From Acetobacteraceae bacterium (GTDB lineage Bacteria; Pseudomonadota; Alphaproteobacteria; Acetobacterales; Acetobacteraceae), in contig PLSD01000028.1 in the NCBI GenBank assembly GCA_003164135.1, positions 62,001-126,000 on the forward strand: a DNA stretch of 64,000 nt, written 5' to 3'. Shown one piece after another: positions 1 to 64,000 of this stretch. The position numbers and the translations under genes are program-made. Within the stretch, counting starts at the first letter, position 1. Each line of letters begins with the position of its first letter. The notes beneath the pieces are model-generated. The model was given only the letters and a program-made list of their open reading frames with translations, was not told where the DNA came from and made no database searches.

Positions 1-3000
1 GTGGCGAGCCGGTCGAGCCAGAGGTAGACGACGGGGGTGGTGTAAAGCGTGAGTGCCTGGCTGACGATGAGGCCACCGATGATGGTAATGCCAAGCGGCT
101 GGCGCAGCGAAGCGCCCTGGCCGATGCCGATGGCGAGCGGCAGGGCGCCCAGGGCGGCGGCGAAGGTTGTCATCATGATCGGGCGAAAACGCAAGGTCGC
201 GGCTTGGTAGATGGCATCCTCGGGGGACAGGCCCTGGCCGCGTTCCAGTTGCAGAGCAAAATCGATCATCAGAATGGCGTTTTTCTTCACGATGCCGATG
301 AGCAGGATGACGCCGATGAGGGCGATGATGGTGAGCGGGATGTTGAGGATGAGGAGCAAGAGCGTGGCGCCCACGCCGGCCGAGGGAATGGTGGAGATGA
401 TGGTGAGCGGATGCACTGTGCTTTCGTAGAGGATTCCAAGCACGATATACACAGCGGCCAGAGCGGCGAGGATGAGCATTGGTTCGGTCCCGAGCGAGGA
501 CTGGAAGGCGGCGGCAGTGCCGGCGAAGTTGCCGGTGATGGTCAGCGGCACGTCCAGGTTGCTCATGGTGGTTTGGATGGTGGCGGCGGCCGTGCCGAGC
601 GCCACGCCGGCGGGCAGGTTGAAGGAGATTGTGGCGGCGACCCGGCCGCTGTCGTGGTTCACTGAGATGGGCGTGGTGCCCGTGGCGTAACTGGCGAAGG
701 CGGACAGCGGCACCATCGTTTCCGCCTGGGTGCTGACCGCGGAGCCGGAGGAAGCCCCGGATTTACCGCTGGCGGCGATGGAGTTGATGGCTGCATTGGT
801 GGCGGAATCTAGCGCCACGGTGGCGACGGTGCTGGCCGTATTGGTGGTTTTGGTGCTGGCGAGCACCGTGCCGGCGGGGGCGTTGGTTTGCGAGGTGCCG
901 CTGGCCTTGCCGCCGGAGGTGCTGACGTAGATGCGGCTCAGGTCCACCGGCGTGCGCTGGTATTGTTGCGCCAGCTCCATCACCACCTCATACTGGTTCA
1001 ACTCGTTATAAATGGTGGAGACGGTGCGCTGGCCAAAGGCGTCGTAGAGCGTGCTGTCGATTTCGCTGGGGGTGATGTTGAGGCGCGCCGCCTGGGTGCG
1101 GTTGATGGTGATGTTGGTTTCCAGCCCGCCTTGTTGCAGGTCGGAGCTGACATCAGCCAGGGTGTGCTGCAGTTTCAACGCGGCGACAATTTTGGGAATC
1201 CAGATGTTCAGCGCCTCTGGGTCATCGCTTTGCAGCGTGTATTGGTATTCGGCGTTGCTCTGGCGTCCGCCGACGCGCAAATCCTGTGCCGGAACCAGGA
1301 AGGTTTGCGCGCCGGCGATTTGCGCGAGCGGCTTGCGCAGGCGCGCGACGATGGCGGTGGCGGAAACGCCGCGCTGGGCCAGGGGTTTTAGCGTGATGAA
1401 GAGAAAGCCGCTGTTGGTGGAGCGCCCGCCGGTGAAGCCCGCGACCGAGGCGACGCCGGGGTCGTCCTGCACGGCGGTTTGCAACTGCGCAAGCTTCTGC
1501 TTCATCAGATCGAAGGAGATGCTCTGGTCAGCCTGGATGGTGCCGATGATTAACCCGGTGTCCTGTTCCGGGAAAAACCCCTTGGGTACCACGATAAAGA
1601 GAAACACGTTGAGGATGATGGTAAGCACCAGGCCGAAGCCGACCAGCTTGGCGTGGCGCAGTGCCCAGCGCAGCGAGCGGGCGTAGCCGTCCAGCGTGGC
1701 GTTGAAACCTTGTTCCAACCAGCCCAAAAAACGATTCGGCTTGGCTTTGGGCGGCTCAAGGCGGAGGAACATGGCGCAGAGCATCGGCGTGGCGGTGAGC
1801 GAGACGAGCAGCGAAATGAGAATGGTGATCGACAAGGTTTCCGCGAATTCCTGGAACAGGCGGCCAAGAATCCCCGGCATCAGCAAAATGGGCGTGAACA
1901 CCGCGATCAAGGACAAGCTCATGGAGAGCACGGTGAAGCTGACCTCCGAGCCGCCGCGCAGGGCCGCCGCCATGGGGTCCATGCCTTCTTCCAGGTGGCG
2001 CATGGTGTTTTCCACCACCACCACGGCGTCGTCCACCACAAAGCCGGTGGCGATGGTGAGCGCCATGAGCGAGAGATTGTCGACGGAGAAGCCGAGCAGG
2101 TACATCGGCCCAAAAGTACCGATTATGGAAACGGGCACGGCGAGGCCGGGGATGAGCGTGGCGCGCGGCGAGCGGAGGAACACAAAAACCACAGCCACCA
2201 CCAGCAACACGGCGATGAACAGGGTGCGCTCGGTATCAGTCAGCGCGGCCCGGATGGATTGTGAACGGTCCATGGCGATGCCAAATTTGATCGCCGGCGG
2301 CAGCGCGGCGCGCAGACCGGGGAGCATCGCGGTGATCTGATCCACGGTCTGGATGACATTGGCGGTGGGGCTGGGGTGGATGATGACCAGCACGGCGGGC
2401 TTGCCGTTGTACAGCCCGGCGTTGTTGAGGTTTTCGACCGAGTTGCTGACCTGCGCGACGTCCGAGAGCTTCACCGCCTGGCCGTTACGGTAGGCGATCA
2501 CCAGGTCGCGGTACTGCGCGGCCACGGTGGCCTGGTCGTTGGTGTATATCTGGTAGCGCTCGCCGCTGGCGTCGAAATAGCCTTTGGGTGAATTCGCGTT
2601 CGCCGCGGCCAGCGCCGCGCGCACGTCCTCCAGGCCGATGCCGTATTTGTTCAGTGGTCCCGGCTCCAGTTCCACCCGCACGGCGGGGAGCGCCGCGCCG
2701 CCAAGCTCGACATCGCCCACGCCGTCAATTTGCGAAAACTGCTGTTCCAGCACGGTGTCAGCCGAATCGTAGAGCTGGCCGGGGGTCATGGTGTCGGAGG
2801 TGAGCGCCAGCACCATGATTGGCGCGTCGGCAGGGTTGAATTTTTGGTATTGCGGGTTGGATCGCAGGGTGCTCGGCAGGTCGGCGCGCGCCGCCTGGAT
2901 GGCCGCTTCCACATCGCGCGCCGCGCCGTCGATATTACGGTCCAGGCCGAATTGCAGGGTGATGCGCGTGGTGCCTACACCTGATTGCGAGGTCATCTCG

Positions 3001-3233
3001 GTAACGTCGGCGATGGTGCCCAGATGCCGTTCCAGCGGTTCGGCGACCGTGGCCGCCATGGTGTCCGGGCTGGCGCCGGCCATGTTGGCCTGCACCTGGA
3101 TGGTCGGGAAGGAGATTTGCGGCAGCGGGGCGACGGGAAGTTTGAAGAAGGCCAGCCCGCCGGAGAGCGCGATGCCGATGGTCAGCAGCGTGGTGGCCAC
3201 CGGGCGTTTAATGAAGATGGACGAAATACTCAT
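1..3233 (-). CDS. mdtC: RND multidrug efflux permease, MdtC/MuxC-like (C-terminus cut by window start)
   Basis: Minus-strand frame open to the window edge: [47 protein letters not shown]...; RND signatures; start overlaps the upstream permease stop (ATGA). Confidence 0.9.
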
Positions 3234-6200
3234 GCGGTTTGCGCGGCTGGCCGGAATCGGCGGGCCAGACTGTCAAACGCCAGATAGATAACCGGGGTGG
3301 TGAACAGCGTGAGTACCTGGCTCACCGCCAGGCCGCCGATGATTGCGAGACCGAGCGGCTGGCGCAATTCGGAGCCCATGCCGCCGGCGAGCATCAAGGG
3401 AACGCCGGAGAACATCGCCGCCAGCGTGGTCATGAGGATCGGGCGGAAGCGCAGCAGGCAGGCCTCGTAGATCGCATCATGCGGGGATTTGCCCTCGTTG
3501 CGTTCGGCATGCAGGGCGAAGTCGATCATCATGATCGCGTTCTTCTTGACGATGCCGATCAGCAGCACGATGCCGATGATGCCGATAACATCCAGCCCGT
3601 CGCCGGATATCCACAGAAAGATAAGCGCACCCACGCCGGCCGAAGGCAGCGTGGAGATAATAGTGACCGGGTGAATGAAGCTCTCATAGAGCACGCCAAG
3701 CACGATATACACGGCAATGAGGGCGGCCAGTAGCAGGAACACCTCGTTGTTCAGCGAGTTCTGGAAAGCCTCCGCCGCGCCCTGAAAAGTTGTCGTCACG
3801 GAAGGTGGGAGCTTGAGCGAATTTTCCGCCGCCGTGATGGCTGTTACCGCGCCGCCAAGCGAGGCGCCGGGGGCGAGGTTGAAAGAGATGGTCGTGGCGG
3901 GGAATTGCCCCAGATGTTCCAGCACCAGCGGCTCGGGTTGACGGGTAAAGGTTGCAATGGCGGAGAGCGGCACCTGCCCGCCGGTGGCCGAGGAAGAGGG
4001 CAGATAGATGCCGCCCAGGGAAGCGAGACCTGTCATCTTCGCAGGGTCCACCGACATGATCACGCGGTACTGGTCCGTCTGCGTGAAGATGGTGGAAATG
4101 ATCCGCTGGCCGAAAGCGTCGTACAAGGCGCTGTCCACCGTGGCGGGCGTAATGCCGAAGCGCGAGGCATTGGTGCGGTCGATATTGATGTAGACCGAGT
4201 TGCCCGCGGCTTGCAGTTCGCTCGCTACATCAGTGAGCTGCGGCAGTGCCTGCAACTTTGTCATCAGTGCGGGGACGTATTTGGTGAAGTCGGTCTGCGA
4301 GGCGCTTTCCAGCACGAACTGATACTGCGTCGGGCTGACGGTGGTATTGAGCGTGAGGCTTTGCACCGGTTGCAGGTACAACTGCACGCCCGGCACGCTG
4401 GTGGCTTCCTGGTTCAGCCGGGGAATAATGGCCGCTGCCGAGTCGCTCCGTTCGCTCTTGGGTTTCAGGTTGATGAGAAACCGCCCCTGGTTCAGCGTGG
4501 TGTTGGTGCCGTCAACGCCGATATAGGAAGACAGGCTGACGACGTCTTTATCTTTCAACAGCGCATCAGCCAGCGCCTGCTGGTGCGCGGCCATGGCGAC
4601 GTAGGAGGTGCTTTGCGAGCTTTGGGAAATGCCCTCGATGATGCCGGTATCCTGCACCGGAAAAAACCCTTTCGGGATGAGGATATAAAGCAAAACAGTA
4701 AACACCAGCGTGCTGACGGCCACGGCCAGTGTGAGGTTCGCGTGGCCCAGAACCCAGGTCAGTCCGCGCCCGTAGGCGGCGGCGAGGCGGTTGAAATGCC
4801 GCTCGTTCCATTGCTCGAATTTTGAAGGGTGTTCCTCCGCCTTGGCGCGCAACAGGCGCGAACACAGCATCGGCACCAACGTTAACGACACCACCGCCGA
4901 GATGATGATGGTCACGGCCAGGGTAATGGCAAATTCCGAGAATAGCCGCCCGACGACATCGCCCATGAACAGCAGCGGGATGAGCACGGCAATAAGCGAG
5001 ACGGTGAGCGAAATGATGGTGAAACCAATCTGCCCGGCGCCCTTCAGCGCGGCCTGCATCGGGGGCTCACCCATTTCAATATAGCGCGAAATATTCTCGA
5101 TCATCACGATGGAATCATCCACCACGAAGCCGGTCGCGACGATCAGCGCCATCAGCGAGAGATTGTCGAGGGAGAAATTGAACAGATACATGAAGGCCAG
5201 CGTGCCGATGAGCGACACCGGCACGGAAATGCTGGGAATGATGGTGGCCCGCACATTGCGCAGGAAAACAAAAATCACCGCGATGACGAGACCGATGCTC
5301 AAGGCCAGCTCGAATTCTGCGTCGCTGACCGAGGCGCGGATGGAGGTGGTGCCGTCGCTCATCACGCCGACCACCATCGCCGCCGGCAGCCCGGCCGTGA
5401 GGCTGGGTATTGCGGCGTTAATCGCGTCCACCGTGGCGATGACATTCGCGTTAGGTTGGCGCTGCACGTTCAGGATAATCGCCGGCGTGCGGTTGGCCCA
5501 GGCGCCAAGTTCGGAATTCTCTGGGCCGGCGATGATTTTGGCGACGTCGCTCAAATACACCGGCTCGCCGTTTTTATAAGCCACCACCAGCTTCGCGTAG
5601 TCCGCTGCCTCGGTGATCTGGTCGTTATCGTTAATCGTGTAGCTCTGCGCGGGGCCGGAGAAGCTGCCTTTGGGCGTGTTGACGTTGAGGTTGCCGATAA
5701 GCGTGCGGATATTGTCGATGCTGATGCCAAAGGAGGCCAGCGCCTGCGGATTGACCTCAACGCGCACGGAGGGCGTGTTGCCGCCGCTGACGGTAACCAG
5801 GCCCACACCCGGCACTTCGGAGATTTTTGCCGCCAGCCGGGAGTTGGCCAGCGACTCCACATCCGTCAGGTTCATGGTTTTCGAGGTGATCGCCAGCGTC
5901 ATGATCGGCGCATCCGCCGGGTTCACTTTTGCATATACCGGGGGTGCCGGGAGGTCCGCGGGCAGCAGGTTGCCGGTCGCGTTAATCGCCGCCTGCACTT
6001 CCTGCTCGGCGATATCCAGGCTGAGCGACAGGTCGAACTGCAACGTAATTACCGAAGCCCCGGCCGAGCTCGCGGAAGACATCTGGTTCAACCCCTCCAT
6101 CTCACCCAACTGGCGCTCCAGCGGTGCGGTGATGGAAGACGTCATCACCTGCGGCGAGGCGCCGGGGTAGAAGGTCTGCACCTGGATGGTGGGGTAGGTG

Positions 6201-6319
6201 ACATCCGGCAGCGCCGAGACGGGCAGGTATTTGAACGCCACCAGCCCGACCAGAACAAAGGCGATCATCAGCAGCGAGGTCGCCACCGGCCGCAGGATGA
6301 AAAGTTTAGACGGGTTCAC
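3230..6319 (-). CDS. mdtB: RND multidrug efflux permease, MdtB/MuxB-like
   Basis: 1029 aa [60 protein letters not shown]...; GTG start overlaps the upstream stop (GTGA). Confidence 0.92.
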
Positions 6320-7533
6320 GGTGCCGCGGCGGCTTGGCCGGAAGATTGCGCGTTATGGTGGTGGTGTGTCCCCGCCTCGCCGCTGGGCGCCGCAGTCGGG
6401 GTTATGGCCACGCTCACCTTGGCGCCATCACTCAGGCGGTCCACGCCGTCCGTAACCACCACGTCGCCGGGGCTTATACCCTTGGTGATAACGGTGTTGG
6501 TGCCATCCGTGGGGCCGGTGGTCACGGTCTGCACGCTCACCGTGCTGTCTGGTTTCACCACGTACACGTAACTGCCAGGTGCGCCGGACTGCACGGCCTG
6601 GCTGGGCACCAGCGTGGCATTCTGCAAGGTGTTCACCAGCAAATGCACGTTCACGAACTCATTGGGGAACAGCGCCTCGTCCGCATTGGCGAAGGTGGCG
6701 CGCAGTTTCACCATGCCGGTGGCGGTGTCCACCTGGTTGTCCACGGCGCTCAAACTGCCGTCTTCCAGCTTGGTGGTGTCGTCACTGGCGTAGGCGGTGG
6801 CGGTGAGCGTTGCCCCCTGCCCCAGCCGCACCAGCACTGGCGCCAAATCATTCTGTGCCACCGAGAAGATCACCGTGGTCGGCGACATGGTGGTGACCAC
6901 CGCAATACCCGTGCTGCTACCGGAGGTGACGTAATTGCCGGGGTCAACGAGGCGCAGACCCACTTTGCCCGCCACCGGGGAGGTGATGTGGCAATAGGCA
7001 AGGTTCAGTTTGGCCGAGTCGATATTCGCCTGATCGGATTTGGTGGCGGCGGTGTCCTGCTCCACTAAAAACTCCTGGTCGGCCACTTGCTGCGCGGAAA
7101 TGGAGTCCTGCGCCGCCAGGATATGGTAACGCGCAAGATCGGATTTCGCCTGGGCCAGCGTGGCTTCGTCCTTGGCCAGCGCCGCCTGATACTGCTCAAG
7201 CTGGATCTGGTACGGCCTGGGGTCGATCTCGGCGAGGAACTGGTCCTGGGTAACGATCTCACCCTCGGTGAAAGCCACCTGCGTGAGATAGCCGCTGAGT
7301 TGCGGCAGCACGGTAACAGTCGCGTTGGGTGTGACCGTGCCGAGTTCATCGAGTACCACCGGCATTGGCCCTGCCACCGCCTTGGCCACGCCGACAGCCT
7401 GCGGTGCCGGAGCATGGGCCTTGGTCGAAGTACCGGAATGCCTATACCAGATGAAGGCGATGAGAAGGAGCGCCAGCCCCGCGAATATCCAGCGCTTCCT
7501 GCCGCGCTTGGGCCGTGCCACAGGGTCAACCAC
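6316..7533 (-). CDS. mdtA: RND periplasmic adaptor (membrane fusion) subunit, MdtA-like
   Basis: 405 aa, N-terminal TM, lipoyl/hairpin motifs ([36 protein letters not shown]); GTG start. Confidence 0.9.
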
Positions 7534-7634
7534 GTAAAGCTACTCTCCCCACCAAACTCGTAGAGTCTATAACGAGTTACATAGCATATGTCCCGCCTGG
7601 GAGGTTGCGGGAAAATGACAAAGAGTAACGCCGC

Positions 7635-8903
7635 CTAGGTGGTGAGTGTCTCCAGCCCGCCCATATACGGCCGCAGCACGGCGGGCACGGTGACCGAGCC
7701 GTCCTCGTTCTGGTAATTCTCCAGCACGGCGATGAGCGCGCGGCCAACCGCCACGCCCGAGCCGTTGAGCGTGTGCACGAAATCCGGCTTGCCGTCCGCA
7801 TTGCGGTAGCGCGCGTTCATCCGGCGGGCCTGGAAAGCGCGGGTATTCGAGCAGGAGGAAATTTCGCGGTACATCCCCTGCCCCGGCAACCAGACTTCCA
7901 GATCGTAGGTTTTCACCGCCGAAAAGCCGGTGTCGCCAGCACAAAGCAACATGCGGCGGTAAGGCAGTTCCAGGGCTTCCAGAATGGTTTCCGCGCAACT
8001 GGTCATGCGCTCATGCTCGGCCTCGGAGTCTTCGGGGCGGGTGATGCTGACGAGTTCCACCTTGGAGAACTGGTGCTGGCGCAGCATGCCGCGCACGTCC
8101 CGCCCGGCGGAACCGGCCTCGGAACGGAAACAGGGGGTGAGTGCCGTCACGCGGATGGGCAGATTGGCGCCGGGGAGGATTTCGGCCGCCACCAGATTGG
8201 TCAGCGAGACCTCGGCGGTGGGGATCAGCCATCGGCCGTCGGTGGTTTTGAACAGGTCATCGGCGAATTTAGGCAACTGCCCGGTGCCGAACATCGCGGT
8301 GTCGTTGACCAGCAGGGGCACCACGGTTTCGGTATAGCCATGCGCGGCGGTGTGGGTGTCGAGCATGAACTGCCCGAGTGCCCGTTCCAGCCGCGCCAGC
8401 GCGGCGCGCAACACGGTGAAGCGCGAACCGGCCAGTTTGGCCGCACCGGCAAAATCCATCAGTCCCAGTTTTTCGCCGAGTTCGAAGTGCTCTCTCGCGG
8501 CAAAGGGGAACGCGGGCTTCTTGCCCCAGATTTTTTCCTCATGGTTGGCGGTCTCGTCGCGGCCTTCCGGCACGGCGGCGTCCAATGCATTCGGGATCGC
8601 GGCCAGCGTCTCACGGAGTAACAATTCCAGGCGCGGCACCTCGGCTTCCAGCGCTTCCATCTGGCCACGCAGCGCCGCACCCTCGGCTTCCAGCGGGGTG
8701 GTAACTTCCTTGGCGCGCTTGGCCTCGCCGATACGTTTGGCCAGCGCGTTGCGGCTGGATTGCAGCACCTGCAACTGCGCCACGGCGGCGCGGCGCTCGT
8801 CGTCCAGTTCCGTCAGCTCGCGCGAGAGCGGCAGAATCCCCCGCCGCGCCATCGCCGCGTCAAACCCCGCCGCGTCCTCGCGGATCGCCTTTATATCATG
8901 CAT
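7635..8903 (-). CDS. serS: Seryl-tRNA synthetase
   Basis: [22 protein letters not shown]...; class II aaRS motifs ([31 protein letters not shown]); start trimmed from the track ORF. Confidence 0.95.
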
Positions 8904-9705
8904 CCTCAGCCTCCAGCGGGACTTTCGGCTCAACCATTTTCACGGCGAACAGCGAAATCTCGAACAAGAATATAAGCAACCCGGCCATGAGGCACTGCGA
9001 GGGCACATCTGGTGGGGCCATAATCGCCGCCATGATGAAGCAGCCGACATAGGCATAGCGCCGGTATTTTTTTAAACTGGCGGAGTTAACAATCCCCACC
9101 CGCCCGAGCAGCGTGAGCAGCACCGGCAGTTCGAACGACAGGCCAAAGGCAAAAATCAGCTTCATCACCACGTTGAGGTAATCGCTTACCTTGGCCATCA
9201 TCTGGATCTGCACATCGCTGCCGGCCCCCGAGGTCTGGAAGCTGAGGAAGAAGCGCCAGGCGACGGGGAAGAACACGTAATACGCCAGCGCACCGCCCAT
9301 GAAGAACAAGATGGGGGTGACGATGAGGAACGGCAGCATGGCGCGCTTTTCGCGCTTGTAGAGCCCCGGCGCCACGAACAGCCAGAGCTGCCCGGCGATG
9401 ACGGGGAAGGAGACGAAGGCGGCGGCAAATACCGAGACCTTCACATAGGTAAAAAACGCCTCGAACAGCGCGGTGTAGATCATCTGCGGCTTCTCGCCGC
9501 GGGCTTCCAGCGCGTGCGCCAGCGGGGCGGCGAGGAACTCATAAATACGCGGGGCGAAATGGTAGCAGATGACAAAGGCGATGATGAACGTGCCCGCCGC
9601 CCACATCAGCCGGCGGCGCAATTCCGCCAGATGCTCCATCAACGGCATTTCCTTGTCGTTGATCTCGTCGTCCGCGGCCACTTCTGGTGCTGCTTGCTCC
9701 GTCAC
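8896..9705 (-). CDS. tatC: Sec-independent protein translocase TatC
   Basis: [43 protein letters not shown]..., six-TM TatC pattern. Confidence 0.95.
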
Positions 9706-10140
9706 CTAAAACCCCCAGCGTTTCGTGCCCGGCGGAATAAAGGCCGGGACCGGCTTTTTGCGCGCCGCGTCGGGCGGGATGAAGGCCGGCGAATCCGGCG
9801 TCTCCGGGATCACCGGCGGCGGCGTCACCCATTCCGTCTTGGTATCATCGCCGGTGGCCTTGTTCAGCGAGTCGCGCAGCTTGCCGTCGGGGTCCACCGT
9901 CTGTTCCGCCGCGGTTTTGAAGTCGAATTTGCGCAGCTTGTTCAGCTCGCCCTTCACGTCGGAAAGGTTGGCCTCGCGCATCATCTCATCAACATGGCCC
10001 TGGAACTCAGACGCCATGCCGCGTGCTTTTTTGATCAGCGAGGTCACGGTACGGATTGCCACAGGCAAATCCTTTGGCCCGATGGCAATTAATGCCACCG
10101 CCATTATCAGACCAATCTCACCCCATGAAAATCCGAACAT
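9706..10140 (-). CDS. tatB: Sec-independent protein translocase TatB
   Basis: MFGFSWGEIGLIMAVALIAIGPKDLPVAIRTVTSLIKKARGMASEFQGHVDEMMREA, adjacent to tatC. Confidence 0.92.
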   Translation of the reverse strand: MFGFSWGEIGLIMAVALIAIGPKDLPVAIRTVTSLIKKARGMASEFQGHVDEMMREANLSDVKGELNKLRKFDFKTAAEQTVDPDGKLRDSLNKATGDDTKTEWVTPPPVIPETPDSPAFIPPDAARKKPVPAFIPPGTKRWGF

Positions 10141-10161
10141 TACGCGCTTGCTAGCAGAGGC

Positions 10162-10829
10162 TTAAGGGTTGGGCAAAGCGGCGGCGATGCGGGCCAGCCC
10201 GGCATCCTCGAACCCCAGTTCGCGCAGATGCGCCATGGTGTTTTCCAGGTACTCCCGGCAGCTACCCAAATCCCCACGGGCGGTGGCGATGATCGCGGCT
10301 GTTTCCGCCACGCTCAGCTCTTTTATATAACGGGGGTGGGCCGGGTTGATAACAAAGGTGAGTGCGGGGAAGCGCTCCTGCCCCGCGCGCAACTCCACCC
10401 AGTGCGCATTATAGGCGCCGCCGTACATTTCGCGTTGCCAGAGAATCCCCAGCTCCTCGCGCACCAGCGGGGCGGTAATGCGGAAGGCAACACCCTTGCA
10501 TGCGCCGCCATGGTCCAAGGCCAGCATCAGCGCCGGGGTTTGCAGGGTGCCGCGCCCCATGAATATTTTGAGGCAAAACCGCCGGTGCCAGCCATGCAGC
10601 AGCGCCGGGCGGCGCTCCACATGCTCAAACGCCGGGTTCCAGATCAACGAGCCGTAGCCAAACACCCATAAATCCCGCGCGGGGTCGTGCCGGGCCAGGC
10701 TTGCCTCCAGCAGTTGCTCCATCTCCGCCTCGGTGCGGTGGGGGGTATCCTCAGCGCCGCAAATAACCTGCGCCTGCCGGTAGCGCCGTAACGTGCCGTC
10801 CCGCAAAGTCTCGCGGGTGATCTTCAGCG

Positions 10830-10833
<4 letters not shown>
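10162..10833 (-). CDS. chaC: ChaC-like gamma-glutamylcyclotransferase
   Basis: DLWVFGYGSLIWNPAFEHVERRPALLHGWHRRFCLKIFMGRGT, ChaC family signature. Confidence 0.88.
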
Positions 10834-11388
<555 letters not shown>

Positions 11389-11396
<8 letters not shown>

Positions 11397-12144
11397 CACC
11401 AACCTCGCTCTCGCCCGTATTACGCAACAGAATTGGGCCAAAAATTTGTTCCTGGCGCAATTGCAGGCTCCCACCTTTCGCCATTTCCAGCCCCGCGATC
11501 AAGGTCGCGGAGATCGCCGCGCGGCGGGGAATCCCATCCTCCAGCCCTTCCGGCAAAAACTGCTCCAAGCTCGACCAATCCGGCAGCGAGCCAACCAGCC
11601 GCGCCAGGCGCTCCAGCGCGTTCTGCACCGAAAAATACACCATCGGCTTGGGCTTGTACTGTAATTTAGCCCCGGCGCGGCGGCGCGCGGCGAGGTAGGC
11701 GCTGAGCAGCCCGCTCATCTCCAGGCGCAGGCGGCTGCGGTCCGTCTCGGTGAATTCCTCCGGGATGCCGCGATGGAAGAAATCCCACCCCAGTTGCGGG
11801 CGCTGGCCCATCCATGCGGCGGCAGCGCGCACGGCCTGCAAATCCACCAGCCTTGCGGCCAGAATTTCCGCCGCCGTTTCCGCGTCATCCGGCTCGCCAA
11901 GTGCTGGGACCAGCAGGCGGGATTTTAGCCAGGTCAGCCAGGCGGCCATCACCAGCCAGTCCGCCGCCAGCTCCAGGCGGATTTTGCGCGCGCCCTCAAT
12001 GACCGCGAGGAATTGTTCCACCAGCGCCAGGATGGAAATTTTCGCCAGATCAACTTTTTGCGCCCGCGCCAGCTCCAGCAGCAGGTCGAGCGGGCCTTCA
12101 AACCCCTCCAGTTGCAGGACGAGCGATTCAGGTTCCACTGCCAT
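11389..12144 (-). CDS. scpA: Segregation and condensation protein ScpA
   Basis: LVLQLEGFEGPLDLLLELARAQKVDLAKISILALVEQFLAVI, ScpA N-terminal signature. Confidence 0.93.
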
Positions 12145-12814
12145 GCCCCGTTATTTGCAGGATAATGTTCTCCGACCAGGGAAGAATTCGGCCCATCGCT
12201 TCCTGAAAGGGGTCGAACTTGATGCCGACCTGCTCCAGCGCCAGAGGGAGTATGAAGATAACCAGAAGAACCAGCAGGATGCCACGCTTTTCGAACCCGG
12301 CGAGCCAGCGCGCGGCGGGCAGTGGCAACACGCCGACGGCAATGCGCCCGCCATCCATGGGCGGCATCGGGAACAGGTTGAAAATCCCCAAAAGCAGGTT
12401 GATTTCAATAAAATAAGCCAAAAAATCAAGATGTTGCCCGGTATAGAGCAAAAAGCCGCCGAGAATTGCCAGGGCAAAGTTCATCAGCGGCCCCGCCACC
12501 GCCACCACCGCCATCAACTGGCGTGGATGCGCGCGGCCATTCAGCCGCAATTCCATAGGGTTAACCGGCACAGGTTTGGCCCAGCCATACATGAAGTCCA
12601 CATGGCCAATGGTGGTGAGCTGCCCTACCGCCAGGAGAAGCGGGAACAGGATACTACCAAACAGATCGATGTGCTTGATCGGGTTCAGCGTCAGTCTCCC
12701 GGCCAGCTGCGCGGTGGTGTCCCCCAGCAGCCGCGCCACGCCGCCGTGCGCAAGTTCGTGCAGCACCACGGAGATGACCAGCGCCAGGATGATTTGCAGC
12801 GTATCAGTACTCAT
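12128..12814 (-). CDS. Site-2 protease family (M50) zinc metalloprotease
   Basis: MSTDTLQIILALVISVVLHELAHGGVARLLGDTT: HELAH zinc motif plus NLFPMPPMDGGRI. Confidence 0.9.
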   Translation of the reverse strand: MSTDTLQIILALVISVVLHELAHGGVARLLGDTTAQLAGRLTLNPIKHIDLFGSILFPLLLAVGQLTTIGHVDFMYGWAKPVPVNPMELRLNGRAHPRQLMAVVAVAGPLMNFALAILGGFLLYTGQHLDFLAYFIEINLLLGIFNLFPMPPMDGGRIAVGVLPLPAARWLAGFEKRGILLVLLVIFILPLALEQVGIKFDPFQEAMGRILPWSENIILQITGHGSGT

Positions 12815-13665
12815 CCGTTGCAAGCTTCCAGTACGGCGGTGTTCCCCGCCATGTCGCCGGGGCAGTACAGCGCGATGTCGCACCCCGCCGCCAGTGCTGC
12901 CTGGGCGCGCTCCGCCGGGGTGCCGCTGAGCGCATGCATCGCCAGGTCGTCGCTCACCAGCGTGCCGGAAAAGCCAATTTTACCGCGTATGATGGTTTGG
13001 ATCACCTTTTTCGAAACCGTGGCCGGGTAGTCAGGGTCATAGTGCTCATAGATGACATGCGCCGTCATCGCCCACGGCAGGTTTTTGCACTGTTCAAACG
13101 GGTAAAAATCCGCGCTCAAATCGGCCTCGCTCACCCGTGGCAGGGCAATATGGCTGTCTACCAACGCCCGCCCATGGCCGGGGATGTGTTTCATCACCGG
13201 GATCACGCCCGCCGCGAGTATGCCCCGGGCCAGTTCCGCGCCCAAAGCTGCCACCACCACCGGGTCGTGCGAGAGCGCGCGGTCGCCGATCACATCGCTG
13301 GCGCCGGGATAACGTAGGTCCAGCACGGGGGCGGCCACCACGTCGAACCCGGCGGATTTCACCATCGCACCCAAGGCGAGGCCGTGCACGTAAGCCGCTT
13401 CGGGTGTTTTCAGCTCCCCGGCGGCGCCCAGTGGTGGCCAGTGCGGCGGACGCAAGCGGGCGACACGGCCGCCCTCCTGGTCAACCATCAGCACCGCTCC
13501 CTGGGGCAACGCTTCACACAATTCTGCCGTAAGTTCCGCAAGTTGTGATGGGTTTTCAATGTTACGCCCGAACAAAATCACGCCCCTCGGCCGATGCGCC
13601 CGCAACAGCGCCCGTTCCTCCGCCAGGAGCCGCAAGCCCGAAACGCCGAGGATTACCGGCTTCAA
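12811..13665 (-). CDS. nagZ: Beta-N-acetylhexosaminidase NagZ (GH3)
   Basis: GVILFGRNIENPSQLAELTAELCEALPQGAVLMVDQEGGRVARLRPP...VMKHIPGHGRALVDSH; probable TTG start overlapping the upstream SPOR stop. Confidence 0.9.
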   Translation of the reverse strand: MKPVILGVSGLRLLAEERALLRAHRPRGVILFGRNIENPSQLAELTAELCEALPQGAVLMVDQEGGRVARLRPPHWPPLGAAGELKTPEAAYVHGLALGAMVKSAGFDVVAAPVLDLRYPGASDVIGDRALSHDPVVVAALGAELARGILAAGVIPVMKHIPGHGRALVDSHIALPRVSEADLSADFYPFEQCKNLPWAMTAHVIYEHYDPDYPATVSKKVIQTIIRGKIGFSGTLVSDDLAMHALSGTPAERAQAALAAGCDIALYCPGDMAGNTAVLEACNG

Positions 13666-14366
13666 AACGGCACGACCGTGCAGGCCGCCCCTTTGGCCGT
13701 TACTGCAGCGCAAAAAGCCTGCGCACCGGCGTGATCGGCAAATCCACTCAGCCGCAGCCGCCAGACGCTCTGGCCGTTGACCACCGCGGGGAGAATGACC
13801 GGCGATTTACCCGCGAACAGGTCTGGCAATTTGTGCTTCAGCCCATCCCATACGCTTTGCGCGCCCGGCTCATCAGCCGTGGCGGCAAATTGCACCTCCG
13901 CCGGGCCGGATTGCGGCGCCGCCACCACTGGCGTCGGCGGTTGTGTTGGCGCGGGGGCAGATGCGGGAGAAACGGCGGCAGATGCGAGAGGAACAGGTGC
14001 GGGTGCCGGTAGCGGCTGGTTTACCCCGGCGGCCTGGTCCAGTTGCGCCACGTCGGGCAACGTCGCCGTGGGCGCCAGTTGCGGCGGCGGGCCGGAGGTA
14101 TCACCGGACATAATCTGTTCATCCGCTTCCGGCACAACAAGCCCGCCGGGGCTGGCCGGTGCCACGCGCAGCGGCCCCGGCGGCGCCTGAATAACCGGCG
14201 GCGGTCCAAACCCCGTGGCCCGCACCCCGCTCCACAACAACGCCACCACAATCACCAGCACGGAGATACCGCCCGCCCACAGTACGATCCTACGGACGGC
14301 CTGGTCCATCGGCTGCGCGGGCCGGTGCGTCTGGTAGACGAATTCGCCGTCGCCGGGGTCGTTCAA
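13662..14366 (-). CDS. SPOR-domain membrane protein
   Basis: 234 aa, single TM near N-terminus, Pro/Ala-rich linker, C-terminal SPOR-like VWRLRLSGFADHAGAQAFCAAVTAKGAACTVVPF. Confidence 0.8.
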   Translation of the reverse strand: MNDPGDGEFVYQTHRPAQPMDQAVRRIVLWAGGISVLVIVVALLWSGVRATGFGPPPVIQAPPGPLRVAPASPGGLVVPEADEQIMSGDTSGPPPQLAPTATLPDVAQLDQAAGVNQPLPAPAPVPLASAAVSPASAPAPTQPPTPVVAAPQSGPAEVQFAATADEPGAQSVWDGLKHKLPDLFAGKSPVILPAVVNGQSVWRLRLSGFADHAGAQAFCAAVTAKGAACTVVPF

Positions 14367-14368
14367 AC

Positions 14369-16108
14369 CTATCTCATCTCCTCAACCGGGGTGACGCCCA
14401 TCACCGCGAAGCCAGAACGCAGCACGGTGGCAGTGGCCGCCACCAGCGCAATACGCGCCGCTGTTTCCACCGGCCGGTCCGCCTGGATGAAACGCAACGC
14501 CGCATCGTCCCGCCCCGCATTCCACAAAGCGTGGAAATCACCCGCCAACTCATACAGATAAAACGCGATTCGGTGCGGCTCACGCGCTTCCGCCGCCTGT
14601 TCCACCATGCGCGGCCAGTTTATAAGCCGACGGATCAGCGCCAGTTCCTCCGGCGCGCCCAGCGAACCCAAATCCGCCGCCGCATTCACCGCGCCAGATG
14701 CCCGTAATACCGAGCGGCAGCGCGCATGCGCATATTGCACATAAAACACCGGGTTATCGCGCGTCTGCGCCACCGCGGCGTTGAGGTCGAAATCCATCTG
14801 CGCATCGGATTTGCGCATTAGCATTATAAAGCGCACCGCATCCGGCCCGACCTCGTCGATCAGGTCGCGCAGTTCCACAAAGGTCCCAGCCCGCTTGCTC
14901 ATGCGCACCGGCGCGCCGTCCTTCATCACGCGCACAATCTGGCACAGCAGCACGTCCAGCCGCGCCGGAGTATCACCCGCCAGGGCTTTCACCGCCGCCT
15001 GCATGCGCTTCACGTAGCCGCCGTGGTCGGCGCCCCATACGTCGATCATGGCGGTAAAGCCGCGCGCCATTTTGTCAGCGTGGTAGGCCACATCGTTAGC
15101 GAAATAGGTGTTGCTGCCGTCGGATTTCTTCACCGGCCGGTCAACGTCGTCGCCAAAATCGGTGGAGCGGAACAGGGTCTGCTCGCGCGGCTCCCAATCT
15201 TCCGGCGTCTTGCCTTTCGGCGGCTCCAGCACGCCCTCGTAGATCAACCCGCGTGCCTTTAGCAGGTCCAGCGCACGCTCCACGCCGCCGGCTTCCACCA
15301 TGGCGCGCTCGGAGGAAAACACGTCCTGCACCACGCCCAGCGCCGCCAGATCCTCGCGCACCAGCTTGAGCATTTCCTCCACAGCGAACTCGCGGAAAGT
15401 ATCCAGCCAATGCGCTTCCGGCGTCTCGGCGAATTCATCACCGTATTTTTCCGCCAGCGCCGCGCCAACGGGGATGAGATACGCCCCCCCGTACTGCATG
15501 CCGCCGGTCACGGTATCGATATACGCTTCCGGCGACAGCCCCAGCGCCTCCAGGTAGCGCACATACACCGAGCGCCCGAGCGCAATCACCTGCGCCCCCG
15601 CGTCGTTGACGTAGAACTCCTTGGTCACCGCATACCCGGCCTTGCCGAGCAAGTTGGCCAGCGCGTCACCCACCACGGCACCACGGCAATGGCCGACATG
15701 CAGCGGCCCGGTGGGGTTGGCGGAGACGTATTCCACATTGATGCGCCCGCGCCCGGCACCCTGGCCATAAGCCTCACCAGCCGCCAAAATCACCGGAAGC
15801 TGGGCCAGCAGCAGGCCGGACTCCAGGGTGAGATTGAGGAACCCCGGCCCCGCCGGCTCCGCCTTGGCGATACCCGGGCGCGCGCTCAGCTTTTCGGCAA
15901 GTGCCGCGGCAATTTCGCGCGGATTTTTCCCGGCCGGTTTGGCCGCCACCATGGCCGCGTTGCTCGCCATGTCGCCATGCGCGGAATCCTTGGTCGGCGT
16001 CACCTCGATGCGGGCCAAAATCTCCTCCGGCAGTCCCGGCAGCAAGCTCGTCAGCTCTTCCAGAACCCAGGCACGGGCCTGGGCAAATAAATTCTCAGTC
16101 ATCATCAA
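14369..16108 (-). CDS. argS: Arginyl-tRNA synthetase
   Basis: 579 aa; VEYVSANPTGPLHVGHCRGAVVGDALANLL (HIGH region), MSKRAGTFVELRDLIDEVG. Confidence 0.96.
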   Translation of the reverse strand: MMMTENLFAQARAWVLEELTSLLPGLPEEILARIEVTPTKDSAHGDMASNAAMVAAKPAGKNPREIAAALAEKLSARPGIAKAEPAGPGFLNLTLESGLLLAQLPVILAAGEAYGQGAGRGRINVEYVSANPTGPLHVGHCRGAVVGDALANLLGKAGYAVTKEFYVNDAGAQVIALGRSVYVRYLEALGLSPEAYIDTVTGGMQYGGAYLIPVGAALAEKYGDEFAETPEAHWLDTFREFAVEEMLKLVREDLAALGVVQDVFSSERAMVEAGGVERALDLLKARGLIYEGVLEPPKGKTPEDWEPREQTLFRSTDFGDDVDRPVKKSDGSNTYFANDVAYHADKMARGFTAMIDVWGADHGGYVKRMQAAVKALAGDTPARLDVLLCQIVRVMKDGAPVRMSKRAGTFVELRDLIDEVGPDAVRFIMLMRKSDAQMDFDLNAAVAQTRDNPVFYVQYAHARCRSVLRASGAVNAAADLGSLGAPEELALIRRLINWPRMVEQAAEAREPHRIAFYLYELAGDFHALWNAGRDDAALRFIQADRPVETAARIALVAATATVLRSGFAVMGVTPVEEMR

Positions 16109-16112
16109 TCTT

Positions 16113-17255
16113 TCAAGCCGGCACAGCCGGGTCGGTCAGTCTTGCGTATTCATCCAAAGCATAACGGTCGGTCATGCCCGCCACATAGTCGCGCACCACG
16201 GTGGCCGCCTGCGCGCTGCCCGGCTCCCCGGCGCTCACCCGCCAGTCGTCGGGCAGCAGATACGGGCGCTCCAGCAGCAAAATGCCCAATTCGGTGGTCA
16301 CCAGCCGCGCCTTGTGCGTCATGCGGTTAACTCGCCAATGCCGGTACATGCGCTCGAACAGGAATTTCTTTACCGCCCGGTTCGCCGCCGCCATGCCTGA
16401 GGAAAAACCGATCACCGGCGCATCGGCATCACGGATCGCATCGGCATCCTTCGGGGCCAGCGCGTCCAGGCGCGCCGCGCTCTCCCGCAGCACATCATGC
16501 ACCAGCCCGTTGATCATGCGCCGGCTCAACTCGTGCCGCACCCGGTTGCTGGCGCCCGTCAGCGCCTGGGATTCGCGCAAAGCCTCCCCGATCAACGGCA
16601 AATGCGCAATATCCTCAAAACCAAACAACCCGGCGCGCAGCCCGTCGTCCATGTCATGGGTATTGTAGGCGATATCATCGGCAAACGCCGCCACCTGCGC
16701 CTCGGCCGAGGGCTGGCGCAGCAGGTCCAGCGGGTATTTCGTATCGAATTCGGCGATATACACCGGCGGATTGGTGAGCGGACCGTTGTGCTTGGCCAGA
16801 CCTTCCAGCGCCTCCCAGCTCAAATTCAGCCCATCAAACGCGGCATAGCGACGCTCCAGCAACGTCACCACTCGCAGGCTCTGCGCGTTGTGGTCAAAGC
16901 CGCCAAAACCCGACAGCGCCTCATTCAACCCGCGTTCCCCGGCATGGCCAAAGGGCGGATGGCCAAGGTCGTGCGCCAGGGCCAGGCATTCGGTCAGGTC
17001 TTCATCCAGCCCCAGCTTGCGGGCGATGCTGCGGGCAATCTGCGCCACTTCCAGGCTGTGGGTGAGCCGGGTGCGGTAAAAATCTCCCTCGCGCGTCACA
17101 AACACCTGGGTTTTGTATTGCAGCTTGCGGAAGGCCGAGCAGTGCACCACGCGGTCGCGGTCGCGCTGGTAGGGGCTGCGGTCGTCGGAGTGGATTTCAG
17201 CGAATTGCCGGCCGCGAGACTGCGCTGCCTGCACCGCATAAGGGGCGATTGTCAT
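16113..17255 (-). CDS. dgt: Deoxyguanosinetriphosphate triphosphohydrolase-like protein (HD domain)
   Basis: RDRVVHCSAFRKLQYKTQVF...TRLTHSLEVAQIARSIARKLGLDEDLTECLALAHDLGHPPFGHAGE. Confidence 0.93.
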   Translation of the reverse strand: MTIAPYAVQAAQSRGRQFAEIHSDDRSPYQRDRDRVVHCSAFRKLQYKTQVFVTREGDFYRTRLTHSLEVAQIARSIARKLGLDEDLTECLALAHDLGHPPFGHAGERGLNEALSGFGGFDHNAQSLRVVTLLERRYAAFDGLNLSWEALEGLAKHNGPLTNPPVYIAEFDTKYPLDLLRQPSAEAQVAAFADDIAYNTHDMDDGLRAGLFGFEDIAHLPLIGEALRESQALTGASNRVRHELSRRMINGLVHDVLRESAARLDALAPKDADAIRDADAPVIGFSSGMAAANRAVKKFLFERMYRHWRVNRMTHKARLVTTELGILLLERPYLLPDDWRVSAGEPGSAQAATVVRDYVAGMTDRYALDEYARLTDPAVPA

Positions 17256-17318
17256 AGATAAAGACTTAACCCATCCCCGGCCTTACCTCCAAGGCCCGGA
17301 CGCACTATATGTTGCCCC

Positions 17319-17660
17319 ATGAGCGAGACACTTGAAACTTTCCGGCTTTCTCCTTCCGCCGCCGCCAGGGTGGCGCAAATCCTGAGCAGCGAACCAGCGC
17401 AGAAAGCCCTGCGCGTGGAAGTGCTCGCCGGCGGCTGTTCCGGCTTCCAGTACAAGTTCGACCTCACGGCCGAGCAGCACCCGGACGATCTGGTCATCCA
17501 GGCACAGGGCGCTACCGTATTCGTGGACCCCACCAGCCTGGAATTCCTCGCCGGGGCCGAACTGGACTTCAAGGACTCGCTGATGGGCGCGCATTTCACG
17601 GTCAAAAACCCGATCGCCAAATCCTCCTGCGGCTGCGGCACCTCGTTCTCCGTTGATTAA
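17319..17660 (+). CDS. erpA: Iron-sulfur cluster insertion protein (ErpA/IscA A-type carrier)
   Basis: 113 aa; VEVLAGGCSGFQYKFDL...SSCGCGTSFSVD. Confidence 0.92.
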   Translation: MSETLETFRLSPSAAARVAQILSSEPAQKALRVEVLAGGCSGFQYKFDLTAEQHPDDLVIQAQGATVFVDPTSLEFLAGAELDFKDSLMGAHFTVKNPIAKSSCGCGTSFSVD

Positions 17661-18456
17661 GGTCACCACTTGGAACGTGAACTCGGTGCGCACGCGCGAG
17701 TCGCTTGTGGCCGATTTCCTTGCCCGCGAGCAGCCGGACCTGCTGTTGTTGCAGGAGATAAAATGCGAGGAACACCAGTTTCCGCGCCTCGCCTTTGAGG
17801 CCCTTGGTTACAAGGCCGCCATCGTCGGCCAAAAATCATACAACGGCGTCGCCGTCCTGCATCGCGCACCGGTGGAAATCCTGCACCCCAAACTGCCAGG
17901 CATGCCCGACTCCGACACCCACGCCCGCTTCATTGAGGTCCGCACGCACGGCATGACAGTGGGCAACCTCTACCTGCCCAACGGCAATTCCCGGGGGGAC
18001 GAGGGTTACGCCTACAAACTGGAATGGATGGAAGCCCTGCGCGCCCATGCGCAAAACCTCATGGACTCGGATACCGACTTCATTCTGGCCGGCGACTACA
18101 ACGTCTGCCCCACCGACGCCGATTTCGCCCCGCGCGCGCTGCCCGCCGGCGACGCGCTGGTCCGCCAGGAGACCCGCAGCGCCTTTAACGCACTAATCTG
18201 GACCGGGCTGACCGAAGCCGTGCGCGCCATGCACCCCACCGAGACACTCTACACCTTCTGGGATTATCAGGCCGGCGCCTGGGACCGCAATTCCGGCCTG
18301 CGCATAGACTTCCAACTGCTCTCCCCGCGTCTCGCGGAACGGCTGACGCACGTTACCATCCACAAGGACGAACGCGCCAAACCGCAGCCGTCGGACCATG
18401 TCCCGGTCACCGTGAAACTCGCCAAAATCGCCGAGACAAATACCCTACATATTTAG
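17653..18456 (+). CDS. xthA: Exodeoxyribonuclease III
   Basis: TTG start overlapping the erpA stop; MIKVTTWNVNSVRTRESLVADFLAREQPDLLLLQEIKCEEHQFP...PSDHVPVTVKL. Confidence 0.94.
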   Translation: MIKVTTWNVNSVRTRESLVADFLAREQPDLLLLQEIKCEEHQFPRLAFEALGYKAAIVGQKSYNGVAVLHRAPVEILHPKLPGMPDSDTHARFIEVRTHGMTVGNLYLPNGNSRGDEGYAYKLEWMEALRAHAQNLMDSDTDFILAGDYNVCPTDADFAPRALPAGDALVRQETRSAFNALIWTGLTEAVRAMHPTETLYTFWDYQAGAWDRNSGLRIDFQLLSPRLAERLTHVTIHKDERAKPQPSDHVPVTVKLAKIAETNTLHI

Positions 18457-18468
18457 TCGGAAAACGGC

Positions 18469-18909
18469 TCAGGACTCCAGCACGGCCCGCATTTTCCCGT
18501 CCGCCAGCGCCTGCGCCAGCGAGGTGCCATCCAGTTCATGCGCGATCGCATCGCGGACTCGGCGCATCACCTTGCGAATCTCGCAGGTCTGTTCGTCCTT
18601 GCAGTCGTCGCATTTGCGGTAATAATTCACACTGACGCAGGAAAGCGGCGCCAACGGCCCATCCATGATCCGTACCACCTGACCAAAAGTAATCAAATCA
18701 GCGGGCTTCGCCAGGGCATAGCCACCACCGCGGCCACGGCGGCTGCGCACCAGACCGTTGCGGTTAAGCTCCAAAAGTATCGCTTCGAGGAATTTTTTCG
18801 GCAAATTCTCGCGCTCGGCAATGTCGCTGACCAGCAGCAACTCATCGCTGTTCTCGCGGGCCAGCACCAGCAATGCCTGTAACGCGTATTTGCACTTCTG
18901 CGATAACAT
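18469..18909 (-). CDS. Rrf2-family transcriptional regulator with a Cys cluster
   Basis: MLSQKCKYALQALLVLARENSDELLLVSDIAERENLPKKFLEAILLELNRNGLVRSRRGRGGGYALAKPA; Cys cluster LSCVSVNYYRKCDDCKDEQTC. Confidence 0.92.
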   Translation of the reverse strand: MLSQKCKYALQALLVLARENSDELLLVSDIAERENLPKKFLEAILLELNRNGLVRSRRGRGGGYALAKPADLITFGQVVRIMDGPLAPLSCVSVNYYRKCDDCKDEQTCEIRKVMRRVRDAIAHELDGTSLAQALADGKMRAVLES

Positions 18910-18965
18910 TTTTCTGCTCCTCGGTAACGCCGGATAATTATCTACTCTTTATACCATGGTTTGCC

Positions 18966-18982
18966 GATAGGAAATATCTATC
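18966..18982. promoter_or_regulatory. 17-bp inverted repeat GATAG-GAAATAT-CTATC upstream of the Rrf2 gene (candidate operator)
   Basis: Perfect 5-bp half-sites in an AT-rich leader next to a TATAAA-like box. Confidence 0.4.
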
Positions 18983-19021
18983 CCGCTTGCGAAGCCAATT
19001 ATTCTCTACTATTTTTATAGA

Positions 19022-20608
19022 TTATTCTGCCGCCAAACTCAACCCCACCGTTTCCGCGACCTTAATCCCATCCACCCCAGCGGACAGAATCCCCCCCGCG
19101 TAACCAGCCCCCTCACCCGCCGGATACAGCCCGCGCGTGTTCAGCGAACAAAAATCCCGCCCACGGGTAATCCGCACCGGCGAGGACGTGCGCGTTTCCA
19201 CGCCCGTGAGCACCGCATCCGCCCGCGCAAAGCCACGTATCTGTTTCTCGAACGCCGGCAACGCCTCGCGAATGGCGGCAATCGCGTAATCAGGCAAACA
19301 CGAGGACAAATCGCCGAGTTTCACGCTCGGCTTGTATGATGGCAGCACCTCGCCAAACACTTTGGACGCGCGTCCGGCGATAAAATCCCCCACCAACTGC
19401 CCCGGCGCCGCATAAGTGCCGCCACCGGCCACATAGGCCGCCGATTCCCACCGCCGCTGAAACTCCACCCCGGCCAGCACATCGCCCGGATAATCCGCCG
19501 CTGAAATACCCACCACGATGCCGGCATTGGCATTACGCTCGTTGCGCGAATACTGGCTCATGCCGTTGGTCACCACGCGTTCCGGCTCGGAGGTTGCCGC
19601 CACCACCGTGCCGCCGGGGCACATGCAAAAACTGTAAACCGAGCGGCCGTTGCTGGCGTGATGCACAAGCTTGTAGTCCGCCGCGCCCAAAATCGGATTG
19701 CCCGCGAAGGCACCAAAGCGGTACTGGTCAATCATCGACTGCGGATGCTCGATGCGGAACCCCACGGAGAACGGTTTCGCCTCCATGAACACGCCGCGCC
19801 CATGCAGCATGGCGAAAGTGTCGCGCGCGCTATGGCCGACCGCCAGCACCACATGCTCCGTCTCTATCCGCTCGCCGGATTGCAGCACCACCGCCCGCAC
19901 CTGGCCGCCGGTGATCTCAATATCAATCACCTTGCAGCCAAAGCGGTATTCGCCGCCCAGCGCCTCGATGGCCGCGCGCATGGTCTCCACCATGCCGACC
20001 AGCCGGAAGGTGCCGATATGCGGCTTGGCGACGTAGAGAATTTCCTCCGGCGCGCCCGCTTTCACGAACTCGGTGAGCACTTTGCGCCCCAGATGCCGGG
20101 GATCCTTGATCTGCGAGTAGAGTTTGCCGTCAGAAAATGTCCCCGCCCCGCCCTCGCCGAACTGCACGTTGGATTCCGGGTTGAGCACACCGCGCCGCCA
20201 CAGGCCCCAGGTGTCTTTCGTGCGTTCTCGCACCACCTTGCCGCGCTCCAGGATAATCGGCGCAAATCCCATCTGGGCCAGCACCAGCGCCGCAAAAATC
20301 CCGCACGGCCCGGTGCCGATCACCACCGGACGTTTCGCCGGGCGCACCTTGGCCTGGGTCACGTATTTATAGCTCACATCCGGCACCGGCTCGCCCGTGG
20401 CCACCGGCACGGCCAATTCGGCGTCGACGGTATAGACCAGCGTGATGTCGCTCTTCTTGCGCGCATCAAAGGCACGGCGGAACACGGTAAAGCCGAGCAG
20501 CTCCGTATCGGCCACGCCAAAAGCGGCGCAAACGGCGACGCGCAGCTGCACGGCGTCGTGGTTCAGGGGCAGCCGCAGGCCGGTTATGCGTTTAGGAAAA
20601 ATTGCCAT
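19022..20608 (-). CDS. FAD-dependent oxidoreductase/dehydrogenase (COG2509-like)
   Basis: 528 aa; PVVIGTGPCGIFAALVLAQMGFAPIILERGKVVRERTKDTWGLWRRGVLNPESNVQFGEGGAGTFSDGKLYSQIKD. Confidence 0.9.
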   Translation of the reverse strand: MAIFPKRITGLRLPLNHDAVQLRVAVCAAFGVADTELLGFTVFRRAFDARKKSDITLVYTVDAELAVPVATGEPVPDVSYKYVTQAKVRPAKRPVVIGTGPCGIFAALVLAQMGFAPIILERGKVVRERTKDTWGLWRRGVLNPESNVQFGEGGAGTFSDGKLYSQIKDPRHLGRKVLTEFVKAGAPEEILYVAKPHIGTFRLVGMVETMRAAIEALGGEYRFGCKVIDIEITGGQVRAVVLQSGERIETEHVVLAVGHSARDTFAMLHGRGVFMEAKPFSVGFRIEHPQSMIDQYRFGAFAGNPILGAADYKLVHHASNGRSVYSFCMCPGGTVVAATSEPERVVTNGMSQYSRNERNANAGIVVGISAADYPGDVLAGVEFQRRWESAAYVAGGGTYAAPGQLVGDFIAGRASKVFGEVLPSYKPSVKLGDLSSCLPDYAIAAIREALPAFEKQIRGFARADAVLTGVETRTSSPVRITRGRDFCSLNTRGLYPAGEGAGYAGGILSAGVDGIKVAETVGLSLAAE

Positions 20609-20644
20609 ACTGCTCGGTCTATAACCCGAAAGCCCTCAACGCCA

Positions 20645-22801
20645 ATGTCCCCCCGCCTCATCATCGACATGCGCTGCCTGCAGGACCCCAACTATACCGA
20701 GCGCGGCATCGGCAACCACGCGCGCTGCATTGTCCGCCATGCGCCCGCCCCCTTCATCGGCCTGTTCGACCCCGCCCTGCCGCGGCTGCCGCCGGAGTTC
20801 GCCGCCCTGGCTGCCGTGCTTTCCCCGCATGCGTACCTGCCGGAGGTGGCGCCGGGTGCTGTGTTCCTCAACCCCTCGCCCATGAGCCCGGACCAGCATT
20901 TTAACGCCCGCCTGCTGCACACGCCCGGCATTACGAAAGCCGCCTGCGTGCACGACTTCATCCCCTACGACCGCCAGGAGACCTACCTCACCCAACCCGT
21001 GAACCGGCTGGACTACTTTGCCGCCATGGGGTGGCTGCGCCGCTACGATATTTTTCTGCCAAATTCCGAGACGACGGGCGAGCGTCTGCGCGAACTCTAC
21101 GGCCCGGTGCGCGCGCACATCACCGGCGTGGCCCTACCGCCGTGGATTGAGGGGCTTCAGCCCGGTGCGCCGCGCCATATCCTCATGGTCGGCGGCGATG
21201 ACGCGCGGAAAAACCCGGAGGTGCTGGCCCGCGCCCATGCTGCCAGTGCGCTGCTCCGGCATATTCCCCTCATCATCACCGGCAATTACCCGCCGGATAC
21301 GGCAGCCCGGCTGCGCGCGATAACCCGCGTGCACCTGCCCGGCCGCGTGACCGAAGATCAAATGCGCGCGCTGTACGCCCAGGCGATTTGCGTCGTCACC
21401 CCTTCGCACGCCGAGGGCTTCTCGCTCCCCGTCATCGAGGCCGCCGCTGCCCAAACCCCCGCCATTGTCTCGGACATTCCGGCACACCGCGCCCTGGGGG
21501 TGGAGGCGGCACTACGCTTTGCCCCGGACGATGCGGCGGCACTGACCGCTATTTTGGAGCAGGTCGTCACCAATCCAGCCCGCCGCGCTGAAATTGTCGC
21601 CGCGCAAGCGCCGCTCTCGCGTCCTTTTACCGCGCAGGCCATCGCCGCCAAAGTGTGGGAAGCACTCACGCCACAAGCGGCCGCCGTGCTGCGCGGCGCC
21701 CGGCCGCGCGTGGCCATGCTCACCCCCCTGCCCCCGGTAAAATCCGGCATCGCCGATTACTCCGCCGCCCTGGCCGGGACTTTAAATCCGCTGGCCGATG
21801 TCACAACTTTCACCGGCGCGCATGTCTCCGCCTTGGCCCACACCTCGGCAAAATACGACCGCGTACTCAGCGTCATCGGCAATTCTCCGCTGCATGGTAA
21901 AATTTACGACCTGGCCGTGAAATGGGGCAGCGCCGTGCTGTGCCACGACTCCAGGCTGCTGGGTCTGGCAACGCGCCAAGGCCCCAAGTCCGCCGCCATA
22001 TGGGCCGGCAAGGAGTTGGGGCGCCGGGTTACGCCACGCGAAATCACCGCCTGGGCCGTGGATGAAAGCCGCCGCGAGGCGTGCTTCCTGGGTGAACTGG
22101 CGGCGGCCGCACGGCCCCTGATTTTCCACGCCCCGCAGCCGGTGGCCGAAGTTCAAGCGCGCTTTGGCGTGGTCGCAAAACATTTGCCCTTCGCCATGCA
22201 ACGCGCATTCGCCCCACGCACGAAGGCGGCAAGGCAACAGGCGCGTAACGCCCTGGGCATTGCGCCGCAGGAAAAACTCATCGTCAGCCTCGGCTTCATT
22301 ACCCGCAACAAGGGCATCGAAGCCGCATTGCGGGCTTTCGCGCAACTTCGCCAAAACACACAATGCAAACTGGTATTTGTTGGCGAGCCAACCGAAGACA
22401 CCCCGGCATTCGAAAAACTTGCAGCAAAACTCGCCATTTCCAACGATGTCAACTTCGGACAAACTTTTATCCCCGAACAAACCTACCGCGACTACCTACT
22501 CGCCGCCGACTGCGGGTTGCAACTGCGCGAAGGCCATGCCGGCAACATCTCCGGCACCTTGCAGGACTGTATCGGCGCCGGCCTCCCCAGTGTGGCGAGC
22601 CAAGACCTCGCCAATAACCTTGCAGCGCCTGGCTATATCAATCGTGTTTCAGACAAACTTGACCCGGCGGAAATCGCCACCGCGCTCGCCACGCAACTCG
22701 GCGCAAATCTGAATACCGAACCAGAACGCCTCGCCTATTGCGAGACGCACAGCATGCCGCGCTACGCCAAATCGCTCCTGGAATTACTGGGGCTCGGCTG
22801 A
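20645..22801 (+). CDS. Glycosyltransferase with two tandem GT4-like domains
   Basis: MSPRLIIDMRCLQDPNYTERGIGNHARCIV...; domain 1 AQAICVVTPSHAEGFSLPVIEAAAAQTPAIVSD; domain 2 KLIVSLGFITRNKGIEAALRAFAQLRQNTQCKLVFVGE. Start set downstream of the long upstream antisense extension of the track ORF. Confidence 0.85.
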   Translation: MSPRLIIDMRCLQDPNYTERGIGNHARCIVRHAPAPFIGLFDPALPRLPPEFAALAAVLSPHAYLPEVAPGAVFLNPSPMSPDQHFNARLLHTPGITKAACVHDFIPYDRQETYLTQPVNRLDYFAAMGWLRRYDIFLPNSETTGERLRELYGPVRAHITGVALPPWIEGLQPGAPRHILMVGGDDARKNPEVLARAHAASALLRHIPLIITGNYPPDTAARLRAITRVHLPGRVTEDQMRALYAQAICVVTPSHAEGFSLPVIEAAAAQTPAIVSDIPAHRALGVEAALRFAPDDAAALTAILEQVVTNPARRAEIVAAQAPLSRPFTAQAIAAKVWEALTPQAAAVLRGARPRVAMLTPLPPVKSGIADYSAALAGTLNPLADVTTFTGAHVSALAHTSAKYDRVLSVIGNSPLHGKIYDLAVKWGSAVLCHDSRLLGLATRQGPKSAAIWAGKELGRRVTPREITAWAVDESRREACFLGELAAAARPLIFHAPQPVAEVQARFGVVAKHLPFAMQRAFAPRTKAARQQARNALGIAPQEKLIVSLGFITRNKGIEAALRAFAQLRQNTQCKLVFVGEPTEDTPAFEKLAAKLAISNDVNFGQTFIPEQTYRDYLLAADCGLQLREGHAGNISGTLQDCIGAGLPSVASQDLANNLAAPGYINRVSDKLDPAEIATALATQLGANLNTEPERLAYCETHSMPRYAKSLLELLGLG

Positions 22802-22950
22802 ACCACGGCCTCCCGCTCCAGCGCAATCGCCAGCAACGCGCCCTCCAGCACCTCATTGCGCCGCGCCAACTCAAATCTGATCGCCGCCAGCTCCCCCAGC
22901 ACCTCCGCAAAGGCGTAGCGTTGCAGGCGGCGGATCAGTTTTTTAAGCAT
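22762..22950 (-). CDS. 62-aa hypothetical protein, helical/charged
   Basis: MLKKLIRRLQRYAFAEVLGELAAIRFELARRNEVLEGALLAIALEREAVVQPSPSNSRSDLA; ATG inside the upstream gene's ATGCTTAA stop. Confidence 0.5.
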   Translation of the reverse strand: MLKKLIRRLQRYAFAEVLGELAAIRFELARRNEVLEGALLAIALEREAVVQPSPSNSRSDLA

Positions 22951-25900
22951 TGCGCCGTAAATCCAGCGTGCGCGGATACTCCACCGCCCGCACTTCCCGC
23001 GGTTCGGCCATCGGCCCCGGCGTATGGCCAAACGGGAAGAAGCGTGAGCGCCGGCGCGCCTCGGCGGAGTTCGCATTCACCGGGAAGTCGGCATAAGCCC
23101 GCCCGCCCGGATGCGCGACATGGTGGCTCATACCGGCAATGCTGCGGCCCGACCATTTGTCGTACACATCGAACACCAGCGGCACCTGCGCCGGAATTGT
23201 CGGGTGCAGCGCGGAGTACGGCTGCCAGGCTTTGAAGCGCACACCGGCCACATACTCGCCCGGAACTTCGGTCCGTTGCAGCGGCAATGCGGCACCGTTG
23301 CAAGCCAGCGTATACCGCTCATCCACCCAGCCTGAGACTTTCGCCTGCAAACGTTCCGCCGAGCTATCCACATAGCGCGCCGTGCCGCCCGAGGTTTGTT
23401 CCTCACCCAGCACGTGCCAGGGCTCCAACGCATGGCGCAATTCCACTCGCATGTCGCGCACCGCAATCTCGCCAACCTGCGGGAAGCGGAATTCCATATG
23501 CGGCGCAAACCATTCCGGGCTCAGCCCGAAGCCCAAACCACCAAGCTCCGCCAACGCATCTTTAAAGTCCGCCTCGGCATAATGCGGCAGCAAAAACTCG
23601 TCATGCAGACGCGTGCCCCAGCGGATCAACCGCCGGTCATACGGTTTGTTCCAGAACGCGGCGATCGCCGAGCGCATCAGCAGCACCTGTGCGGCCGACA
23701 TTTCCGCATGCGGCGGCATCTCGAACGCGCGAAACTCCACCAGCCCGCGCCGGCCGGAACCGCCATTCGGCGCGTACATTTTATCGATACAAAACTCGGT
23801 GCGATGCCCGTTGCCGGTCATATCCGCGAGAATGTTGCGAAACAGCCGGTCCACGAGCCAAGGCGGCGTATACTTGCCGTTGCTCACCTGCTGGAACGCG
23901 ATTTCCAGCTCATTCAGCGAATCCTCGCGCGCCTCATCAATACGCGGATGCTGGCTGGAGGGGCCAATGAACAACCCGCTGAACAGGAAGCTGAGCGACG
24001 GGTGATTATGCCAGAACCCCAGCATGGATTTCAGCAAATCCGGCCGGCGCAAAAACGGACTGTCGCTGGGCGTCGCCCCGCCCATCACCACATGGTTGCC
24101 GCCGCCGGTGCCGACATGCCGGCCATCCAGCATGAACTTCTCGGTCATCAACCCAACTTCGCGGGACACTTCATAAAGCTGCTCGGTGCGCTCGACGATC
24201 TCACCCCAGCTTGCCGCCGGGTGGATGTTCGTCTCAATCACACCAGGGTCCGGCGTCACGGAGAAATTCATCACGCGTGCATCTTCCGGCGGCAAATAAC
24301 CTTCCAGCACCACCTTCCGGCCCATGCCGGCGGCGGTCTCCTCCACCGCGGCGGTCAGTTCCAGCCAGTCGCTCACATCGTACAGCGGCGGATAGAACAC
24401 ATGCAAAATCCCATCGCGCGCTTCCACCGCCAGTGCGGTCCTCACCAGGCCTGGCTCCTCGCGCCCCACCACCGGCGCATCCTGCGGCACGGGGCGGAAG
24501 CCTTCAATTGAGCTGCCGCCATAACCTTCGCGTGTCAGCTGCATGGAATCGCGTTTGCGCAGCGGCGTGCGCGGCGCGAACGGGTCGGTCTCGAACGCCA
24601 CCTCCATATGCTCCGGGTCCGCCCAGGGCAGGCTCTCCAGCGGCAACCGCAGCCCCAAAGGCGAATCGCCAGGGATCAGGAACATCACATCGTCGCGGAA
24701 GAACCATTTGCCGCTCTGCCAGACGCGCTCGCCATCGGCGATAACCCGGCGCAGCGGCAACACGCTGCCCGCCGGCGATGCCAGCCCCTGGCCAAACACT
24801 TTCGCCAGCCGCGCCCGCTCAAGCTCGTCGCCAAGCTTGGATTCCATCGCCACCACGTTCGCCGGCAGCCGCTTCTCCCGCCACAAATAGTAGTGGATAT
24901 CCTCATACGCCTGGTTCACCAGCCCCGGATTCACCTGCAACCGTTCCGCCAGCGCGCCCGCGAACAGCGCCGCATCCGACGCTGCCGCGTTGTCCTTGTC
25001 ATCGTCGCTCGCCAACAGTTCCGGGTTCTTCCACACCGGCTCGCCGTCCGTCCGCCAGTGCGCGTGGATCGCCCAGCGCGGCAATTGCTCACCCGGATAA
25101 TGCTTGCCCATGTTGTAGGTCAGCGCCGCGCCCTTGCTCCACAGCGGCGTCAGCTTGCGGATCAACCGCCCGGCGAACTGTCTCTTTGTTGGCCCCAAAG
25201 CATCAATATTCCACTCCAGCGCCTCAAAGTCCGAGGCCGCGACAAAAGTCGGCTCGCCGCCCATGGTCAGGCGCACGTCGCCCTTGGCCAGCGCGCGGTC
25301 CACCGCCGCACCTTGCGCCAGAATATCCTGCCACACGTGCTTCGTATAAGGCTTGGTCACCCGCGGCGTCTCGGCCACGCGGGTTACCTTCATCTCAAAG
25401 TCAAATTCCGTCTCGCACTCGCCCACCAGCCCGGAAATCGCCGCCGCCGACGACGGCGAAGGCGTCGCCGCCAGCGGAATATGCCCCTCGCCGGCCATCA
25501 GTCCGGAGGTCGCGTCCAACCCGATCCAGCCCGCACCCGGCAGATAAACCTCCGCCCAGGCATGCAAATCCGTAAAATCTGAGGTCGGGCCTTCCGGTCC
25601 GCCACCTACCGGCTTCACGTCCGCCACCAGCTGGATCAGGTAGCCGGAGACAAACCGCGCCGCGAACCCCAAATGCCGCAGCAGATGAACCAGCAGCCAC
25701 GCCGAATCCCGGCACGAGCCTTTCGCCCTGGTCAACGTCTGCTCAGGCGTCCACACGCCGGGCTCCATGCGCACCACGTAGGAGATGCGCTCGGCCACCA
25801 TGCGGTTGATAAGCACCAGCATGTCCACCATGCGCAGTTCTTTGTTCTTGTGCGCCTCGTGCACCTCGCCGATCAGCTCCTGCAGCTTCTTGCCGGGATT

Positions 25901-26263
25901 GCGCAGCACGCGGAACGGCGCCAGCTCCTCGGCCAGAACTTCATCATAGGTAAACGGATAATTCTCCGCTTCCGGCTCCAAAAAGAAGTCGAACGGGTTA
26001 ATGGTCGCCATATCGGCAACCAGATCCACCACGACCTCAAAGCTCGTCACCCGCTCGGGGAACACCACGCGGGCCATGAAGTTGCCCTGCGGGTCTTGCT
26101 GCCAGTTAAGGAAGTGCGGCTGCGGCGAGACTTTCAACGAATAGGAAAGGATCGGCGTGCGCGCATGCGGCGCCGGTCGCAAGCGGATCGTCTGCGGTCC
26201 CAGGGCAACGGGGCGGTCGTATTTATACGAGGTACGATGCGTTATCGCGGCATGAACGGACAT
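22943..26263 (-). CDS. Transglutaminase-like N-terminus fused to DUF2126 (COG4196, predicted amidoligase-associated)
   Basis: 1106 aa; TG triad context RAKGSCRDSAWLLVHLLRHLGFAARFVSGYL and DLHAWAEVYLPGAGWIGLDATSG; C-terminal GGNHVVMGGATPSDSPFLRRPDLLKSMLGFWHNHPSLSFLFSGLFIGPSSQHPRIDE. Confidence 0.92.
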   Translation of the reverse strand: MSVHAAITHRTSYKYDRPVALGPQTIRLRPAPHARTPILSYSLKVSPQPHFLNWQQDPQGNFMARVVFPERVTSFEVVVDLVADMATINPFDFFLEPEAENYPFTYDEVLAEELAPFRVLRNPGKKLQELIGEVHEAHKNKELRMVDMLVLINRMVAERISYVVRMEPGVWTPEQTLTRAKGSCRDSAWLLVHLLRHLGFAARFVSGYLIQLVADVKPVGGGPEGPTSDFTDLHAWAEVYLPGAGWIGLDATSGLMAGEGHIPLAATPSPSSAAAISGLVGECETEFDFEMKVTRVAETPRVTKPYTKHVWQDILAQGAAVDRALAKGDVRLTMGGEPTFVAASDFEALEWNIDALGPTKRQFAGRLIRKLTPLWSKGAALTYNMGKHYPGEQLPRWAIHAHWRTDGEPVWKNPELLASDDDKDNAAASDAALFAGALAERLQVNPGLVNQAYEDIHYYLWREKRLPANVVAMESKLGDELERARLAKVFGQGLASPAGSVLPLRRVIADGERVWQSGKWFFRDDVMFLIPGDSPLGLRLPLESLPWADPEHMEVAFETDPFAPRTPLRKRDSMQLTREGYGGSSIEGFRPVPQDAPVVGREEPGLVRTALAVEARDGILHVFYPPLYDVSDWLELTAAVEETAAGMGRKVVLEGYLPPEDARVMNFSVTPDPGVIETNIHPAASWGEIVERTEQLYEVSREVGLMTEKFMLDGRHVGTGGGNHVVMGGATPSDSPFLRRPDLLKSMLGFWHNHPSLSFLFSGLFIGPSSQHPRIDEAREDSLNELEIAFQQVSNGKYTPPWLVDRLFRNILADMTGNGHRTEFCIDKMYAPNGGSGRRGLVEFRAFEMPPHAEMSAAQVLLMRSAIAAFWNKPYDRRLIRWGTRLHDEFLLPHYAEADFKDALAELGGLGFGLSPEWFAPHMEFRFPQVGEIAVRDMRVELRHALEPWHVLGEEQTSGGTARYVDSSAERLQAKVSGWVDERYTLACNGAALPLQRTEVPGEYVAGVRFKAWQPYSALHPTIPAQVPLVFDVYDKWSGRSIAGMSHHVAHPGGRAYADFPVNANSAEARRRSRFFPFGHTPGPMAEPREVRAVEYPRTLDLRRNA

Positions 26264-26531
26264 GCTATCTCCTTAAGCTTCCACTTCTCACACACCACGC
26301 AAAAGCAATTTTTGCAACGCAAGCAAGCCCTATTGTTTGCCGAAAATTCCTCGCGCAACACAACCAAAAACATAAATGCGCAGGGAATCACCAGGAGGCG
26401 CATTCACGCCGATTGCCACTGCCCTAAAATACGCCAATTTATGCTTTCCCGCCGAATGGTAGGCTTCCGCCAACCCGCGCCGCGGCACCCTCCCAGCTTA
26501 ATTTACGCGCGGATACACCAAACGGGAGCCC

Positions 26532-27383
26532 ATGGTGACAATTTCCTCACATATCCGGCTCGCCCTGCCGGGTGACGGCGTCATGCTGGCCGCCGATGCC
26601 TACGGCGAGACCGCCGCGCCGCCAGTGTTCTTCTTCCACGGTGGCGGGCAAAGCCGCCGCTCCTGGACTGGCACGGCCCGCATGGTCGCGCGCGCCGGCT
26701 ATCGCGGCATCACCGTGGATTTGCGCGGCCATGGCGAGAGCGGCTGGGCGGCGGACGGCGACTATTTCGTGGACGCCTACGCGCGCGACGTGGAACACCT
26801 GCTGGCGTGGGCCGGCCGCCCGGCGGCGCTGGTCGGCGCCTCACGCGGCGGCCAGGCGGCATTCATCGCCGCCTCGCGCCACCCAAAACAGGTCAGCCTG
26901 GTCATGCTGGCCGACGTAGCGCCCTGGAACGCCCAATCCGGGCTGAAACGCATTTTTAAATTTTTAGCGGAAAGCCTGGACGGTTACACTAGCGTCGACG
27001 AAGCGGCGGACGCGCTGGCGCATCTGCTGGAACGCCCGCGCGTGGCCGATGCATCCGGCCTCGCCAAAATGATGCGCACCGCGCCGGACGGCCGGCTGTT
27101 CTGGCAATGGGACCCAGCCACGGCCAAGCCGGACTTCCTCGCACCGCCCGAGGAGGAAGCCGCCATGGTCGCCGCCGCGCGCCGGATCACCTGCCCCACC
27201 GTGCTGGTGCGCGGCAGTTTGAGCGACCTCGTGCCGCCGGAAAACGCCGCGCGCTTCAAGGCGCTGATGCCGCACCTCGTCATGGTGGAGGCCCAAGGTG
27301 CCGGCCACATGTTCACCGGCGACCGCAACGACGCCTTCGGCGCGACGCTGCTGGAATACCTGCGGAAATTTGCCCCGGTTTAG
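26532..27383 (+). CDS. Alpha/beta hydrolase
   Basis: 283 aa; VFFFHGGGQSRRSW, VDLRGHGESGW, LVGASRGGQAAF. Confidence 0.9.
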   Translation: MVTISSHIRLALPGDGVMLAADAYGETAAPPVFFFHGGGQSRRSWTGTARMVARAGYRGITVDLRGHGESGWAADGDYFVDAYARDVEHLLAWAGRPAALVGASRGGQAAFIAASRHPKQVSLVMLADVAPWNAQSGLKRIFKFLAESLDGYTSVDEAADALAHLLERPRVADASGLAKMMRTAPDGRLFWQWDPATAKPDFLAPPEEEAAMVAAARRITCPTVLVRGSLSDLVPPENAARFKALMPHLVMVEAQGAGHMFTGDRNDAFGATLLEYLRKFAPV

Positions 27384-27524
27384 AGACTGTTTCAGAAGTC
27401 ACTCTGGTGAGTCGATTACGGGGGATTTTTGAGCACCGGAGCGCAACGTACTTCAGTACGTGAGCACCGGAGCGCAGAAAATCGCCCGTCAGCGGCCGCC
27501 AGAGTAGACTTATGGAACAGTCTC
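27383..27524. mobile_element. 142-bp palindromic MITE-like element flanked by TTA target duplication
   Basis: Imperfect terminal inverted repeats GAGACTGTTTCAGAAGTCACTCTGG / CCAGAGTAGACTTATGGAACAGTCTC, central ACGTACTTCAGTACGT palindrome flanked by GAGCACCGGAGCGCA direct repeats; TTA at 27380-27382 and 27525-27527. Confidence 0.75.
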
Positions 27525-28760
27525 TTAGCCCGTCACCTTCACCAGCACGTGCTGCTTCTTCCCGGCGGAAAGCTTCAGCTCCGCCGCGGGAGCAATCACC
27601 TGCGCCTCGTCGCCGACCACCAAATCGTTCAACCGCGCGCCACCGCCCCTTATCAACCGCCGTGCCTCGCCATTGCTGCCGGCCAGCCCGGCACGCACAA
27701 ACAGCGCGAACGCCGGCAGGCCGTTGCCGAACTCCGCCGCCGGAATTTCCACTGTCGGCAGCCCCTCGGCCACGCCGCCCTGGCTGAAGATTTTATGCGC
27801 CGTCGCCGCCGCTTCCTCCGCCGCTTCGCGGCCATGTGCGAGCGCCGTCGCCTCGGTCGCCAAAATCACTTTGGCCCCATTAAGTTCGGCCCCACCCAAC
27901 GACTCCAGCCGCGCGATCTCACCCAGCGGCAAATCCGTGAACAGTTTCAAAAACCGCCCCACATCCGCATCCTCGGTATTCCGCCAGAACTGCCAATAGT
28001 GGTACGGGCTCAGCTTCTCCGCCGAGAGCCACACCGCCCCGGCCGCTGATTTGCCCATTTTCGCGCCGGAAGCCGTGGTAATCAGCGGCGTCGTCAGGCC
28101 AAACACGCCCTTCTGGTCGGTCCGGCGCACCAGATCCACACCGGAGACGATATTCCCCCACTGGTCCGAGCCGCCCATCTGCAACACCACGCCATACTGG
28201 CGGCTCAGCTCGCGGAAGTCGTAGCTCTGCAAAATGGAGTAGTTGAATTCCAAAAACGTCAGCCCCTGCTCACGCTCCAGCCGCGAGCGCACCGAATCGA
28301 ACGACAACATGCGGTTAATGGAAAAATGCACACCCACTTCGCGCAGCAGCTCGATATAGCTCAGCCGGTCCAGCCAATCGGCATTATTCACCAGCACCGC
28401 ATCGTTCGGCCCATTACCAAAGGTAATAAACGCCTCGATATTCTTACGGATACCCACCAAATTCTTCGCAATCTGCTCATCCGAGAGCAACTGCCGCGCT
28501 TCCTCCCGGAACGAGGGATCACCGATCCGCGTCGTCCCCCCACCCATCAACGCCACCGGCCGGTGCCCATGCTTCTGGAACAGCCGCAGCAGCATGATGG
28601 GGATCATATGCCCCACATGCAGGCTCTCCGCCGTCAGGTCGAACCCGGCATAGCCCGCAATGCTGCCCGCGGCGCAGGCACCGTCCAGCGCCTCCTCGTC
28701 GGTGCACTGAAACAAAAAGCCGCGCGCCTTCGCCTCGGCCAGAAACCCACTCTTCGCCAT
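27525..28760 (-). CDS. tyrS: Tyrosyl-tRNA synthetase
   Basis: 411 aa; [51 protein letters not shown]..., [12 protein letters not shown]. Confidence 0.95.
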
Positions 28761-28774
28761 ATGTTTTGATCCTC

Positions 28775-30025
28775 TTACGCGCGGGGTAGCACAGCCGCCT
28801 TGCGTGGCAAATGCGGCACCGGCAGCCCCGCCCGGTACCAGGTGCGCGCCACGGCCAGCAGCACGACCAGCGGCGTAATCAACAGCCCGGTCTTCTTCAC
28901 TTCAACAAGGCAAAGCATCGGCCACAGCCAAAGCAACACATCCAGCAGACCAATCCGCCAGCCACGCCGCTCGGCAAGCATCGCCAGCACGACCGAATAC
29001 CCTACCATATCGTCTGAATAACCATAGGGTGTGGCAAGCAGCGACAAAAACACCGTAAGCGCCAGACGGTCCAACGCGGTTAAATTGTCCCGCCGCCAAA
29101 TCCAGCCGGTTACCGCCATGGCAGCCAAAGCCACTGCCAATTGCGCCGCGTAGGACACCGTCAGCCCGGCGCCCAGGCTGCGCAGCATCCAGAATACCGA
29201 GACTCCACCTTCCTGGTAAGAAAGCCGGTTGAACACGGCATTGAGAACCTTCGTTGACTCCCCGCTGCCCAAGCCGAAATAAACCGGCCAGACGGACCAG
29301 CCGAATGCAACGGACACCAGCAGGCACAAGCATCCACACATCATCACGAAAGCGCAGAACGCCCGTAAATTACGCTGGCCCCAGAACACCGCGGGCACCA
29401 GCACGCCGATCTGCGGCTTGCACACCAGCAGCCCCAGCAGTCCGCCCGCGCGCAAAGGCTTGCGCGCCGACACCATCAGCCCCGCGAGAAGCACCGCGCC
29501 ACCGGCCACGCCCAACTGACCAAGTTCCGTGTTCCACAGTGCCGCCGGACTCAGCAGCGCCAGCAAAATCACCAGCCAGGATGCTCCCGCCCAGCGCAGC
29601 AGCAGGGCCGAGAACAGGATCAACCCGAATGTCCAGATGAAAAACCCCAACTCATACGGCAGGTAGGAAATCAGTGCGCTGGGCAACAGCATTGGCGGCG
29701 GATAAAAAAACGCATCCTGTTGCGCGCCGGCGAACAATACCTGCCGCTGCCAGGCAAGAAACATTTGCGGCTGGTATATGCTCATGAATTCATGCGCCCG
29801 CGCCAGCATGCCAGCTGGCCAGAATGCTGAAAAATCGCATTCAGGGGAGATGCAAGGCGGATCGTTGGCAATCGCGCGGTGTGCCGTCAAATACCCAAGC
29901 CGGGGTAGCATTTTGCCACAGAACACCTCGAAAATAGCAAACCAAACCAACCCCAGCAGCGAATATGTCGCCATATTCCAACCCAGCCGCGTATAGTCGC
30001 CCAGCCGTTTCAAAATCGCCGTCAT
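28775..30025 (-). CDS. GT87/DUF2029-family membrane glycosyltransferase (paralog A)
   Basis: Multi-[33 protein letters not shown]; start trimmed to [17 protein letters not shown]. Confidence 0.8.
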
Positions 30026-30068
30026 GCCACCCTTAACTAAATCGCTTGTTGCGCGTAGCACAATCTCC

Positions 30069-30263
30069 ATGCCAACCAAATCAACCCGCGCCATCGGCCT
30101 CATGTCCGGCACCTTGCTCGATGGCGTGAGTGTCGCTTGGCGGGAAACGGACGCCGAAACCATCACCCATTTCGGCCTTGGTACTATGCTAGAATACGAG
30201 GATACACCGCGCCCGATCTACCACACCGCTGCACATTTCATTAAGAGCCAGGGAGGACAGTGA
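30069..30263 (+). pseudogene. Truncated duplicate of the anmK 5' end
   Basis: MPTKSTRAIGLMSGTLLDGVSVAWRETDAETITHFGLGTMLEYED vs anmK MPTKSTRAIGLMSGTSLDGVDVAWLETDGESITHFGTTAMLQYEE; homology then ends. Confidence 0.88.
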
Positions 30264-31497
30264 CCCGGCCAGGAAAATACGGCACCGGCAGCCCTGCCCG
30301 GTACCAAGTGCGCGCCACGGCCAGCAGCACGACCAGCGGCGTAACCAAAATCCCGGTCTGGACCGACACGAACAAACATATCCCTGGCCAGAGCCACAAC
30401 AACGCATCCAGCATACCAATCCGCCAGCCGCGCCTTGCCGCCGCCGCCGCCAGCACGGCCGAATAGGCCACCATCTCGCCGCAATAGCCGAATGGTGTCG
30501 CCAGCAGCGAGAGGAATACCGTCAGCTCAATCAATGCGGCGACGCCAACCCCTGCATAGCGCCAAAGCCAATAGCAAATGGCAGCAGCGCACAGGCTTAC
30601 GCTCGCCTGTAAAATAAAGGCGACGTGCAGACTCGCATGCATACTTCGCAGCATCCAGAACACCGAAACGCCCCAGCCCTCGTTTGACAGCGGATGAAAG
30701 GGTAGGCTCAGCATTCTGGCCTCCTCCGATCGGCCCAATGTGAAATATGCGCCCCAAACGCTAAAACCAAAAACCAATGTCACCAACGCGCACAACAACA
30801 CCACGACCAGAAAAAAAGCCCCGAGTTGGCGCCAGTTGCGCTGCGCCAAAAATACCACAGGGGCCAACAGCCCGATCTGAGGTTTGCATGCGAGCAGACC
30901 GGTAAGGCTACCACCCAGCCATGGCCGCTGCGCGGTCAGCGAAAGACCAGCCAGAAATAGCGCATCCCCGGCGATGTTTACTTGCCCTAACTGCAAATCC
31001 AAAAGCGCCGCGGGGCTGAGCAGGGTTGCCACGATCACCAGCCAGGGTAGCCGCCCCGCGCGCAGTAGCAACACGGCGGCAAGCGCCAACCCAAGAGACC
31101 AGACAAAAAATCCAATTTCAAACGGCAGACGCGAGATCAGTGCCACCGGCAGCAGCATGGTGGGCGGGTAGAAAAAAGTCTCCAACTGGCTGCCTGGCAG
31201 CAGCATCGCACTTGCCGCCTGACTAAAAAGCTGCGGCGAGTACAGAGTAACAAAGGCGTGTTCCAGCGCCAGCCGCCCGGCTGGCCAGTAGACCGAAAAA
31301 TCGCATTCCGGCCGGCCGCAAGGCAGATCATTCGCGATCGCCCGGTGCGCGGTCAGATAACCCAGCCTCGGCGCCATATGTTCGTAAAACGCATGCAACA
31401 GCACCAGCCAGAACGCGCCGAGCAACCCATAGGCCCCCATCTGCCAAGCCAGCCGCGCATATGCCCACAATCGATTCATAACCGCGCCCATATTCAC
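30241..31497 (-). CDS. GT87/DUF2029-family membrane glycosyltransferase (paralog B)
   Basis: 418 aa, colinear with paralog A ([47 protein letters not shown]). Confidence 0.8.
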   Translation of the reverse strand: MNMGAVMNRLWAYARLAWQMGAYGLLGAFWLVLLHAFYEHMAPRLGYLTAHRAIANDLPCGRPECDFSVYWPAGRLALEHAFVTLYSPQLFSQAASAMLLPGSQLETFFYPPTMLLPVALISRLPFEIGFFVWSLGLALAAVLLLRAGRLPWLVIVATLLSPAALLDLQLGQVNIAGDALFLAGLSLTAQRPWLGGSLTGLLACKPQIGLLAPVVFLAQRNWRQLGAFFLVVVLLCALVTLVFGFSVWGAYFTLGRSEEARMLSLPFHPLSNEGWGVSVFWMLRSMHASLHVAFILQASVSLCAAAICYWLWRYAGVGVAALIELTVFLSLLATPFGYCGEMVAYSAVLAAAAARRGWRIGMLDALLWLWPGICLFVSVQTGILVTPLVVLLAVARTWYRAGLPVPYFPGRVTVLPGS

Positions 31498-31535
31498 CCT
31501 TAACTAAATCGCCCTTTGCGCGTAGCACAATCTCC

Positions 31536-32618
31536 ATGCCCACCAAATCAACCCGCGCCATCGGCCTCATGTCCGGCACCTCGCTCGACGGCGTGGATGT
31601 CGCCTGGCTGGAAACCGACGGCGAAAGCATCACCCATTTCGGCACCACCGCCATGCTGCAATACGAGGAATCGCTGCGCGCCGACCTGCGCCGCCTGCTC
31701 GACCTCGCCCCCTCCATCGCCGCCGATGATCCCTTCCTGCTGGACGTGGAACAGCGCCTTACGCAGGACCACGCCATCGCGGTGGTGCTGGCCGGGCGCA
31801 ACGCCGATGTCATCGGCTTCCACGGCCAAACCATTTTGCACGCGCCGGACCAACACCGCACCTGGCAGATCGGCGATGCCGCGCGGCTTGCCCACCTCTG
31901 CCGCATGCCCGTGGTGCACGACTTCCGTTCCGCTGATGTCGCCGCCGGGGGCCAGGGCGCGCCGTTGGCCCCGCTGTTCCACGCCGCCATGGCGCGCGAC
32001 CTGCCCAAGCCGCTGCTCATCGTGAACATCGGCGGTGTCGCCAACATCACTTACCTCGGCGCCAACGGCGAGATCCTCGCCTGCGACACCGGCCCCGGCA
32101 ACGGCCCGCTGGACGATCTGGCGCAAAAACACCTCGGCCAACCCTACGACAAAGACGGCGCCCTGGCGGCCTCCGGCACCATAGACGCCACCCGCCTCGC
32201 CACCCTGCTTGCCCACCCGTATTTCGCCCGCCCCGCACCAAAATCGCTGGACCGGCTCACCTTCTCCGCCCTCATCGCCCAGGCCACGGCCGGGTTGCAG
32301 CCCGCCGACGCCGCCGCGACCCTGGCTGAATTTTGCACCAGCGCCATCGCGCGCGCGCCGTTGCCGGCCGCCCCGTTGCGCGTGCTGGTCGGCGGCGGCG
32401 GGCGCAAGAATCCCGTGCTCATGGCCGGGCTGGCCCGCGCCTTCACCGTGCCGGTGCAGCCGGTCGAGGCCGCGGGCTGGGACGGCGACGCGCTGGAAGC
32501 CCAGTGCTTCGCCTACCTCGCCGTGCGTTCGTTAAAGGGCCTGCCGCTGTCCCTGCCGAGCACCACGGGCGTGGCTCAGCCGTTAACCGGCGGGCGGCTT
32601 CAGTCGGTCATTTTATAA
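31536..32618 (+). CDS. anmK: Anhydro-N-acetylmuramic acid kinase
   Basis: 360 aa; RAIGLMSGTSLDGVDVAWLETDG, VNIGGVANITYLG, CDTGPGNGPLDD. Confidence 0.95.
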   Translation: MPTKSTRAIGLMSGTSLDGVDVAWLETDGESITHFGTTAMLQYEESLRADLRRLLDLAPSIAADDPFLLDVEQRLTQDHAIAVVLAGRNADVIGFHGQTILHAPDQHRTWQIGDAARLAHLCRMPVVHDFRSADVAAGGQGAPLAPLFHAAMARDLPKPLLIVNIGGVANITYLGANGEILACDTGPGNGPLDDLAQKHLGQPYDKDGALAASGTIDATRLATLLAHPYFARPAPKSLDRLTFSALIAQATAGLQPADAAATLAEFCTSAIARAPLPAAPLRVLVGGGGRKNPVLMAGLARAFTVPVQPVEAAGWDGDALEAQCFAYLAVRSLKGLPLSLPSTTGVAQPLTGGRLQSVIL

Positions 32619-34396
32619 AGCCGCCACCCCTGGGCGTTGCTGCCCGCGGGTTGCAACCAGACCGGCTGGTTGCCGGCCGCCAGCGCATCCCACAGCGTGG
32701 TTGCCGGCAAATCCGCCACCAGCGCATAGCGCCCCGCGCGCGGGCAAAACAGCACGTATTGCGCCCCCGTCACCCGCACCGCATCCGGCACCTGCGCCCC
32801 CGGCACCACGCGCCATGCGTCCCGGTCACGCAAATATCCCGCCAAACCGTGATGATACAGCGACCCCACCGTTTTCACCTGCGTCCGGTACAGCAATTCC
32901 GGCGTATCCTGCGGTTCCGCCAGCACGATTTTACCCGCCGCCGGGGCCAGCAAAGGTGCGATGTCCCGCAAATTGCAGGAAGCCGCCCCAGCTCCCGGCG
33001 CCACCACCGTTCCCACAGCAGCGGTATTCACCGCGGCCGCCGCAACAGGAACCACCAGCACGCAAAGCAGCAGCGCCAAGCGCGAGACCATCGCCAGTGC
33101 CGGCTTCGCCTCAAAGCGCAAGCTCACCTCGCTCAAGGCGAGCGGCAACAGCACCGCCGCCACGCACGGCGCAAACCCGGCAAACAGCACAAATTCCGCC
33201 CCCAGCACCAGCGCCACCGCGGTGCAGGCCGCCACATAAAGCCACAGCCAGCGCGCCCGCCCCGGGACAATTTTCATAAACGGCGGCTGCAGCCAAGCCA
33301 GGGCATCCGGCTCCCCGGCGCCGGCACCCGAACCAGCGCCAGCACGCCACAACGCATATGCCAGCGCCAGCGCGCCCGGCCCCAGATACACCAGCAGTCC
33401 CATCCCCCGCACCGGCTGCTGCTGCGCGATAACACCGAAGAATTTGTGCATATCCGCCGCCGGCATAATGCCATACGGCCCCATCGCCACCTGCGGAAAC
33501 GCCACCACCCAGGCCGCCACCAGCGCCGCCATCAGCGCCACTCCCAGCACGCGGCGCCATATCTTCTTCCGCCCCGCCCCGCGCGTTTCCAGCGCCCACA
33601 ATCCGGCAGCCCCCGCCAGCAGCAGCATCGCCAGCGCAACGTACACCAGCGACAAGCGGTCGATTTCCGGCATGCCCCACCCGCCCTGCGGCGGGTCAAC
33701 AATCAGCGCCACGCTCAGCACGTCGAAGAACCCGGCAACGCACGCGCCAACGGTCCGGCACAACGGCGCCTGCACCCAACGGATCAGCAGCGCCGCAAAC
33801 GCCATGAGCACAAACGGCATGGTCTCGGGCGTCAACCAGATGGCAAACGCCCCGCTCACCCCGGCCAGCAGCCCGTAGGTGACATCGTCCTGCCAGGCGC
33901 GCGCCACGCAACCGGCGGTCAGCACAATCAGCACCAGCAGCAGCGTATGGTAATGCACGACCCCCGGCGCATCGAAGTACAACAGCGCCGGCAGCATCGC
34001 AGCCGCCACCACCGCCGCCCATAAATACCGCCGCGCCGCGAAAGGCTCCGCCACCCAGGCGCAAGCCACGCCCAACGCCCCAGCCCCCAACGGCCCCAGC
34101 CCCACCCCCGCCACATACAACGCCCGGTGCCAGCCCAAAAACGGCGCGAACGGCAACGCCAGCAGCCACAACACCATATCCAGCAGCCGCGACCACTCCA
34201 CCATCACCCCGGCGCCCGAATCATCGCGCGCCACGACAATCACCAGATGCCCGGCGCGGATCCCATCCTCCAGCCGCAGCAGCCGCATGTAGCTGTCCGG
34301 GTCGGTCAAACTCCCCGCCAGCACGCCCGGCCACTCATGCGCCCCGAGCAGAATATTCAACCCCGCGCCGAGCAGAAACAGTAGGAGGTACATCAA
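32600..34396 (-). CDS. Polytopic membrane protein, possible GT-C/STT3-like glycosyltransferase
   Basis: 598 aa, many TMs; N-terminal LTDPDSYMRLLRLEDGIRAGHLV resembles the D-x-D loop of GT-C enzymes; soluble C-terminal region. Confidence 0.6.
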   Translation of the reverse strand: MMYLLLFLLGAGLNILLGAHEWPGVLAGSLTDPDSYMRLLRLEDGIRAGHLVIVVARDDSGAGVMVEWSRLLDMVLWLLALPFAPFLGWHRALYVAGVGLGPLGAGALGVACAWVAEPFAARRYLWAAVVAAAMLPALLYFDAPGVVHYHTLLLVLIVLTAGCVARAWQDDVTYGLLAGVSGAFAIWLTPETMPFVLMAFAALLIRWVQAPLCRTVGACVAGFFDVLSVALIVDPPQGGWGMPEIDRLSLVYVALAMLLLAGAAGLWALETRGAGRKKIWRRVLGVALMAALVAAWVVAFPQVAMGPYGIMPAADMHKFFGVIAQQQPVRGMGLLVYLGPGALALAYALWRAGAGSGAGAGEPDALAWLQPPFMKIVPGRARWLWLYVAACTAVALVLGAEFVLFAGFAPCVAAVLLPLALSEVSLRFEAKPALAMVSRLALLLCVLVVPVAAAAVNTAAVGTVVAPGAGAASCNLRDIAPLLAPAAGKIVLAEPQDTPELLYRTQVKTVGSLYHHGLAGYLRDRDAWRVVPGAQVPDAVRVTGAQYVLFCPRAGRYALVADLPATTLWDALAAGNQPVWLQPAGSNAQGWRLYKMTD

Positions 34397-35821
34397 TTAA
34401 AGGTGCGCCCTAAAGCCGCCGACGCCGCGCTCGATTTCCGTCACATGCCGGGGCTTGAAGCCGCTGGCATCCGTCAACCCGCAGGAATGCGCGATCATTT
34501 CCACTTCCTCGATCATCCGCGCCGCATAACGGCTCACCCGCACAGCCTTATCCGCCGGGTCCAGCCCCGCGATCAACCTAGGGTCCGCGGCAGTCACCCC
34601 GGTCGGGCAACGGCCCGAGCCACATTTCATCGCCTGGATGCACCCCAGCGAGAACATGAAGCCCCGCGCGGAGTTCACAAAATCCGCGCCGTTGCACAGC
34701 GCCCACGCCACCTTGTCCGGCGTTATCAATTTGCCCGCGGCAATAACCCGTATCCGCCCGGTCAGCCCATGCTCATCGCGCAGCGCCACCACATAGGGCA
34801 GCGCCTGGGTAATCGGCAGCCCCACATAATCAGCCAGCGGTTCCGGCGCCGCGCCGGTGCCGCCCTCGCCGCCATCCACCTGCACATAATCGGGGCAATG
34901 TTCCGGGTGCTCCACGCAATCAGCGAACCATTCATCCAAAAATCGTGGATCGCCGACGACGAACTTCACCCCCACCGGCTTGCCGGTAATCCCCCGCACC
35001 TTGGCGATGAACGCGCCCAGTTCGGCGATATTGCCGATATCGCGGTGCCGGTTCGGGGAAATACTGTCCACGCCCTGAGGAATCCCACGTATCGCGGCAA
35101 TCTCCGCCGTCACCTTGGCGGCCGGCAGCACGCCGCCCTTGCCGGGTTTGGCCCCCTGCGCCAGCTTCACCTCGAACATTTTTACCTGCGGCAGCGCCGC
35201 GATCTCGCGCAACCGCGCTTCGGAAAGCGCGCCATTTGCATCGCGCACGCCATATTTCGCGGTGCCGATCTGCATGATAATGTCCGCCCCGCCTTCCAGA
35301 TGGAAGCTGGAAAGCCCGCCCTCGCCGGTGCCCATCCAAACGCCCGCCATTTTCGCCCCGCGCGAGAGCGCGCTCACCGCCGCATGGCTCAGCGCACCAT
35401 AGCTCATGCCGGAAATATTGAAAAAATGCTCGCCCATATACGGGTGCGCGCAAGCTCCCGGCCCACTCGCCACGCCGATCAGCTTGCCCGGAAAGCGCTT
35501 CTTTTCCTCGTCGAGCACCGGAAACGCCGCATTGCGGAACACAAAACTGGGCACATTCTCCGAGCCGAAACTCACCAGGTTGGAAACCCCTTTGGCCGAG
35601 CGGTACACCCAGCTGCGCTCCAGCCGGTTAAATGGCCGCTCCGCCCAATCCGGCAGATACTGGTACTGGCGCATGGCATCGCCCCAGGTCTCGGTAAAAT
35701 ACCGGACATGCCCAATAACGGGGAAATTGCGCAACACCGTATGCACTTGCTGATGCTTGTCATGCCAATAAACCGCCGCCAACCCGGCCACGATACAGAC
35801 AAGAATAACCCCCAGAACCAT
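34397..35821 (-). CDS. FMN-binding glutamate synthase family protein (GltB-like single domain)
   Basis: 474 aa; EHFFNISGMSYGALSHAAVSALSRGAKMAG, DYVQVDGGEGGTGAAPEPL, GCIQAMKCGSGRCPTGVT. Confidence 0.9.
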   Translation of the reverse strand: MVLGVILVCIVAGLAAVYWHDKHQQVHTVLRNFPVIGHVRYFTETWGDAMRQYQYLPDWAERPFNRLERSWVYRSAKGVSNLVSFGSENVPSFVFRNAAFPVLDEEKKRFPGKLIGVASGPGACAHPYMGEHFFNISGMSYGALSHAAVSALSRGAKMAGVWMGTGEGGLSSFHLEGGADIIMQIGTAKYGVRDANGALSEARLREIAALPQVKMFEVKLAQGAKPGKGGVLPAAKVTAEIAAIRGIPQGVDSISPNRHRDIGNIAELGAFIAKVRGITGKPVGVKFVVGDPRFLDEWFADCVEHPEHCPDYVQVDGGEGGTGAAPEPLADYVGLPITQALPYVVALRDEHGLTGRIRVIAAGKLITPDKVAWALCNGADFVNSARGFMFSLGCIQAMKCGSGRCPTGVTAADPRLIAGLDPADKAVRVSRYAARMIEEVEMIAHSCGLTDASGFKPRHVTEIERGVGGFRAHL

Positions 35822-35929
35822 GCTTTCGCTCCCCAGCCGAGTACCCCAGCCTCATAGCCTTGTTTTTACGCCATGTCGCCGCCGCCGGCTGATCTGGCAT
35901 CAACGCCCGTATGTGCCTATAATCCCCCC

Positions 35930-36685
35930 ATGCCCAGCCAAAAAAAATACGAAGAAACCCTGCACCACCTGCAAGTCGAGCTGGTCAAACTCCAGCGCCA
36001 CGTCATCGCGCGCGGCCAGAAGGTGCTCATCATCCTCGAAGGCCGCGACGGCGCCGGCAAGGACGGCGCCGTCATGCGCATCACCGAGCACCTCTCCCCG
36101 CGCGACATCCGCATCGTGGCGCTGTCCAAACCCTCGGACGTTGAGACCACGCAGTGGTATTTCCAGCGCTACGTGAGCCATCTGCCCGCCGCCGGTGAGA
36201 TCGTGCTGTTCAACCGCAGCTGGTACAACCGCGCCGGGGTGGAGCACGTCATGGGCTTCTGCACGGAACAGCAACATGACGAATTCCTGCGCAACGCCCC
36301 GGCTTTTGAATCCATGCTGGCACAATCAGGCATCACGGTCATCAAATACTATCTCGACATCGACCGCAAAGAACAAAAAAAGCGCCTGAAGGACCGCCAC
36401 GAAGACCCGCTGAAACAATGGAAAATCAGCCCGATCGACGAAAAAGCCATCAAGCATTTCGACGATTACACCAAGGCCCGCAACAGCATGCTGCTCGCCA
36501 CCGACACCGCCGCCGCGCCCTGGATGGTAGTGCGCGCCAACGACAAAAAAGCCGCCCGCCTAGCCATCATCGCCGACCTCATCACCCGGGTGAGCTACCA
36601 CGACGCCACACCGCACGACACCCACCCCGAGATCGTCTGCCGGTTCGACGAGACCTGCCTCACCAACGGCATGCTCGCCTCATGA
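35930..36685 (+). CDS. ppk2: Polyphosphate kinase 2
   Basis: LIILEGRDGAGKDGAVMRITEHLSPRDIRIVALSKPSDVETTQWYFQRYVSHLPAAGEIVLFNRSWYNRAGVEHVMGFC. Confidence 0.95.
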   Translation: MPSQKKYEETLHHLQVELVKLQRHVIARGQKVLIILEGRDGAGKDGAVMRITEHLSPRDIRIVALSKPSDVETTQWYFQRYVSHLPAAGEIVLFNRSWYNRAGVEHVMGFCTEQQHDEFLRNAPAFESMLAQSGITVIKYYLDIDRKEQKKRLKDRHEDPLKQWKISPIDEKAIKHFDDYTKARNSMLLATDTAAAPWMVVRANDKKAARLAIIADLITRVSYHDATPHDTHPEIVCRFDETCLTNGMLAS

Positions 36686-37062
36686 GCGAGCTGCTCGACC
36701 GCCTGACTTTTGACGCCAACGGCCTCATCCCCGCCATCGCGCAGCAGCACGACACCGGGGAAGTGCTGATGCTGGCCTGGATGAACCGCGACTCCATCGA
36801 GGAAACCATCCGCACCGGCCACGTCTGCTACTGGTCGCGTTCGCGCCAGAGACTTTGGCGCAAGGGCGAATCCTCCGGCCAGGAACAAAAGCTGGTGGAA
36901 CTGAGACTCGACTGCGACGGCGACACGCTGCTGCTGCTGGTCGACCAGAAGGGCGTTGCCTGCCACACCGGCCGCCACAATTGCTTCTTCATCGCCCTGC
37001 GCGACGGAAAACTGGTGGAAATCGCCGACCCGCTCGTCGACCCCGAGCTGCTCTATAAATAA
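36682..37062 (+). CDS. hisI: Phosphoribosyl-AMP cyclohydrolase
   Basis: GEVLMLAWMNRDSIEETIRTGHVCYWSRSRQRLWRKGESSG...DCDGDTLLLLVDQKGVACHTGRHNCFF; ATGA overlap with ppk2. Confidence 0.95.
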   Translation: MSELLDRLTFDANGLIPAIAQQHDTGEVLMLAWMNRDSIEETIRTGHVCYWSRSRQRLWRKGESSGQEQKLVELRLDCDGDTLLLLVDQKGVACHTGRHNCFFIALRDGKLVEIADPLVDPELLYK

Positions 37063-37120
37063 GACGCACCATATCCACTTGATAGATTTTCAATTTTAGC
37101 GAAATAAGGGGGGCAAAATA

Positions 37121-38782
37121 TTGATGGGTCTATTCATGCCGCTCGCTCTGCCAAAATTCCGCTCCGCCCGGCCGCTTCTCGCCCTGAGTGCCTTTGCCCT
37201 GCTGCTCGGCGGCGCCGCACTCAGCCGTTTCGCCAGCGCGGATGACACCGCGAATTACCCGGCGGCCAGCCTGTCCGCCCCCACGGACCCCGCAGCGCTG
37301 ATCGCACGCGGCAAATACCTCACCGCGGCGGCGGACTGCATGCCCTGCCACACTGGCCCCAACCATGCGCCCTTCACCGGCGGCCTGGTCATGGCCACGC
37401 CCTTCGGCGGCCTCGCCAGCCCCAACATCACAGCAGACCCCACCACCGGCATCGGCAAATGGTCGGATGACGATTTTTACAACGCCGTGCATTACGGCAC
37501 CGCGCCGGGCCACTCCTACTTGGTGTTCCCCAAATTCCTCTACCCGGCGATGCCCTACACCTCCTACACCAAGCTCTCCCGCGCGGACGTGATGGCGATC
37601 AAGGCCTATCTGTTCTCGCTCCCGCCGGTGGCCGTGGCGCCAACCCCGAACTCCCTGTTCTTCCCCTTCAACCAGCGCCCTGTCCTGCTCGGCTGGCGCA
37701 TCATGTTCTTTCGCTCCGGCCCGCTGCATATGGACCCGAGCTGGAATGAAGACATGAAGAACGGCGCCTACCTCACCGAGGCGCTCGGCCATTGCGGCGA
37801 ATGCCACACCCCGCGCAACCTGCTCAGCGCCATGATCCTAAGCAAAGCCTACGCCGGCTCGCCGATCGACGCCTATTTCGCCCCGAACATTTCGTCCGAC
37901 AAGCAATACGGCGTCGGCGGCTGGGCACAGTCAGACCTCGTGGCCTACCTGCATGACGACGGCAACATGGTCAAAGGTTCCCCCTACGCCGCCATGGGCG
38001 AGGTCGTGGACAATTCCACCAGCCAGATCCCGGCCTCCGACGATGTGGACATCGCCAACTACCTGCAAAACGCCACCGCGCCGCAGCCCGTGCCGCCCAC
38101 GCCAAACGTGAGCAAAGCCGCTGACTCCGTGGCCCTGGGTGCCACCGTGTACGCCGCCAACTGTGCGGGCTGCCACGGCAAAACCGGCGGCGGCATGGCC
38201 CCGATCATCCCCAACCTCGCGGGCAATGACTCCGTCACCGCCTCCGCCCCCACCAACGTCATCGGCGCGGTGCTGAGCGGGTTGGACGCCTGGAAGCCCC
38301 ACGGCCCGCCGATGCCCGCCTTCTCGACCAGCCTGTCGGATGCGCAGATCGCCGCGGTGAGCAACTACGTGCGCACCAACCTCGGCAACACCGCCACCGC
38401 CAACGCCACCGCGAAGGACGTGCTGGCCCTGCGCGCCATCGCCGTGGTGCCGCCGCTGGGCAACTTCGCCTCCGACAAGTTCGGCTGCCCGCATGTCTCC
38501 CCGGCCGGAGGTGCCACCACCATCGCCGACCCCGGCAGCAGCCTGCTGGACAGCTACGCGGACGCCACCCCGGCCACCATGCCCAACCGCACCCGCACGC
38601 TGATTGCCAACATCCGCTCCGGCAACAGCACCATCAGCGGCGCCGACCTGACCAACGACCTCATCGCGGCCTATTGCCCGGTGATCGCCAACCAGCCAGG
38701 CCTCAGCGATGCCGCCAAGCATGCCGCGCTGCTGAACTTCCTCGCCGGGGCGCAGCCGCTCATCGCCGCGAAGAGCAATTAA
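37121..38782 (+). CDS. Triheme cytochrome c (alcohol dehydrogenase cytochrome subunit-like) with C-terminal extension
   Basis: Three CxxCH (CMPCH, CGECH, CAGCH); N-terminal signal anchor; about 125 aa extra C-terminus. Confidence 0.88.
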   Translation: MMGLFMPLALPKFRSARPLLALSAFALLLGGAALSRFASADDTANYPAASLSAPTDPAALIARGKYLTAAADCMPCHTGPNHAPFTGGLVMATPFGGLASPNITADPTTGIGKWSDDDFYNAVHYGTAPGHSYLVFPKFLYPAMPYTSYTKLSRADVMAIKAYLFSLPPVAVAPTPNSLFFPFNQRPVLLGWRIMFFRSGPLHMDPSWNEDMKNGAYLTEALGHCGECHTPRNLLSAMILSKAYAGSPIDAYFAPNISSDKQYGVGGWAQSDLVAYLHDDGNMVKGSPYAAMGEVVDNSTSQIPASDDVDIANYLQNATAPQPVPPTPNVSKAADSVALGATVYAANCAGCHGKTGGGMAPIIPNLAGNDSVTASAPTNVIGAVLSGLDAWKPHGPPMPAFSTSLSDAQIAAVSNYVRTNLGNTATANATAKDVLALRAIAVVPPLGNFASDKFGCPHVSPAGGATTIADPGSSLLDSYADATPATMPNRTRTLIANIRSGNSTISGADLTNDLIAAYCPVIANQPGLSDAAKHAALLNFLAGAQPLIAAKSN

Positions 38783-38783
38783 G

Positions 38784-38924
38784 GTCGAGACTCTCACAGG
38801 AGCGGCCATCGTGCCGCTCCTGCCCGCCCTGCGCATCGTCGTGTTCCGCGAGTTTCCCTATCGCTATGACGCCCCCCCCGCCGCGAGCACCAAAACCCTC
38901 GTCTTCTGGACCAAAACCCGGTGA
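38784..38924 (+). pseudogene. Remnant of a GNAT acetyltransferase N-terminus
   Basis: In-frame VETLTGAAIVPLLPALRIVVFREFPYRYDAPPAASTKTLVFWTKTR*; LRIxVFREFPYxYD is typical of GNAT starts; TGA overlaps the nitrilase GTG start. Confidence 0.5.
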
Positions 38925-39787
38925 AGCTCGCCCTCGCCGCCTTCGGCGTGGCCCCACCACGCGATCTCAAATTCTTCCTCGCCCGCATCGAGCGCCTGGC
39001 CGCCGAGTCCGGCATGGCCGGGGCCGATCTGCTGGTCCTGCCAGAATATTTCTCCATGGTCCTGGCCGGCGCGGAGATAAAATCCCCCGACCTCGCCGCC
39101 GAACTCGCCTACGTCGTGGACCGCGCCGATGAGCTGATCGCCGCCCTGGTGTCCATCGCCCAGCGCCACAAGCTCCACATCCTCGCCGGCTCCGTGCCGA
39201 TGCGCGACGGCGCAAAAATCCGCAACCGCGCCCCCTTCATCGCCCCCTCCGGTGCGCTCGCCTTCCAGGACAAACAAGCCATGACCCGCTGCGAAGCCGA
39301 GGAATGGGGCATCACCGGCGGCAGCGGCCCAAACGTGTTCGCCACCGCGCTGGGCAAAATCGGCGTCTCCATCTGCTATGATTCCGAATTCCCGCTGCAT
39401 GTCCGCACCCAGGTCACCGCCGGCGCCAAACTCATCCTGATCCCCAGCTGCACCTCCACCCCCGCCGGCTTCAACCGCGTCCGCCTTTCCGCCCGCGTCC
39501 GCGCCGTGGAAAACCAGTGTTTTACCGCCATCGTCCCCCTGGTCGGCACCGCCGCCTGGTCCGCTTCCATTGACACCAACATCGGCCACGCCGCCCTCTT
39601 CACCCCCTGTGACGAAGGCTTCCCCGATGATGGCGTCGCCGCCGCAGGCCCGCTCAACGAGCCCGGCCTCACCTTCGCCCAGGTGGATTTCACCGCCATT
39701 GACGCTGTGCGCGCCCATGGAAATGTGCTGAATGACCGCGACTGGGCGCAGAAAATTCCCCCCTGCCCGGTCGTGGAGTTGGTGTGA
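38921..39787 (+). CDS. Carbon-nitrogen (nitrilase-family) hydrolase
   Basis: 288 aa; LLVLPEYFSMVLAG, VSICYDSEFPLHVRTQVTAGAKLILIPSCT; Glu/Lys/Cys triad contexts present. Confidence 0.88.
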   Translation: MKLALAAFGVAPPRDLKFFLARIERLAAESGMAGADLLVLPEYFSMVLAGAEIKSPDLAAELAYVVDRADELIAALVSIAQRHKLHILAGSVPMRDGAKIRNRAPFIAPSGALAFQDKQAMTRCEAEEWGITGGSGPNVFATALGKIGVSICYDSEFPLHVRTQVTAGAKLILIPSCTSTPAGFNRVRLSARVRAVENQCFTAIVPLVGTAAWSASIDTNIGHAALFTPCDEGFPDDGVAAAGPLNEPGLTFAQVDFTAIDAVRAHGNVLNDRDWAQKIPPCPVVELV

Positions 39788-40920
39788 CTAAAATTTTCCT
39801 CATCGCCGGCGAAGCCAGCGGCGACGTTTTAGGCGCCCGCCTGATGGCGGCGTTACGCGCCCAACGCGAAAACCTCGCATTCTCCGGCATCGGCGGCGCC
39901 CGCATGGAAGAATCCGGGCTGGTCTCGCAATTCCCCATGCAGGAAATCGCGGTCATGGGCCTGGCTGAAATCCTCCCCCGCATCTTTGCCCTCAAGCGCC
40001 GCATCAACCAGACCATCGCCGCCATCAAAGCCACCCGCCCGGACATCGTCGTCACCATCGACAGCCCCGGCTTCTGCCTGCGCGTGCTCAAGGGCATCGC
40101 CGGCGAACACATCAAGCGCGTCCACTACGTTGCCCCCCAGGTCTGGGCCTGGCGGCAGGAGCGCGTCAAAAAATACCCCGGCCTGTGGGACGAACTGCTC
40201 TGCCTGCTCCCCTTCGAGCCCGCCTTCTTCGCCCCGCACGGCCTTAACCCCGTCTTCACCGGCCACCCCGTCCTGGAATCCGGCGCCGACCAAGGCAACG
40301 CCGCCCGCTTCCGCGCCCAGCACAACATCGCCCCGGACGCCGTCCCCGTCATCCTCATGCCCGGCTCGCGCGTCACTGAAACCTCGCGCCTTCTCCCAAT
40401 ATTCCGCCAGACCATGGCGCTGCTCTCCACCACCACGCCCCGCCTGCAACCCGTGCTCGCCGCCGCCTCCGGCATCGCCGACACCGTGGCCGAGCAGACC
40501 AAGGACTGGCTAATCAAACCCATCGTCGTGCATGACGTAGCCACCCGCTACGACGCCTTTGCCGCGGCACACGCCGCGCTCACCAAATCCGGCACCTCCA
40601 CACTGGAACTCGCCATGGCCGGCGTGCCCATGGCGGTGACCTACCGCGTCAATCCAATCAGCGCGATGCTGGCCCGCCGCCTCATCAAGGTAAAACACGT
40701 CGCCATGATCAACCTCCTGGCCGGCGGCGAGCTAGTCCCGGAATTGCTGCAACAGGACTGCACACCCACAAAGCTCAGCGAAACCCTGCATCGCCTCATC
40801 ACCACGCCGCAAGCCGCCGCCGCTCAACGCGCCGGGTTCGCTGCCGCGCTGGCAACCCTGCATGCCCCAATCGGCACACCTTCCGCCGCCGCCGCCGCCA
40901 GGGTTCTCGCCAATATCTAA
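39784..40920 (+). CDS. lpxB: Lipid-A-disaccharide synthase
   Basis: MTKIFLIAGEASGDVLGARLMAALRAQ..., HYVAPQVWAWRQERVKK, FTGHPVLES; GTG start. Confidence 0.95.
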   Translation: MTKIFLIAGEASGDVLGARLMAALRAQRENLAFSGIGGARMEESGLVSQFPMQEIAVMGLAEILPRIFALKRRINQTIAAIKATRPDIVVTIDSPGFCLRVLKGIAGEHIKRVHYVAPQVWAWRQERVKKYPGLWDELLCLLPFEPAFFAPHGLNPVFTGHPVLESGADQGNAARFRAQHNIAPDAVPVILMPGSRVTETSRLLPIFRQTMALLSTTTPRLQPVLAAASGIADTVAEQTKDWLIKPIVVHDVATRYDAFAAAHAALTKSGTSTLELAMAGVPMAVTYRVNPISAMLARRLIKVKHVAMINLLAGGELVPELLQQDCTPTKLSETLHRLITTPQAAAAQRAGFAAALATLHAPIGTPSAAAAARVLANI

Positions 40921-42695
40921 TCCGCACCGAACCTGGCGGCGATCATCCCCGCGATGTGTTCGGCCACCCGCTTGTAAACCAGCCTGTCAAAGTGAAAATC
41001 ATACGGCAGCATAGTACCCGGCTCGACAAAGTCGAGAATATTGACGAGATGCACATCAGGTTTCCCAGCCAGCACCTCGCGGACCCAGTTGTTGAACCTC
41101 ATCTCCTTTGGCCTTGGCACCCACTGGCCGGATTTCTCATCCGTCATATATTCCGGCGTGAGCATCACAAAAACCAGCGCCTTGCCCGCCGCCGCCGCAA
41201 CCATTTTCTCCAATGCCGGGCGCAGCAAACCCTCAAATATCGGACCAATGCCCCAGAAATCCCGCTTCAAGGCTGCATAGTCCCGGTGCTGCTCATCGCT
41301 CCCCAGAAAATTCCGCAGACGCTCTTCGCTCAGCGCGGTAACATCGCAAATCGCATGGGGGTCATTTTGCAACAAAAAAGGCGCCGCCACGTCCAGTTGC
41401 TTGTGCTTGTATAAATATGCATAGCCATCCGTCCAAAAACTGAACATCCACACATCCCGGCTACCCTCGGCCATCGGCCGCGCCAGGGCTGAAGTCCAGT
41501 CTTCCGGCCGGTAGCCAATGCTCTGCAGCGCCTGCGCATCATCCTCCGGCACCTCGCCAAAAACATGGTTCAGGAACATCGCGTTGTCGGTCCGGAACTG
41601 CCGGCCGCCGCGCCCGCGGTTCATCTCCTCAAAATATTCCCCAGTCAGCGGCTTCAAATAATGCGACATCGCGCTCAGATCGCAGCCGCCGCGCAACACC
41701 AGCCGGTCCATCAGCCGCCCCGCGCCAGCCCCCCCCACCTCGCCGCCGGTTTCGGTAATCCAGTCGATCTCCCGCCTATCCTGCGTCACATCATGCACCG
41801 CGCCAGGCGCCACGCGCAGCGGCGGCCGCCCCAGCCAGTTGTAAGTCCAGGTCTCGACCCCCATGCTCAGCAACCGGCAGGAAAAACAAAAATACTTCAG
41901 ATCGATATAGTGATGTTCTCGCTGCCGTAGGAAAAACCCGGCATATCCGTAATCGCCATAACGGTCGCTTACCTTGATAAACCCGCAGAACACATGGAAC
42001 TGCCGCACCAGCCCCCGCAATTCCTCGCGCGCGGCATTCATATCCTCGGGCAGCCGGTTCTTGGTAAAATTAAGCTGATTGGTCCGGTTAATCAGCTCGA
42101 TCGCGCGGTCCAAGTTCGCCTCGACATCGTAATCAAAACTCACCTGAATCCCGCTGGCACGCAAAAACTCCAGGTTATCGCCACCCAGCACCGCCGCATC
42201 CGCCTGCCGTGCCTCCAGCACTTTATACTGCGCCAGCCGTGAGAGTTCCGGATCAGCCTTACCGGCCAAGCGCGGATCGTCGAGCAGCGCCGGAATAATC
42301 GTCTCGGCCGCAGTTTGCAGCCCCGGCACGTAGTACAGCGCCTCGGCCAAATTCGCCGGCTCATCGTCAATGAACAGCACCGTCCCGGGCCGCAATTGCG
42401 CCGCCTCAATCAGTGCAGCAATCCGCGGTCCTTTCGCTTCCCAGTTGATGCTCGGAAAAATAAAATGGTCCCAGATTTCATAACCTTCCAGCAGCGGCTT
42501 TATCCGCGCCGGATCGTTCTTCGAGCAGATGGAACTCATAATGCCCCGCCGGGCCAGCTCCACGACAATATTGTGGCATCGCACCACATATTGCATGGTT
42601 CCTTCGGCAAAATTACCCCGCCAAAATGTACCGTCGAGATCCCAGATAACCAGCCGGACAGGTTCCACCGCGTCTTCCCCATTTTCGCGCATCAC
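40917..42695 (-). CDS. HAD-IIIC family phosphatase (FkbH-like) with SGNH-like C-terminal region
   Basis: VRLVIWDLDGTFWRGNFAEG, ICSKNDPARIKPLL, VLFIDDEPANLAEA; C-terminal PYDFHFDRLVYKRVAEHIAG resembles a DxxH segment. Confidence 0.85.
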   Translation of the reverse strand: MMRENGEDAVEPVRLVIWDLDGTFWRGNFAEGTMQYVVRCHNIVVELARRGIMSSICSKNDPARIKPLLEGYEIWDHFIFPSINWEAKGPRIAALIEAAQLRPGTVLFIDDEPANLAEALYYVPGLQTAAETIIPALLDDPRLAGKADPELSRLAQYKVLEARQADAAVLGGDNLEFLRASGIQVSFDYDVEANLDRAIELINRTNQLNFTKNRLPEDMNAAREELRGLVRQFHVFCGFIKVSDRYGDYGYAGFFLRQREHHYIDLKYFCFSCRLLSMGVETWTYNWLGRPPLRVAPGAVHDVTQDRREIDWITETGGEVGGAGAGRLMDRLVLRGGCDLSAMSHYLKPLTGEYFEEMNRGRGGRQFRTDNAMFLNHVFGEVPEDDAQALQSIGYRPEDWTSALARPMAEGSRDVWMFSFWTDGYAYLYKHKQLDVAAPFLLQNDPHAICDVTALSEERLRNFLGSDEQHRDYAALKRDFWGIGPIFEGLLRPALEKMVAAAAGKALVFVMLTPEYMTDEKSGQWVPRPKEMRFNNWVREVLAGKPDVHLVNILDFVEPGTMLPYDFHFDRLVYKRVAEHIAGMIAARFGAD

Positions 42696-42728
42696 CAGGG
42701 AGTTCCCTGCCCGCCGAGACTATCGCGT

Positions 42729-44300
42729 CTAACTGCACCCCGCCAGATTATACCCTGGCACCGGCAGGCCCTCCACGCAGCCCACACTCACCCCATCACC
42801 AGGATTCGCCGGGTCGTAAAGCGCGATCAATATCCGGTTACCCGCCACTTGCATCATGCTTGGTGTACCCAGCGCCTGCGTCTCGGCAAAAAAGCTCAAA
42901 AGCGCCTTGGAATCTCCGCTTTGCCCGGCATGGCCATAAACCGCCCACACCCGCTTACCCTGCCTCATCGCCTGTTTGGCGTGGTTCAAATCACCGGCGG
43001 AATCATTCAGCACCACGGTCTGCGTGCCTGGCGGCAAATACACGCGCAAAATCGGCAACGCCCCGCTATCGTACAGATACACCACGTCGCCTGGCGCCAC
43101 GTCCTGCGCCAGCAACTTCGCCGCAATGTCCCAGCGCGGTTTGGTTTCAGCATTGTAGTACGGCACCAAATTCGCAAACAGCAGCAACGCAACCCCGCCC
43201 ACCACAATGGCGCGCACCCGCGGCGAGGTATGGTCCAGCAACGCGGAAGCCCCGATACCGGCCAAAATCGCGAACGGCGCCGCACTCCATAGAATATACC
43301 GCGGCAGCAAAATCGGCCGCCAGATGGAAATAACCGTGAACATCAGGGGCAGGAACACAAAGGAAATACCCAGCACTGCAAGCATCGCGGGGCGGCGGCG
43401 CAGCACCCAAGCGGCGGTGCCCACGGCCACGGCCAGTGCTGCATCGATCAGGTAGATCAGCGCGAACGGCGTCGGCACATCCATGAAGCGGAAGGTCACG
43501 GAATCGGCCACCCGCATAAAATAAACCGAACCCAAATTGTACCACAGCCGCTCGCTGGTCAGCGGCGGAATCCACATCACGCTGTTAATGTAGCCCTGGC
43601 CCTGATACATCGTCATCGCCGCATAAAACGGCGCGCAACATACCGCGACGATCAGGTCCGCGATGATAAAATTGCGCAGCAACTGCCCCCGGTTGGGCGA
43701 TTGCACCAGCAGCGTGGCGCCTATCAGGTTACCAATCAGCAGCCAGGGCAAACCATCCCCCAGCACATCCAGCGCCGCCACTGAGCCCAGAATGAATGCC
43801 GCCCAGCCCCCCCGCGCCACCGGATTACGCAGCGGCTGGGAAGCACCGGGAATGTCCAGCGCCAGCCTGGTCAGGCCGTAAAGTGCTACCAGGATCAGGC
43901 ACATTTCCAGCATGTAGGAGCGCGCCTCCTGGCTGAATGCCAGTGCCACCGGTGAAAGCCCGATAATCAGCGCCGCGATAATCCCGGCCGTGCGCCCGGC
44001 GACACGGTAAGCGATCATGAACACCAGCATCACCGCAACCGCGCCAAACACCGCCGAGGGCAGCCGCAGCCAATATTGCGGATTCCCCAGCCCCACCAGC
44101 GGCGAAAGCAGCAAGAAAAAGCTCGGCATGTGGTGATTGAGGAATGAATCGGCCACCAGCGCCGCCGGCGCCAGCGAGGCGCGTTGCAGCGTAAACACCT
44201 CATCCAGCCAGAGCGGTCTTGCCCCCAGGAAACTCAGCCGTGGCAGCAGCGCCAGCACGAAGGCCGCGAACGGCCAACGCAAATAACGCAACCTGTTCAC
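42729..44300 (-). CDS. GT39-like membrane glycosyltransferase
   Basis: 523 aa; LGARPLWLDEVFTLQRA...LNHHMPSFFLLLSPLVGLGNPQYWLRLPSAVFGAVAVM, typical GT39 N-terminal loop. Confidence 0.82.
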   Translation of the reverse strand: MNRLRYLRWPFAAFVLALLPRLSFLGARPLWLDEVFTLQRASLAPAALVADSFLNHHMPSFFLLLSPLVGLGNPQYWLRLPSAVFGAVAVMLVFMIAYRVAGRTAGIIAALIIGLSPVALAFSQEARSYMLEMCLILVALYGLTRLALDIPGASQPLRNPVARGGWAAFILGSVAALDVLGDGLPWLLIGNLIGATLLVQSPNRGQLLRNFIIADLIVAVCCAPFYAAMTMYQGQGYINSVMWIPPLTSERLWYNLGSVYFMRVADSVTFRFMDVPTPFALIYLIDAALAVAVGTAAWVLRRRPAMLAVLGISFVFLPLMFTVISIWRPILLPRYILWSAAPFAILAGIGASALLDHTSPRVRAIVVGGVALLLFANLVPYYNAETKPRWDIAAKLLAQDVAPGDVVYLYDSGALPILRVYLPPGTQTVVLNDSAGDLNHAKQAMRQGKRVWAVYGHAGQSGDSKALLSFFAETQALGTPSMMQVAGNRILIALYDPANPGDGVSVGCVEGLPVPGYNLAGCS

Positions 44301-45337
44301 GCAACCGCCTCAGCCGGTCCCTGCGTCTGGGATTGCGACTGCCCGCCGACAGGCGCCGGCTCAGCCGGCTGCCAGTCGCGGAAAAACGCCCGGCCAATCG
44401 CGGCGGCAAGTTTCTGGATATGGATTTGCACAATGTCCAGATACTCATGCAGCCCTGCAGCAAGAATATGACCAATCGGCATTTCCAGCAGCAGCTCGCG
44501 CAAATATTCCGCCAGCTCAATCGCCTCGCCCGCCGCCGAAAGCCCGTAAATCCTGCGCAGATCATCCAGATGCGACTCCGCCCGGCGCACACACAGCAAT
44601 GCTGAACGCGGTGAGGAGGGATCGCGCAGCAGGAAATGCACCACGTCCTCGCTTGAAAAACTCGCCCGGGTGCGCCGCTTGAAGGCGTGATACCCGGCAG
44701 CCGCCCGCAAAATCGCGTTCCACTGCGTCAACTCGGCGACACGCTTTTCCTCGCGCCCCTGCGGCAGCAGCGCGGTATATTTAATATCCAGCATACGCGT
44801 GGTCTGGTCGGCGCGCTCGATCAACCGGCCGAGTTCATAAAAATACCAGCCCTGGTCGCGGTACAGCGTGCCCTCGGTAATCCCGGTATGCGCCTGCACA
44901 CCGTCCTTCAACTTGGTGCACAGCCGCGAGAGCGCATCCCCCTCCAGATCCTCCGGCGTAATCCGCCCGACAAAACGGTGGAATACGTTAATCTGGCGCC
45001 ACATCTCAGTGCTCATCAGCGGCCGCAGCGTGCGCGCGTTGGTCCGCGCATCCTCCAAATTTCCCGGCACCGAGGTCGGGTTGCCACGATCGAGTAAATA
45101 AAACCGCTTCACATGTGTCGCATCCGGCGAGAACCCGCGCGCCTTGAAGTTCTTTTCATCCGCATTGATACGGATCAGCCCGAACCAGGCGTCCGTCTCA
45201 AACCCCGGGCTCTCAAAACTCTGCGTCACGTCGATCAACCGCGCCAGGTTTTCCACCCGCTCCAGGTAGCGCGCCATCCAGAACAACCCCTCGGCATCGC
45301 GCGCGAGCAGCACGGCATCGAATCGCATCTGGTTCAT
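44297..45337 (-). CDS. Alpha-E domain protein (DUF403/COG2307)
   Basis: 346 aa; LLARDAEGLFWMARYLERVENLARLIDVTQSFE..., ELGRLIERADQTTRMLDIKY. Confidence 0.93.
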   Translation of the reverse strand: MNQMRFDAVLLARDAEGLFWMARYLERVENLARLIDVTQSFESPGFETDAWFGLIRINADEKNFKARGFSPDATHVKRFYLLDRGNPTSVPGNLEDARTNARTLRPLMSTEMWRQINVFHRFVGRITPEDLEGDALSRLCTKLKDGVQAHTGITEGTLYRDQGWYFYELGRLIERADQTTRMLDIKYTALLPQGREEKRVAELTQWNAILRAAAGYHAFKRRTRASFSSEDVVHFLLRDPSSPRSALLCVRRAESHLDDLRRIYGLSAAGEAIELAEYLRELLLEMPIGHILAAGLHEYLDIVQIHIQKLAAAIGRAFFRDWQPAEPAPVGGQSQSQTQGPAEAVA

Positions 45338-46809
45338 GCCCCGTCTCCTTGCCCGAAATCATCGGCCAGCACCCAGGTATCTTTCGACCCACCACCCTGG
45401 CTGGAGTTCACAATCAAACTGCCGCGCTTCATCGCCACCCGGGTCAATCCGCCGGGCAGCACCCAGCTTTCCTTGCCGGTAACAATAAACGGCCGCAAAT
45501 CCAGATGCCGCGGCCCGATCCCCTCCTCTGCCAGCGTCGGCGCCACGGAAAGCCCGATCATCGGCTGGCTGATCCAGTTGCCTGGATCGGCCAGGATGGA
45601 AGCCCGCGCCACATCCAGCTCTTCCTTGCTCGCACGCGGCCCAATGGTAATGCCGTAGCCACCGGATTCACCCACCGGCTTGGTCACGAGCTTGTGCAGA
45701 TTATCCAGCGTATATTGCAGCCCCTCCGCCTCGCGGCAGATATGGGTCTCAACATTCTGAATCAACGCCTCTTCGCCCAGGTAGTATTTGATAATGCGCG
45801 GCATATACGCATACACCGCCTTGTCATCCGCAACACCCGTACCAACCGCGTTGGCAATCGCCACGTTCCCCGCCTTCCATGCGCTGATCAACCCGCGCAC
45901 GCCCAGCATGGAATCCGGACGGAACACCGCCGGGTCGAGGAAGTCATCGTTCAAGCGCCGGTAAATCGTATGCACCCGCCGCAGCCCGGAAATCGTGCGC
46001 ATGTACACACGCTCGTTTTCCACCACCAGGTCAGCACCCACCACCAGCGGCACGCCCATTTCACGCGCCAGGAACACGTGTTCAAAATACGCCGAATTAT
46101 AAATGCCAGGCGAGAGCAGCACGACCTGCGGATCATCATCCCCGCCCGGCGCAATCTCCGTCATCGCCGCGCGCAGCCGCCGGCCATAATCATCAACCGG
46201 CAGCAGCTTTATCCCCGCCATCAAATCGGGGAAGGTCCGCAGCATCAAATGCCGGTTCTCAATGACGTAGGACACACCAGATGGTGTACGCGCATTATCT
46301 TCCAGCACGCGGAAATCGCCGAACTCATCGCGGATAATGTCGATGCCGCAAACATGCACATAAGTGCCGTGCGGCACCGGAAAATCCTTCATCTCCGGCC
46401 GGTAGTTGGAATTGCCGTACACCAGCTCGGCCGGGATAACCCCGTCGCGCACAATATGCCCCGGCCCGTAAATATCCCCCAGGAACGCATTCAACGCCGC
46501 GACGCGCTGAATGCACGCCCGCTCCAACAGGTCCCATTCACCCGCCGTCAACACCCGCGGAATACAGTCAAACGGCAAAATCCGGTCAATCGCGGTGGCG
46601 TCGGAGTACACGGTAAACGTCACGCCAAGGTCAATCAGCTCCGTCTCCGCGGCCGAGGCCCGCGCGCGCAACGCGTCCAACCCGATTCTACCGAGTCGTT
46701 GGATCAACCAATCCGGCACGGGCCCGGCGCCGGGCCGCTTGCGTGTCAGTTCACAAAAATATCGGCCCGGATCGTAATCCGGCCAGGTGTTGCGAAAAAT
46801 ATCGTTCAA
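45334..46809 (-). CDS. Circularly permuted type 2 ATP-grasp protein (COG2308)
   Basis: 491 aa; RVLEDNARTPSGVSYVIENRHLM, LLSPGIYNSAYFEHVFLAREMGVPLVVGADL, KLVTKPVGESGGYGITIGP, SWVLPGGLTRVA. Confidence 0.95.
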   Translation of the reverse strand: MNDIFRNTWPDYDPGRYFCELTRKRPGAGPVPDWLIQRLGRIGLDALRARASAAETELIDLGVTFTVYSDATAIDRILPFDCIPRVLTAGEWDLLERACIQRVAALNAFLGDIYGPGHIVRDGVIPAELVYGNSNYRPEMKDFPVPHGTYVHVCGIDIIRDEFGDFRVLEDNARTPSGVSYVIENRHLMLRTFPDLMAGIKLLPVDDYGRRLRAAMTEIAPGGDDDPQVVLLSPGIYNSAYFEHVFLAREMGVPLVVGADLVVENERVYMRTISGLRRVHTIYRRLNDDFLDPAVFRPDSMLGVRGLISAWKAGNVAIANAVGTGVADDKAVYAYMPRIIKYYLGEEALIQNVETHICREAEGLQYTLDNLHKLVTKPVGESGGYGITIGPRASKEELDVARASILADPGNWISQPMIGLSVAPTLAEEGIGPRHLDLRPFIVTGKESWVLPGGLTRVAMKRGSLIVNSSQGGGSKDTWVLADDFGQGDGA

Positions 46810-47120
46810 ACCAACGGCTCCGATCGGAAATAGTCCTGGCCGGCCAACGGCACCAACCCCGGAACGGTCATATCCTGGTCACAAACTGCGCAAATCCGCG
46901 CCAAAGTATAAAAAACCACGAAGGAATTCATCAATTATTAACCATCCAACAGCATTTTCTCACCATCGTCCCCCAACAGGCTGCCCCCAAAATCGGTACG
47001 GCCGCAAGCCCCCCGTGCTGACAATGCAAACCCCGGACCAACCGCATGATTATGACACCCGTGTTGCGGCGCAACCGATTCCCCGTAGCCCACTGCCGAT
47101 CAGTCTGTTAACCAGGAAAA

Positions 47121-49331
47121 ATGTATGCCGTGGCTTCCAGCGATGAAATGATCGACCGGTCCGGCCGGATCCGGGCCTCCTGGGTTCCGGTCATGGAGGC
47201 CGTGCGCGATATCGGGCATGACGAATTGGCCCGCCGCTCCGCCGCACTGAACCGGCAGATGCGCCTCGCAGCCCCCTTCGGCGCCTCGCCGGTCCGCCAC
47301 TATGACCCCCTGCCCGCGCCGCTTACCGCGGTAGAATTCTCCTGGCTTGAGGCCGGGCTGCTGCAACGCGCCAAACTGCTCAACGCCGCGCTGGAGGACC
47401 TCTACGGCCCACAAACCCTGCTGCACGACGGCAGCCTCCCCCCGGCACTGGTGCTGGGCAACGAGCATTTCCTGCGCAGCCTGCACACCGGCGGCCTCCT
47501 CCGCTTCCCCCGCCTAACTTTCTACGCGGCGGATGTCGTGCGTGGATCAGACGGCCGCTTCCAGGTCCTGCGCGACCACACCGGCGTCATCCCCGGCCTC
47601 GGCCACGCGCTTTCGCTCCGCCGCATGGCCTCCAGCACGGTCCCGGAACTCTTCCGCGCCGGCGGCCTGCGCAGCCTGCGCCCGGTGCGGGAAATGCTGG
47701 TCGACCATTTGCAACGCTCGGCCGCGGGCGGCCTGGTCGCCGTGCTCTCCGCCGGCGCCGCCAGCCCCGCTTTGGCGCAGGACGCCATGGACGACGCCCT
47801 CCTCGCCCGCGCGCTCGGCGTCCTGCTCATCGAGCCCGGCGACCTCGCCACCCGCAACGGCGGCCTACACATGAAAACCCTGAGCGGCCTGCTGCCCGTC
47901 TCCAGCCTCATCCGCGGCCTTTCGGGCATAGACCTGGACCCGCTGGAGCAAGGCGGGCGCCCCGGTGCAGGCATCCCCGGCGCGTTCGGCGCCATCCGCT
48001 CCGGCGCCCTCGCCATGCACAACGCCCCCGGCAGCGCCCTCATCGAAGCGCCCGAACTTGCGGGATATATCGAGCCGCTGTTCCAGCGCCTGCTCGGCGA
48101 GGCCCCCCTCCTGGCCAAGGCCTCCGGCGACCCGGTGACCAACGCCTCCAAAGCCCCCTTCGTCAACGGCACCAACCTGGTCTCCACCCCCATCCTGTTC
48201 CGGATGTACTCCTGGCACGACGGCAACACCTGGCAGGTTCTCCCCGGCGGCCTCGGCTTCGGCCTGGAACAGAACAGCGCCGCGCAGGGCATGGTCGTCA
48301 CCGGCATGAAGGACGTCTGGATTCTCGACGCCGACGAGCCGCATTTCATCACCGGCGCCACGCATAGCGACCCGCCAACCCGCACCAAATTCCTCGCCGC
48401 CGCGCATCTACCCTCGCGCGTCGCCGACAATCTGTTCTGGCTCGGCCGCTCGGTGGAACGCCTGGAATCCGCCTCCCGCCTGCTCATGCTGGCCCTGCCC
48501 CGCCTGGAATCCGGCACTTCACTCCCGCGCGACCTCGCCGAGCGCGGCCTCATCGCCAAATGCCTGGCCCAGGCCGGGCTGCTCCCGGCGGACCTCGCGG
48601 GCGGCGCCCTTTCCGGCCGGCAGCTGCGCAGCACGCTGGCGCGGCGCAAACCCATCGCCGGTCTGGTCAAGGAGGTCGCCCGCCTGATCAACGCCGCCAG
48701 TGAACGTTTGAGCCCCAGTATGCTCGCCACCGTGCGCTTTGCCCTGCATCAGGCCAACGAATCCCTGCCCAACGAGGAAACCGCCCTCCCCTCCATGCTC
48801 AGCTTCGCCGCCACCTTCGCCGGCATCGCGGCGGAGAACATGTCGCGCGACGGCGGCTGGCTGTTCCTCGAAATGGGCCGCCGCCTGGAGCGCGCCGAAA
48901 CTTTAGCCGAAACCCTCGCCATCCTGCTCAACGCCGCGCCGGAGCGCCTGGAACCCGGCATGGCCCTGGGCATCGAGCTTGCCGACTCCGTGCTGAGCTA
49001 CGATCTGCGCCACGCCGGCATTCTTTCCCCCGGCCCGGTGCTGGAAATGCTGCTGGCCGATACCGGCAACCCGCGCAGCCTCGCCTACCAGTGCATCGTG
49101 CTGCGCAACTGCCTGTCGTACCTCGGCGCCGAGGACGACGCAGAATCCCTGAAACTGCTGCAACAGGAAGTGGTGAACCTCAGCGGCGAAGTCTCCGGCC
49201 TGTCCAAACCGCTCACCGCCATCGGCGCCCGCCTGCGCCTGCTCTCAGACCACGTACACCGCCGCTTCTTCACCCTGCTGCCCGAGGCGCATCAGCTCGA
49301 AGACGAACAGGAGCTGGAAGCCGCGCAATGA
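47121..49331 (+). CDS. Circularly permuted ATP-grasp-like (degenerate) plus alpha-E fusion protein
   Basis: 736 aa; N-half colinear with the 45334-46809 protein; C-half RVADNLFWLGRSVERLESASRLLML... alpha-E. Confidence 0.9.
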   Translation: MYAVASSDEMIDRSGRIRASWVPVMEAVRDIGHDELARRSAALNRQMRLAAPFGASPVRHYDPLPAPLTAVEFSWLEAGLLQRAKLLNAALEDLYGPQTLLHDGSLPPALVLGNEHFLRSLHTGGLLRFPRLTFYAADVVRGSDGRFQVLRDHTGVIPGLGHALSLRRMASSTVPELFRAGGLRSLRPVREMLVDHLQRSAAGGLVAVLSAGAASPALAQDAMDDALLARALGVLLIEPGDLATRNGGLHMKTLSGLLPVSSLIRGLSGIDLDPLEQGGRPGAGIPGAFGAIRSGALAMHNAPGSALIEAPELAGYIEPLFQRLLGEAPLLAKASGDPVTNASKAPFVNGTNLVSTPILFRMYSWHDGNTWQVLPGGLGFGLEQNSAAQGMVVTGMKDVWILDADEPHFITGATHSDPPTRTKFLAAAHLPSRVADNLFWLGRSVERLESASRLLMLALPRLESGTSLPRDLAERGLIAKCLAQAGLLPADLAGGALSGRQLRSTLARRKPIAGLVKEVARLINAASERLSPSMLATVRFALHQANESLPNEETALPSMLSFAATFAGIAAENMSRDGGWLFLEMGRRLERAETLAETLAILLNAAPERLEPGMALGIELADSVLSYDLRHAGILSPGPVLEMLLADTGNPRSLAYQCIVLRNCLSYLGAEDDAESLKLLQQEVVNLSGEVSGLSKPLTAIGARLRLLSDHVHRRFFTLLPEAHQLEDEQELEAAQ

Positions 49332-49410
49332 TTATTTGCACCATGTGCAGCCGCGCAATGATATTTCCCCTAATGCGCCACCGCGAAATGAAGTATCACC
49401 TCTCCGCATG
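49321..49410. repeat. Three imperfect 30-bp tandem repeats
   Basis: CCGCGCAATGATTATTTGCACCATGTGCAG / CCGCGCAATGATATTTCCCCTAATGCGCCA / CCGCGAAATGAAGTATCACCTCTCCGCATG. Confidence 0.6.
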
Positions 49411-49411
49411 A
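49328..49411 (+). CDS. 27-codon micro-ORF (candidate)
   Basis: MIICTMCSRAMIFPLMRHREMKYHLSA*; ATG overlaps the upstream TGA and its TGA overlaps the downstream ATG. Confidence 0.35.
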   Translation: MIICTMCSRAMIFPLMRHREMKYHLSA

Positions 49412-50274
49412 TCTACCGCCTGCACCACGCCACCACCTATGACTACGCCAAAGCCGTCGTCCTCGGCACGCATTTCATGCATTTGCTGCCGCGCGACCGC
49501 CCCGGCCAGTCGATCCGCGAGGCCGAGCTGAGCGTATCCCCCCAACCGGAAACGCGGCGCGACGAGACCGATCACTTCGGCAACACCACCACCACCGTCT
49601 CGCTCACCGGGCCACACCGCCAGTTTGTCGTCGCCCTAAGCGCCACCGTGGACGTCGAACAACCCGCCCCGCCGCCGCCCGCGCAAACCCCGCGCTGGGA
49701 GGCCATCGCCGTGCGCGGCCTTAAAGACCCCGACGTCGCCGAATTCTGCCTGCCCAGCGCATTGGCCAAACCCACCGGGGAAATTGCCGACTACACCGCC
49801 GTCAGCTTCCCCCCCGGCCGCACCATCCTCACCGGCCTGCTGGAGCTGAACCTGCGCATCTGGACGGACATGACCTACACCTCAGGTGTCACCAATAATT
49901 CCACCACCGCCGCGCAGGTCTTCAAAACCCGCGCGGGCGTCTGCCAGGACTACGCGCATTTCATGCTCGCCTGCCTGCGCTCGCTTGGTCTGCCGGGGCG
50001 CTACGTCTCCGGCTACCTGCGCACCTCGCCCCCCGCCGGCCAAACCAAACGCCGCGGCGCCGACCAATCCCACGCCTGGGTCTCCGCCTGGCTCGGCCAG
50101 GACATCGGCTGGGTCGACTTCGACCCCACCAACAACCTGCTGGTCTCCAATGAACACGTAACATTAGCCTGGGGCCGCAACTTTCAGGACGTGAGCCCCC
50201 TGCGCGGCATCATTCTGGGCGGCGGCCGGCATACCTTGCGCGTAAATGTCGATCTGGACCCGGTGCTGACCTGA
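49408..50274 (+). CDS. Transglutaminase-like cysteine protease-fold protein (COG1305)
   Basis: MIYRLHHATTYDYAKAVVLGTHFMHLLPRDRPGQ...; FKTRAGVCQDYAHFMLACLRSLGLPGRYVSGYLRT, SHAWVSAWLGQDIGWVDFDPTN. Confidence 0.93.
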   Translation: MIYRLHHATTYDYAKAVVLGTHFMHLLPRDRPGQSIREAELSVSPQPETRRDETDHFGNTTTTVSLTGPHRQFVVALSATVDVEQPAPPPPAQTPRWEAIAVRGLKDPDVAEFCLPSALAKPTGEIADYTAVSFPPGRTILTGLLELNLRIWTDMTYTSGVTNNSTTAAQVFKTRAGVCQDYAHFMLACLRSLGLPGRYVSGYLRTSPPAGQTKRRGADQSHAWVSAWLGQDIGWVDFDPTNNLLVSNEHVTLAWGRNFQDVSPLRGIILGGGRHTLRVNVDLDPVLT

Positions 50275-50448
50275 TTTTTGCGGTTCCATTATTTGCGGCT
50301 TTCAACGTCCGCACCATCAACGCAGTCATCCCGGCTTCATCGCGCCATACGGTATTTCATTGTTTTTTCGACACAAACCCGCACAGATTGGGGTGCAAGC
50401 TATTTCTTTAGCTTTACAATCAATCCACTACAAAGCGTTCTTCACAAG

Positions 50449-50464
50449 TGTTCCACGTGGAACA
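50449..50464. other. parS-like centromere site TGTTCCACGTGGAACA
   Basis: Perfect 16-bp palindrome of the ParB-binding parS type, intergenic. Confidence 0.8.
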
Positions 50465-50470
50465 CCCCGC

Positions 50471-50704
50471 CTACCGTCCCTGCAACTTCATGAACACAAA
50501 TCCCGCCAGCCCAAGCAGCACCAGCACCGGGATCACAAACACGGCGGTCCAGAACATCACCCAGACCATCACACCAGCTACACACAAAAACAGCCCGAAC
50601 ATTATCAGCCGGAGCAATATCGCCCCCAGCGTGGGTTTGGGCGGCTCGATGAAATTGCCGTCCGGCGTCATGTCGATAACCGGACCATTTGAATTTGCCA
50701 TCAC
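50471..50704 (-). CDS. 77-aa small membrane protein
   Basis: MMANSNGPVIDMTPDGNFIEPPKPTLGAILLRLIMFGLFLCVAGVMVWVMFWTAVFVIPVLVLLGLAGFVFMKLQGR, two hydrophobic segments. Confidence 0.7.
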   Translation of the reverse strand: MMANSNGPVIDMTPDGNFIEPPKPTLGAILLRLIMFGLFLCVAGVMVWVMFWTAVFVIPVLVLLGLAGFVFMKLQGR

Positions 50705-50731
50705 CCCAATATAGCCCCCGGCCGCCGCAAT

Positions 50732-51598
50732 TCAACCAAGCCTCGCCAGCACCGCCTCAAACCGCGCCAGATTCTCCGCCGTATAAGCCTTGTAGTCAAA
50801 ATTCAGCCCCGAGGTGACCTCCGAAACCGCGCTCCACAGCGTCTCGCGCAATAGCGAGGCGCATTGGCTCACCCGGAACGCATCCCAAACCCGCCCCCCC
50901 GGCGCCTCACCAAAATACGCCTCCAGCAGCACCGCGTCGTGTTCAGGTTCAAACCCGTTGTTCGAGGCCAAGTTCGCCAGGTCAAACAGGGAGCTATTGA
51001 ACCCCGCATAATCCCAGTCCAGCAGCCAAAGCCGCTCACCGTCATCGAACACATTCCCCGGCAGCAGGTCATTATGCGAAAACACCACCTCCACCGGCCC
51101 CATCCGCCGCTCCAGCATGTCATTCACGTCCAGCAGCCGCGCCAGTTCAGCCTCCAAGCTGGAACTATTGACCAGCAGCGCCGCGCCGTAGGAGCGGTTA
51201 ATGTGAAACACCCAGAACGCCAGCACTGGCCCCTGCAAATACGGCCCCAACCCGGTGTGGCACTGCTTTATCAACGCCGCCACGCGCGGCAGATTCTCCG
51301 GCCGCCGTATCTCTTCGGGCGTCAGAGTTCGCCCCGGCAACAGCCGGCTCACCATCACCCCAGGTGCCGTGTAATAAATCTCCGGTGAAAGCCCCGCCCG
51401 CGCCGCCGCCCTGGCCGCCGCCTGCTCATTAAAGCGCATCACCCCATGTTCAGGAATATCCTTGCCCAGCCGCACCGCAAAGTGCTGCCCATCCTCCTGC
51501 TCCACGCCATAGTTGCGGTTGGTAATCCCCCCGGTAAGCGGCCAGATTTTAATCTTCCCGGTCCAGAACGGCAGCGCCTCAACCTCAGCCTCGCTCAT
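50732..51598 (-). CDS. Choline/ethanolamine kinase-like (APH family) phosphotransferase
   Basis: GGITNRNYGVEQEDGQHFAVRLGKD, VVFSHNDLLPGNVFDDGERLWLLDWDYAGF. Confidence 0.9.
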   Translation of the reverse strand: MSEAEVEALPFWTGKIKIWPLTGGITNRNYGVEQEDGQHFAVRLGKDIPEHGVMRFNEQAAARAAARAGLSPEIYYTAPGVMVSRLLPGRTLTPEEIRRPENLPRVAALIKQCHTGLGPYLQGPVLAFWVFHINRSYGAALLVNSSSLEAELARLLDVNDMLERRMGPVEVVFSHNDLLPGNVFDDGERLWLLDWDYAGFNSSLFDLANLASNNGFEPEHDAVLLEAYFGEAPGGRVWDAFRVSQCASLLRETLWSAVSEVTSGLNFDYKAYTAENLARFEAVLARLG

Positions 51599-51664
51599 TT
51601 AGCCCCCAAGGTGGAATGTTGCGGTCAGGTTTCCACATTCCCCCGTCCCCCGCAATGCAACCCG

Positions 51665-52537
51665 CTAGGGCGCGGGAGCATGCTTCACCGAGCGCTTCCA
51701 CTCCCGGTCCATCGCCGCGTTCACCTCGGCGCCAAACAGCACCACATAGGCCGACAAATAGAACCACATCATCAGGCCGATCAGTGTGGAGAGCGGACCA
51801 TAGGTCACGTTGTAAACCGCGAAATGCCCGACATAAAAGCCAAACGCCCAGGACACCAGCAACCACAACACCGTCGCAATTCCCGCCCCCGGCGCATAGA
51901 ATATCCGGTTCCCCCCCGCCGGTCCAAACCGATACACCAGCCCCAGCGCCATCAGCACAAAAAAGATCATTGCAGCCGAGCTGAGCAAGTTAACGAACAA
52001 CTTCGTATCCCCAGGTACCCCAAGGAACGCCAGCGCAAAGGGAATGAACACCAGCAACCCAACCGCCATCGCCGCGCCGATCACCGCCACCAGCGTCATG
52101 CCCAGCGAGATCAACTGGAACTTAACAATCCCGCGCTCCTCTCGTTCATGATACGCCATTGAAAGCGCGTTCAGGACCGATTTCGTCCCCGTCGTGGCCG
52201 ACCAGAACGAGATCACCAGACTGATGACAAAACTCAGCCCCAACCCCTGCGCCGGCGCCTCCACCAGGCTCTGAATCCGGTCCGAGATCAGCGAAAACAC
52301 GGCCGGCGGCATAAAAGTCTGCAAATACTGCAACTGCGGCTGCACCGTGTCCGGGTTGTACAGCAGGCCGTAGAAAGAAATCAGCATGGTAATGGTGGGA
52401 AACAGCGCCAGAGTCGCATAAAACGCGCAGCCCGCCGCCACCAGCGATACCCGCTGCGATGCCGTCGCCTGCCCCGCCGCCACCATGGCCCGCCGTATCA
52501 GCGGCAGGTGGTGCTTATGCATTAATTTCATCAGCAT
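51665..52537 (-). CDS. YihY/BrkB-family inner membrane protein
   Basis: 290 aa, six-TM; ASQRVSLVAAGCAFYATLALFPTITMLISFYGLL...FGPAGGNRIFYAPGAGIATVLWLL. Confidence 0.88.
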   Translation of the reverse strand: MLMKLMHKHHLPLIRRAMVAAGQATASQRVSLVAAGCAFYATLALFPTITMLISFYGLLYNPDTVQPQLQYLQTFMPPAVFSLISDRIQSLVEAPAQGLGLSFVISLVISFWSATTGTKSVLNALSMAYHEREERGIVKFQLISLGMTLVAVIGAAMAVGLLVFIPFALAFLGVPGDTKLFVNLLSSAAMIFFVLMALGLVYRFGPAGGNRIFYAPGAGIATVLWLLVSWAFGFYVGHFAVYNVTYGPLSTLIGLMMWFYLSAYVVLFGAEVNAAMDREWKRSVKHAPAP

Positions 52538-52593
52538 GTTTTAATCCTACGGCTTTTTCCGCGCCGGGCAAACACGCCACAAAACCGTAACAA

Positions 52594-53445
52594 CTACCCG
52601 CGCAGCAAAAACGCCCGCACCGCCGCAATCGCCGGCGCATCCATCAACGCCGGCGCATGCCCGGCGTCCGCCACCACATAGCCGTGGGCACCGGATTTCT
52701 GCATCCGCTCAAACGTTTCGGGCAACAGCAAATCGCTGGAAGCCCCGCGCACCGCCAGTATCGGCATTTTCAGCATGTCCCACAGCGGCCACATATCCAC
52801 ATCCAGCGCCACGGTGTTGCGCACCGGCTCGGCGATTTTCGGGTCGTAATGCAGCGCAAACGCGCCCTGCCCGGTCTGGTCCGCCACCACCCGTGCGGAA
52901 AACCGTGCCAGATGCGCCCATTGCTTGTCAGTCAACTTGCCAAACGGCGCATAAATTTCCCGCAAATGCACCTCCAGCGCCGCCAGGCTGGCAAAGCGCT
53001 CATTCGGCGTGGTCAGCGTACCGCCAATCCGCTTGAGCGACGCCGCGGGAATATGCGGGCCAATATCATTGAGCACCAGCTTGGTAATCGGCGTATTCCC
53101 CGCCGCCGCGATCATCATGCCGCAGATGCCGCCCAGCGAGGTTCCCACCCACGCCACCGGCTTGTTCAGCGCCGCAAGTAAGTGCGCCAGCGCCACCACG
53201 TAGCTCGGCGGCTGATACGCCATGGCATCGGGCAGCCAATCGGACTTTCCGCGCCCCGGCAGATCCGGGCAGATCACATGGAACCGGTCCGCAAGCCCTT
53301 CCGCCAAGGGGTCGAAGTCGCGCCCGTTGCGTGAGAGCCCATGCACGCACACCACCGCCGGCGCCGCCGGGTTGCCGAATTCAACATAGGCCATTTTGTG
53401 GAATTTCGTGCCGAGCAGATAGTTAACCGAATTCGCCCGCGCCAT
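52594..53445 (-). CDS. Alpha/beta hydrolase
   Basis: VVCVHGLSRNGRDFDPLAEGLADRFHVICPDLPGRGKSDWL, WVGTSLGGICGM. Confidence 0.92.
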   Translation of the reverse strand: MARANSVNYLLGTKFHKMAYVEFGNPAAPAVVCVHGLSRNGRDFDPLAEGLADRFHVICPDLPGRGKSDWLPDAMAYQPPSYVVALAHLLAALNKPVAWVGTSLGGICGMMIAAAGNTPITKLVLNDIGPHIPAASLKRIGGTLTTPNERFASLAALEVHLREIYAPFGKLTDKQWAHLARFSARVVADQTGQGAFALHYDPKIAEPVRNTVALDVDMWPLWDMLKMPILAVRGASSDLLLPETFERMQKSGAHGYVVADAGHAPALMDAPAIAAVRAFLLRG

Positions 53446-53508
53446 GATTTACTCCTCACAAATTCCCGCGCGGGCATCGACCGCCCCGCACGGCTCCGTT
53501 AGGCTTAA

Positions 53509-54684
53509 ATGATGCCGACGCCCGCCACAACCAGCCCACGCAACCTCATCATCGCCGTGGTCGTCGCCGCCTGCGCCGCGCTCAACCTCGCGGTACTTGC
53601 AATCTGCCTGCTCCACCCCCCCGGGCTGAACAGCGATTTCATGGCGTTCTGGTCGTTCCCGCGCTTCGCCGCCACGCATCCCATCGCCCAGATTTATGAC
53701 GCTGCCACCCTGCAAAGCTTCCAGCAGACACTCTATCCGGGCTTCCATAGCTTCTACCCCTACCTCTACCCGCCGACCTTCCTGCTCCCCAGCTGGTGGC
53801 TCAAATTCTTCTCCTTCACCGCCGCGCAATGGCTCTGGACGCTCTCCGGCCTCGCCCTGTTCACCGCCGCCACGTTCGCGTTCTTCCCGCGGCGGCGCTG
53901 GCTCATGCTGCTCGCCCTGCTGGCCAGCCCCGCCTCGCTGCTCTGCGGCGTTACCGGGGAGACCGCCTATTTCACCTCGGCTTTGCTGTTGTTCGGCTTT
54001 GCCGCGCTACCCACGCGCCCGCTGCTTGCAGGCCTCGCATTCGGCCTGCTCACGCTCAAACCTCAGCTTGGCGTGCTCATCCCCTTCTTCCTGCTCGCAC
54101 GCGGCGACTGGCGCGCCATCCTCGCCGCCAGCGCCACCGCGCTTGGCCTCGTCGCACTCTCCTGCCTCGCTTTTCCGCCAAGCCTGTGGCTGCTCTGGGC
54201 ACACACGCTCCCCACCTACCAGACACAATATTTCACCGGCCACGGCCTCAACCTGAACATCATCGTCACCCCCGCCGCCAACCTCGTCACGCTCGGCGTG
54301 GCCCCCGCCAAGGCGTGGCTGGTGCAGACGCTTTGCAGCATCGTCATCGCCGCGCTGGTGTTCCTCACCGCCCGGCGGCGGGCATCTTACCCGCTGGCGG
54401 TGGCCGTGCTGCTCACCGGCAGCTTCCTCGCCGTGCCGCACGCCTATGCGTATGACAGCATTACCCTCACCGCCGCCATGGCGCTTTGCCTGACGACCAA
54501 AACCCCGCTCTGGCAGGTGCTACTGGGCTGCCTGGTCTACCTCGCGCCGTTGATGCTACTCTCCCCGGCCGCGCATTGGTTCCTCTATTCCCTGCCCGAA
54601 ACCCTGCTTTTCGCCAGCATCGTGGCCCTCGCGCTGCGTTCATCTGCCAGCAACCACAAATCAGTTATTGACGCAGGCTCCTGA
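53509..54684 (+). CDS. GT87/DUF2029-family membrane glycosyltransferase (third paralog)
   Basis: 391 aa; SDFMAFWSFPRFAATHPIAQIYDAATLQSFQQTLYPGFHSFYPYLYPPTFLLP...GLLTLKPQLGVLIP. Confidence 0.8.
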   Translation: MMPTPATTSPRNLIIAVVVAACAALNLAVLAICLLHPPGLNSDFMAFWSFPRFAATHPIAQIYDAATLQSFQQTLYPGFHSFYPYLYPPTFLLPSWWLKFFSFTAAQWLWTLSGLALFTAATFAFFPRRRWLMLLALLASPASLLCGVTGETAYFTSALLLFGFAALPTRPLLAGLAFGLLTLKPQLGVLIPFFLLARGDWRAILAASATALGLVALSCLAFPPSLWLLWAHTLPTYQTQYFTGHGLNLNIIVTPAANLVTLGVAPAKAWLVQTLCSIVIAALVFLTARRRASYPLAVAVLLTGSFLAVPHAYAYDSITLTAAMALCLTTKTPLWQVLLGCLVYLAPLMLLSPAAHWFLYSLPETLLFASIVALALRSSASNHKSVIDAGS

Positions 54685-54703
54685 ACGCCCAAACATACAC
54701 ATA

Positions 54704-55471
54704 ATGAGCTTCAAGCCCGCCCGCCGCCCGCATTTCTTCTACACCACGGCACCCCTGCCGTGCCCCTATGTGGCTGGCCGCACCGAGCGCAAGGTGGTGA
54801 CGGAGCTTGCCGGCGTCTCGGCCGAAACCCTGCACGACCGCCTCTCACGCGGCGGCTTCCGCCGTAGCCATAACATCGCCTACGCGCCAGTCTGCCCCAA
54901 CTGCAACGCCTGCATACCCATCCGCATCCGCGCGCGGGATTTTGCCCCCAACCGCACGCAAAAACGCATCGCCCGCGTGAATGCCGACCTTGTGGTGCAG
55001 GAAATTCCGCCCCGCGCCACCACCGAGCAATACCAGCTTTTTCAGCGCTACCAGCAGGCCCGCCACGGCGAGGGCGACATGGCGACCATGAGTTTTTACG
55101 ACTACCGCGCCATGGTGGAAGACACGCCGATCGAAACCTCGATCGTCGAATTCCGCACCCCCCAAGGCACCCTGCTCGGCGCCTGCCTCACCGACCGCCT
55201 GGGCGACGGACTCTCCGCCGTCTACAGCTTCTTCGAGGTCGGCATGGACGAACGCTCGCTAGGGACCTACGCCGTCATCTGGCTGGTCTCCCGCGCGGTG
55301 GAGTTGGGGCTGCCATTCGTCTACCTCGGCTACTGGGTCGAGGAGAGCCGCAAAATGGCCTACAAAGCTAAGTTCAAGCCCAGCGAAGTGCTAAAGCACG
55401 GGCAGTGGGTGCCTCTGGTGGAGCAGCGGGCGCACCAACCGGCGGTTGCAGCGTTGGTGACGGCCGAGTAA
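54704..55471 (+). CDS. bpt: Aspartate/glutamate leucyltransferase (Bpt-like, N-end rule)
   Basis: PCPYVAGRTERKVVTELAG...LSRGGFRRSHNIAYAPVCPNCNACIPIRIRARDF...YWVEESRKMAYKAKFKPSEVL. Confidence 0.92.
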   Translation: MSFKPARRPHFFYTTAPLPCPYVAGRTERKVVTELAGVSAETLHDRLSRGGFRRSHNIAYAPVCPNCNACIPIRIRARDFAPNRTQKRIARVNADLVVQEIPPRATTEQYQLFQRYQQARHGEGDMATMSFYDYRAMVEDTPIETSIVEFRTPQGTLLGACLTDRLGDGLSAVYSFFEVGMDERSLGTYAVIWLVSRAVELGLPFVYLGYWVEESRKMAYKAKFKPSEVLKHGQWVPLVEQRAHQPAVAALVTAE

Positions 55472-55520
55472 TGTTCGGCATGGTCTGAGTTCCGCCGAGG
55501 CGGTCGCCTTGGGAGTAAAG

Positions 55521-56273
55521 ATGATCCGCCTGATTAAAAGCCTACCACTGGTGCCTCTCCTGCTTGCAACGGCATGGCCGTCAGCATGGGCCCAAACGGC
55601 CACAACTGAAAAAGTCCCTTTCGTCGGCTGCGATTCCGACGGGCAAATGGATCAGCGCGCTGCCCCCGCTGACACTGGACGAGCCCCATTGGTTCCTGAA
55701 CCGGCCGCTTCTTCCTTGGCCTATTACGTTGCCTCGCAGGGGGCTGGCGTGCTTGCGCCGCACGGCTGGTATTGCTTTGGCTATTATGGTTCGAGCGGAA
55801 GTGACCTCGTGTTATCCCCAGACCCGGCGACGGGGAAAGATATGTTGTTAAATGAACCGGCTATGTCCGGCCCAGGCATCCAGATCAGCTTTTCAGATAG
55901 TGGTACATCGGGAAGATTTGACGTGGCCCGGGTAGCTGCCCGCCTCTTTCCTACGCACCGGGCATTCGCGCAAAGAGTAATCGCCGAAGGACTTTTACCA
56001 GCCAGCAATTTTCCTTTCGACCCTTACCCCGCCGACGCCCTGAGGCGCTACAACGACAACGATGTTGGCTTTGTAACGCCGGCGAACAAGGACGGCATGG
56101 GAACCGCGTTCTCCAAATTTATCAAGAATGATGACCCGATCATGGGCGAAGCAATCATGGTCGACGAAGGCTTGGTTCTGCTCACCGTCCGGTTGCCGCC
56201 AAAGCTCCATTATCTCGCGCCCGTCATTTTCAACACGACACGGCAGAAGTATCCCGCTTCAAGCAACCAATGA
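55521..56273 (+). CDS. Hypothetical secreted protein
   Basis: Signal peptide MIRLIKSLPLVPLLLATAWPSAWAQ; rest unrecognised. Confidence 0.75.
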   Translation: MIRLIKSLPLVPLLLATAWPSAWAQTATTEKVPFVGCDSDGQMDQRAAPADTGRAPLVPEPAASSLAYYVASQGAGVLAPHGWYCFGYYGSSGSDLVLSPDPATGKDMLLNEPAMSGPGIQISFSDSGTSGRFDVARVAARLFPTHRAFAQRVIAEGLLPASNFPFDPYPADALRRYNDNDVGFVTPANKDGMGTAFSKFIKNDDPIMGEAIMVDEGLVLLTVRLPPKLHYLAPVIFNTTRQKYPASSNQ

Positions 56274-56274
56274 T

Positions 56275-58161
56275 TCAAAACCCAAACATATGGTCAAACG
56301 AAAACCCGCCCGCGCCATCATCCACGCCATGAAACCCAAACAACCGGCAGGTGGTATCGCGGATCAGCACATACCCGCTCTCCCCCGCCACATTTAATTC
56401 CTCCGCGGCAAAATACTTAGCCGGATACACAATCGCCGACCCGGAACACGCAATCCGCAACCCCGCCGTCGCCACCAGCACCCCGGCGGCATCGTAAAGT
56501 TCCAGCGCCGTGCTGGAAAAATCCACCCACGGCCCGGAGGCCGGATAGATCAGCACGCAAAAACTCTCCCGCCCGCCAAAGCCCAGTTTCAAGAACAACC
56601 GCGTGGAAAGCCCCGGCGCCTTGCCGGTATAGCTTTGCGGCTCGTTCTTATACGTCATGATCGTATTGAAAATATGCCCGCCAAAACTGCTTTCCGCCGC
56701 ATGGCCGCTCGCCCGGTCCTCGAAGCGGAACAGCGCATGCAGCCACCCGTTCGCCTCGCCGCCCTTGCGAAAATCGTAGACCAGTTCGGCATGTCCGCCA
56801 TCCGCCAGCACGCCGGGGCGCAGCACATCGTCCAGATCCACCGCCAGACCATGGTCGCGCGGCAGCACGCCCAGAAACCGCTCGACAACCTTCGCACCGT
56901 CGGGCGCAAACACATCCAGCCGCAGCGGCATGTTATGCTCAAGCACCGCCATCGGCGTCGGCTGCACCAAAGTTTTAAAGCGCCCACGCGGCAGCACCGG
57001 GAAGGGGAGCAAAAACCCGCGCCCCAGCTCCGCATGCAGCGTCTTTATCCCAACATCGTCGCGCAAATCGCCGCGCTCGACATTCACATGCGCAATGCGC
57101 GTGCGCCCGCCGCGCACAACCTCATAACGCGGCCGCACCACATGCCGCCCGGCGCGCAATTCCACCTGCGCCGGCCAAGCAACTCCGGGCAGCACCGCCG
57201 CCACATCCACCGCCAGCGTCGCAAACGGCGCAATCACTTGCGCAATCGCCACCGGCTTTTCCGCGCCCATGCGGTCCAGCGCCAGCGCCCCGGCGGGGAT
57301 CGGCACGGCGTGGCTGTTCTGCACCCACAATATCACCCGCTCATCGGCACGCGGCGCCGGCAATCCGGCAAAGCGTTCCGAGGGCCACGCATTCGCATCA
57401 TGCGTGCAGGAGAGCGACGCCCCGTTGTCGGAGGCGTAGGTATCCAGCGCATATTTCACCACATCATGCCCCGCCACGCCGATGGCGTGCATGAACAACT
57501 GCCCGGTGAATGGCCCCAGGCCGAAGCGCGCGCGCACCACCGCACTATCCAGCACAAACCCGCCCGCACCTGCCGGAGCCGCGTCTTCCCACTCGGCCAG
57601 CACCTCACCCGCCGCGCCATACAGGCGGCAGAAAAACCGCACCGCCTTCGCGCCATAGCCGGCCCAGTAATTCGCCGTCGTCAGCCGCGTGGAAAAATGC
57701 CCGTCCTCGCGGAAAAACACAAAATTGGTGGCAAAATTCACCGCGTCCAGATAGCGCGCCGCATTGGTCAGCATCGCCTCCGGCAGTTTCGCCCCGTCCA
57801 GCGTCAGCACCTGCGCCCCCGCCGCGATAAAGCGGGCCAGCCGCTCCACCACCCGCCCGGCATCAAACGCGGCGATCAGCACACTATCCACCTTGGCTGC
57901 ACGCAAGCAGGTGAGTGCCCGCGCCGCATGCCCGCCGCGCACCTGGCCGACTGCCAGACTGTCCTGCACATACACACCCTCGACATCCAACCCAGGGCAC
58001 AGCGCCAGCAGCGGCCCGGCGATACCGTCGGGGTCAAATATCGCCACCCGCCCGGCCCGGCTCGCCAGCGCCGCCAGCGAAGCCGCCGCCACCGGATGCG
58101 CCAGCGCCTTATAGGCCACGTTGCCGCCACGCAGATTATCGAAGGTCTCAATATCCAGCAT
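56275..58161 (-). CDS. Uncharacterised ~628-aa protein coupled to ELM1
   Basis: MLDIETFDNLRGGNVAYKALAHPVAAASLAALASRAGRVAIFDPDGIAG...; no family recognised; 2 nt after the ELM1 stop. Confidence 0.7.
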   Translation of the reverse strand: MLDIETFDNLRGGNVAYKALAHPVAAASLAALASRAGRVAIFDPDGIAGPLLALCPGLDVEGVYVQDSLAVGQVRGGHAARALTCLRAAKVDSVLIAAFDAGRVVERLARFIAAGAQVLTLDGAKLPEAMLTNAARYLDAVNFATNFVFFREDGHFSTRLTTANYWAGYGAKAVRFFCRLYGAAGEVLAEWEDAAPAGAGGFVLDSAVVRARFGLGPFTGQLFMHAIGVAGHDVVKYALDTYASDNGASLSCTHDANAWPSERFAGLPAPRADERVILWVQNSHAVPIPAGALALDRMGAEKPVAIAQVIAPFATLAVDVAAVLPGVAWPAQVELRAGRHVVRPRYEVVRGGRTRIAHVNVERGDLRDDVGIKTLHAELGRGFLLPFPVLPRGRFKTLVQPTPMAVLEHNMPLRLDVFAPDGAKVVERFLGVLPRDHGLAVDLDDVLRPGVLADGGHAELVYDFRKGGEANGWLHALFRFEDRASGHAAESSFGGHIFNTIMTYKNEPQSYTGKAPGLSTRLFLKLGFGGRESFCVLIYPASGPWVDFSSTALELYDAAGVLVATAGLRIACSGSAIVYPAKYFAAEELNVAGESGYVLIRDTTCRLFGFHGVDDGAGGFSFDHMFGF

Positions 58162-58163
58162 TG

Positions 58164-59096
58164 TTACAATCCCAATCTGCGCCGCATTTCGGCTGCCGCC
58201 CACGGCGTGTCATCCAGTGGTTGCGTATCCCACAGCTCCAGTTTTCCGGCAAAATCGCGCACACGGCCGTCGGCCACCAGCCCGTCCATGAACGCGCCAA
58301 TCCGCGTGGATTTCCCCGGCAGCCGCAGCAAATACACCGGCGCGGAGGTCGCCACCGCCTCGGAGGCCATGGAGACCGAATCCGCCGTGCAGAGAATCGC
58401 ATCGGCGCAGGCCAGCATGCCGAAATACGGGTTGTCACCGGTGCCGTCCCATATCCAGGCGCCCAGTGGCTCCAGCGTCTCGCGCAGAATTTTTACCACC
58501 TCCGGCCCGGTGCGGCGGGAGGGCGTAATCACCACCCCGATTTTGTCACGCCGCATCAGCACCGCCAGTTGTTCGGCCAGCGCGACGCCCTGCGCGTGCT
58601 CAAACCGGTAGCGGCCGTTGCTGCCGCCCAGCAGCACCGCCAGCAACGGCCGCTTGTGCGGGGCGAACACCGGGGCCCATGCCTCCCGCTGCGCAGCGAG
58701 CCGCGCCTGCGTCACCCGGTGCAGCGCCGTGCGGGTCACGATCACATTCTCGCCGGTAATCCCATCGTGCCGCGCGGCCAGCACCAGGTCGAACTTCCGC
58801 AGGCTCATGCGCGGGTCCTGAATGGCCACCACCTTCACCCCCGGCCCGCGCAGGCTCGCCGCCACCCGCGCGCCGGCCCCGCCGCAGCCAATCACCACGG
58901 CGGGCAGCGGCGGTGCATAGGCGTTTTCCCGCACGGCCCAGCGGATATTCGGCCACAACGTGACCGGCACCCGGTCCCACGGCGGGATAAACTCCAGCGT
59001 GCGCATATCCGGCACCATGGCGGCAGCCTCGGCCAGCCCCAGCGCCTGCGAGCGCAGTCCGGCGATATCAGTGCAAATAATTCTAGCAGTTACCAT
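58164..59096 (-). CDS. Mitochondrial fission ELM1-family protein
   Basis: IPPWDRVPVTLWPNIRWAVRENAYAPPLPAVVIGCGGAGARVAASLRG...VVAIQDPRMSLRKFDLVLAARHDGITGENVIVTRTALHRV. Confidence 0.88.
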   Translation of the reverse strand: MVTARIICTDIAGLRSQALGLAEAAAMVPDMRTLEFIPPWDRVPVTLWPNIRWAVRENAYAPPLPAVVIGCGGAGARVAASLRGPGVKVVAIQDPRMSLRKFDLVLAARHDGITGENVIVTRTALHRVTQARLAAQREAWAPVFAPHKRPLLAVLLGGSNGRYRFEHAQGVALAEQLAVLMRRDKIGVVITPSRRTGPEVVKILRETLEPLGAWIWDGTGDNPYFGMLACADAILCTADSVSMASEAVATSAPVYLLRLPGKSTRIGAFMDGLVADGRVRDFAGKLELWDTQPLDDTPWAAAEMRRRLGL

Positions 59097-59199
59097 GCGG
59101 CGGCTTTGCTGCGCGGCCGCGTCTGCGTCAATCCCGTGCAGCCCTGGCCCGCACAACCCTGGCGATTGCACCTTGCCGCAACATCGTTACACTGCCCCC

Positions 59200-60171
59200 A
59201 TGACTCCTGGCCCCACGCCGGCTGCTTTTGCCCTGAGTGACTCCGCCCTTCCCGCGGACGTGCCGGTATTTCCTGTCCATATCGAGACCCCGGACATCTC
59301 CGCGTTCCGCGCGGGCAACACCGGCATCCCCGGCTTCACTACGCGGGACTCCGGCCAGCCCGGCCCGCATGTGGTCATCGTCAGCCTCATCCATGGCAAC
59401 GAGATTGCCGGGGCGGCCATTCTCGCCGAGCTGCTGGCCGAAAATTTTATGCCGCTCGTTGGCAGTGTGACCTTCGGCTTCGCCAACCTCGCGGCGTTTG
59501 ACCGTTTTGACCCGGCCAACCCGCTCACCTCGCGCTACGTTGAGGAGGATATGAACCGCGTCTGGGACGATATTCAGCTGTTCGGCGTGCGCCGCTCGCT
59601 GGAGCTGGACCGCGCGCGGGAAATCCGCCCGCTTATCGACACGGCCGATATCCTGCTGGACCTGCACACCATGCTCTGGCCCTCAGCCCCGGTGCTGCTC
59701 TGCGGCCCCACTGCCCAGGGGCGCGACCTCGCGTTGAGTCTGGCCACCCCGCCCACCGTGATCGCAGATTGCGGCCATGCCGGCGGCAAACGCCTGATCG
59801 ACTACGGCCGCTTCACCGAGGCCACCGGCATACTGGCCGAGACCGGCCAGCACTGGGAGCCCGCCGCCCTGCTGCAAACCCGCGCCACCGTGCGCGCCCT
59901 GTTACGCCAGACCGGCATGGAACTGGCGCCAACCCCCGCCCCCGCGCCGGTCACCTTTGCGCAGGTCACTCACACGATCACCGCGCGCACCAACCGCTTT
60001 GTGTTTCTCCAGGATTTTTGTGGCGGCGAGATCATCCCCGCTACGGACACGCTCATCGCGCATGATGGCGACGAGGAAATCCGCACCCCTTACGACAACT
60101 GCATGCTGGTCATGCCCAGCCTGCGCGTCAGCCACGGTCACACTGCCGTGCGGTTGGCGCGGCTCGGTTAA
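59200..60171 (+). CDS. Succinylglutamate desuccinylase/aspartoacylase-family metallohydrolase
   Basis: VVIVSLIHGNEIAGAAILAELL, NLAAFDRFDPANPLTSRYVEEDMNRVWDD, ADILLDLHTM. Confidence 0.9.
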   Translation: MTPGPTPAAFALSDSALPADVPVFPVHIETPDISAFRAGNTGIPGFTTRDSGQPGPHVVIVSLIHGNEIAGAAILAELLAENFMPLVGSVTFGFANLAAFDRFDPANPLTSRYVEEDMNRVWDDIQLFGVRRSLELDRAREIRPLIDTADILLDLHTMLWPSAPVLLCGPTAQGRDLALSLATPPTVIADCGHAGGKRLIDYGRFTEATGILAETGQHWEPAALLQTRATVRALLRQTGMELAPTPAPAPVTFAQVTHTITARTNRFVFLQDFCGGEIIPATDTLIAHDGDEEIRTPYDNCMLVMPSLRVSHGHTAVRLARLG

Positions 60172-60926
60172 CCCTCGGCTTCCACGCGCAGCAACACGTC
60201 GTCCAGTTCGTCGGGCATCTCCAGCGCCTCGCCGATCAGCACGATCACCGGCCCGGTGGCCTTCGCGCCCAGCACCAGCCCCGGCAGCGTGCCGATGGTG
60301 CCGCGCAAAACCCGCTGCCCTTCCAGGCTGGCACTTTCCACCGCCACCGCTGGCATATCCGGCGCCATCCCCGCCTCGATGAAATGCGCCGCCAGGCCGG
60401 GCAACGTCTGCCCGCCCATATACACCACCAGCGTGCCTCCGGATTTGGTCAGCGAGACCCAGTCATGTGCCGGCAGGCCACTTTCCGCGCCGTGCCCGGC
60501 GAGGAAATGCAGCGAACGCGCCACCTCCCGCTTGGTCAGCGAGCATTGCAGCACCGCCGCCGCGGCCGTCGCGGCCGTCACACCCGGCACCACTTCAAAG
60601 CTGATGCCAGCTCCGTGCAGCGCGTCCATTTCTTCAGTGGCGCGGCCAAAAACCATCGGGTCGCCGCCCTTCAGCCGCACCACATTCCTACCAGTATGCG
60701 CCTGCGCCACCAGCAGCCGGCAAATCTCCATCTGGCTGGCCGAATGCTTGCCACAGCGCTTGCCGACATCGATGAGTTTCGCGCCGTGCCTGGCCATTGC
60801 CACCACGCGTGGGTCCACCAGGCTGTCATACAGCACCACATCCGCCGCCGCGATCACCCGCGCGGCCTTCAACGTCAGCAATTCCGGATCACCGGGGCCA
60901 GCCCCCACCAGAAACACGCGCGTCAT
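60168..60926 (-). CDS. cobA: Uroporphyrinogen-III C-methyltransferase
   Basis: MTRVFLVGAGPGDPELLTLKAARVIAAADVVLYDSLV...VVRLKGGDPMVFGRATEEM. Confidence 0.94.
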   Translation of the reverse strand: MTRVFLVGAGPGDPELLTLKAARVIAAADVVLYDSLVDPRVVAMARHGAKLIDVGKRCGKHSASQMEICRLLVAQAHTGRNVVRLKGGDPMVFGRATEEMDALHGAGISFEVVPGVTAATAAAAVLQCSLTKREVARSLHFLAGHGAESGLPAHDWVSLTKSGGTLVVYMGGQTLPGLAAHFIEAGMAPDMPAVAVESASLEGQRVLRGTIGTLPGLVLGAKATGPVIVLIGEALEMPDELDDVLLRVEAEG

Positions 60927-60993
60927 CTCACACTCCAGCATTTTCCCGCCATATAGTGCGGGCGCGGCTAAAGCGTGAGTCCTAAAAGCGGGC

Positions 60994-61839
60994 CTAGGCC
61001 ACCAGGGACAATTTCGCCGGCGGCAGTTTAATGGCGCTGACCAGCGCGCGCACCTCAGTCCGGGCCGCAATATGCGAAAGCCCCATGGCGATGCCGATAT
61101 TTGCCTCGCGCACGTCCATCAGCGTCAGCCCTTGCAGGTAGAGCTCCCGGAAAATCACGCGTTCGCCAAAGCCTTTCAACGTGCGGAAGCCGATCCGCTT
61201 GGCCAGCAGTTCCAGCGTCGCCCCCACGTCGCGCTTGTTACGCGCCTCGGAGGCGGCCAGCCGGTTGCGCATCACAATCCAGTCGATCTTGCCGCGGTCA
61301 CGCGAAAAGCGGTTTTTGCGCGCCTCCCACACCATTTCCGAATAGATGCTGGGGTTAACGATGTCGTGGTTGTCCGGGTCCACTTTCGCCAGCATCGAAA
61401 AATCCACGAAACTGTCGTTGATCGGGGTAATCAGCGTGTCGGCATGCGAATGCCCGTAGCGGGAGAGATACGTATCCGCCCCCGGGCAATCGATCACCAC
61501 CACATCCATTCCTGAAAACTCACCCGCCGCGGCATCAAAGCGCTCCCGCTCCTCGGCCTCGGCCTCCACCCGGTTGTCCAGGCTGGAGCGATGCACGGAG
61601 CGGAACTCCGGCAATGGCAGGTCTATCCCCTTGCTCTCCACAAAATGCTTGCGCGCCGCCAGCGTGCCGGCCAGCGTGCCCTGGCGCGCATCCAAATCCA
61701 TGGCGCCAACGCGGTAGCCCTCGCGCAGTAGCGCCACGATAATGTGGATGGAACTGGTAGACTTGCCCGAGCCGCCTTTCTCATTGCCAAGCACAATGAC
61801 ATAAGGACGCGATTGGGCAGACACGCTGGCCATAGGCAA
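60994..61839 (-). CDS. mipZ: Division plane positioning ATPase MipZ (ParA-like)
   Basis: PYVIVLGNEKGGSGKSTSSIHIIVALLREGYRVGAMDLDARQGTLAGTLAARKHF...WIVMRNRLAASEARNKRDVG. Confidence 0.92.
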   Translation of the reverse strand: MPMASVSAQSRPYVIVLGNEKGGSGKSTSSIHIIVALLREGYRVGAMDLDARQGTLAGTLAARKHFVESKGIDLPLPEFRSVHRSSLDNRVEAEAEERERFDAAAGEFSGMDVVVIDCPGADTYLSRYGHSHADTLITPINDSFVDFSMLAKVDPDNHDIVNPSIYSEMVWEARKNRFSRDRGKIDWIVMRNRLAASEARNKRDVGATLELLAKRIGFRTLKGFGERVIFRELYLQGLTLMDVREANIGIAMGLSHIAARTEVRALVSAIKLPPAKLSLVA

Positions 61840-61845
61840 CTCTCC

Positions 61846-61876
61846 GACTCGGGTTCAACCCCTGTTTACCCGAGTC
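61846..61876. promoter_or_regulatory. Inverted repeat GACTCGGGT-N13-ACCCGAGTC in the mipZ leader
   Basis: Perfect 9-bp arms immediately upstream of the mipZ start. Confidence 0.45.
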
Positions 61877-61953
61877 ACCCGATTCGAACCAAGGATTCGT
61901 TGTAAGCGCGCGCGACGCCTGACTATAAGGTAGGCAAAAGGGAGACCAAACAA

Positions 61954-62562
61954 ATGCAGCCCTACCGCCTTACCGGCGCCGCCTCCGCCTGGTTCGCCGT
62001 GCTGGCCCAGTACGGTATCAGCATTTCGCAATCCGGCCTGGTGCCCGGCACCGTCATTTATTTCGCCTTCTTCACCATGCTGGGCAACATCCTGGTCGCC
62101 CTGGCCTTCACGGCACCCTTGCTGCCCGCCGGCCACCGCCCGGCGTTCTTCCTGCGCCCGGGCGTGCGTAGCGCCATCGGCGTGTACATCCTGGTCGTCG
62201 CCGTCATCTTCTATCTGCTGCTACGTAAAATCTATCACCCGTCCGGGCTCGGCTGGTTCGTCAACATCCAGCTCCACTACATCAACCCGCCGCTCTATTT
62301 GCTGGACTGGGCGCTATTCGTGCCCAAGCGGGAGTTGCGTTTTGTACACATCCCGTTCTGGCTGATCTTCCCAGTCGCCTACGCCAGCTACACCATGCTG
62401 CACGGCGCATTCAGCGGCTTCTACCCCTACCCGTTCCTCAACGCCGCGACGCTCGGCTACACCCATGTGGGCATCAACATCGGCGGTCTCACCTTGCTGT
62501 TCGCCGGCGCCTCGGCCGGGTTCGTGGCGACTGGGAGGTACCTGCTTGCCGCTACTGACTGA
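61954..62562 (+). CDS. Pr6Pr-family six-TM membrane protein
   Basis: 202 aa; FTMLGNILVALAFTAPLL..., LHYINPPLYLLDWALFVPKRELRF. Confidence 0.85.
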   Translation: MQPYRLTGAASAWFAVLAQYGISISQSGLVPGTVIYFAFFTMLGNILVALAFTAPLLPAGHRPAFFLRPGVRSAIGVYILVVAVIFYLLLRKIYHPSGLGWFVNIQLHYINPPLYLLDWALFVPKRELRFVHIPFWLIFPVAYASYTMLHGAFSGFYPYPFLNAATLGYTHVGINIGGLTLLFAGASAGFVATGRYLLAATD

Positions 62563-62944
62563 ATCCCGCGCCCGCCAAACAAATCCCCAGTAGCAGCGTC
62601 ACGCCCATGTACAGGATAAAAAACCGATCATATCGCAGCGCCTCAAAAAATCGGCGCAGCATGGAGCTTGGCATTAGCAGCAGCATCGCCCCCTTCGCGG
62701 CAATCACCCAGCCAACCACGGTGACCGCTATGGGCAACACCCCGCCAGTCCATACATTATGGCCGAGTACCATCGCGATGCCGCCCATCAGGGCGATCAC
62801 CCCGGCGATCATGATCATCCCGGGATCATCCACCATGGCGTTGATCGTGCGAATGGTCTCGCGACGCCGCAGCAGCATCGCTGCGGCAATCACGACACAA
62901 TAAATTCCGATTAATTTAGCGAGAAAAACAGTAAGAAACGGCAT
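62552..62944 (-). CDS. Hypothetical four-TM membrane protein
   Basis: 130 aa, strongly hydrophobic, convergent with the Pr6Pr gene. Confidence 0.7.
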   Translation of the reverse strand: MPFLTVFLAKLIGIYCVVIAAAMLLRRRETIRTINAMVDDPGMIMIAGVIALMGGIAMVLGHNVWTGGVLPIAVTVVGWVIAAKGAMLLLMPSSMLRRFFEALRYDRFFILYMGVTLLLGICLAGAGFSQ

Positions 62945-63030
62945 GGCACGCTCCCTTATCAGGCAACCTGCCTATACCGCCCCCAAAGCCCGGCTGTCAT
63001 TGATTTTACGCAAGACAGTCGGAGTGGCAG

Positions 63031-64000
63031 CTATTTGCCGGTGAGAAGCCGCGCCACCAGTTCGCGCACGGTCGGGATGAAGCCGTTGGAGTAGAACGGG
63101 TCCGTGCCGAACCGGCAGGCGTTATGCCCGGCGAACATCAAATTATTATCCAGCGCCGCTGCGTCATCCGGCGCGGCATGGGCAATGTCCTGCAAAGTCT
63201 TCTGGATGCAGAAGCTGCGCGGATCGGCTTTTTTGCCGTTGTCATAATCAGGCGGCGTCTGGCTCCAGTTGGAAAAGCGGCACTGGCTCAGGCAGGCCAT
63301 GCAGTTCACCTGGTCGGTGTGGATTTCCTCGGCCTTCGCCGGGGTCACGAAGATCAGCGTGGAATCGGGGGTCCGCAGCGCATCAACAAAGCCCGCGGCT
63401 TCCCACTCCTTCACCCGGGCATAGTCAGGTGCGGTGAGGTACACGGAGCGCTTGCGCGCGCCCACGCCGTATTCCACCACATGTTCGCCAACCGGCTCGT
63501 GCGAATACGCCACCTGGCGCTCGTTACGGCCACGGAGTTCCTGAATGAAGCTGTTGTTCACGGCGGAGGAATAAAACCCGGTGGGGGAAAATTTATTCAG
63601 AAACACATCGCCCGGCTTCAATCTGCGCAGGCGCTCTTTCCAACTGTCTGGAATCGGGCTTTCCTTGGTCAGCAGCGGGCGGCTGCCGAACTGGAAGGCG
63701 ATCGGCCCCAGCTCCGGGTTGCCAATCCAGTCTTCCCATTCCTCCAGCGCCCACACGCCGCCAGCCATGATAATTGGCGTCTCGCCGAGGCCGAACTCAC
63801 GCATGATCTTGCGCAGCGCCAGCACGCGTGGAAACGGCGTCTCGGGGTTGTTCGGGTCTTCGCTGTTGGAAAGCCCGTTGTGCCCGCCGGCCAGCCAGGG
63901 GTCCTCGTACACCACGCCGCCGAGCAGGTCCGCGAATTTGGAATAGGCCCGCTTCCACAAGGCAGCGAACGCGCGGCCGGAGGAGACGATGGGGTAATAA
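63031..64000 (-). CDS. Nitronate monooxygenase/2-nitropropane dioxygenase-family protein (N-terminus beyond window)
   Basis: ...YYPIVSSGRAFAALWKRAYSKFADLLGGVVYEDPWLAGGHNGLSNSEDP...PIIMAGGVW...GPIAFQFGSRPLLTKESPIPDSWKE; frame open through 64000. Confidence 0.85.
   Translation of the reverse strand, partial: YYPIVSSGRAFAALWKRAYSKFADLLGGVVYEDPWLAGGHNGLSNSEDPNNPETPFPRVLALRKIMREFGLGETPIIMAGGVWALEEWEDWIGNPELGPIAFQFGSRPLLTKESPIPDSWKERLRRLKPGDVFLNKFSPTGFYSSAVNNSFIQELRGRNERQVAYSHEPVGEHVVEYGVGARKRSVYLTAPDYARVKEWEAAGFVDALRTPDSTLIFVTPAKAEEIHTDQVNCMACLSQCRFSNWSQTPPDYDNGKKADPRSFCIQKTLQDIAHAAPDDAAALDNNLMFAGHNACRFGTDPFYSNGFIPTVRELVARLLTGK

Follow-up and report, generated by a model that had tools for sequence, protein, structure and literature searches.

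The ATP-grasp half of a fused ATP-grasp/Alpha-E protein from an Acetobacteraceae bacterium is, judging from sequence comparison, well supported as a pseudoenzyme, that is, as a homologue that lacks the required catalytic residues and is kept by selection. Its gene lies at positions 47121..49331 of the window, by which we mean the whole stretch of 64,000 nucleotides that was analysed. Two results go beyond the first-pass annotation of this DNA. In the genomes sampled, the apparently dead site is not peculiar to this protein but marks the COG2308-COG2307 fusion family as a whole, and the module that carries the glycine-rich loop has been excised recurrently.

COG2308, COG2307, transglutaminase and DUF2126 genes are found in many bacteria, and a role in making or modifying peptides has been proposed for them; we know of no substrate for these systems. 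The COG2308 and COG2307 families were reportedly described by Iyer et al. in 2009, a work outside the scope of our literature search, which found no study on the fused form.

Results and Discussion

The features that carry the argument are given here with their evidence in brackets.

47121..49331, + strand: fusion gene, 736 aa, with an N-terminal degenerate circularly permuted ATP-grasp domain followed by a C-terminal Alpha-E domain (ORF; Pfam PF14403/PF04174 and PF04168 above cut-off; purifying selection)
47322..48326, + strand: pseudo-ATP-grasp domain, residues 68 to about 402 (PF14403 at 68-334; top fold match 3n6x, E 2.1e-15)
47526..47597, + strand: degenerate metal motif AADVVRGSDGRFQVLRDHTGVIPG, D138 kept, E replaced by R151 and N by H153 (alignment to the intact neighbour)
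47748..47804, + strand: stretch without YFEH, SAGAASPALAQDAMDDALL (alignment)
48093..48209, + strand: junction left by excision of the Gly-loop/lid module, at residues 325-363, where 39 aa replace 98 (alignments)
48408..49271, + strand: Alpha-E domain, residues 430-717, both ER motifs kept (R443/E446/R447; G586/E590/R591) (Pfam, motif conservation)
45334..46809, - strand: intact circularly permuted ATP-grasp, 491 aa, divergent from the fusion, with E170, N172, K377 and the Gly-loop present (PF14403 1-374 of 374, 514.5 bits; PDB 3n6x, E 1e-155)
45574..45750, - strand: part of the intact gene containing KLVTKPVGESGGYGITIG, about residues 354-412, to which nothing in the fusion corresponds (alignment; ends approximate by a few residues)
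44297..45337, - strand: stand-alone Alpha-E protein of 346 aa, whose frame shares 4 bases with the end of the intact ATP-grasp gene (PF04168, 264.7 bits)
49336..50274, + strand: small transglutaminase-like protein directly 3' of the fusion (PF08379 and PF01841)
22943..26263, - strand: transglutaminase-DUF2126 protein, putative amidoligase, 1106 aa (PF09899, 1237 bits)

The open reading frame, its coordinates and all motifs quoted in the first-pass annotation were recovered from the sequence. Pfam places CP_ATPgrasp_2 (PF14403) at residues 68-334 of the fusion, covering profile positions 4-270 of 374 with 218.6 bits against a cut-off of 32, and Alpha-E (PF04168) at residues 430-717 with 149.3 bits against 20.8. 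The PDB entry 3n6x was the sole real match in a profile search. It also came first when the predicted model of the fusion was used for a fold search, followed by glutathione and glutathionylspermidine synthetases; the model has a middling pLDDT of 57 and was used for family assignment only, and that of the intact ATP-grasp was poor, with a pLDDT of 37 from 21 near-identical alignment rows. The domain order, the adjacent transglutaminase gene and a DUF2126 gene about 21 kb off place the protein in the COG2308-COG2307 fusion family, and its closest named relative is an Acidocella aquatica protein with 90% identity, which suggests that the window derives from an Acidocella-like bacterium.

When aligned with its intact neighbour (28% identity over 344 aa, E = 2e-29), the fusion was found to have lost the E-x-N motif (E170 to R151, N172 to H153), K377 together with the Gly-rich loop, the D328-D329 pair and D437. 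The interval between LGEEAL and DLRPF shrinks from 98 aa in the intact protein to 39 aa in the fusion. The missing segment that had been proposed is thus real, while its size is a net 59 aa rather than roughly 70, and the junction, which had been put near 48.1 kb, indeed falls there. Whether the deletion is clade-wide had been raised as a check: every one of the 28 Acidocella/Methylacidimicrobium-clade fusions with sequence across this site shows the same gap, with 39 or 40 aa left in the interval, which excludes a sequencing or assembly deletion, and it recurs outside the clade. The loss of YFEH is limited to the Acidocella-type clade and its near relatives, and the RR pair, like YFEH a candidate for contacts with the substrate, is also lost in the Acidocella-type clade.

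We surveyed the state of the active site in 39 intact proteins aligned with 111 fusions, all from Pseudomonadota and Verrucomicrobia. E170, N172, D328, D329, K377, G383, G384, G386 and D437 are invariant in 39/39 intact proteins. Among the 111 fusions, E170 is kept in one, N172 in none (mostly R or H stands instead), D329 in three and K377 in 11; D437 does not occur among the residues listed for that position, and the glycines of the loop are scattered or absent. Because E and N are lost in nearly all of the fusions and kept in every intact protein, the pseudo-site belongs to the fusion family. The apparently sole fusion that still carries the E of the E-x-N motif (L113, VLEDRA) already has R in place of its N. 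Residues D157, R160, R284, D292, N320, R439, D477 and W479 are near-invariant in the fusions as in the intact proteins. The pocket has therefore not simply been neutralised, and it could bind a ligand.

By eye, the intact protein's motifs D-x(12)-E-x-N and KPxxGxxG resemble D318/E330/N332 and K533-P in glutathionylspermidine synthetase (GspS) of E. coli, residues which we take from the 2io7-2io9 structures to be ligands. An hhalign comparison of the intact protein with the E. coli GspS profile gave no significant alignment, so that the residue mapping is a motif match by eye only.

Purifying selection acts on the fusion gene. Comparison of close relatives gave dN/dS values of 0.14-0.22 in its ATP-grasp half and 0.08-0.13 in its Alpha-E half, as against 0.06-0.08 for the intact gene; of the two halves of the fusion, the dead one is the less constrained. 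The value for the ATP-grasp half shows that the gene is maintained and not decaying. In the window protein, R443, E446-R447 and E590-R591 of the Alpha-E domain are kept, and the ER motifs are retained in 109-111 of the 111 fusions. The earlier description of the whole fusion as a pseudoenzyme therefore has to be narrowed: the term fits the ATP-grasp domain only, in which residues invariant in 39 intact proteins are nearly all lost in 111 fusions, and the Alpha-E half, which is not degenerate, looks intact.

A deletion unique to the clade of the window protein was considered and ruled out. A module of 57-61 aa is absent from 41 fusions in at least eight lineages, one of them in another class. 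These short forms comprise 40 of the 111 fusions and one protein of another class in the same phylum (L160), and they hold 37-48 aa where the others have about 98. Two trees were built from non-overlapping parts of the protein. On well-supported branches, the tree built from the sequence preceding the gap requires six or more changes of state, or seven losses if loss is irreversible. The tree of the part after the gap, with Alpha-E and L160 included, forces eight changes (bootstrap 5-95% range 8 to 8), with some deep branches long and their placement uncertain. Short and long forms stand as sister pairs (L075/L087, L070/L081 and L034/L060), and the alignment puts the end points of the excision near the same places in each lineage. 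In an evenly drawn alphaproteobacterial sample the short form was found in 3 of 43 fusions; its larger share in the alignment of 111 is due to the query being a short protein. A tie between loss of the lid and loss of DUF2126 was unsupported, DUF2126 being present in 14 of 17 short-form and 22 of 23 long-form genomes. These were chosen genomes: two of the short-form ones are verrucomicrobial and the rest are Acetobacteraceae or probably so, and the long-form ones are all Acetobacteraceae.

The fusion occurs in 43 of 289 alphaproteobacterial genomes. An intact stand-alone copy accompanies it, among the matches listed, in 40 of these 43; two of the other three genomes are incomplete, and one has a second match outside those listed. 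Intact copies only were found in about 67 of the 289 genomes, again among the matches listed. DUF2126 is present in 35/43 fusion genomes versus 9/246 others (Fisher p about 5e-29), and in 33 of the 43 it lies on the fusion's contig within about 5 kb. The small transglutaminase gene stands next to the fusion also at loci L011, L012, L021, L022, L031 and L066. In the window, the distance of about 21 kb between DUF2126 gene and fusion, which adjoin in most other genomes, means that the module is split in this lineage. The intact ATP-grasp gene divergently adjoins the fusion in those Acidocella loci that extend far enough upstream.

The fusions of Methylacidimicrobium tartarophylax (L021 2-2122) and of the verrucomicrobium LP2A (L022 6971-9187) are nested within the Acidocella clade, with 65-66% identity to the window's protein, a nesting that speaks for horizontal transfer among acidophiles across phylum boundaries. 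In the verrucomicrobial fusion genomes the intact copy lies on a separate contig. Between Verrucomicrobia and Acidocella-like bacteria, the fusion and transglutaminase proteins (in LP2A also DUF2126) are 65-68% identical, as against about 50% for the intact copies; in LP2A itself, the linked fusion, transglutaminase and DUF2126 share 66-68% with those of the window, and the intact ATP-grasp on another contig shares 50%. The difference in identity suggests that the fusion was transferred horizontally together with the transglutaminase and perhaps DUF2126, while the intact gene that originally accompanied it stayed behind.

From these data we favour, with a probability of roughly 0.6, a reading in which the fusion is a non-catalytic ATP-grasp scaffold that carries Alpha-E within an amide-bond-forming DUF2126/transglutaminase module, with the intact pair as the ligase. 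The ATP-grasp half would keep its fold and part of its substrate-side surface. With E-x-N gone it would be unable to ligate metal, and with the lysine, the Gly-rich loop and the lid module excised it would be unable to grip ATP. The subunit would then hold an intact Alpha-E, and possibly a substrate as well, in place within a module of the DUF2126-transglutaminase and the small transglutaminase, and the separate intact ATP-grasp/Alpha-E pair, nearly always in the same cell, would act as the ligase. The absence of catalysis, the scaffold role, the physical partners and the chemistry of the module are all what we infer for the fusion. A wider version, to which we give slightly less than even odds, sees in the fusions a widespread family of subunits without catalysis of their own, dedicated to an amide-forming machine of DUF2126 and transglutaminase. 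The active site would have died in their common ancestor; the lid, then detachable, would have been excised at least eight times at nearly the same ends, leaving a stable truncated grasp fold that scaffolds Alpha-E.

The main rival to the scaffold reading, which we judge improbable on balance, sees in the dead domain a ligand-binding sensor, a receptor for a peptide, an amine or a product that would control the Alpha-E half or a partner ligase. It would account for D157, R160, R284, N320, R439, D477 and W479 being near-invariant in intact proteins and fusions alike, residues that a pure spacer would not need. These residues may, however, be structural, and YFEH and the RR pair, the candidate substrate residues, have been lost in the Acidocella-type clade. 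We are also doubtful about the proposal of the first-pass annotation that the fusion regulates or scaffolds specifically the neighbouring intact ATP-grasp, as a heterodimer. The divergent arrangement seen wherever an Acidocella locus covers enough upstream sequence, together with the intact copy in 40/43 alphaproteobacterial fusion genomes (among the matches listed) and on another contig in the verrucomicrobial ones, agrees with such pairing, but in other lineages it is DUF2126 and the transglutaminase that share the operon with the fusion. Moreover, the transfer to Verrucomicrobia without the intact neighbour, as read from 65-68% versus about 50% identity, speaks mildly against a strict private pairing.

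Residue loss alone is, to be sure, no proof of inactivity: some pseudoenzymes use other chemistry, and cases of atypical catalysis are known among other proteins taken for pseudoenzymes. A divergent enzyme that remains active through unusual metal or nucleotide binding would explain why D157 and R439 are kept and why the gene is under purifying selection. We nevertheless regard it as very improbable here, given that two of the three metal ligands are gone along with the entire Gly-loop/lid module, and that the lid was repeatedly excised while the gene was still kept. A decaying gene or an assembly artefact has a practically negligible chance of being correct. The fusion does evolve faster than the intact copy (0.14-0.22 versus 0.06-0.08), but each of the 25 close relatives aligned (66-90% identity) has an open frame of complete or almost complete length and shares the gap, purifying selection is strong and Alpha-E is intact.

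With the stand-alone COG2308/PF14403 proteins, which include the ATP-grasp of the Anbu operon and 3n6x, the best PDB match of the fusion in sequence and fold, the window protein shares fold and family; it differs by the absence of E-x-N, the K/Gly-loop, D328-D329, D437 and the 59-aa module, and by Alpha-E on the same chain. With the long COG2308-COG2307 fusions of Pseudomonadota (about 800-1000 aa) it has in common the domain order, the loss of E-x-N and Gly-loop, an intact Alpha-E and DUF2126/transglutaminase neighbours. Unlike it, the long fusions have a lid segment of undiminished length and as a rule still carry YFEH and RR; the DUF2126 gene of the window, moreover, has moved about 21 kb away. 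As in Anbu operons, ATP-grasp, Alpha-E and transglutaminase genes are grouped in the window, but no Anbu gene was found beside them and a fused pseudo copy is added. The sole PF00227 match in the genome, either HslV or Anbu, is a 205-aa frame on contig C45 (28982-29497), far from the ATP-grasp genes. A stand-alone ATP-grasp homologue encoded in an Anbu operon of Yersinia does release phosphate from ATP; a complex with Anbu was not detected there (PMC6376114). A comparable way of working is seen in the tubulin-tyrosine-ligase-like protein TTLL12, whose ATP-grasp-type ligase domain was reported not to catalyse tubulin tyrosine ligation (PMC3520985). Here too such a domain is joined to a second one, in an unrelated, eukaryotic family. 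We know of no recurrent excision of the nucleotide lid in TTLL12.

That one of two ATP-grasp copies is seemingly dead family-wide shows experimenters which copy to assay and directs attention, within the fusion, to Alpha-E as the part that works. The short forms are natural deletion variants with which the function of the lid can be probed. Indeed, the repeated excision of one nucleotide-binding module is a clean natural experiment on the way from enzyme to scaffold, and it suggests that the protein has taken on a new role as a partner without catalysis of its own.

Two minor observations concern individual loci. On a low-coverage contig of a metagenome-assembled genome (L006 5180-6690), the intact ATP-grasp is split into two overlapping frames, probably by a sequencing error. 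The DUF2126 protein of LP2A (L164 5435-9055, 1207 aa) is matched by its profile in two directly adjoining pieces (3-532 and 482-826), which hints at a short insertion or duplication inside the protein.
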